Origin: Roseburia hominis
GTDB lineage: Bacteria; Bacillota; Clostridia; Lachnospirales; Lachnospiraceae
Length of the DNA stretch: 32,887 nt
NCBI GenBank assembly: GCA_021771815.1
Contig: JAETOE010000040.1
Location: forward strand, 1-32,887
Reading direction: 5' to 3'
The notes beneath the pieces are model-generated. The model saw only the letters and a list, made by a program, of their open reading frames with translations, did not search any database and was not told the DNA's origin. This document shows, piece after piece, positions 1 to 32,887 of this stretch. Position numbers and translations under genes: made by a program. The stretch's first letter is position 1, and every line of letters starts with the position of its first letter.

Positions 1-210
1 AAATATTGACAGCTTGAAATCTCAAATAGAAAAAACGAAGTTTTTTCATGTTTTCATTGAATCTTTCAAGGTTTATTCACTGTTCAGTTATCAATGTTCG
101 AGCAAATCACCGATTTGCTTTGAAATCTCCGATTCACTTTAGCCTCTGCTTCACAGAGCCGGCTGTAAATCTTTAATCTGCTTTGTTGTCGATCAGTTCT
201 TGACGACAGC
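1..210 (-). other. Structured leader transcript, probably of an rRNA operon beyond the left edge
   Basis: No plausible gene lies here. On the minus strand the tandem promoters at 217-374 read into this stretch and out of the window. It contains a hairpin at 101-119 (8-bp stem AGCAAATC/GATTTGCT), a segment at 79-100 reading GAACATTGATAACTGAACAG on the minus strand, and an A/T hairpin at 29-47. The 79-100 segment resembles spacer and leader sequences before 16S and 23S rRNA genes of Clostridia, so I infer that a 16S gene begins just left of base 1. The alternative is a short non-coding RNA of about 180 nt ending at the 29-47 hairpin, but that stem is A/T only and would be a poor terminator. Confidence 0.45.
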
Positions 211-216
211 TTATTA

Positions 217-245
217 ACTATATCATCTTTGAACTTGTTTGTCAA
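217..245 (-). promoter_or_regulatory. Strong sigma-A promoter, proximal of a tandem pair
   Basis: On the minus strand TTGACA (240-245) is separated by 17 bp from TATAGT (217-222). This is a full -35 match and a 5/6 -10 match at ideal spacing. The sequence following the -10 (AAGCTGTCGTCAAGAAC) resembles that following the distal promoter, so the two look like copies of one promoter unit. Confidence 0.8.
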
Positions 246-345
246 CAACTTTTTTCTAAAACATTTTGATGAAATAGTTTTAGAATAGCGGTCATTCTTT
301 CGGAATCCGCCTGTCTGTACCGCTGTTCTTGCGGTCAGCTTGTTT

Positions 346-374
346 ATATTATCATCATTATTTTGGAATGTCAA
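346..374 (-). promoter_or_regulatory. Strong sigma-A promoter, distal of a tandem pair
   Basis: On the minus strand TTGACA (369-374) is separated by 17 bp from TAATAT (346-351). The DNA upstream of the -35 (375-443) is very A/T rich, as expected of an UP element, and holds an A/T hairpin at 414-442. Tandem near-consensus promoters with A-tracts upstream are typical of stable RNA operons. Between these elements and the end of radA at 493 there is no gene. Confidence 0.8.
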
Positions 375-492
375 CACCAATTTCCAAGTTTCAAAAAAGA
401 AAGTTTTCTGTCGAAAATTGTATTAATTGAATATACAATTTTGTACAATTAACGAACCTCTTTTTCAGAAATCAAAATATCGTTACTATAAG

Positions 493-1860
493 CTACCGCA
501 TCACATAATCCATCGCATCCTTGACGGTTCGGACGCCGACCAACCCGATTCCTTTCACATCCTTGAGCCCCTCGCGGCATACCTCCGGCAGAATGCAAAC
601 TTCAAAGCCGAGCTTCTTCGCTTCCAGCACGCGCTGTTCCGCCATGCTCACCGCACGCACCTCGCCGCTTAAGCCCACCTCACCAAAGCAGATCGTCTTC
701 TCGTCGATTGCCTTGTCCTTATAGCTCGACACAAGTGCAAGCACAAGCCCTAAATCAATCGCCGGCTCGTTCATACGGATGCCGCCCGCTATATTGACAT
801 ACGCGTCACAGTTCCCGAGCTGTAAACCCAATCGCTTTTCCAGAACCGCCATCAGAAGATTCACACGGTTGAAATCCGTTCCCGCCGCCGTCCTGCGCGG
901 AATTCCGAAATTGCTGTGGCACACCAGCGCCTGCACCTCCAGAAGAATCGGTCTGGTTCCCTCCATCGAGCACGCCACCACAGAGCCGGACGCGCCTTGC
1001 GGCTTGCCCGAGAGCATGAACTCCGAAGGATTTTCCACTTCCGTAAGTCCGTCCTGCCGCATTTCAAAGACGCCGATCTCATTCGTCGAGCCGAAACGGT
1101 TCTTGACGCCCCGCAGAATGCGGTAAGCCGCATGGCGGTCGCCCTCGAAATAAAGTACCGTATCGACCATATGCTCGAGCACCCTCGGTCCCGCCACCAC
1201 TCCTTCCTTGGTCACATGACCAACAATAAATATGGAAATCCCCATTCCCTTTGCGATCTGCATAAGGATGCCTGTCGCCTCGCGCACCTGTGACACGCTG
1301 CCCGGCGCGGAAGCTACCGCTTCATTGTACATCGTCTGTATGGAGTCAATGACTACGACCTTGGGTTTCTCCCGGTCAATCACTTTCTGAATCACATCCA
1401 GATTCGTCTCACAGAGCAGGCTTAAACTATCCCGAAAGGTTCCGATGCGCTCCGCCCGTATCTTAATCTGCTGTAAGGATTCCTCACCTGATATGTACAG
1501 GACCTCCGTTCCCTGCTCCGCGAGATTCCGGCACACCTGTAAAAGCAGTGTGGACTTTCCGATACCCGGATCACCGCCCACGAGCACAAGCGAACCCTGC
1601 ACAATGCCGCCGCCAAGCACCCGGTCCAGTTCCTTTATCTCAGTGGAAATGCGCTTATCCTGCGTCATCTCAATCTGTGAGAGCGGCACTGCCTTCGCCG
1701 TCTCACTCTCCGGGATTTTTCCTTTTCCCACATTCTTTTTATCGATCAGCTCCTCCACAAAAGTATTCCATTCGCGGCAGCCCGGACACTGCCCCATCCA
1801 TTTCGCTGATTCATAACCACAGTTCTGACAGAAATATACCGTTGTTTTACCTTTTGCCAT
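493..1860 (-). CDS. radA: DNA repair protein RadA (Sms)
   Basis: Full-length RadA, 455 aa, a RecA-like hexameric helicase that processes branched recombination intermediates (family knowledge). Visible features in order: an N-terminal four-cysteine zinc finger (C11, C14, C25, C28), Walker A GGDPGIGKS at about residues 95-103, the RadA-specific KNRFG motif at 252-256, and a Lon-protease-like C-terminal domain from about 280. The start has AAGGAG about 7 nt upstream. In Bacillus radA follows clpC directly; here a 136-aa gene and a terminator lie between them, and I see no clear promoter in the 50 bp after that terminator, so radA may rely on readthrough. Confidence 0.97.
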   Translation of the reverse strand: MAKGKTTVYFCQNCGYESAKWMGQCPGCREWNTFVEELIDKKNVGKGKIPESETAKAVPLSQIEMTQDKRISTEIKELDRVLGGGIVQGSLVLVGGDPGIGKSTLLLQVCRNLAEQGTEVLYISGEESLQQIKIRAERIGTFRDSLSLLCETNLDVIQKVIDREKPKVVVIDSIQTMYNEAVASAPGSVSQVREATGILMQIAKGMGISIFIVGHVTKEGVVAGPRVLEHMVDTVLYFEGDRHAAYRILRGVKNRFGSTNEIGVFEMRQDGLTEVENPSEFMLSGKPQGASGSVVACSMEGTRPILLEVQALVCHSNFGIPRRTAAGTDFNRVNLLMAVLEKRLGLQLGNCDAYVNIAGGIRMNEPAIDLGLVLALVSSYKDKAIDEKTICFGEVGLSGEVRAVSMAEQRVLEAKKLGFEVCILPEVCREGLKDVKGIGLVGVRTVKDAMDYVMR

Positions 1861-1913
1861 CTAAGTCTCCTTCTCTTGTTCCTATGCTGCCGACACCATC
1901 CCACGCAGAGCGC

Positions 1914-1944
1914 AAAAAGACCCATCCGCTTCGGACAGGTCTTT
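1914..1944 (-). terminator. Rho-independent terminator between the 136-aa gene and radA
   Basis: The stem AAAGACC/GGTCTTT (1916-1922 with 1938-1944) has an inner TCCG/CGGA stem separated by a symmetric CA/CA internal loop. Read on the minus strand it is followed by TTTTT. It lies 30 bp after the 136-aa gene and about 55 bp before the radA start. Confidence 0.8.
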
Positions 1945-1973
1945 CCATCATTATATCCGTTCTTCCAAATTCC

Positions 1974-2384
1974 TTAACACTTCTGAATGCTGACTGCGAC
2001 CGGCTGTTCTCCCAACTCAACGCTTAAGCTCAGCTTACCACCGAGATTTGTCTTCATCCTTCCGGCATCTGCGCCGTCAATGACAATATCATACTCCGTC
2101 TCATCCTCAAGCTCCACTGTGACCTGTGCGTCCTCCGGTCCCTCTACCTGAAATTCCACGCCAGTGTCCGTCGCCTTTAATCTCTCGACTGCGGTTCCCG
2201 GAACGGATTCATATACAAACATTCCGTTGCGCTCTAACTTGGTGATCTCCCGGCAGGTCTTTACCTTATAAAGGTCGCCCTGATGTTCAAAATTGTCAAG
2301 CTTCGCCTTGGCGCTCAAAGTATAATCTCCAAAGCTGATTGTTCCATCTGCCTCTGAACGAAGCAACTCGCTTATAACAGCCAT
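1974..2384 (-). CDS. Conserved 136-aa protein of unknown function (clpC-radA interval)
   Basis: I recognise this as a conserved Clostridia-type protein, but not its function. Related sequences are, as far as I recall, sometimes labelled endosialidase; nothing here shows enzymatic motifs, so I do not adopt that name. The protein is acidic, with no signal peptide or membrane segment, and appears mostly beta: an N-terminal half with YTLSAKAKLDNFEHQGDLYKV and a C-terminal beta-sandwich-like half. The only cysteines are in TCREI and at the last residue. The start has a perfect AGGAGG 5 nt upstream. It has its own promoter candidate (2455-2483) and is closed by the terminator at 1914-1944. Confidence 0.85.
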   Translation of the reverse strand: MAVISELLRSEADGTISFGDYTLSAKAKLDNFEHQGDLYKVKTCREITKLERNGMFVYESVPGTAVERLKATDTGVEFQVEGPEDAQVTVELEDETEYDIVIDGADAGRMKTNLGGKLSLSVELGEQPVAVSIQKC

Positions 2385-2454
2385 CTCATCCTCCTGTGAT
2401 AGTGCAGTGCAAGCACTCTGCTGCCCTGCTTTATCGAAAAAATATTATATGATA

Positions 2455-2483
2455 ATTATATAATATCCGCCCTATGATTTCCA
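2455..2483 (-). promoter_or_regulatory. Promoter candidate for the 136-aa gene
   Basis: On the minus strand TGGAAA (2478-2483, 4/6 match) is followed after 17 bp by TATAAT (2455-2460). A second TATAAT lies slightly downstream within an A/T palindrome. No hairpin terminator is visible between the clpC stop at 2512 and this site, so clpC transcripts may also read through. Confidence 0.5.
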
Positions 2484-2511
2484 GTAGTTTCAACCACATT
2501 TAAGGATTTTT

Positions 2512-4965
2512 TTACTTTTCCTTCTCCTCAAAAACAATCGCATTTTTCTTCGTGGTAACGACAACCTCACTGCCGTGTTTTACGCTTCCGTCCAGAATCT
2601 TTTCTGCAAGCTTATCCTCGATTTCCTCCTGGATTTTGCGGCGCAGCGGTCTTGCTCCGTATTTCGGTTCGTATGCCTTTTCCACGATATACTGTTTTGC
2701 AGCGTCGCGCACGACAAGCGCAATGCCAAGCTGCTTTTCGCAGCGCGCGGACAGTTCCTTTGTCATCAGTCCGACGATCTGCTTCATGTCCTCTTTGTTC
2801 AGGGAACGGAAAACAATCGTCTCATCGATGCGGTTCAAAAATTCCGGTTTAAAGATACGGCGCACTTCCTCCATAACACTGCCCTTCATGCGCTCGTAAT
2901 CCTGTTTTTCGTTTTCCGTCGATGCAAATCCGAGCTTCTTTGGCTCAACGATTGCCTGTGCTCCGGCGTTGGAGGTCATGATGATGATCGTATTTTTGAA
3001 ATCGACCTTCCTTCCCTGTGAATCCGTGATATGCCCGTCGTCAAGCACCTGAAGCAGAATATTGAACACGTCCGGATGCGCCTTCTCAATCTCATCGAAC
3101 AGGATGACGGAATACGGATTTCTACGCACCTTCTCACTGAGCTGTCCACCGTCCTCATGTCCGACATATCCGGGCGGCGAACCGATCATTTTGGAAACGC
3201 TGTGCTTCTCCATATACTCCGACATATCGACCCGGATCATTGCCTGCTCCTGACCGAACACTGCCTCCGCGAGCGCCTTGGAAATCTCGGTCTTGCCCAC
3301 TCCGGTCGGTCCCAGGAACAGAAACGAACCAATCGGGCGTTTCGGATCCTTTAAGCCGACTCTTCCTCTGCGCACTGCCTTTGCCACGGCTGTCACGGCT
3401 TCTTCCTGCCCGATGACGCGCTGATGCAGGGTCTTTTCCAGTCTGCGCAGCCTTGCCGCTTCCCCCTCCGCCAGCTTCTTTACCGGAATCTTCGTCCAAC
3501 CCGAAACAACGTCGGCGATCTCTTCCTCCCCGACCGTCAGATTCTTTCTCTGCCCTTCCCGCTTTGCCTTTGCGATCTGCTTCTGCTGACGCTCTAAGAG
3601 CATTTCCTTATTCGCCTTTGCAGCGCGCGCCCCCTCAATATCTCCTGCCATAAGCGCACTCTCAAGCGCATCTTCACTCTCTTTGATCTGTGTTTTTAGT
3701 TCCACGGCTTCGCGCGGATCTCCGCCCGCAAACAGCCGTACCTTCGCAGCCGCCTCGTCCATCAGATCAATCGCCTTATCCGGCAGGAAACGGTCGTTGA
3801 TATAACGTGCGGCAAGGCGCACGGAAGCTTCCACCGCCTCGTCCGTAATCGTCACCCTGTGATGCTGCTCATACTGGCTGCGCAGCCCCTTTAAAATCTG
3901 CACAGCCTCCTCCTCCGACGGCTCCTCCACGATCACGGGCTGAAAACGGCGCTCTAACGCCGCATCCTTTTCGATATATTTTCGATATTCTTCCATTGTA
4001 GTTGCGCCAATTACCTGAACCTCACCTCTGGCAAGCGCGGGCTTTAAAATATTGGACGCGTCAATCGCTCCCTCCGCGCCGCCTGCACCGATGATCGTAT
4101 GCATCTCATCAATGAACAGCAGAACATTTCCCACTTTCTTCACATCGGCGATGATCTTCTTGATGCGGTCCTCAAATTCGCCCCGGTACTTGGATCCCGC
4201 AACAATCCCAGACAAATCCAAAGAAACAACGCGCTTCCCAAGAACCGTATCAGGAACCATGCCCGTCGTGATGCGCTCCGCGATGCCTTCTACAATCGCA
4301 GTCTTTCCGACGCCCGGCTCACCGAGCAGACACGGATTATTCTTGCTCCTTCTGCTCAAGATCTGAATCACCCGGTCAATCTCCGCCTCTCTTCCGACGA
4401 CGGGATCGAGTGCTCCTGACGCCGCAAGCTCTGTCAAATCCCTGGAATACTGGTTCAGAAACGGCGTTCCCTCAGTATTTTTCTTGCGTCCCGGCTTTCC
4501 GTTCTGGAAATCCTCCTTGTAGAGATTCGCATCCTCCCCCATTGCGATCAGCGTATCCACATACATTTTCTGGATATTCACCGACAGCGTATTGAGCAGC
4601 CTTGACGCGACGCATTCCGTCTCTTTGACCATTGCAATCAGAATATGCTCCGTTCCGATTTTCTCCGAATGGAAACGCGCCGCCTCACGCCCCGCCCCTT
4701 CCAGGACGCGCATGGCGCGCGGAGAATACCCTCCTTCCTGCAGGATGACCGCGGAAGCAGGCGCAATCAGCTCTTCAATCAGTTCCAGTACCTTTTCTGT
4801 CTCTACACCGTTGTCCCCCAACACCTGCGCTGCGACTCCCGTTCCTTCTTTCAGAAGTCCGAGCAGGATATGTTCTGTCCCGATATAATTGTGATGCAGT
4901 GACTTTGACATTCGCGCGGCGATATCGACCGCTTTCTTCGCTTTCGCTGTATATGATGTCTGCAT
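2512..4965 (-). CDS. clpC: ATP-dependent Clp protease ATP-binding subunit ClpC
   Basis: Class I Hsp100 unfoldase, 817 aa, which feeds substrates to ClpP. Visible: two Clp-N repeats (about 1-140); D1 AAA+ with Walker A GEPGVGKT (215-222) and Walker B LLFIDE; the ClpC-type middle coiled coil (about 415-475); D2 with Walker A GPTGVGKT (552-559), pore loop GYVG (599-602) and Walker B ILFDE; and a KKLGF loop (676-680) matching the LGF/IGF motif that docks ClpP. AGGAGG lies 5 nt before the ATG. The stop codon of the upstream cohesin gene is 9 nt before the start and lies within this ribosome-binding region, so translation is probably coupled. The usual partners ctsR, mcsA and mcsB are absent upstream. 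Confidence 0.97.
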   Translation of the reverse strand: MQTSYTAKAKKAVDIAARMSKSLHHNYIGTEHILLGLLKEGTGVAAQVLGDNGVETEKVLELIEELIAPASAVILQEGGYSPRAMRVLEGAGREAARFHSEKIGTEHILIAMVKETECVASRLLNTLSVNIQKMYVDTLIAMGEDANLYKEDFQNGKPGRKKNTEGTPFLNQYSRDLTELAASGALDPVVGREAEIDRVIQILSRRSKNNPCLLGEPGVGKTAIVEGIAERITTGMVPDTVLGKRVVSLDLSGIVAGSKYRGEFEDRIKKIIADVKKVGNVLLFIDEMHTIIGAGGAEGAIDASNILKPALARGEVQVIGATTMEEYRKYIEKDAALERRFQPVIVEEPSEEEAVQILKGLRSQYEQHHRVTITDEAVEASVRLAARYINDRFLPDKAIDLMDEAAAKVRLFAGGDPREAVELKTQIKESEDALESALMAGDIEGARAAKANKEMLLERQQKQIAKAKREGQRKNLTVGEEEIADVVSGWTKIPVKKLAEGEAARLRRLEKTLHQRVIGQEEAVTAVAKAVRRGRVGLKDPKRPIGSFLFLGPTGVGKTEISKALAEAVFGQEQAMIRVDMSEYMEKHSVSKMIGSPPGYVGHEDGGQLSEKVRRNPYSVILFDEIEKAHPDVFNILLQVLDDGHITDSQGRKVDFKNTIIIMTSNAGAQAIVEPKKLGFASTENEKQDYERMKGSVMEEVRRIFKPEFLNRIDETIVFRSLNKEDMKQIVGLMTKELSARCEKQLGIALVVRDAAKQYIVEKAYEPKYGARPLRRKIQEEIEDKLAEKILDGSVKHGSEVVVTTKKNAIVFEEKEK

Positions 4966-4974
4966 AGCTTCCTC

Positions 4975-7281
4975 CTATAAATCATTGAAATCTATGATTT
5001 CCAAACCGCCCGTCTTTTTTGCAGCCGGAGCTGATTTCTCCTTCTTTCCTGCTCTTTCAGGCTTTTTTTGTTCCGTTTCCGCCGAAACCGGCTTTTCTTT
5101 CTGTATCGGCTGCACTTTTTCCGCCCGCACAGGTTTTTCTCTTTTCATTTCCGTTGAAATTTGCTTCTCTTCCCGTATCGGCTGCACCTTTTCCGCCCGC
5201 ACAGATTTTTCTCTTTTCATTTCCGTTGAAATTTGCTTCTCTTCCCGTATCGGCTGCACCTTTTCCGGTCTTGTCAGTTTCTCTGTCTTTAATTCTTCCG
5301 GAGCTGACTTCTGCTGCCCCGCTTCCGCCGAAACCTGCCTCTCTTCCCGTATCGGCTGCACCTTTTCCGCCCGCACAGGTTTTTCTCTTTTCACTTCTGT
5401 CGGAACCGGCTTCTCTGTTTCTGCTCCCGACGGAGTCTGCTTTTCCTCTTCGCCTTCTACAGAAACCGCGTTCTCCTGTCTGTTTTTCCTGTTCGAGACG
5501 TCGAGCACTTTCAATTCGCGCGGCTTTCCCCTCTTCTCTTTTACCGGAGCATCCTCCTCCGCGACATAATTTTCGTTGAAACGCTCGTCAAACATGTCGT
5601 CATCTGATGTCCCGTCAAGCCCATCATCCTCTTTTCCAGCGAAAATTCCCCGAAATCCTCTTCTTGCTTTTCTTTCTTCCGCTTCAGGCGCACGGTCAGC
5701 CTCTTCATCATCCGCAAAATCATCCTCCGAAAAATCATCATTATTTCCTTTGCGGAATCGGTGAATCAAAAGATTGATGATGACAATGACAAGCACTGCC
5801 AGAATAAATACCAGTACCGCCATCACATTTCTGGAAAATGCTTTCTCCTCGGTATACCGCTGTGAAAGCGCATCGTATTCTTCCTGAAGATATGTGATGT
5901 CCGTGTCGTCCGCCGCTTCCTCGTCCTGCTGCACGCCTATGGAATTCGCCCTCTGGTAAGTGCCTTCAAGTCCGTCATACTGATACCAGCCTTCCGTTCC
6001 GTCGCTGCTTGCCGCATAGAACATATAGAAATCAGATACCAGTTCCGTCTCCTCCTGCGCGGTCTGGTATGCCGTAATCGTTCCGGCATCCCCCGCCGCA
6101 AGCTCCGTCTGCACGTAATTCTCCGGCATCGTAAAATCAATCGGCGCAAGAAGCGCGATCACATATTTTTCCCCGTGGGAAAGCTTCACGAACGGGTAAC
6201 AGGTATCTCTGGTGCCGTCGTATACGAAGAACCGTCCCCCGGCGTCCGCCGCATCCGCAGTCTTCATCCACAAAAGTCCCAGCGACCCTTTCTCAAAGCT
6301 TACGCCTTTATAGTCCGTTCCATGATAATTTATCGTACCTTCCGCAAAATCAGCCGGAATATCCTCCGCCGTAAAATCGTCCGCGATCTGATACGGCGTT
6401 CCGCTGACCGTGACAGTCTCCCCTGCATATTCCGTCTGTTCCGGCGTCTCTTCCGCCTGCTCATTGTCCGAAGGCTCTGCTGTGGCGCCGCTCTGTTTTG
6501 TCACATTGATCGTGTAGGTCGCGGTCACGCCGTTTTCCGCCTTCACGACGACCTTGATCGTGTTCGCGCCCGCCTTCAACTCCGTATTTCCCGTGACAGA
6601 CTCTACGACTGCCTTGGCGTTGACCGGCGTTGCAGACACGGCAATGCTTGTCACGTCGCTGCCGACCATCGCGCTGTAGGTCGTTGTCTTTCCGGTAAAA
6701 GCCGGGGAAAGCGTACCCGGCGAAATCGTAAGGCTCTTTAAGGAGTTGTCCGCCGACTGCGTTCCGGTACCGCCCGCAGCCGTACCTGACGCATTTCCAG
6801 CAGTCGTTCCGGCACCGCCTGACGCATTTCCAGTAGCAGTTCCCGTGCCGCCCGCTGCATTATTCACCGTAACGGAAGCACTGCTGCCGGACATAGAGTC
6901 CATTTCTTCATTTGTATCAAAAATCACGCCGTCGCTGCCCGATACGGAAAGTGCGGCATTTCCCGCTCCGATCGCTTTTAAAGTGACCGTATAGCTTTCC
7001 CCGGTCGCGATCACGCTGCCGCCACCGCCGCCGTAGGTCGTATTGCAGTTCACGAACTGCAGCACATTCGCATCGTAGGAAAGCGTCATTGTCGCGTTCG
7101 CCTTCTCGCCGGACGGACCGCTCGCTTTTACTGTAACCGTAACGGTATCTCCTATATTGACATTTCCTGACGACACCGAGACAGATGTTGCGCCGCCTGC
7201 AGCCCACACTGTGTCCGCCGTCTGCGGTATCAACAACCACAGACACATTACCGCGATTATCATTCCAAGCTTCTTTTTCAT
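4975..7281 (-). CDS. Membrane-anchored cohesin-domain protein with cytoplasmic repeat tail
   Basis: 768 aa. A signal peptide (1-28, ending VWAAG) is followed by a cohesin-like domain (about 31-141), a Gly/Ala/Thr/Asn linker (142-178), a cadherin-like beta-sandwich domain (about 180-262, core TISPGTLSPAF), an extracytoplasmic domain I do not recognise (about 285-450), one transmembrane helix (about 486-506), and a 260-residue charged cytoplasmic tail with 24-residue repeats (about 630-740), ending EIIDFNDL. Cohesins bind dockerins, and the gene immediately upstream (18 nt away) encodes a dockerin protein, so this is most likely its membrane receptor. GGGAG lies 7 nt before the start. The cohesin call is from overall beta pattern and context; the dockerin next door strengthens it. 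The gene is coupled to clpC downstream. Confidence 0.85.
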   Translation of the reverse strand: MKKKLGMIIAVMCLWLLIPQTADTVWAAGGATSVSVSSGNVNIGDTVTVTVKASGPSGEKANATMTLSYDANVLQFVNCNTTYGGGGGSVIATGESYTVTLKAIGAGNAALSVSGSDGVIFDTNEEMDSMSGSSASVTVNNAAGGTGTATGNASGGAGTTAGNASGTAAGGTGTQSADNSLKSLTISPGTLSPAFTGKTTTYSAMVGSDVTSIAVSATPVNAKAVVESVTGNTELKAGANTIKVVVKAENGVTATYTINVTKQSGATAEPSDNEQAEETPEQTEYAGETVTVSGTPYQIADDFTAEDIPADFAEGTINYHGTDYKGVSFEKGSLGLLWMKTADAADAGGRFFVYDGTRDTCYPFVKLSHGEKYVIALLAPIDFTMPENYVQTELAAGDAGTITAYQTAQEETELVSDFYMFYAASSDGTEGWYQYDGLEGTYQRANSIGVQQDEEAADDTDITYLQEEYDALSQRYTEEKAFSRNVMAVLVFILAVLVIVIINLLIHRFRKGNNDDFSEDDFADDEEADRAPEAEERKARRGFRGIFAGKEDDGLDGTSDDDMFDERFNENYVAEEDAPVKEKRGKPRELKVLDVSNRKNRQENAVSVEGEEEKQTPSGAETEKPVPTEVKREKPVRAEKVQPIREERQVSAEAGQQKSAPEELKTEKLTRPEKVQPIREEKQISTEMKREKSVRAEKVQPIREEKQISTEMKREKPVRAEKVQPIQKEKPVSAETEQKKPERAGKKEKSAPAAKKTGGLEIIDFNDL
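5062..5394 (-). repeat. 72-nt in-frame tandem repeats in the cohesin protein tail
   Basis: The 13-mer GTATCGGCTGCAC (plus strand) recurs at 5103, 5175 and 5247, exactly 72 nt apart, and again at 5349 after 102 nt. Each 72-nt unit encodes 24 residues built around VQPIREEKQIST and KREKPVRAEK. The units at 5103-5246 are almost identical at DNA level, which points to recent duplication or homogenisation. The copy number could vary between strains. Confidence 0.9.
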
Positions 7282-7298
7282 CTTAATTCTCCCAACTT

Positions 7299-9584
7299 CT
7301 ACTGGGTAATCTGTGAAATTCCCAGTATATGCTTCTGTAAAATAACAAGGTCTTTATTAGATACTCCGCCGTCCCTGCTCGTGTTCGCCGCTTCCAGATA
7401 GCAGCCGGACTGCCCTGTGATTCCCAGAATCTGCTTCTGCATCAGCACAAGGTCAACATTGGACACTCTTCCGTCTCCGTTGATATCGCCGTAAATGACC
7501 AGCTCATACTGCTGCACCAGCGCACCCTGCGCATAGATTTCAAGCCTGCAGCCCGTGCCGACCGCCCCGTTGTTCTCACCGCCGGCAGCATTCACGACGC
7601 GCGCCGTACAGTTCTGTGCCGACACGCCTGCCAGGATATCGCCTGCAGTCGCTCCCGGCGAAATTCCGGTGATATAATTGCCAGCCACCGGATACGCGAG
7701 GGTGACTGTCGCTCCCTCCGCCACCGTAATCGCACTGCCTGCCGCCTGCGGCTGGCATCTTGCGACCGCGATCGTATAGGTCCTTGTGCTGCCGCTCTGC
7801 GAAATACAGGTAATATTAATAGTATTATTACCGTAATTCAAGGAATAATTACCTGTGCCTGACACCTGCGACGTGCCCGCCACCGCCGTCGCGCCGACCG
7901 TAACAGAGGAAACGCTCTCCGGCACGACAAGCGAGTAGGAAGTATTTGCCCCGCCAAATGCCGGCGTCAGACTATAACCGTCAATCGTGATCGACGACAG
8001 CCAGTTGTTCGGATTTCCTTTGTCAGAAAATCCCACTGCCGACAACGGCATATTCATATAGACCGGAATACGGAAAACGAACGCCTGATTCTTGTCCGCA
8101 TACGCCTTGCCCATATTAACGCCTTCACTCATCGCCGCCTGCACGTTCGTCATGTACTGGTGCGTATATAAACTGTTCTGATATACCACATTGAACTTTT
8201 CAAAATAAATGGTATTCTGACCTTTTTTCACATAATTATTTGCGACAACATTCGAACCTCCCGCGATCGATTTATAGATTGAGTTCCATCCCTGCTGCTT
8301 TGCATAAGCAAGGCCGTTGACCGCCGCCGATGCCGTCCCTGTCGTAAACGCACGGACATTAAAATGATTGTAATATCCTTCATACCCCGTGTAACGCCCG
8401 GAAATCAAAGGGCTTGTCCCCTGTACCCCCTGTTCCTGCTTGCAGCGCGCAGCAAGATGATAAGGGCTTACTCCGAGGCTTACTCCGATCTCCATGAACG
8501 TGTCCGCATAGCTGCGGGTCACGCCGTCCGTATCCGTATAATTTCCTGCCATAAAGGTATTGGAGAGAATGTTTCCAACGCCCGCCGCATTCTGGTACTG
8601 TGCATACTCCAGCGTCTCAAACTGGAAAATCTGCGTCTCGTTCAGAAAATTCCTCGGGTCCATACAGTACGCTATGTACTCCGGCGACGCTGATACCCAG
8701 CCAGCGCCGTCAAATCCATACCACGAATTTGTCGCCCAGTTGTACGCCGCGCTGTCCGTGGACTTTCTCGCGTCGTTGACCGAACTTTGAATCAGATTCC
8801 TTCCGACCACACTCTCGTTTTCGACTGCCGTGTTCCAGTCAATCCCCGTCTGCACCGGAACAAATTGCCAGTTCGGATATTTCTGATGAAGCGCCAGAAG
8901 CGGGGCCAGGTAACTCTCCGGAAATCCGGCCGCCTGCAGCGCGCTTATGTATTCGCTGTCCGCCGCGGAGACTGCCGCACCGCCCTCCGCCGGCGCACCG
9001 TTCACCGACACATAATCGGCGCATATAAAACCTGTATAGGAACTGCCGCCCACGGTAAGCGACACATTGTACCATTTCATGCCGCCCGCTTCCTGCTGTC
9101 CCAATATGGTAACCGCCTGCCCTTTATACACCTTCGTCACGGCAGAATAGGAAGTGCCCGCACCGGAGCGCACATAGACGCCGAGATTCGTATTTGCAAC
9201 AACGCCGCTCTCCGCCGACGCGCCGCCCGTTGTCTGTCCTTCCGCGGCAGGCGCATCCTGCCCCGCCGTCTGCAGCGTTACAAAATCCGACCGGATATAT
9301 CCGGTCATGCCGGACACCTGAATCTGATACCAGGTATACCCGTCCGCTCCGGCAGTCTCCTCAATCACCGTCACCGCAGTTCCCGGATAGAGCAGCGTGA
9401 CCTTCTCCCCGTCTACGGGCGCGTTGCGCACACGCACAGGACCGTCGTTGACCGTTCCCGCCGTCGGCGTATATGCGTAAACAAAAACGGCGTCTCCCAG
9501 AACAGACAGACCGGCAGCCATCATCCCAAAACAGATGGCTGCCAGTAAAATCCATTTGTGCTTTCTATAGAAAGGCTCGCTCAT
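7299..9584 (-). CDS. Secreted SH3 / N-acetylglucosaminidase-like protein with C-terminal dockerin
   Basis: 761 aa. N-terminal signal sequence (about 12-37), two bacterial SH3 domains (about 42-105 and 128-196), a glucosaminidase-like catalytic region (about 215-490) with a candidate acid Glu in ARCKQEQG (E384), a cadherin-like beta-sandwich domain (about 528-608) of the same kind as in the neighbouring cohesin protein, and a type I dockerin (about 698-758). The dockerin shows two calcium loops, DINGDGRVSNVD (700-711) and NTSRDGGVSNKD (734-745), each followed by the L-x-x-x-Q-K-x-I-L-G helix. It is predicted to cleave peptidoglycan glycan strands outside the cell. GGAGG lies 5 nt before the ATG, and a consensus promoter sits at 9638-9666. 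First gene of the dockerin-cohesin-clpC unit. Confidence 0.93.
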   Translation of the reverse strand: MSEPFYRKHKWILLAAICFGMMAAGLSVLGDAVFVYAYTPTAGTVNDGPVRVRNAPVDGEKVTLLYPGTAVTVIEETAGADGYTWYQIQVSGMTGYIRSDFVTLQTAGQDAPAAEGQTTGGASAESGVVANTNLGVYVRSGAGTSYSAVTKVYKGQAVTILGQQEAGGMKWYNVSLTVGGSSYTGFICADYVSVNGAPAEGGAAVSAADSEYISALQAAGFPESYLAPLLALHQKYPNWQFVPVQTGIDWNTAVENESVVGRNLIQSSVNDARKSTDSAAYNWATNSWYGFDGAGWVSASPEYIAYCMDPRNFLNETQIFQFETLEYAQYQNAAGVGNILSNTFMAGNYTDTDGVTRSYADTFMEIGVSLGVSPYHLAARCKQEQGVQGTSPLISGRYTGYEGYYNHFNVRAFTTGTASAAVNGLAYAKQQGWNSIYKSIAGGSNVVANNYVKKGQNTIYFEKFNVVYQNSLYTHQYMTNVQAAMSEGVNMGKAYADKNQAFVFRIPVYMNMPLSAVGFSDKGNPNNWLSSITIDGYSLTPAFGGANTSYSLVVPESVSSVTVGATAVAGTSQVSGTGNYSLNYGNNTINITCISQSGSTRTYTIAVARCQPQAAGSAITVAEGATVTLAYPVAGNYITGISPGATAGDILAGVSAQNCTARVVNAAGGENNGAVGTGCRLEIYAQGALVQQYELVIYGDINGDGRVSNVDLVLMQKQILGITGQSGCYLEAANTSRDGGVSNKDLVILQKHILGISQITQ

Positions 9585-9637
9585 TTATTTCCTCCGCAAT
9601 CCTGATAACCTGCATATTTCGCCAATAATTCAGTCTC

Positions 9638-9666
9638 ATTATAGGAGATTCTATATGACGCGTCAA
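9638..9666 (-). promoter_or_regulatory. Promoter of the dockerin-cohesin-clpC operon
   Basis: On the minus strand TTGACG (9661-9666) is followed after 17 bp by TATAAT (9638-9643). The start codon of the dockerin gene is about 50 bp downstream. I looked for the tandem heptanucleotide CtsR operator usual in front of clpC operons and did not see it here. Confidence 0.85.
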
Positions 9667-9703
9667 CCTAAATATAGTATTTTTCCGCCATAAACCACAA
9701 CAT

Positions 9704-9961
9704 TTAGCCTTCTTTCGACACAAGGTGCCTGTTCAAAATCAACAAACTTCCCCAAAGTATGCCGCCTAAGGTACAGCCGATTCCGGTGAGCGCCGCCGCA
9801 TTGCACTCCTGAAAGCGGATTCCCATAAACGCCGCGGCTCCTGCCACCATGCCGAACGCTCCGATTACCGCGATCAATGCACATAACGCTACTGTCTCCA
9901 TATCCACCCGTCTCATTTTCTTTTTCTCCTTGTCCTTTTTCTTCGCCTTCTCCTGTTTCAT
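9704..9961 (-). CDS. Small membrane protein, unknown function
   Basis: 85 aa. A very basic N-terminus (Lys-rich, residues 2-19) is followed by two hydrophobic segments, about 23-47 (Ala/Gly-rich) and 56-76, with the short linker RFQECN. This suggests a two-span inner-membrane protein with its N-terminus inside. CGGAG lies about 6 nt before the ATG. I do not recognise a family. It is not tightly packed with either neighbour; the 77 bp downstream hold the promoter of the dockerin gene. Confidence 0.7.
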   Translation of the reverse strand: MKQEKAKKKDKEKKKMRRVDMETVALCALIAVIGAFGMVAGAAAFMGIRFQECNAAALTGIGCTLGGILWGSLLILNRHLVSKEG

Positions 9962-10044
9962 CTGTTACTCCGTCAAGAGCATCCTGTATGCTTCCATAAG
10001 AGAAGTTAAGAGTTATCTGATATCAATGAGTATAGCGGTTTCTA

Positions 10045-10093
10045 TGTACAATTCTTTGGACACATGGTTTTTATCTGTACAATTATTTGGACA
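10045..10093 (+). repeat. 18-bp direct repeat, 31-bp period
   Basis: TGTACAATTCTTTGGACA (10045-10062) and TGTACAATTATTTGGACA (10076-10093) differ at one base. The 31-bp period is about three helical turns, in the intergenic region between the small membrane protein and the radical SAM gene. Two readings are possible: paired regulator sites, or the remnant end of an insertion sequence with repeated terminal motifs (IS21-type ends carry such tandem copies). No transposase is nearby. Confidence 0.85.
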
Positions 10094-10133
10094 TATTAGC
10101 GTTTCAAATTCGGGCTGCATCCGGCGCGGTCTC

Positions 10134-11090
10134 TCACACGCCCTCGCCGTCAAATTCGGGGATAAAGCTTTCCTCTGCCGTATCGCCCTCCTGGATAAAT
10201 CCACACTCTACGCCAAGCCCGAGCGCATAATCCACGACCTCCTCATATTCTTCATCCGTCACCCTGCGGTTGAGTTCGGGATAACGCTCCAAGCCTGCAA
10301 GCGGCGTGAACTGGCTCATAATACTGATATAAACGGTATTGCCGTATGTCTCATAGAGATACCTTATGACTGCCTTCGAGTCCTCCGTGCACCCCGGCAG
10401 AAGCAGATGGCGCACAATCGTTCCCCGTTTCATGAGCCAGCCCGCCTCGACCGGATCGAAGTCCGTTGTATCGTCCGCCAAGCTGCCCGCATGTTCTTCC
10501 GGCGCAAAGACCGCCGCCCCGGTCTGGCGCACCATCTCCGCCACCGCCGCCTTCGCCGCCTTGCTGTAGTCCGCGGCATGGGAATATTTCGCCGAAAGCT
10601 CCGCGGACATATATTTAAAGTCCGGCAGATAGACATCCACCAGCCCGTCCAGACGGCGGATGGTATCGACCGACTCATAACTGCTCGTGTTGTACACGAC
10701 CGGCAGCATTAGCCCCTGCCGCTTGGCGCGCTTAAGCGCAGGAATAATCTGCGGCACAAAATGTCCGGGCGTCACGAGATTGATGTTGTTCGCGCCCTTT
10801 TCCTGCAGTTCCAGAAATATTTCACAGAGGCGTTCCTGCGAAATTGGCTTTCCCGCCGTCCCGTTTGCGATATTGTGATTCTGGCAGAATACACAGTGCA
10901 GCGCGCAGCCGGAAAAAAATACCGCGCCGGAGCCTCCTTTGCCCGAAATGCACGGTTCCTCCCAGTAGTGCAGGGCGGCTCTCGCCACCTTAAGCTGTTT
11001 TGTCTGCCCGCAGACTCCGGTTTCCCCGTTTGCGCGATCCGTCATGCAGTTTCTAGGACATAATGTACACTTTTTCATCGTTCCCCACAT
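10134..11090 (-). CDS. Radical SAM protein, pyruvate formate-lyase-activase-like
   Basis: 318 aa. The radical SAM cluster motif CALHCVFC (C62, C66, C69) is preceded by a further cysteine set near the N-terminus (C8, C11, C15, C27, in CTLCPRNC and TGVC) that could hold a second cluster or zinc. The GG-like segment NNINLVTPGHFVPQ follows the usual SAM-binding layout. The family resembles stand-alone PflA-related proteins whose substrate is unknown; I cannot assign a target. The start is uncertain: the upstream ATG encodes MWGT, while an internal ATG (11078) begins MKKC with GGGGA close before it. It is divergent from the phosphofructokinase gene. Confidence 0.88.
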   Translation of the reverse strand: MWGTMKKCTLCPRNCMTDRANGETGVCGQTKQLKVARAALHYWEEPCISGKGGSGAVFFSGCALHCVFCQNHNIANGTAGKPISQERLCEIFLELQEKGANNINLVTPGHFVPQIIPALKRAKRQGLMLPVVYNTSSYESVDTIRRLDGLVDVYLPDFKYMSAELSAKYSHAADYSKAAKAAVAEMVRQTGAAVFAPEEHAGSLADDTTDFDPVEAGWLMKRGTIVRHLLLPGCTEDSKAVIRYLYETYGNTVYISIMSQFTPLAGLERYPELNRRVTDEEYEEVVDYALGLGVECGFIQEGDTAEESFIPEFDGEGV

Positions 11091-11111
11091 TCTTTCTATC
11101 GAAATTCCACC

Positions 11112-11140
11112 TTGATTATCATTCTGGATTTATGTATGAT
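11112..11140 (+). promoter_or_regulatory. Promoter of the phosphofructokinase gene
   Basis: TTGATT (11112-11117) and TATGAT (11135-11140) are separated by 17 bp. The start codon is about 40 bp downstream with an AGGAG just before it. Confidence 0.7.
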
Positions 11141-11181
11141 ATTCATTGGATTTTTTAAAATTTTTACACAAGGAGTTTGTT

Positions 11182-12420
11182 ATGAATCAAAAAAACTGTA
11201 TGGTAGCGCAGTCCGGCGGACCGACCGTTGCCATCAATGCAAGTCTTGCGGGCGTCATCGCCGGAGTTGCCGGTTCTTCCGTGTATCACACCATCTACGG
11301 TTCTCTCAACGGCATCACCGGTATTTTAAATAACGATTTCATCAATCTGACCGAGCTTATGGAAAAAGACGCCGACAATCTGACGCGCCTTGCGCAGACG
11401 CCTGCCATGTACTTAGGTTCCTGCCGTTATAAGCTTCCGAATTATCTTGATGACGATTCGCCCTATGTCTTTATCTTCAAGCAATTTGCAGATTATAATA
11501 TAGAAGCATTTTTCTATATCGGCGGAAACGATTCTATGGATACCGTGTTAAAGCTGTCGGAGTACGGCAAGCATATCGGAAGCCCGGTCCGCATCATCGG
11601 CATTCCAAAGACCATCGACAACGATCTCTGCGAGACTGACCATACGCCGGGCTTCGGCTCTGCGGCAAAATATATCGCTTCCTCGCTGCTTGAAATCGCG
11701 CACGACACCTTCATCTATGCGGTAAAAAGCGTGACTATCGTAGAAATCATGGGTCGCGACGCCGGATGGCTGACAGCCGCTTCGGCGCTTGCAAGAAACA
11801 GCTATAACACCGCGCCGCACCTTATTTATCTGCCGGAGGTTCCGTTTGATTCCGAGGATTTTCTTCTGGACGTCAAACGCCTGCTCTTCGAGCGCAACAA
11901 CGTCATTGTCGCCGTATCGGAAGGCATCCGCGATGCGTCCGGCAACTATATCAGCGCTTCCGAGCAGTCCGTCGACACCTTCGGCCACAGCCAGTTAAGC
12001 GGCGCAGGAAAGACGCTTGAATTTCTGGTAAAAGAGAAGCTCGGCGTGAAGGTGCGCTCCGTGGAGATCAACGTGCTCCAGCGCTGCGCCGCACATCTTG
12101 CGTCAAAGACGGATCTGGATGAATCGTTCGCGCTTGGCAAAAAAGCCGTCGCACTCTCAGAGGAAGGTGTGACAGCTTCTATGGTGACGCTCGAGCGCGT
12201 TTCAAATAATCCTTACGAGGTCTCTTACGGCTATGCCGAAATCAAGCATATTGCGAACGAGGCTCGTTCCATTCCGCTCGACTGGATCTCTCCTTCGAGG
12301 AATGATATCGAACAGCCGCTGATCGATTATCTTGCTCCGCTCATCGTGGGCGAGATGCCGATTACCTATCAAAACGGTCTGCCCGTCTATATGGACGTCA
12401 GTCATCTGTCAAAGCACTGA
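11182..12420 (+). CDS. 6-phosphofructokinase, PPi-dependent type
   Basis: 412 aa from the ATG at 11182, which has AGGAG 7 nt upstream; an earlier in-frame ATG at 11146 overlaps the promoter region and lacks a ribosome binding site. It phosphorylates fructose 6-phosphate in glycolysis. Motifs: SGGPTVAINA (11-20), GGNDS (114-118), PKTIDND (142-148), MGRDAGW (190-196). In ATP-dependent enzymes the corresponding motifs are GGDGS and PGTIDND; the Asp (D117) and Lys (K143) replacing the two glycines are the known signature of pyrophosphate use, so this enzyme probably uses PPi and may run reversibly. Single-gene unit, terminated within the convergent hydrolase gene. Confidence 0.93.
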   Translation: MNQKNCMVAQSGGPTVAINASLAGVIAGVAGSSVYHTIYGSLNGITGILNNDFINLTELMEKDADNLTRLAQTPAMYLGSCRYKLPNYLDDDSPYVFIFKQFADYNIEAFFYIGGNDSMDTVLKLSEYGKHIGSPVRIIGIPKTIDNDLCETDHTPGFGSAAKYIASSLLEIAHDTFIYAVKSVTIVEIMGRDAGWLTAASALARNSYNTAPHLIYLPEVPFDSEDFLLDVKRLLFERNNVIVAVSEGIRDASGNYISASEQSVDTFGHSQLSGAGKTLEFLVKEKLGVKVRSVEINVLQRCAAHLASKTDLDESFALGKKAVALSEEGVTASMVTLERVSNNPYEVSYGYAEIKHIANEARSIPLDWISPSRNDIEQPLIDYLAPLIVGEMPITYQNGLPVYMDVSHLSKH

Positions 12421-12451
12421 GCCTGCGGCTGCCGACCCAAAACGCTTCATC

Positions 12452-12489
12452 AAAGGACTGTCATTCGCCCGGCGACTGGCAGTCTTTTT
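12452..12489 (+). terminator. Terminator of the phosphofructokinase gene, inside the hydrolase 3' end
   Basis: GACTGTCA (12456-12463) pairs with TGGCAGTC (12477-12484) with one G-T pair, the inner CGCC/GGCG extends the stem, and TTTTT follows on the plus strand. The last codons of the convergent hydrolase gene (stop at 12461-12463) form the right part of the stem. Confidence 0.75.
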
Positions 12490-13405
12490 GCAGCACGTCG
12501 ATAAATTTACCGATTTCGACCCACGCCTTCCTGGACTCCGGCAGCATCTTTGCCGCCATCTGGAAAATGTGGAACATCCCTTCATAGATACTCAGACGCA
12601 CTTTCACGCCCTGTTGTCTCGCTTTTGCCGCGACGTCCACGGAATCGGAAAGCAGCATCTCATACGAGCCGACCTGTATCAGCATCGGCGGAAATCCTCG
12701 GAAATCCCCAAACATCGGAGAGATATACACATCCATCGGATCATGTTCTCCCACATAATCGCGATTGTAGATCAAACTGTCTCTCGTCTTTCCAAACAGC
12801 GGGTCTTTCTCATAATTCGTATCGTAGGACTCGCCGCTTGCCGTCAGATCCGTCCACGGCGACATCGCAACAATGCCGCACGGGAGCTGCCTGCCTGCGT
12901 CCTTCAGATAATGGCAGAGCGCCATGGCAAGTCCGCCCCCCGCGGAATCTCCCGCCACAATGATCTGTTCCGAGAACCATCCCTGCGCAATCAGCCAGTC
13001 ATACGCTGCGACTGCGTCCTCAAGCGCTGCCGGATAGGGATGCTCCGGCGCTACCCTGTAATCCGGCGTAAGCACGCTCATCCCGTGGCTCACCTCGCTG
13101 TAAAGTCCCGCGAACATACGGTACGCATTGCGCATCGCGCCCACATAACCGCCGCCGTGGAGCTGCAAGATGATCTTATCCGTATTCGGCTCTTCCTTCA
13201 ATGTGAGCAGCTCCATCTCGAATTGCTCCATCGAAATAAACTGTCTGTCGAAATGCTCCGGGCATTTCCACGGCGGCTCCGCGTTTCCGATCCGTTTGCG
13301 TAGCTCGCCGTTTTTTATCTTCTTTCCGATCACGAGGTCATTTGTCATATGAGCTATCATATCCCGCATGACTTTTCCCCGGATACTCGCCTCATTTTCC
13401 CTCAT
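12461..13405 (-). CDS. Alpha/beta hydrolase, hormone-sensitive-lipase (HSL) type esterase
   Basis: 314 aa. The HSL oxyanion motif HGGG is at 83-86, the nucleophile elbow GDSAG at 152-156 (Ser154), with Asp254 (LLSDS) and His279 (GMFHIF) completing a visible catalytic triad. No signal peptide, so it is probably a cytoplasmic carboxylesterase acting on short-chain esters. AGGAG lies 8 nt before the start. Last gene of an operon with an alcohol-acetyltransferase-like protein and a DUF6320 protein (21-bp gap from the latter), so it may cut or recycle the ester that its neighbour makes. Confidence 0.92.
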   Translation of the reverse strand: MRENEASIRGKVMRDMIAHMTNDLVIGKKIKNGELRKRIGNAEPPWKCPEHFDRQFISMEQFEMELLTLKEEPNTDKIILQLHGGGYVGAMRNAYRMFAGLYSEVSHGMSVLTPDYRVAPEHPYPAALEDAVAAYDWLIAQGWFSEQIIVAGDSAGGGLAMALCHYLKDAGRQLPCGIVAMSPWTDLTASGESYDTNYEKDPLFGKTRDSLIYNRDYVGEHDPMDVYISPMFGDFRGFPPMLIQVGSYEMLLSDSVDVAAKARQQGVKVRLSIYEGMFHIFQMAAKMLPESRKAWVEIGKFIDVLQKDCQSPGE

Positions 13406-13426
13406 TTGTTCACACTCCTGCCGCGG

Positions 13427-14095
13427 TCAGCGTATATGAAACCTACGCTTAAGCTCCGTCCGCGCCCTCCTGTCCCCGATAATCAGCGTTCCGAGAAACA
13501 ACGCCGCAGAACATGCGAATGCAACGCCCGCAAGCAGCGGCTTCGTCACACCCCATCCCATCACATAAAACAAAAGCGTCAGTGCGCTGCACAGAATCAT
13601 GAAAAGCTGCAGCATCATATAGCTCTGCCAGTTTCTGTGGTTGACGATCATAAGCGCCAGAATCGCCGCATCGATCAAAAGAATTGCGGACGGCAGCACG
13701 TAGTTGACTGCCCAGCCCTGATATCCGACCACAAAATCAATCGCCACGAGCATCAGAAGCGCAATCAGCGTCAGCACGATCGTCTTGCTCTGGTAGCCCG
13801 ATTTTCCCAGAATCGCATACCTAAGCAGCATATATCCGTAGAAAAGTGCCAGCCCGGAAATCGCGCTCCAAAAAATCTGAAATTCATATGCCACATTCAC
13901 ATAGACAAGCAGCGCCTCCACGATGATCGCGCAGAACAAGTAGATATGGCTGATCAGCATAAGCCGCCTTGTCGTCATACGCACATTCGGATACATATTC
14001 TCGACTTCAATCGTCTTCTCAAGCACCGCTTTACAGAGCGGGCATCTCTCCGTCTCATCCAAAATTTCAATATTACATTGCTTACATTTACTCAT
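13427..14095 (-). CDS. DUF6320-type zinc-ribbon membrane protein
   Basis: 222 aa. An N-terminal zinc ribbon (C4, C7, C18, C21; CKQC and CPLC) is followed by about six hydrophobic helices from residue 45 to 210 and a basic C-terminus. The family (DUF6320, as I recall it) occurs next to alcohol-acetyltransferase-like genes; function unknown. The start overlaps the end of the upstream acyltransferase gene by 8 bp (ATGAGTAA), with GGAG 6 nt before it, so the two are translationally coupled and probably act together at the membrane. Confidence 0.85.
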   Translation of the reverse strand: MSKCKQCNIEILDETERCPLCKAVLEKTIEVENMYPNVRMTTRRLMLISHIYLFCAIIVEALLVYVNVAYEFQIFWSAISGLALFYGYMLLRYAILGKSGYQSKTIVLTLIALLMLVAIDFVVGYQGWAVNYVLPSAILLIDAAILALMIVNHRNWQSYMMLQLFMILCSALTLLFYVMGWGVTKPLLAGVAFACSAALFLGTLIIGDRRARTELKRRFHIR

Positions 14096-15440
14096 AGTTC
14101 ACTCCATTACTGTCCACTTCCACCCGGATTCCGTCCGCGGCAATCTTGCGGAAAAATCCTCTCTGGACAGAAGCGTCCACCAGATCATAGCTAAAGGAAA
14201 AGACAAGCGTCTCCCCGTAGGAACAGATCGTACCCTTTAGATGCTGCCCCTTCGACATTGCTAGAAACGCGTGAAACATTTCCACATAAGGCTGATATTC
14301 CTCCGCCACCGTGATATTGCCGATATTCGTCACCGTCGCCGTGTTCGCAAGCGCAGACGTGGTGTACACGTAACGCATCGCCAGATTCTTAAGAAAAAGC
14401 GGCACGGCGCGGGCAACCAAAAGCTTCTCGTTTGATACGTTGTAGGAGAACAATTCTTCCAGATGTTCCCGCTCGATCTGGCTGCGCAGACTTGTGCTTA
14501 CGATTTCGAGCACTTCCGTGAAGGTATAGATATCCTTCGTCGGATGAAATTCCGCCGATACCATAACGAAAAAGTTCTTGGTCGTAATCGAGTTGAAATA
14601 CGGGCGCAGATTTACCGGAACAGCCACGCGAATCGGCTTCTCCGATACCATACCGTGCAGACATTCCGTGTACACGCTCCAAATGTAGACCGCCACCAGA
14701 TATTCATTGATGCTGACGCCGTACCGATGGCAGACCTCCTTCAATTCCGGTATCTTCATATAACCATGCATGACGCCGAATTCTCCCGCCGGAAGCTTCT
14801 CCCCTTTGATCAGGTAAGCGCGCTTCGTCTGATACCCCTTATGAGCGCTTTTCTTATAATTCTTAAGAAAACTGTCCTCACGGTTCATCGAAGTGTCGCT
14901 GTTTAGAGAATCCCCCACTTTCTCCTTAAGCTCGGGATGCGCCAGTCTCAAATACTGGTAGGTAAGCTCCTTCAAAAAATTGATGCCGCCCATTCCGTCG
15001 GTGAGGACATGGAACACTTCAAGATTGATGCGGTACTTGTAATAAGTTACCCGGAACATATAACTGTGATTCTTATTCTGCCGGATAAAACGACACGGAA
15101 AATTGCTCTCCTCGCGTACCCTCGGCGCCGGCTTGCCGTTCTCCTCAAAATAATACCAGAACACGCCCTGCCGCAAACGCAGATTAAAGCCGTCGAACTT
15201 CGGCAGCACGATGTCAAGCGCCTGCTGTAATAATTGCCGGTCTACAAGCTCCGTCAGCGTCACGCTGATCCGGTACACATTACTCATGCTCTCCCCCGCA
15301 ATTACCGGAAAGAGATGCGCCGTATTATCGAGACGGTCCCAGCGAATCTCCCGCTGCGGCTTACGCTCCTTGCTCCCGCGCCCTTTTTCTGACTTCTCCG
15401 AAGTCTCCTTCGGCGTCGCTGTCTGATCCTTTTTCTTCAT
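14088..15440 (-). CDS. Alcohol acetyltransferase / condensation-like acyltransferase
   Basis: 450 aa. The condensation/acyltransferase superfamily active-site motif HxxxDG is present as HVLTDG (H144-G149), followed by GGINFLKEL. The C-terminal half (about 250-440) carries the second pseudo-domain, including the stretch RVAVPVNLRPYF typical of the DFGWG-equivalent region in PapA/AATase-like enzymes. The first 35 residues are Lys/Glu/Ser-rich and probably disordered. It should transfer an acyl group to an alcohol or amine acceptor; the substrate is unknown. First gene of the three-gene leftward operon. The ribosome binding site is weak (AGAGAG). Confidence 0.85.
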   Translation of the reverse strand: MKKKDQTATPKETSEKSEKGRGSKERKPQREIRWDRLDNTAHLFPVIAGESMSNVYRISVTLTELVDRQLLQQALDIVLPKFDGFNLRLRQGVFWYYFEENGKPAPRVREESNFPCRFIRQNKNHSYMFRVTYYKYRINLEVFHVLTDGMGGINFLKELTYQYLRLAHPELKEKVGDSLNSDTSMNREDSFLKNYKKSAHKGYQTKRAYLIKGEKLPAGEFGVMHGYMKIPELKEVCHRYGVSINEYLVAVYIWSVYTECLHGMVSEKPIRVAVPVNLRPYFNSITTKNFFVMVSAEFHPTKDIYTFTEVLEIVSTSLRSQIEREHLEELFSYNVSNEKLLVARAVPLFLKNLAMRYVYTTSALANTATVTNIGNITVAEEYQPYVEMFHAFLAMSKGQHLKGTICSYGETLVFSFSYDLVDASVQRGFFRKIAADGIRVEVDSNGVNYE

Positions 15441-15467
15441 ATATATTAACTCTCTTTTTATTTTATT

Positions 15468-15505
15468 ATCATATGCTTTTCGGCGATAGAATGTCTGACG
15501 ACATT
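15468..15505 (-). promoter_or_regulatory. Promoter of the acyltransferase operon with overlapping palindrome
   Basis: On the minus strand CAGACA (15492-15497) is followed after 18 bp by TATGAT (15468-15473). The inverted repeat AATGTC-TGAC-GACATT (15490-15505) overlaps the -35, so a regulator bound there would block RNA polymerase. The palindrome differs from the one in front of the GntR gene. Confidence 0.5.
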
Positions 15506-15551
15506 TTTATCATATCTTATCATATTTCCCACTCTTTGTCTAATTTTTGCC

Positions 15552-15580
15552 TTGCGTTTTGGAAATTTTTTCACTAAAAT
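15552..15580 (+). promoter_or_regulatory. Promoter of the GntR-family regulator
   Basis: TTGCGT (15552-15557) and TAAAAT (15575-15580) are separated by 17 bp, about 40 bp before the start codon at 15624. Confidence 0.55.
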
Positions 15581-15587
15581 AAACTTG

Positions 15588-15604
15588 TGGTATTGGATAT
15601 ACCA
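15588..15604 (+). promoter_or_regulatory. Palindromic operator candidate for the GntR-family regulator
   Basis: TGGTAT-TGGAT-ATACCA, an inverted repeat of the TGGT...ACCA form bound by FadR-type GntR regulators. It begins 8 bp after the -10 hexamer, at the expected transcription start, so autorepression is the simplest reading. Confidence 0.6.
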
Positions 15605-15623
15605 GAAAAGTGAGGATCATCGT

Positions 15624-16334
15624 ATGCTGTTTAAGAAACTGAGCGCTCCTTCCTTAAAGGAGCTTTTTGTCACAGAATTAGAGGGAATGATTTTATCAGG
15701 AAAGTTGGAAATCGGTGCAAAGCTTCCGCCGGAACGCGAACTTGCGGAGTCCATGCAGGTATCGCGCGCCGTCGTGAACTCCGGCATTGCCGACATGGAA
15801 AAGAAGGGGTTCCTTGTGGTCAAGCCACGAATTGGCACCTTCGTCGCCGACTACCGGAAGTACGGAACGGCGGAGACGCTCGTTGCCATCATGCAATACA
15901 ACGGCGGAATGCTGCGCGACAAGGAAGTGCGCTCCATCCTTGAGGTGCGCATCATCTTCATGAATCTCGCGGCGTCTCTCGCCATCGATAATGCCGACGA
16001 CGATGCCATCGCATCGCTTGAGCCGTATGTACAGGCATTAAAGCAGTGCGAAGACCCCGAAGAGACTGCGTCACTGATTTTTAAGTTCAGCCATGAGCTT
16101 TCCTTCATCAGTGGGAATTCGTTGCTGCCGCTCTTCTTCATTTCGTTTGAAGACCTTGTCACGAACCTCTGGATCCGATACGCCGACAAATACGGCTGCG
16201 CCGCGCTTGCCGACAGTGCCGAGACGATCTACCGCTATATCGCCGCGCGCGATAAGGACGGCGCCACCCGCTATATCACGGAGTCTACAGGAGAGAGTAT
16301 CGACGGAAACAGGCAGATTTATACGGAGCTTTAA
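15624..16334 (+). CDS. FadR/GntR-family transcriptional regulator
   Basis: 236 aa from the ATG at 15624 (GTGAGG about 8 nt upstream); a longer reading from 15552 would start inside the promoter. The N-terminal winged helix shows the GntR signature: LEIGAKLPPERELAESMQVS followed by RAVVNSGIADMEKKGFL. The C-terminal all-helical domain (about 80-230) resembles a FadR/FCD effector-binding domain, though the metal-binding histidines of FCD proteins are not obvious. It lies between the acyltransferase operon (divergent) and the ABC exporter operon (convergent, 5 bp apart), and most probably controls itself and the divergent acyltransferase operon. Confidence 0.9.
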   Translation: MLFKKLSAPSLKELFVTELEGMILSGKLEIGAKLPPERELAESMQVSRAVVNSGIADMEKKGFLVVKPRIGTFVADYRKYGTAETLVAIMQYNGGMLRDKEVRSILEVRIIFMNLAASLAIDNADDDAIASLEPYVQALKQCEDPEETASLIFKFSHELSFISGNSLLPLFFISFEDLVTNLWIRYADKYGCAALADSAETIYRYIAARDKDGATRYITESTGESIDGNRQIYTEL

Positions 16335-16339
16335 CCTAA

Positions 16340-18103
16340 TTATTCCCGGCTCTTTGCGAACTGGCTGTTATAGAGGTTCGCATAAAAGCCGTTCTTTTCC
16401 AGCAACTCTTCATGATTGCCCTGCTCTATGATGCTTCCGTTCTTCATGACAAGAATCGTGTCCGCCTCCTGTATCGTCGAGAGACGGTGTGCGACAATGA
16501 AACTCGTCCTGCCCTGCATCATCTTCGCGAAAGCATTCTGGATCTTGATTTCCGTGCGCGTATCGATCGAGGACGTCGCTTCATCCAGAATCAGCATCGG
16601 CGGCAGGCACAGCATGACTCTCGCGATACACAAAAGCTGCTTCTGTCCCTGCGAAAGGCTGCCGCCGTCCTCGGCGATGACCGTGCCGTAGCCGTCCGGC
16701 AGACGCTTGATAAAGCTGTGTGCATGTGATGCCTTCGCCGCGGCGATAATCTCCTCCTCCGTCGCGTCCGGCTTTCCCATGGCGATATTTTCACGGATCG
16801 TTCCGCTCCTAAGCCACGTCTCCTGCAGCACCATGCCGTAATTATCCCGCAGGCTCTTTCTGGTGAGCCGCTTCATCGGAATGCCGTCAACTGCGATGGT
16901 TCCGCTGTTTACATCGTAAAAGCGCATCAGAAGATTGATGAGGGTCGTCTTGCCGCATCCGGTCGGCCCGACGATCGCGACGCGCTGTCCCGGTTTTACG
17001 GACAGGTTAAAATCTTCAATGAGCTTCTGTCCGGGCGTATACGAAAAACAGACATGGGAAAGTTCCACACTGCCCTTGGCATGGATAAGCGTTACGGCGT
17101 CCTCCGCATCCGGCTCTTCCGCCTCCTCCGCAATCAGTTCTAAGACTCTGCCCGCGCAGGCGAGCGCGTTCTGCAGTTCCGTGATGACACCCGATATCTC
17201 GTTGAACGGCTTCGTGTACTGGTTCGCGTAAGAGAGAAGGCTCGAGAGCTGTCCGACGCTGATACCGCCCGCAATCGCCGTAAATGCACCGACAATGCCG
17301 ACTGCCGCATACACAAGGCTGTTGACGAAACGTGTGGACGGGTTGGTGAGACTTGAAAAGAAAATCGCGCGAAGCGAGCACTTCTGCAATCTTCCGTTGA
17401 TTTCATCGAACTGCGCAAGCGCCTCATCCTCGTGCGAAAATGCCTGCACGACCTTCTGATTGCCGACCATTTCCTCAATAAATGCCGTCTGCTCTCCCCT
17501 TGTCTCGGACTGGAGCTTGAACATGGAAAACGTCTTTTTCGCAATAAAACTCGCCACAAACAGAGAGACGGGGGTAATCACGACCACCGCGACCGTGATG
17601 CGCACGCTGATCGTCAGCATAAAAATCAGCGTCCCGAAAATCGTCACAACTCCCGTAAAGAACTGTGTAAAGCCCATCAAAAGTCCGTCGGCGAACTGGT
17701 CTACGTCGGCGATCACACGACTTACGATCTCGCCGTAGGAATGCGCATCCAGATATTTCAACGGCAGGCGTTCCAACTTTTCGAACGCTTCCGCACGAAT
17801 ATCCCGGATGACGTTATAAGTGATCTTGTTGTTGCACGCATTCATGATCCACTGCGCCGCTGCCGTAAGCAGAATGATGACCGCCATTTTTCTTAAGATG
17901 ACAAAAATCCCTGCGAAATCCACACGCCCCGCTTCGATAATCAAATCGACTGCCTGTCCGATCAGAATCGGCAGATACAGCGTCATCGCGACCGTCAATG
18001 CCGCGAGCACGATCGACGCGCCGAGATACCCCCAATATCTTCTGATGTACCGCAATACCTTTCCCAGCGTTTCTTTCTGTCCGCTGCTTACCACTTTACC
18101 CAT
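16340..18103 (-). CDS. Heterodimeric ABC exporter subunit with intact ATP site
   Basis: 587 aa from the ATG at 18103, which has GGAGG 5 nt upstream; a GTG at 18118 and an ATG at 18106 are in frame but badly spaced. Six-helix ABC exporter membrane domain (about 20-320) fused to a nucleotide-binding domain: Walker A GPTGCGKT (379-386), Q-loop LQETW, signature LSQGQ (483-487), Walker B with Asp507 and catalytic Glu508 in LDEATSS, H-loop VAHRLST. The intact Glu contrasts with its partner, as in asymmetric heterodimeric exporters such as TM287/288, BmrCD and LmrCD. The substrate cannot be told from sequence. Second ABC gene of the DUF368 operon. Confidence 0.95.
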   Translation of the reverse strand: MGKVVSSGQKETLGKVLRYIRRYWGYLGASIVLAALTVAMTLYLPILIGQAVDLIIEAGRVDFAGIFVILRKMAVIILLTAAAQWIMNACNNKITYNVIRDIRAEAFEKLERLPLKYLDAHSYGEIVSRVIADVDQFADGLLMGFTQFFTGVVTIFGTLIFMLTISVRITVAVVVITPVSLFVASFIAKKTFSMFKLQSETRGEQTAFIEEMVGNQKVVQAFSHEDEALAQFDEINGRLQKCSLRAIFFSSLTNPSTRFVNSLVYAAVGIVGAFTAIAGGISVGQLSSLLSYANQYTKPFNEISGVITELQNALACAGRVLELIAEEAEEPDAEDAVTLIHAKGSVELSHVCFSYTPGQKLIEDFNLSVKPGQRVAIVGPTGCGKTTLINLLMRFYDVNSGTIAVDGIPMKRLTRKSLRDNYGMVLQETWLRSGTIRENIAMGKPDATEEEIIAAAKASHAHSFIKRLPDGYGTVIAEDGGSLSQGQKQLLCIARVMLCLPPMLILDEATSSIDTRTEIKIQNAFAKMMQGRTSFIVAHRLSTIQEADTILVMKNGSIIEQGNHEELLEKNGFYANLYNSQFAKSRE

Positions 18104-18139
18104 CATAACCTCCAACACCCTGCCTGGGGCTACCGGCGC

Positions 18140-19930
18140 TTATACGCCTGCCGCCCCCGCATTCTTCGTCTCTGTCTTTCTAAACTGCGAGTCATAGATT
18201 TCCTTATATACCTCACAGCCTGCGAGCAGCTCATCGTGCGTTCCAATTCCTACGATCCTGCCATCGTCAAGCACCACAATTTTATCTGCGTACATGATCG
18301 AAGCGGCGCGCTGTGAAACGATAAACGTCGTCATTTGTCCTTCCATTTCCGCGATTGCGGCCCGCAGTGCGGCGTCCGTCGCAAAATCGAGTGCGGAAGC
18401 GGAATCATCCATAATAAGAATCTCCGGTTTCTTGACGAGTGCACGCGCAATCGTAAGACGCTGCCTCTGACCGCCGGAGAGATTCTTCCCCCCCTGCTCG
18501 ATCTCATAATCAAGAACGCCGTCCTTCGCCAAAACAAATTCCTTTGCCTGCGCCGTCTGTAGCGCCTCCATAATCTCCTCGTCAGTGGCATCCGGCTTGC
18601 CCCAGCGCATATTCTCCCGGATCGTTCCCTTAAAGAGAACCGCCTTCTGCGGCACGATGCCGACCTTTTCCCGCAGTTCTTCCAGTGTGTAGCTGTCCGC
18701 CGCTCTGCCGTCCACGCGGACGCATCCGCTCGTCGCCTCATAAAAACGCCCAATCAGATTCACGACGGAGGATTTACCCGAACCCGTACCGCCGATGATG
18801 CCGATCGTCTCGCCGCGCTCCGCGGCAAAATCAATATCGGTGAGCGCTTCCTCGCCCGCTCCGCCGTAGATCAGACCGACATGTGAGAACTCGACGGCTT
18901 TCCCTGCCTGCGGCTCTCCGTCCGGCACGGAAGCGATCTCGTCATTTCTTATCTCCCCGCCTTGGTTCTTCGCCAAATCTTTAATCGACGGCTCCATAGC
19001 AAGCACATTCTCAATTCTGTGCATACACGCGACCGACTTATTGATATTAATAATCAGATTCGCCAGTTTTACCAGTTCGACCAAAATCTGCGACATATAA
19101 TTGACAAGCGCAACGACCTCTCCCTGCGTGATATAGCCGCCGTCCACACGGAGCGCCCCCGTCCAGAGCAGCGCCACGATCGCGCCGTTGATGACGATAT
19201 AGGTGAACGGATTCATCAGCGCAGAAATCTTGCCGACATATATCTGAATTTTGGTCAACGTCTCATTGCTCTCATGGAACTTCCCAATCTCGTCCTGTTC
19301 CTTGTTGAACGCGCGGATCACGCGGCTTCCCGTGAGATTCTCCCTTGTAATACCAAGCACCTGATCGAGCGCCGCCTGCACCTTCCGGTAAAGCGGGATG
19401 CTCACAAGCATGATGCCAAAGACCACGACCGACAGCAGCGGAATCGTCACGACAAAGACAAGCGCCGCCTTGACGTCGATTGTAAACGCCATGATCATCG
19501 CACCGAACACAATGAACGGTGAACGCAGGAACAGGCGCAGAACAAGATTGACCCCATTCTGCACCTGATTGATATCGCTCGTCATTCGCGTAATCAGCGT
19601 GGACGTTCCCACCTGATCCATCTCCGCAAAGGAAAGGCTCTCGATATGGGCGAACAGCGCATGGCGCAGTCCTGTCGCACAGCCGACCGCCGCCTTCGCG
19701 GCAAAGTACTGCGCCGTGACGGAACAGGTCAGTCCGATGACCGCCAGAAGCACCAGCACCAGACACATTTTCATGATGTAGGGCTTGTCCCCGTTCTCCA
19801 CGCCGGTATCTATGATCGCCGCCATGACAAGCGGAACGATCAGCTCAAAGGACGCCTCCAGCAGCTTAAAGAGCGGCCCCAAAATACTTTCTTTCTTATA
19901 ATCCTTCAAATAACCAAGCAGCTTTCTCAT
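18140..19930 (-). CDS. Heterodimeric ABC exporter subunit with degenerate ATP site
   Basis: 596 aa, ABC exporter membrane domain (about 15-310) plus ATPase domain. Walker A GGTGSGKS (380-387), Q-loop VPQKAVLFKGT, signature LSGGQ (484-488), Walker B LIMDDS (505-510) in which Asp509 replaces the catalytic Glu, and the switch His is Gln (VSQRAAS instead of AHR). These two changes define the non-hydrolysing site of heterodimeric exporters. A GGGAG precedes the ATG. It lies 14 bp after the DUF368 gene and 36 bp before the start of its partner, so all three are probably one transcript. Confidence 0.95.
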   Translation of the reverse strand: MRKLLGYLKDYKKESILGPLFKLLEASFELIVPLVMAAIIDTGVENGDKPYIMKMCLVLVLLAVIGLTCSVTAQYFAAKAAVGCATGLRHALFAHIESLSFAEMDQVGTSTLITRMTSDINQVQNGVNLVLRLFLRSPFIVFGAMIMAFTIDVKAALVFVVTIPLLSVVVFGIMLVSIPLYRKVQAALDQVLGITRENLTGSRVIRAFNKEQDEIGKFHESNETLTKIQIYVGKISALMNPFTYIVINGAIVALLWTGALRVDGGYITQGEVVALVNYMSQILVELVKLANLIININKSVACMHRIENVLAMEPSIKDLAKNQGGEIRNDEIASVPDGEPQAGKAVEFSHVGLIYGGAGEEALTDIDFAAERGETIGIIGGTGSGKSSVVNLIGRFYEATSGCVRVDGRAADSYTLEELREKVGIVPQKAVLFKGTIRENMRWGKPDATDEEIMEALQTAQAKEFVLAKDGVLDYEIEQGGKNLSGGQRQRLTIARALVKKPEILIMDDSASALDFATDAALRAAIAEMEGQMTTFIVSQRAASIMYADKIVVLDDGRIVGIGTHDELLAGCEVYKEIYDSQFRKTETKNAGAAGV

Positions 19931-19944
19931 GATACACTCCCGTA

Positions 19945-20817
19945 CTACTTTTTGATTCCCTTCATTTTCTGCAGACCGAGAATCAGCGCTCCGCCGATGA
20001 CAAAGAACAGAATATTGAATTCATGAAGCGACATTGCAGGCTGCGGTACATCCAGTGTCGTCGGCCCCATCACAACCGCGTAGAGCGATCCCAGCATCAA
20101 ACCGATAATCAGGTAAATCGTCTGCGCACGGAACTTCTCAAGCGCCTTGCGGATGACCTTCACCACCGAGAGCGCACCGACAATTACGCCGCATCCGAAA
20201 AGAAATACCGTCGGGAACGCCGCAAAATCCAGATGCAGAATATCCTTGATCGCCGTCACGATCGGCAGATACAGTCCCATGATAAGCAGCAACGTGGAAC
20301 CGGAAATGCCCGGTACTACCATTGCAGAAATCGTAATCATACCCGCCACAAACACAAAAATGCCAAGCCCCGGCGTAAGGTGCTCTAAGTTCACGCCCTC
20401 TCCCCCGCCCGCAGGGTTAAAGTAAGTGATCGCGCACACTACGATTATTCCAAGCAATACAAACGGAATCGCAGCTTTCTTCGCAAGCAGGCAGTCCTTC
20501 TCCTCCTTTGCCACGATCGGGATCGCAAAAATAATAAATCCGATGAACAGAGAACTGATTGCATATATGTGTGATTCGAACACGCTCGCTAAGATCAGCA
20601 TTGCAAGCACCATGCCGCACACCCATCCGATGCCGAGCTTAATCAGAAAGAACACCGCCTTCTTTTTCTTCTCCATATTTCCGGTGATCAAGTCGTCGAT
20701 CGAACCGATGAACTGGTCGTAAAAGCCCAAAAGGAACGCGATGGTTCCGCCGGAAACGCCCGGAACACTATCTGCCAATGCCATGCAGAAACCTCTGACA
20801 AACTGTACTACATACAT
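19945..20817 (-). CDS. DUF368 polytopic membrane protein (undecaprenyl phosphate translocase family)
   Basis: 290 aa from the ATG at 20817 (GAGG 7 nt upstream); an ATG two codons earlier (20823) is too close to that site. About eight membrane helices, with the conserved DUF368 repeats DSVPGVSGGTIAFLLGFYD near the N-terminus and VVPGISGSTLLLIMGLY in the middle, which form an inverted-repeat pair. The family has been reported to recycle the lipid carrier undecaprenyl phosphate across the membrane (PopT). It is the first gene of an operon with a heterodimeric ABC exporter, suggesting cell-envelope maintenance or resistance to an envelope-targeting compound (inference). Confidence 0.92.
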   Translation of the reverse strand: MYVVQFVRGFCMALADSVPGVSGGTIAFLLGFYDQFIGSIDDLITGNMEKKKKAVFFLIKLGIGWVCGMVLAMLILASVFESHIYAISSLFIGFIIFAIPIVAKEEKDCLLAKKAAIPFVLLGIIVVCAITYFNPAGGGEGVNLEHLTPGLGIFVFVAGMITISAMVVPGISGSTLLLIMGLYLPIVTAIKDILHLDFAAFPTVFLFGCGVIVGALSVVKVIRKALEKFRAQTIYLIIGLMLGSLYAVVMGPTTLDVPQPAMSLHEFNILFFVIGGALILGLQKMKGIKK

Positions 20818-20868
20818 ATTCATACCTCATTTTCTTAATTTGTATTCCTAAATTTATGCTCACGCACC

Positions 20869-20898
20869 ATTATAACGTTACTCCTTCCTGTTTGTCCA
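20869..20898 (-). promoter_or_regulatory. Promoter of the DUF368-ABC operon
   Basis: On the minus strand TGGACA (20893-20898, 5/6) is followed after 18 bp by TATAAT (20869-20874). It starts right after the terminator of the chemoreceptor gene. Confidence 0.75.
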
Positions 20899-20912
20899 TA
20901 TCTGTTTATAAC

Positions 20913-20940
20913 AAAAGTGCCAGTCAAACTGGCACTTTTT
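20913..20940. terminator. Terminator between the chemoreceptor gene and the DUF368 operon
   Basis: A perfect 12-bp stem AAAAGTGCCAGT/ACTGGCACTTTT with a CAA loop at 20913-20939, flanked by T-runs in both directions. It ends 3 bp from the stop codon of the chemoreceptor gene and insulates the downstream promoter. Confidence 0.9.
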
Positions 20941-20942
20941 CT

Positions 20943-22454
20943 TTATTCCTGTATGTATTTGTCGAGCTGATAGGAAACGCCCAATACATTGTCAAGCAGA
21001 TGCTTCGTATTCTCCGCATTGCCAAGATTCTGAACGCTCAAGTCCGCCGCCTGTATGGAAGAAGCCGTGACCTCCTCCGTCGTCGCTGACAGATGCATGA
21101 TGTTCTCCACGATCTGATTGTTCGCCTCGGAAAGACCATTTAACATACGGTCGATCTCCCCGATATCGGAAATCAGTTCATTTACATTCGTATTCATATC
21201 GCCGAAGCTCTCCGATACCTGCGCAATCATTTCATCCTGCGCACCTGCCGCCGTCACCGAACGCTCTACTGCGCCTGCTGCCGCCTGCGCATTGTCGGAA
21301 AGCTCGGAGAGAATGTTGGCAATGTTCTCCGTCTCCTGCCTGGTCTTCTCCGCAAGCTGGCGAATTTCGTCCGCAACGACCGCAAAACCTCGTCCCGCTT
21401 CACCCGCTCTCGCACTCTCAATGGAAGCGTTGAGCGCCAGCAGATTCGTCTGGCTGGAAATGGAAAAAATCGTATCCGCAATGCTTTTAACTGCGTTCGT
21501 GCGCTCCTGCAGCGCCTTCATGGACTCCACGACCTCAGAGTTCGTCTCCGCAATCACCTGCGACTGCTGCCTGAGATCGCCCATGATTCTTGCGCTCTTA
21601 TCATTCAACTCGCTCGACTGCTTCGCGACCTCGACCATCTTCTCTGAACGTTCCAGCGTCATACCGATCGAATCCTGAATATTCTGCGTCATTTCCGTCT
21701 GCGTCTGGATATTCTCGGCGGTGCTCTGCGTGCTGTCCGAAATATCCTTCATCGCCCCGTTTACGACCTCTGTGGAACTGTTGAGTTCCGTCACGATGTC
21801 CATGGCATTCTCCGTGCCCTTACGCACCTCATTTGCCACCGCGATCACATCGTTCACCATCTTCTGCTGCGCCTCTTCCTTCTCAGTGAGGCTCCCGATC
21901 GTATCCTGATTGAACTTCTGCGCAACCAGCACCGTATAATACACAAGGAACATCATCAGCATAATTGCCAATGTCGCGCACCACTGATCCACCGCGTCTT
22001 CTCCCTCATAAAGATGAAGCACGGCGGTCTTCATTGCCACCACAAACAGATTCAGTGCCGAAAACGCGATTCCCGAAATAGCGGAAAACTTCTTATCATA
22101 GAACAGAATACAGCCGACGAGTGGAATCGCCGCCATGAATCTCACATAATAATTGTCAAACGCCCACGCCATGAAAAACGTCACAAACAAAAGTCCGATC
22201 GTCGCAAAATAACGTATTTTCCCGGACGATCTGTCCCGCAGGAACAAAATCACCGTAACGACCGTGATCGCCACAATAATAAGCGCCAGCATCCCCGTAT
22301 AACCGACACTGCGGATTCCCCGTATACATGCCGTTACCGCCACGCAGAGCACGGATGCATAAAATACGATAAAACCGATTGTAAGGAACTGATTCGCACG
22401 CTTAAGCTGCTCTTTCTTATCAGCGTACAAATATTTTTCTTCTGTTCTTTCCAT
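20943..22454 (-). CDS. Methyl-accepting chemotaxis protein with polytopic membrane sensor
   Basis: 503 aa. Six hydrophobic segments occupy residues 22-178 with no sizeable extracytoplasmic sensor domain, then a long helical cytoplasmic part with the conserved receptor hairpin ISSQTNLLALNASIESARAG continuing to about 365. I see no HAMP domain; the last membrane helix runs straight into the coiled coil. The ligand is probably sensed within the membrane or the signal is membrane state or energy (inference). A good AGGAG lies before the ATG. I looked for a flagellar sigma-28 promoter upstream and found none; there is a 14-bp palindrome AATGTTAAAACATT at 22532-22545. No other chemotaxis gene is in the window. 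Confidence 0.93.
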   Translation of the reverse strand: MERTEEKYLYADKKEQLKRANQFLTIGFIVFYASVLCVAVTACIRGIRSVGYTGMLALIIVAITVVTVILFLRDRSSGKIRYFATIGLLFVTFFMAWAFDNYYVRFMAAIPLVGCILFYDKKFSAISGIAFSALNLFVVAMKTAVLHLYEGEDAVDQWCATLAIMLMMFLVYYTVLVAQKFNQDTIGSLTEKEEAQQKMVNDVIAVANEVRKGTENAMDIVTELNSSTEVVNGAMKDISDSTQSTAENIQTQTEMTQNIQDSIGMTLERSEKMVEVAKQSSELNDKSARIMGDLRQQSQVIAETNSEVVESMKALQERTNAVKSIADTIFSISSQTNLLALNASIESARAGEAGRGFAVVADEIRQLAEKTRQETENIANILSELSDNAQAAAGAVERSVTAAGAQDEMIAQVSESFGDMNTNVNELISDIGEIDRMLNGLSEANNQIVENIMHLSATTEEVTASSIQAADLSVQNLGNAENTKHLLDNVLGVSYQLDKYIQE

Positions 22455-22642
22455 ATATATTTCTCCTCTTCTCTCTCTTTTCCGACTCCGGTCAAAGCAT
22501 ATTCATTCTGCACTCTGCCATCTATCTTGGAAATGTTAAAACATTACCAACTAACTGTAATATTTAATTTTAACAATATTTTAACATAAGACTATCCAAA
22601 AAAAAATCTTATTCTATTAATTTCTGACAAAAAACATTATTC

Positions 22643-23956
22643 TCATTTTACGGGACGAACCTCGTCCCGCAGCAGCCAGAGACAGATCAAGTTCGGAATC
22701 GCCATAAAAGAATTTAAAAGATCCGAAATTCCCCAGACCAGATTCATCGTCATCACCGCACCAAGGTAGGTAAAGAACATATAGAATACCTGATAGACCT
22801 TCACGCCCGCTTCTCCCCAAAGGTAGCGCACTGCGCAGCTCCCGTACACATTCCATCCTATAATTGTCGCGAATGCAAACAGCGTCAGGGAAATCGTAAG
22901 AATCATATCCCCGCCAAAAGGCAGTTCCCGAAATGCCACAAAGCACATTGCATCCGGCTTCACCGCGCGATAATTTTCCGGATGCGCCAGCATACTGCTG
23001 ACCGCTGCGATTCCTGTGATCGCGCACAGCACCACCGTGTCCCAGAACGGACCCGTCATAGAAATCAACCCCTGCCTGTGCGCATCCACATTCTCCGCCG
23101 TGGACGCAGCCATCGGGATAGAGCCAAGCCCCGCTTCATTTGTAAAAAGCCCCCTGGAAATCCCCGTGCGCATGCCAAGAATCACCGCCCCGCCGCAGGC
23201 GCCGCCAGCCGCCGCGCGCGGGGCAAGCGCCATACCGACAATGGTCTGCACCGCTTCGGGAAGAAATGCATGGTTCTTTATTATAATGTAGAAACAGCCG
23301 CACAGATAAAGCACGCTCATGCATGGCACGAGCCATGTACACACCTTCGCGATCTGCTCGTTTCCCCCGATGATAATCAATCCTGCCAGCACGCCGACGA
23401 CGATCCCGATAATATGCGGCGAAACGGAAATCTGCTGATCAATCGCCATGCGGATCGAATACGATTGAACGCTGCTGCCGATTCCAAACGACGCCAGAAA
23501 AGTAAAAAGCGCGAACGCCACCGCAAGCCCCTTCTTTTTCAGGCGGTGCTCGAGTACATACATCGGTCCCCCGCAATAGCTTCCGTCAGGCTGTCTGACC
23601 CGGTATTTCATGGACAGAAAGCACTCCGCATAGCAGGTCGCGATTCCGAAGATTCCCGTCACCCAGCACCAGAACACCGCTCCGGGTCCGCCGATGGCGA
23701 TCGCTGTGGAAATGCCGACGATATTTCCCGTCCCGATCGTCGCCGCAAGCGCCGTCGCAAGCGCCGAGTACGGCGTGACCGAATCCTTTTTGTTTCCTGT
23801 GCCTGCCACGGAAAGCTTGATTCCCTCGGGAATTTTACGCTGAATAAAGCGCAGACGCCATGTAAAACAGAGGTGCGTTCCGAACAAAAGAAACAGCATC
23901 GGAAAGCTCCATAAATATTCCTGAAAAGTGGTTACAATATACTGCAGCTCCTCCAT
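22643..23956 (-). CDS. AGCS-family sodium:alanine/glycine symporter
   Basis: 437 aa, about 11 membrane helices. Signature segments of the alanine/glycine:cation symporter family are clear: PYSALATALAATIGTGNIVGI and AIGGPGAVFWCWVTGIFG near the N-terminus, and RGLFTNEAGLGSIPMAA in the middle. It imports small neutral amino acids with sodium. The start at 23956 fits the usual N-terminus of the family. Its only ribosome binding site candidate, GGGGA, lies 6 nt upstream but in the 3' arm of a large hairpin (see 23957-24004). No clear terminator follows. Confidence 0.95.
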   Translation of the reverse strand: MEELQYIVTTFQEYLWSFPMLFLLFGTHLCFTWRLRFIQRKIPEGIKLSVAGTGNKKDSVTPYSALATALAATIGTGNIVGISTAIAIGGPGAVFWCWVTGIFGIATCYAECFLSMKYRVRQPDGSYCGGPMYVLEHRLKKKGLAVAFALFTFLASFGIGSSVQSYSIRMAIDQQISVSPHIIGIVVGVLAGLIIIGGNEQIAKVCTWLVPCMSVLYLCGCFYIIIKNHAFLPEAVQTIVGMALAPRAAAGGACGGAVILGMRTGISRGLFTNEAGLGSIPMAASTAENVDAHRQGLISMTGPFWDTVVLCAITGIAAVSSMLAHPENYRAVKPDAMCFVAFRELPFGGDMILTISLTLFAFATIIGWNVYGSCAVRYLWGEAGVKVYQVFYMFFTYLGAVMTMNLVWGISDLLNSFMAIPNLICLWLLRDEVRPVK

Positions 23957-24004
23957 AAAAATTCCCCATGCACTTCACAGCTTATCTGTAAAGTATATGG
24001 GGAA
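23957..24004 (-). promoter_or_regulatory. Hairpin plus T5 abutting the symporter start codon
   Basis: An imperfect 19-bp inverted repeat, 23962-23980 with 23986-24004, loop of 5. On the minus strand it runs from TTCCCCATATACTTTACAG to the pairing arm ending ATGGGGAA, followed by TTTTT and then directly the ATG of the symporter. It looks like a rho-independent terminator, but the 3' arm also holds the ribosome binding site GGGGA. It could therefore act as an attenuator or translation lock, or simply be the terminator of the upstream kinase gene. Confidence 0.7.
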
Positions 24005-24104
24005 GCCCTATGATGCATGACTTTGTATTCTGTTGTCCGCGCGGCGCTGCTGCGTCCGCCGGCCGGCTCACGGTGCTGCCGCCTTTGCCGATTGGCTTGC
24101 GACG

Positions 24105-24707
24105 CTACTGCACAAGACGCGCGACCGCTTTTACAAGCTCCGGTATCTCGGTGTTCGAAGTGTTGATGCACAGATCGTAGTTCAGCCGATCTCCCCATGC
24201 CTGCCCGGTGAAAAACTGATAATACCGCCCCCTGCGCTTATCTACATCCTGAATGTGGCGCTTTAACTCCTTATCTGTGAAATGTTCATTCTCCGGCGCA
24301 CGCCATTTGCAGCGTTCCATCTTATGCTCCATATCCGCGTAGATGAACAGGCGGAACGGATGCCTATCCCTCAGAATATAGTCTGCACTCCTGCCGACGA
24401 TCACGCAGTCCGACTTCTGTGCAAACTCCTGAATCAGATTGCTCTGCTCCCGATATATCGCGTTATTCTGCTCCACAATGGGATCAGCGCCCATGTAAAA
24501 GCTCCTTCCGATCGTGATCGGAAGCAATGCGGATGGTCCGTTCTCCATGACATGCTGCACATAGCCCTCCGCGAACTCTGTCCGCTCCGCAATCTTCGTG
24601 ATGATCTCATTATCATAATAAGCAATCCCGAGCTCGTCTGCGAGACGCTTTCCAAGTTCGCGCCCGCCGCTGCCAAACTCACGTCCGATGGTAATAATCT
24701 TTGCCAT
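24105..24707 (-). CDS. Cytidylate-kinase-like family protein
   Basis: 200 aa from the ATG at 24707, which has AAGGAG 7 nt upstream; the longer reading from 24782 begins inside the promoter. It has the family's variant P-loop near the N-terminus (ITIGREFGSGGRELGKRLA), an NMP-kinase-like core with CVIVGRSADYILRDR in the middle, and the basic lid segment VDKRRGRYYQFFTG. These proteins resemble CMP kinase (Cytidylate_kin2) but are widespread extra copies in Clostridia with no settled substrate. The gene stands between an ABC permease gene and the symporter, with its own promoter. Confidence 0.9.
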   Translation of the reverse strand: MAKIITIGREFGSGGRELGKRLADELGIAYYDNEIITKIAERTEFAEGYVQHVMENGPSALLPITIGRSFYMGADPIVEQNNAIYREQSNLIQEFAQKSDCVIVGRSADYILRDRHPFRLFIYADMEHKMERCKWRAPENEHFTDKELKRHIQDVDKRRGRYYQFFTGQAWGDRLNYDLCINTSNTEIPELVKAVARLVQ

Positions 24708-24753
24708 AGTATTCTCCTTTTTGCCGCAGGACTCTCCCGCTGCCCTCAGATAC

Positions 24754-24782
24754 AGCATATCATTTTTCACCGATGTGCGCAA
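24754..24782 (-). promoter_or_regulatory. Promoter candidate of the cytidylate-kinase-like gene
   Basis: On the minus strand TTGCGC (24777-24782) is followed after 17 bp by TATGCT (24754-24759), about 45 bp before the start codon. Both boxes are 4/6 matches. Confidence 0.45.
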
Positions 24783-24852
24783 CTGTCTGCCGTGTCTGCG
24801 TTTCTTTCCCTCTCCTCCCGCAGTTCTTTTCCTCTATGCTCCCGCTTTTCTC

Positions 24853-27138
24853 TTATTCCCGGTTCTTAAGCACCTCGGCAGGCAGCACATGGCGCAGCCT
24901 TACGGTCAGAAAGCAGTTTATGACAAAATACAGCAACAGGATTGCAGCGTAAATTTCCACATAAAGCTGCCACGGAAACGCAAGATTCATTCCGCAGGCG
25001 GTATTGGCGATCATAACAGGATACATGGCGTCCATCGCAAGTTTGGCGAGCGGTATACAGATTGCCGCCCCGACCGCCACAATAAAAAAATTGCCGCTAA
25101 GATACAGCTTTTTGATTTCCTTCATCCGGTAACCGAAAATCTTGATCAGCGAAATGCCAAACGCGGAGCGGTCGATCATCACCTTCATCATCAGATACAT
25201 GACAATACCAAAAATCAGTGCGGACATGACCGTCATCATCGTCACCATCGGCATCATCAGATTCACAAAAATGTCAGCCGCCTCCTCTACCTGCGCCCGC
25301 GTGGTGACAGCATAGAGCCTGCCGGACGGAATGTCAAGCGCCTCATCCGAAAAGACCACATTGTAGTAATCTTCCTCCACGTCAAACAGTTCCCGCATAC
25401 TGTCAATATCCATAAACACATACAGCCCCGCCGCATACTGTGCGATTCCGTCCACGGTAAACGCATAATCCCGGTCCTCCTCCGCGTCCGTCAGAATGAT
25501 CTTATCCCCCTCCGAAAGACGGTACTTCTGCGCAGCCGCGGAAGAGAGAACAACACGGTTCTTTCCTTCTTTCACCCCGGCGTCAAAATAGGGATTATCT
25601 GTTCCGATTCCAAGCAGTGTCACGTCCAGATTGTACCCAAGCGTCTCGCTCTTTAATCCCACGGCATAGCACGCCGTGCCGCCCTCCGGCGCTTCCTCCG
25701 TCGGATATTTGAACGTATACATATATTCATACTTCGTGTCCGCTTTCGTCTCCTCCCGGATATGACTGCACAGCATATAACAGTTGATGCCGAGCATCGC
25801 AATCAAAAGCGATATGAACATCCCGAAGACCACGGTGCAGCCGCAGCGAAACTCCCGCAGCATCTGCCGGATGCAAAAACGCCCCACAAAATCCATATTT
25901 CCAAGCTGCACCGTGCCGAATCTGCTGCTCTTTGCCTCTCCCCGGATCATAGAGAGCACGGGCCTTGCGAGTTTCTTACGGATCACGAGCCAGTTCACAA
26001 ACACCGCCGCCGCTGTCGGCATGACAAGTCCGTAGACGAGCAGATATGGTCTGCAGACTACATCGACCTCCGGAAAAGAAAAGTAACTGTAGCAATCTTC
26101 CATCTGCACTCTGACGCCCGCCGGTGATAATCCGATGGCTGTGCCGATCACGCCGGAGACGGCAGTGACAATGACAGGCAGCGTCAGATAATGGCGCAGC
26201 AGATCGCTTCTTCTCACGCCCAGCGCATACAACACTCCAATCACGCCGCTCTCCCTCTCAATGCCGTGCACGACAAAGACGGAAATCACATAAGTGAACA
26301 GGATCATGATAATTGCGCCCGCGATCAATCCTCCGACCTTGTTGATTATCTGATTGTTTCCCGCCGCGCCGATTCGCGGGTTATCCTCCGCCGGAAGAAA
26401 GCGCGTCAGATTGCTCAATTCGACGTCAAAATATATGTCATCGACCGCATCGACATCCACCGTGATATCCTTTAACGCAGCCTTCAACCCGTCCTGTTCC
26501 ATGCCGTCACTCAGCAGATATGCGTAGGTATACTCCTCCGCCTTTGCGCTCCTCCCTCCCTGCTTCAAGACGTCGTACGCATCCTCGGTCACAAACGCAG
26601 GCCCGAACCCTGCACTGTCTACCGTGCTGTCCGAAAGTTCCTTAAACGGCGCCTCATAATCCGGCGTACAGCCGATTCCGGCAATCGTAAAAGTCTTCCC
26701 GCCGATCTCAATTTCATCTCCGACGCTAAGTCCGTGTTCTGCGCAGTAGCGCTTTTCCAGGACGACTTCATCGTCCGCCTTCGCCGGCGCGCCCTGTTCC
26801 ACGGTAACGAGATTGATTTCTTTGCGGTTCTTAAAGACACGCAGTGTGCCCGCACCTTCCTGTGAAAAATCAAGATAGAACTGTGCTTCCAGCGTAACGC
26901 CTTCCCTGGCAAACGTTTCCCGCTGCGCATCGGTCAGCGGCACAAATACCGTAAACTCGCCGTCCTCGACATGGTTCTCCTCCGCTGCCGCCGCACCTCC
27001 GGTAATGACGGTGTCCGCCGCGCCAATGAGTCCTACTACCACATACATACACAAAATAATTAACAGACCGAGCGCCAGATAACGGAACAGGTTTTCCTGC
27101 AATTCACGGGGTACTCTTTTTCTCAATATTTTCCGCAT
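24853..27138 (-). CDS. ABC transporter permease, FtsX/MacB type
   Basis: 761 aa from the ATG at 27138, with GGGAGG about 8 nt upstream; the longer reading to 27198 overlaps the ATPase gene. Layout: one N-terminal membrane helix (about 18-42), an extracytoplasmic domain (about 45-265), three helices, a second single helix (around 440-460) with another extracytoplasmic domain (about 470-630), and three final helices. This duplicated FtsX arrangement is typical of exporters of peptides or lipoproteins and of bacitracin/lantibiotic-type resistance pumps. It lies 13 bp after its ATPase gene. Substrate unknown. Control by the TetR protein upstream is likely because both units share the same palindrome. 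Confidence 0.92.
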   Translation of the reverse strand: MRKILRKRVPRELQENLFRYLALGLLIILCMYVVVGLIGAADTVITGGAAAAEENHVEDGEFTVFVPLTDAQRETFAREGVTLEAQFYLDFSQEGAGTLRVFKNRKEINLVTVEQGAPAKADDEVVLEKRYCAEHGLSVGDEIEIGGKTFTIAGIGCTPDYEAPFKELSDSTVDSAGFGPAFVTEDAYDVLKQGGRSAKAEEYTYAYLLSDGMEQDGLKAALKDITVDVDAVDDIYFDVELSNLTRFLPAEDNPRIGAAGNNQIINKVGGLIAGAIIMILFTYVISVFVVHGIERESGVIGVLYALGVRRSDLLRHYLTLPVIVTAVSGVIGTAIGLSPAGVRVQMEDCYSYFSFPEVDVVCRPYLLVYGLVMPTAAAVFVNWLVIRKKLARPVLSMIRGEAKSSRFGTVQLGNMDFVGRFCIRQMLREFRCGCTVVFGMFISLLIAMLGINCYMLCSHIREETKADTKYEYMYTFKYPTEEAPEGGTACYAVGLKSETLGYNLDVTLLGIGTDNPYFDAGVKEGKNRVVLSSAAAQKYRLSEGDKIILTDAEEDRDYAFTVDGIAQYAAGLYVFMDIDSMRELFDVEEDYYNVVFSDEALDIPSGRLYAVTTRAQVEEAADIFVNLMMPMVTMMTVMSALIFGIVMYLMMKVMIDRSAFGISLIKIFGYRMKEIKKLYLSGNFFIVAVGAAICIPLAKLAMDAMYPVMIANTACGMNLAFPWQLYVEIYAAILLLYFVINCFLTVRLRHVLPAEVLKNRE

Positions 27139-27151
27139 CACATGTTCCTCC

Positions 27152-27853
27152 CTACAAATCTTCCAGCTGGGCGGCAGGCACGCGCACCTCGTTGTCATAC
27201 TCTCTGCTGATCTGCCCGTCTTTGATCCGTATGACCTTATGTACCATATTTTTGATGGAATTGTTGTGCGTCACAATTAACATCGTCGTCCCGTACTTTG
27301 CGTTGATCTGCTCGAGCAGAATTAGGATATCGCGCGAAGTTTTAGAGTCCAGCGCACCCGTCGGCTCGTCACATAAAAGGAGCTTCGGATTTTTAATGAG
27401 GGCGCGTGCGATTGCGCATCTCTGCTGCTGTCCGCCGGAAAGCTGTGCCGGGAACTTATTCTGATGCTCGGTAAGCCCGAGCGTCTCAAGCAGTTCCTCC
27501 ATATCCAGCGGATCCTGCGTGAGATATTCGCAGACCTGTATATTTTCCCGCACCGTCAGATTCGGCACGAGATTGTAGAACTGGAAAATAAAGCCCAAAC
27601 TTTCTCTCCGGTAGTCCGAGAGCGCGTCTCCTCTCAGGTCTGCAATCTCCTTTCCGTCCACTACGACAGAGCCGGAATCAATCGTGTCAAGACCCCCGAT
27701 ACAGTTCAAAAGGGTCGATTTGCCGGAACCGCTCGTTCCCTGAATCACACACATCGTTCCCTGCGCGATGCCCGTGCTGATACCCCTTAGCACCTGTACA
27801 TAACCTTCTCCGTTTCCATAACTTTTCTTCAGATCCTTTACTTCAACATACAT
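27152..27853 (-). CDS. ABC transporter ATP-binding protein (LolD/MacB-like)
   Basis: 233 aa. Walker A GTSGSGKS (39-46), Q-loop FIFQFYNLVPNLTVREN, signature LSGGQ (138-142), Walker B LLLCDEPTGALD (158-169), and H-loop VTHN. The FQFYNL and DEPTGALD forms are those of ATPases that pair with FtsX-type permeases, and such a permease follows 13 bp downstream. AGGAG lies 8 nt before the ATG. The 232-bp gap upstream holds a 15-bp palindrome also present at the tetR promoter. Confidence 0.95.
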   Translation of the reverse strand: MYVEVKDLKKSYGNGEGYVQVLRGISTGIAQGTMCVIQGTSGSGKSTLLNCIGGLDTIDSGSVVVDGKEIADLRGDALSDYRRESLGFIFQFYNLVPNLTVRENIQVCEYLTQDPLDMEELLETLGLTEHQNKFPAQLSGGQQQRCAIARALIKNPKLLLCDEPTGALDSKTSRDILILLEQINAKYGTTMLIVTHNNSIKNMVHKVIRIKDGQISREYDNEVRVPAAQLEDL

Positions 27854-27984
27854 AACCTCTGCTCCTCTCTGATCCTTGCTCTCTGCACCCTTTGCTTTCT
27901 GCCCTTTGCGCTTTACCCGTTACGCTTCATCCATTCCCTCTTCTCTTTTCCATCGCCTTTCTTCCTGAAAATAGTTCTCGTCTG

Positions 27985-27999
27985 CATAACAGTGTTATG
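27985..27999. promoter_or_regulatory. Operator candidate, copy in front of the ABC transporter pair
   Basis: CATAACA-G-TGTTATG is a perfect 7+1+7 palindrome about 130 bp before the ATPase start. It matches the palindrome at 28806-28820 in 13 of 15 positions. I see no clear promoter boxes around it. The rest of the 27854-28085 gap shows no gene. Confidence 0.7.
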
Positions 28000-28085
28000 T
28001 CGAGAGATTTAACATGGAGAGCACACAAGCGCTATCTGCTTGTCATGCTCCCCATACTTTGTTCCGTTCTTCCGCGTCCGGCAGC

Positions 28086-28745
28086 CTACTTTTTCTCTTT
28101 CGACACTCCGGCGATCCCCTGCCGATCCGGTGTGATGCCGAACATCCCGTACCAGCCGTTCACCATATAGCGCAGCGCCTGCTCCATGAAACGCACCGCT
28201 TCCTCCTCCGTCTCAATGTGCGTGACCATGTATACAAAGACATCGATCTGCATATGAGAAAACCAATGAATCATATGCTCTTCCATATGGCAGTCTGGAA
28301 AATGCCGCTCCCACAAAGCGGCAAGCGAACGGTACTGCCGTTCGCTGATCTCTATGATCTCGTCCAGCACATTCTCAAGGGAAGAACCCTGCGCCTTTGT
28401 CAACAGTATCAAAATCTCCTCCCGCGCGCCATACATCTGATGGATGATCGCAAGCGACGTCTCATAATCGTCTGAAAAATCCTGCGCTAAAAAATCTCCC
28501 TCGTCCGCAACCTGCGTCTCCTGCGCATAATGCCCGTGCATCAGTTCACGGATACGCGCAAGCGGCTCCCTGACAAGCGAAACGAACAAATCGTCCTTAT
28601 CCTTGAAAAAGAAATACAACGCGCCTGTCGTAACGCCTGCATTCTTACAGATATTTCGCAGGGATGCCTTCATAAATCCCTTCTCGGAAAATTCTGTTTT
28701 CGCGCTGCAAAGCAGCTTTTCTCTTGTCTCCCGCTCATCCTTCAT
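28086..28745 (-). CDS. TetR/AcrR-family transcriptional regulator
   Basis: 219 aa, starting at the second of two adjacent ATGs (28745), which has GGAG 5 nt upstream; the first (28748) is too close. The TetR helix-turn-helix is clear at about 26-50: LRNICKNAGVTTGALYFFFK, followed by DKDDLF. The C-terminal ligand domain (about 60-210) is helical and unassigned. The promoter carries a palindrome overlapping its -10 box, and a near-identical palindrome precedes the ABC transporter genes just downstream, so it most likely represses both itself and the transporter until an inducer binds. Confidence 0.94.
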   Translation of the reverse strand: MKDERETREKLLCSAKTEFSEKGFMKASLRNICKNAGVTTGALYFFFKDKDDLFVSLVREPLARIRELMHGHYAQETQVADEGDFLAQDFSDDYETSLAIIHQMYGAREEILILLTKAQGSSLENVLDEIIEISERQYRSLAALWERHFPDCHMEEHMIHWFSHMQIDVFVYMVTHIETEEEAVRFMEQALRYMVNGWYGMFGITPDRQGIAGVSKEKK

Positions 28746-28805
28746 CATTTCTCCGTCGACCTATGCCCTAGTGTCTTGCCCGATTATCAATGAGACAAGA
28801 CACCA

Positions 28806-28846
28806 GATAACAATGTTATGTTAGCAAATTCTAGCCAATATGTCAA
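28806..28846 (-). promoter_or_regulatory. tetR promoter with overlapping operator
   Basis: On the minus strand TTGACA (28841-28846), a 17-bp spacer, then TAACAT (28818-28823). The palindrome GATAACA-A-TGTTATG (28806-28820) overlaps the end of the -10. Further downstream in the leader GTGTCTTG/CAAGACAC (28771-28778 with 28796-28803) can form an 8-bp stem. Confidence 0.8.
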
Positions 28847-28848
28847 AC

Positions 28849-29610
28849 CTATTTTTCCATGCAGCCGTGCTCTCCGCAGGTATGTCCCTCTCCATGCTCA
28901 TGATGGTCACAATGTACATTCGGGTCAAAGCCGAGATTTCCTGCAAGATACGCCTGCACCGCCTCGTCCGCACTGCCCGAAACGCCGCCGTAAAGCTTGA
29001 TGCCTGCCTGTGCCAGCGCCATCTGTGCGCCTCCGCCGATTCCTCCGCAGATCAGTGCATCCACTCTGGCATTCGCAAGAAAACCTGCCAACGCGCCGTG
29101 TCCCTGCCCGTTCGTATCTGCGATCTGCTCCCCTGTAATCTTTCCGTCCTCGATATCATAGAACTTGAACTGCTCCGTGTGGCCAAAATGCTGAAAAATA
29201 TTTCCATCCTCATAAGTTACTGCGATTCTCATTTCTTTTGCTCCTTTCTCCCGCACCGCACCGCCTTGCTCCGTGCCGCGCGCCTTCCTGCAATTTTTCT
29301 GACAATAACCGGCGGTCTGACCGTCACAGAAGCGGTAATTGCCGCCTGTAATCAGAAGCGGTCTGCCGTTCACGATGCAGTCGGCGACCTTCCCCCGCGC
29401 AGCCTCGTAAATCTCGGTCACAGTCGTCCGAGAGATGTCCATGTGCTGCGCACATTGCTCATGCGTCAGTTTCTCCAGATCGATCAGACGAATCACTTCG
29501 TATTCGTCCAACGTCAGGACAATCTCCGGCTCCCCGGAAATCCCATCCGGGCGAAAGCTGTCATACGCCGGTTCACTGCAGATTCTTCTGCATCTGCTTG
29601 GTCTTGCCAT
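28849..29610 (-). CDS. DUF134 - NifX/NifB-type iron-molybdenum cofactor-binding fusion protein
   Basis: 253 aa from the ATG at 29610 (GGAGG 7 nt upstream). N-terminal DUF134 domain (about 1-95, beginning MARPSRCRRI) with a sigma-70-region-4-like helix-turn-helix at 45-75 (LTHEQCAQHMDISRTTVTEI), a short cysteine-containing segment (C95, C103, C107), then a dinitrogenase-cofactor-type domain (about 126-225; FQHFGHTEQFKFYDI and ALICGGIGGGAQ), and a His/Cys-rich tail (HCDHHEHGEGHTCGEHGC) that should bind metal. It may be a metal- or cofactor-sensing DNA-binding protein. No nitrogenase genes are nearby, so a role in nitrogen fixation is not supported. Confidence 0.92.
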   Translation of the reverse strand: MARPSRCRRICSEPAYDSFRPDGISGEPEIVLTLDEYEVIRLIDLEKLTHEQCAQHMDISRTTVTEIYEAARGKVADCIVNGRPLLITGGNYRFCDGQTAGYCQKNCRKARGTEQGGAVREKGAKEMRIAVTYEDGNIFQHFGHTEQFKFYDIEDGKITGEQIADTNGQGHGALAGFLANARVDALICGGIGGGAQMALAQAGIKLYGGVSGSADEAVQAYLAGNLGFDPNVHCDHHEHGEGHTCGEHGCMEK

Positions 29611-29644
29611 AGCATCGCCTCCGTTTCCGTTATATGTCGGAAAC

Positions 29645-29673
29645 ATTATAGCATAGGACTGGAAGTAAAACAA
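29645..29673 (-). promoter_or_regulatory. Promoter of the DUF134-NifX gene
   Basis: On the minus strand TTGTTT (29668-29673), a 17-bp spacer, then an extended -10 TGCTATAAT (TATAAT at 29645-29650). Confidence 0.75.
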
Positions 29674-29680
29674 GTCCGAT

Positions 29681-29865
29681 TTACTGGTCTTGTTTATAAA
29701 TTGACCTCAATGTTAAAAACAAGCTAATGATTCCATTTATTGTAATAGAGACTATTCCAATTATAATATATGAACTTTCAACTTGATAAATTTTATCTAT
29801 ATCCTCTTTGTTTCCACTTACACTATTCTCTCCAGCATAGCTGGGGGATTAGACCTTTCATTCAT
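29681..29865 (-). pseudogene. Frameshifted 61-aa small membrane protein gene
   Basis: The ATG at 29865 overlaps the stop of the upstream immunity-like gene by ATGA and begins MNERSNP. At a run of five C (minus strand; 29843-29847) the frame ends eight codons later. With six C the frame continues as PSYAGENSVSG, then a charged stretch, a hydrophobic helix beginning YIIIGIVSITINGII, and a basic end LRSIYKQDQ, stopping at 29681-29683 for 61 aa in total. The clean 4-bp coupling and coherent second half suggest a real gene broken, or switched, at the C tract; a sequencing error is possible. Function unknown; its position suggests a toxin/immunity accessory protein. Confidence 0.6.
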
Positions 29866-30155
29866 TCTAAAATGACACTAAAATATAGTTCTTTTATTTT
29901 ATCATAACATTTATCAACACAACCTTTCACAAAATCGTTGCATAAATCAATGTTTTTACTTTTGCCATTTTTTTCATCATATAATTCTGTGCTATCTATG
30001 CTTTGCAAATATTCACATGGGACAACTTGTTCATCTGTAATTTCAAAAAATTCCATACAAAAAATACACCTTTTTCTTATATTGCATAATGTTATAAACT
30101 CATACACTTTATCCACTCTATAATATTCTTCTCCACATAAATTCATTGCTTGCAT
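29862..30155 (-). CDS. Probable immunity protein of a degraded toxin module, family unknown
   Basis: 97 aa, acidic, cysteine-rich (CxxC in RKRCIFCMEFF, further Cys near the C-terminus), with no membrane segment. I do not recognise the family. AAAGGAAAG precedes the ATG, with a second ATG at codon 4. It starts 19 bp after the stop of an orphan toxin C-terminal tail (30175-30339), the normal place for an immunity gene, and its low GC matches that tail and not the chromosome around it. Its stop overlaps the start of a small frameshifted membrane-protein gene. Confidence 0.7.
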   Translation of the reverse strand: MQAMNLCGEEYYRVDKVYEFITLCNIRKRCIFCMEFFEITDEQVVPCEYLQSIDSTELYDEKNGKSKNIDLCNDFVKGCVDKCYDKIKELYFSVILE

Positions 30156-30174
30156 AATTCTTTCCTTTCAATTT

Positions 30175-30339
30175 TTAATCTTCTACATCCCATGGTGCTA
30201 TCCAATTAGGATCATTTTTATTACTTATTTGAGTAATTACTCCTGTTTTATCATTCCTTACAACATAACTGCCATCTGAAGCATAATAGGCTGTGGCAGG
30301 ATCATCTAGCCGTGTCGGACAAATTCGCCATGTTAAGCT
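30175..30339 (-). pseudogene. Orphan C-terminal tail of a polymorphic toxin
   Basis: An open stretch of 54 codons, bounded upstream by a stop and lacking a start, reads LDDPATAYYASDGSYVVRND, then KTGVITQISNKNDPNWIAPW and DVED-stop. The DGSYVV-x-N-x-x-TG-x-x-x-Q-x-SN-x-x-x-PNW pattern is the last part of small RNase toxin tips found at the ends of LXG and other polymorphic toxins (I believe colicin E5-like, BECR fold; the family is tentative). The rest of the toxin is missing. A neighbouring frame (30302-30403) encodes SENVPLADAEENPGMKRD and onward and joins this tail if one base is removed near 30305, so more of the module may survive with a frameshift. Confidence 0.6.
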
Positions 30340-30733
30340 TTAAGTCTCTCTTCATTCCCGGGTTTTCCTCTGCATCAGCCAAAGGCACATTTTCTGAATA
30401 CACACTTCATTTCTTTCTATGTTTCCTGCCCGCCGTTTTACACGCGTAGTATCTATCAAATATATCATATTTTACAAGCATATTCAGCTACATTATATCA
30501 TTTAAAATAATTATACTATTAATACAGGAAAATGCTCCTCCCAGGCGACAGGCTATAATTATCTCACCTATCTGCCTTGGGAGGAGCATTTTATCATTGT
30601 CCAGAAAGCGGGCGCAGCATACGCCCCGCCTTCTATCCTATACGTTCTCGCATGCGGGATATCCGCGAGTACGAACTGCTGTCCGCATCCCCCACTCTAT
30701 TCAGGTGCGCGGTTTGAATAACTATAACAAATT
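30340..30733. other. Gene-free composite spacer between two toxin/immunity modules
   Basis: No credible gene in 394 bp. It is a patchwork: 30340-30440 is of mixed composition and contains part of the possible frameshifted toxin segment (minus strand); 30441-30528 is very A/T rich; 30529-30592 is a large hairpin; 30600-30720 is G/C rich with small inverted repeats (GCGGGCG/CGCCCCGC at about 30608-30632, and CTCGC...GCGAG around 30653-30676); then A/T again up to the PoNi stop. This looks like debris of past rearrangement. I see no intact insertion sequence. Confidence 0.6.
30529..30592. repeat. Large inverted repeat, terminator-like or mobile-element end
   Basis: AAAATGCTCCTCCCA (30529-30543) pairs perfectly with TGGGAGGAGCATTTT (30578-30592), extended by GGC/GCC across a one-base bulge, with a loop of about 26 nt. 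It lies after the PoNi gene and could end transcription in either direction, but the T-runs are only four long and the loop is large, so a miniature element or an IS end is also possible. Confidence 0.75.
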
Positions 30734-31441
30734 TTATTTTTTATAGTGAACCAAATCATATGGATAATACGGTACATCCTTTAAACTACTATCATCCAGA
30801 ATTAGTATTTTTGCAATAGCACCTGCTTCAAAGCTCCAGTACCCATAATACACATTTTTGCTTGATTTATGACTATCATGCCAAGCACATTCTCTATGTA
30901 TTTCATACCATTTCTCCTGTAAATACTCTTTCAATTCTTCGCAAACTGTTTCTCCATCGTTTTCCAAAATTTGTTTTAAGCAATCGTACACTTTAAATTC
31001 GGACTCTGCCCCTCCTCTTTCCCAAGTGGGATCAATTTTTTTTATTAAACAATTTGCCAAATAATCATCAAATTTTTCAGATATAAGTTTTTCCTTTAAT
31101 TCAAAGATGTCACTCCTATTAACTTCGAACAATACTGCTAATGAAAGCACTTTTATCAACTCAATATAGCCATATTTTCTGTCCCACATCTTACTATAAT
31201 AAAACAATAATTTTTTGTAAACTTCTTCGATCGCATCCAAATCTTCTCCTAAAGAATATAGTAAATTTATTTCCTTTTCATAAGAATTAATCAAAATGCT
31301 ATATCCATTACGAACACCTCTATCTAATTCTCCCTTTTCAAGAGCCGTTTTTTTTACGGCATCTTCAAACATTATTACACTTTCATTTTCCTTTTGAATT
31401 AACGTGTAAAAATAGTGTTCATCTTTCATTCTATCTCTCAT
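30734..31441 (-). CDS. PoNi-type immunity protein (DUF1910/DUF1911)
   Basis: 235 aa, cytoplasmic, mostly helical. The N-terminal half (about 45-115, GYSILINSYEKEINLLYSLG) matches the PoNi_N (DUF1910) pattern, and the C-terminal half carries the PoNi_C (DUF1911) hallmark YYGYWSFEAGAIAKILILDD, followed by SSLKDVPYYPYDLVHY. PoNi proteins neutralise PoNe DNase toxins by direct binding. The gene lies 12 bp after the toxin gene, and its ribosome binding site AGGAG overlaps the toxin stop, so the two are coupled. Low GC like the toxin tip. A second in-frame ATG lies at codon 5. Confidence 0.92.
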   Translation of the reverse strand: MRDRMKDEHYFYTLIQKENESVIMFEDAVKKTALEKGELDRGVRNGYSILINSYEKEINLLYSLGEDLDAIEEVYKKLLFYYSKMWDRKYGYIELIKVLSLAVLFEVNRSDIFELKEKLISEKFDDYLANCLIKKIDPTWERGGAESEFKVYDCLKQILENDGETVCEELKEYLQEKWYEIHRECAWHDSHKSSKNVYYGYWSFEAGAIAKILILDDSSLKDVPYYPYDLVHYKK

Positions 31442-31453
31442 TTTTTAACTCTC

Positions 31454-32887
31454 CTATCGTTCGATTCCATCAATCAGTTCCGTTATATCAATCCTACCAT
31501 CTACTGAGACATGAACCAATGAAGAACCTACATTATCTGGATTTAAAATCATTTCCATTTTAATATCATTGGCAACATTTTCACCAACAGCATTTTCTAA
31601 TCTATCAATTATCCATTTATCACTCATCTGTGGAGTTCCATCCGCAAGTGTATACAATCTTGAATTACCATACTTTGCTTCTCCAATTATATATGGCGGA
31701 TGACCGTCCGGGTTGTAATATACTCCATCTATCCCTTGATGAGTTGGTGTATTCAAATCGGTTACTTTATCGAGACTTATTCTCTCATATCCCTGACTTT
31801 CGAAATATGCATCCATCTTCATCTCTCCATAATTTCCTTTTTGAATATTATTATTTAATAAGATATCACCATTCTCTACACCTTTTATAATATCATCTAC
31901 AGAATTTAAACCGCCCTCTATTACCTCATCCACCGTCTTCGCCGCTCCCGCTGCATCTTCCGCTGTCTCCGCTGCATCCGCCGCCCTCTGTGCCTTCCTT
32001 GCCGCTTCCGCCGCATCGTCCGCCGTATCCGCCGCCTTCGCAGTTCCTTTCACCTTTTTAAGTCCCTTTGCCGCAAGAATATCCACTACCACGTCCAGTC
32101 CGAGATACCCTATGGCATATGCAAGCCCCTCTTCCTCGTAAGTGTCCGTCGCACTCTGCCCCAACGCTTCAAGCGATTTAAACGGGTCTTTTAACATAGC
32201 CTGCATTCCTGCATCAATGCCCCTCACCCGCTCTTCCACCTCGTCCGGCAGTGACACTACTCCCGAAAATACAAATCCGCCAAATGCGAGATAAAGTGCA
32301 AAAGATAAGGCGCCGTCTAGCGCCTCCACTCCCGCGTCAAACACACCCCGCACAGCATTTCCTGTAGTTTTCTTTAGAAAGTCCCACTTATTTCCGATCG
32401 TCTCCCACATATCATAGTAAAATCGTGCCTGATCTGCGTAATCGTCATCCGTATTTTCAAACGGAACAATGGATTCCTTATAGATGCGTTGTATCTCCTC
32501 CAGTTCCTCGCGAAAAATGCAAAAAGCTCTGCTCACACTGCCGCTTCGAAAAGCCGCAAGTGTATTGTAATTCTTCTCCCTCCTTATCCTCTCTCGTTCT
32601 TCCTCCTCAAGGATAAGCCTTGCTTCCTCCGTCGACCGGTTCCACAGAAAATGCTTATAATCAGGGAACGAACTGCCGGAATCATAGGCGATCTCATTGA
32701 CCGTCAGAATTCCATCTGCAATCTGAGAAATATTATAGGAAATATCATTCCTGTCTACACGCATCATAGCGCCCGCATTCACGGGCGCTATGTATGCTTT
32801 CATGTCGTCAATATAATTTGACAGCATCGTTTCCATGATTGTCAAGCGCTCTTCCATTTCATCTATGTACCCTATAATACCCTTTTC
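31454..32887 (-). CDS. LXG-type polymorphic toxin with PoNe DNase tip (5' end outside the window)
   Basis: The reading frame is open to the window edge: ten more codons (EKGIIGYIDE) precede the first visible ATG at 32857, which has no ribosome binding site, so the gene is partial. The helical N-terminal part with YIDDMKAYIAPVN resembles the second half of an LXG domain, the secretion domain of type VIIb effectors. Numbered from 32857: a hydrophobic segment (about 180-202), an Ala/Asp/Lys-rich linker (about 270-308), and the nuclease tip (about 335-467) with E345 (GNYGEMKMD), D377 (QGIDGVYY), and E393-x-K395 (GEAKYG), the PD-(D/E)xK pattern of PoNe DNases. The adjacent PoNi gene supports the assignment. 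GC drops sharply at about 31915, where the tip begins. Confidence 0.9.
   Translation of the reverse strand, partial: EKGIIGYIDEMEERLTIMETMLSNYIDDMKAYIAPVNAGAMMRVDRNDISYNISQIADGILTVNEIAYDSGSSFPDYKHFLWNRSTEEARLILEEEERERIRREKNYNTLAAFRSGSVSRAFCIFREELEEIQRIYKESIVPFENTDDDYADQARFYYDMWETIGNKWDFLKKTTGNAVRGVFDAGVEALDGALSFALYLAFGGFVFSGVVSLPDEVEERVRGIDAGMQAMLKDPFKSLEALGQSATDTYEEEGLAYAIGYLGLDVVVDILAAKGLKKVKGTAKAADTADDAAEAARKAQRAADAAETAEDAAGAAKTVDEVIEGGLNSVDDIIKGVENGDILLNNNIQKGNYGEMKMDAYFESQGYERISLDKVTDLNTPTHQGIDGVYYNPDGHPPYIIGEAKYGNSRLYTLADGTPQMSDKWIIDRLENAVGENVANDIKMEMILNPDNVGSSLVHVSVDGRIDITELIDGIER

Follow-up and report, generated by a model that had tools for sequence, protein, structure and literature searches.

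We asked what a dockerin and a cohesin, the two halves of the cellulosome clasp, are doing on two adjacent genes of Roseburia hominis, one for a glucosaminidase and the other for a membrane protein. The genes lie in a stretch of 32,887 nucleotides, analysed as a whole and called the window here. P2 (the enzyme), P1 (the receptor) and clpC follow each other in this order on the minus strand, with a spacing of 17 nt between P2 and P1 (Table 1), and a Shine-Dalgarno-like GGAGG of clpC, recognised by eye, overlaps the stop codon of P1. The promoter-like site listed for P2 is to be read against a background of 10 consensus promoter sites found in the region versus 5.9 expected. Elsewhere in the window, on the same strand, a gene for a PoNe immunity protein (PoNi, 30734-31441) stands beside a 467-aa open reading frame with no Pfam match (31454-32857), and a DUF6320 protein is encoded beside a 450-aa open reading frame with no Pfam match and an alpha/beta hydrolase (12461-15440).

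Table 1. Features of the P2-P1-clpC locus, in positions of the window.
Feature	Position	Strand	Residues	Remarks
Promoter-like site of P2, TTGACG-17-TATAAT	9638..9666	minus		consensus match only, 11/12 positions
P2, SH3-glucosaminidase-cadherin-dockerin protein, 761 aa	7299..9584	minus		signal sequence by eye
Glucosaminidase (LYZ2-type) domain of P2	8046..8963	minus	208-513	
Type I dockerin of P2	7323..7493	minus	698-754	two Ca-binding-type loops
P1, single-span membrane receptor, 768 aa	4975..7281	minus		
Cohesin domain of P1	6859..7191	minus	31-141	
Cadherin-like domain of P1	6496..6741	minus	181-262	
X domain of P1	5947..6417	minus	289-445	conserved
Membrane span of P1	5764..5820	minus	~488-506	hydropathy only
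Tandem repeat in P1 tail, 72 bp	5091..5267	minus		2.5 copies, 95% identity
C-terminal tail motif of P1, LEIIDFNDL	4978..5004	minus		conserved
clpC	2512..4965	minus		9 nt downstream of P1

P2 consists of SH3_3 domains, a glucosaminidase domain, a cadherin-like domain and a type I dockerin, and its signal sequence suggests that it is probably exported. The glucosaminidase domain is related to AtlA-GL and SagB and aligns with 6fxo and with chain B of 6u0o, an entry that we take to be the SagB–SpdC complex. Glu384 aligns with the catalytic Glu of AtlA-GL and is invariant in all 30 aligned relatives of P2, and the YA(S/T)D substrate motif reads YMTN in P2 (both AtlA features from an excerpt of PMC7170848). 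With this homologous catalytic domain and catalytic Glu, P2 classes by sequence as an N-acetylglucosaminidase of the SagB/AtlA type, in agreement with the wall hydrolase that the first-pass annotation had proposed as cargo. It is not SagB itself, as it scores 50.4 bits against the NCBIfam SagB model, for which the curated cut-off is 425. SagB is not known to carry a dockerin. The dockerin of P2 has the two Ca-binding loop-helix repeats that define type I (PF00404).

P1 begins with a signal sequence (by eye), followed by the cohesin, a cadherin-like domain, the X domain, one span and an acidic tail of 262 residues. The first-pass annotation had described a secreted SH3/glucosaminidase with a dockerin beside a single-span, cohesin-like membrane protein, with a cadherin-like domain in each, and both the domains and the gene order were confirmed. 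The cohesin reached 25.8 bits against PF00963 (threshold 24.1) in a six-frame search, and hmmscan of the protein lists no PF00963. Moreover, PF00963 is borne by none of the best 120 of the 2083 proteins in the P1 search; the divergence of the cohesin, too great for routine annotation, may be why the pair has been overlooked. The X domain has no confident Pfam or PDB sequence match. Elongation factor G, the best PDB-sequence profile match, reached only E 0.011 (the rest were worse), and DUF5648, the best of scattered Pfam rows (2.2e-4), appeared in only 1 of 38 members; both were rejected. By eye, the domain resembles two pseudo-repeats that finish with a kelch-like GxYxYD...E.T.QRY pattern, and in some relatives its second half alone is recognised.

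To examine fold and docking, we collected 25 in-frame stretches running from dockerin to cohesin, translated across the stop codon that separates the two genes, and aligned 23 of them (L043, which is partial, and L108, which is close to L107, were left out). A single-chain dockerin–cohesin model of a close orthologue, L103, was made with AF2. In this model the two modules fold as dockerin and cohesin (pLDDT 90-97 in the dockerin blocks and 62-96 in the cohesin blocks). The cohesin candidate thus has the cohesin fold in this orthologue; its docking to the dockerin is not resolved by the fusion (pTM 0.49, no pairwise error given). The solved cohesin folds closest to that of L103 (2jh2, 2w1n and 2vo8) are cohesins of Clostridium perfringens that likewise act outside cellulosomes; according to their entry titles these are parts of glycoside hydrolases, whereas the cohesin of P1 belongs to a membrane receptor.

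The window genome (99.99% complete) contains one dockerin match and one cohesin match, in adjacent genes ahead of clpC. The suggestion that the pair is private thus holds genome-wide. A cellulosome is defined by a scaffoldin with several cohesins and by several dockerin-bearing carbohydrate-active enzymes; with a single cohesin match and a single dockerin match in the genome, neither is found, in line with the earlier view that this is not a fibre-degrading complex.

We consider it fairly probable that P2 and P1 form a private enzyme–receptor module of the cell envelope, in which the dockerin of P2 is held by the cohesin of P1. P2 would be exported to the outside of the cell, where its dockerin would be bound by the single cohesin on the outer part of P1, itself anchored by one span. 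The glucosaminidase would thereby be held at the membrane face of the wall and would cleave or trim freshly synthesised glycan strands, with the SH3 domains binding the wall, and the conserved end of the P1 tail would position the enzyme by docking to a partner in the cytosol; the place and time of cutting are predictions, as is the partner. This reading draws on the gene order, the domain content, the one-plus-one count, the L103 folds, the recurrence of the pair and the conserved tail end.

We then asked how far the pair extends among relatives. In a family sample of 200 genomes, one per genus and including the window genome, the X domain was found in 127, the Pfam cohesin in 84 and the Pfam dockerin in 75 (83 and 74 for the last two without the window genome), and one genome of the sample has at least 29 dockerins. 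In a phylum sample only 6 of 398 genomes had the X domain, and 4 of the 6 belong to the same family, the window's own genome included. Receptor loci were resolved for 125 of the 126 other genomes with the X domain. A dockerin-bearing glucosaminidase followed by the receptor occurs in at least 36 of the 199 other sampled genera (34 with a recognised cohesin), which is a lower bound because the one missed genome, G189 (L059), also shows a dockerin enzyme and a receptor. Directly upstream of the 125 receptors lie a glucosaminidase with a dockerin (36), one without (31), an LCP gene (LytR_cpsA_psr, 15), PurD (11), GlmS (1) or another gene (18), or else a gene on the opposite strand (9) or a contig edge (4). 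These labels, and that of the ClpC-like genes, were given by similarity to one reference each, the window's own for ClpC and L072 (Pfam-checked) for LCP; the references for PurD and GlmS were named by eye. In 33 other genera Pfam recognises a single dockerin and a single cohesin, and in 24 of them the receptor follows the dockerin glucosaminidase.

A search for P2 loci returned at least 577, and the pair is present in records named as Roseburia sp., Lachnospira multipara and uncultured Bacilli, among others. Among the best 80 of these loci, with classes taken as found and contig ends not corrected for, 51 have the dockerin enzyme and the receptor, 14 a receptor and no recognised dockerin, 11 a dockerin enzyme but no receptor next to it, and 4 neither. 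Six of the 11 are labelled Ruminococcus; at L133 the contig ends just after the enzyme, and at L181 the receptor is one gene further on. In L134, L140, L167, L174 and L177, all labelled Ruminococcus, the dockerin glucosaminidase has no neighbouring receptor, and a cohesin may lie elsewhere in the genome. At L104 (Roseburia inulinivorans DSM 16841), one of the 14, the dockerin of the enzyme appears to be out of frame in the draft record.

Could the cohesin have a different, older ligand, such as a glycan, a polymer of the wall or some other portion of the enzyme, with other domains holding the pair together and the dockerin adding little or binding elsewhere? PF00404 has no match in the genomes of 48 of the 98 other genera with a cohesin-bearing receptor, and these 48 include all 15 genera in which an LCP gene lies upstream of such a receptor. 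The absence in 48 of 98 implies that the cohesin probably has another ligand or role too, and dockerin binding can hardly be its sole role. In addition, the enzyme–receptor order is kept without a recognised dockerin in 31 of the 125 loci, and the cadherin-like domain present in both P1 and P2 is a candidate for the contact. On the other hand, the only dockerin match of the window genome adjoins its only cohesin match, and of the 34 genera in which the dockerin operon comes with a recognised cohesin, 29 have no second dockerin match, so we regard this alternative as unlikely. The tether originally proposed is supported in part, by the private pair, the fold and the cargo, and weakened by the roughly half of cohesin-receptor genera with no dockerin match.

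Receptors directly after an LCP-like gene (L072, L079, L080, L083, L091, L093, L094 and 8 more) have no recognised cadherin-like domain, and no dockerin match was found in these 15 genomes. GlmS and a gene that by eye looks like one for a glycosyltransferase lie close to some of these loci.

How do enzymes without a dockerin end? Eight of them (L086, L090, L097, L190, L191, L192, L228 and L229) close with GGSNVTIVP or a near form, 56-98 Gly/Ser/Pro-rich residues after the last recognised domain, and their receptors keep the cohesin; weaker or doubtful forms were seen in L077, L231, L239 and L074. In the eight peptide-class genomes the pattern matched 13 times, 7 times at the end of the enzyme (once in each of 7 genomes; the L090 variant escapes the pattern), against 3 matches for the reversed peptide. 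Of the other 6 matches, 4 are internal to longer frames, the remaining 2 fall in frames with lengths of 10 and 36 residues, and no plausible protein ends in any of them. An AF2 model of the L228 C-terminal peptide with the cohesin (the L090 peptide row was left out of the alignment) gave very confident cohesin blocks (94-98) and a peptide with no strand at a pLDDT of about 55 that was not placed (pTM 0.61), and is neither support for nor refutation of the idea that the peptide sits on the cohesin.

On a tree of 68 glucosaminidase domains, built by a quick method with L051 and L069 as long branches, at least 4 switches of the dockerin label, each a gain or a loss, are required, and starred branches force 2 of these. 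The dockerin may be a tag repeatedly acquired and lost by an enzyme already having this receptor. The dockerin enzymes L042, L045 and L048 fall among the peptide-class enzymes (SH-aLRT 89; the branch is unstarred and drawn open), and their partner cohesins share 43-62% identity with ten cohesins of the peptide group (L231 and L074 included) versus 26-42% with nine other dockerin-class cohesins, the window's among them, a pattern suggesting that either tag may be served by a single type of cohesin. A second enzyme also bears the dockerin: in L181 a D,D-carboxypeptidase (Peptidase_S11; L181:7910-9292) with a C-terminal dockerin is encoded between the glucosaminidase and the receptor. Both domains are present in the top 9 of the best 120 of 1136 proteins in the search with this carboxypeptidase (L181 itself and relatives P0003-P0010), and no dockerin was seen in the other 111. 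We tentatively raise the possibility, at odds well short of even, of a family-wide envelope receptor whose cohesin takes exchangeable tags, a dockerin in some lineages, the window's among them, and in others a GGSNVTIVP peptide on a Gly/Ser/Pro-rich linker of the enzyme, bound at the same or a nearby site of a cohesin that is otherwise alike, the D,D-carboxypeptidase having been recruited in one lineage by gaining a dockerin.

The cytoplasmic side of P1 was examined in the same relatives. The first-pass annotation had described a long repeat tail; the tail is there, but the repeats are absent from the tails of L103, L105 and L126, while E[IV]IDFNDL ends all four proteins, so that by sequence the repeats are a local duplication and conservation in the tail is confined to its end. 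A hydrophobic-[DN]-hydrophobic motif occurs in the last 14 residues of 76 of 103 long tails (window included) versus 35 of 943 internal 14-mers (2000 shuffles: mean 6.2, maximum 17), and in 3 of 21 short tails. By upstream gene it is present in 14/33 tails for the dockerin enzyme, 15/17 for the enzyme without dockerin, 15/15 for LCP, 7/11 for PurD, 13/14 for other genes, 8/9 for the opposite strand, 3/3 at contig edges and 1/1 for GlmS, and is thus weakest in the window's own class. A strict 21-base pattern matched P1 alone in its own genome and nothing in 12 other genomes of the genus, a weak test because the first residue required by the pattern is absent from several orthologues; its reversed control gave one match in 21 genomes. 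The clpC Shine-Dalgarno does not account for the motif, since its overlap with P1 is limited to the stop codon.

It is also conceivable that P1 serves ClpC above all, as its client or membrane adaptor, and that ClpC would read the C-terminal motif, so that P1 turnover controls the amount of hydrolase held. Consistent with this, clpC starts 9 nt after the end of P1, and a D[LF]N[DN]L end is present in 12 of the 25 receptors with a ClpC-like gene directly downstream versus 0 of the 99 others (124 receptors in all, counting the window's), a comparison that ignores kinship. However, gene order and motif may both follow descent, and the broader motif is likewise found at the end of tails whose genes have different neighbours, as in all 15 with LCP upstream. 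We therefore judge a mainly ClpC-directed role improbable, although it can hold together with the tether explanation. A remnant or minimal cellulosome-like anchor for the breakdown of extracellular polysaccharide is very improbable indeed: both modules come from cellulosomal families and a relative can carry dockerins in large numbers, but here a single cohesin faces a single dockerin on a peptidoglycan-type glucosaminidase with SH3 domains, and the second dockerin enzyme (L181) is a D,D-carboxypeptidase.

Finally, we compared the proposed P2–P1 tether with known systems. It shares the type I cohesin and dockerin folds with cellulosomes and differs from them in having one of each in the genome, a wall-hydrolase-type cargo and a receptor with a membrane span. 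The mucinolysome of Limousia is likewise a cohesin–dockerin assembly in a gut Firmicute, but it has tandem-cohesin scaffoldins and many mucin enzymes (excerpt of PMC12997984). PMC6118326, in the portion available, divides Clostridiales into four classes according to how many dockerins and cohesins they have, with no class for a private pair, and no description of such a pair was found in the available portions of PMC2914790, PMC12997984 and PMC8865330. No open-licence title or abstract opening (the scope of this search, with subscription papers outside it) described a dockerin-tagged glucosaminidase with a membrane cohesin. In Staphylococcus aureus, the membrane partner SpdC (LyrA) binds the glucosaminidase SagB and sets its product length, and the complex is thought to free nascent glycan from the membrane (excerpt of PMC12272431). 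P2 is likewise of the glucosaminidase type, aligning with the 6u0o chain, with a proposed membrane partner, P1. In contrast to P1, with its single span and its cohesin, cadherin-like and X domains, SpdC is an integral membrane protein of the CAAX-protease family (same excerpt); the hydropathy of P1 indicates a single span, and Pfam finds no CAAX-protease match in it. By analogy, then, P2–P1 resembles SagB–SpdC in its proposed role, with an unrelated membrane partner, and is not a member of that system.

If the tether reading is true, these bacteria would have their own way to hold a wall-cutting enzyme at the membrane, as SagB–SpdC does in staphylococci, and cohesin–dockerin recognition would be part of cell-wall upkeep in many gut bacteria, beyond fibre digestion. 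It would also offer a simple two-protein case, in which the job of the clasp could be tested by deleting one small module. Should the tags prove exchangeable as well, the cellulosome clasp would be one form of a general tether for peptidoglycan enzymes.
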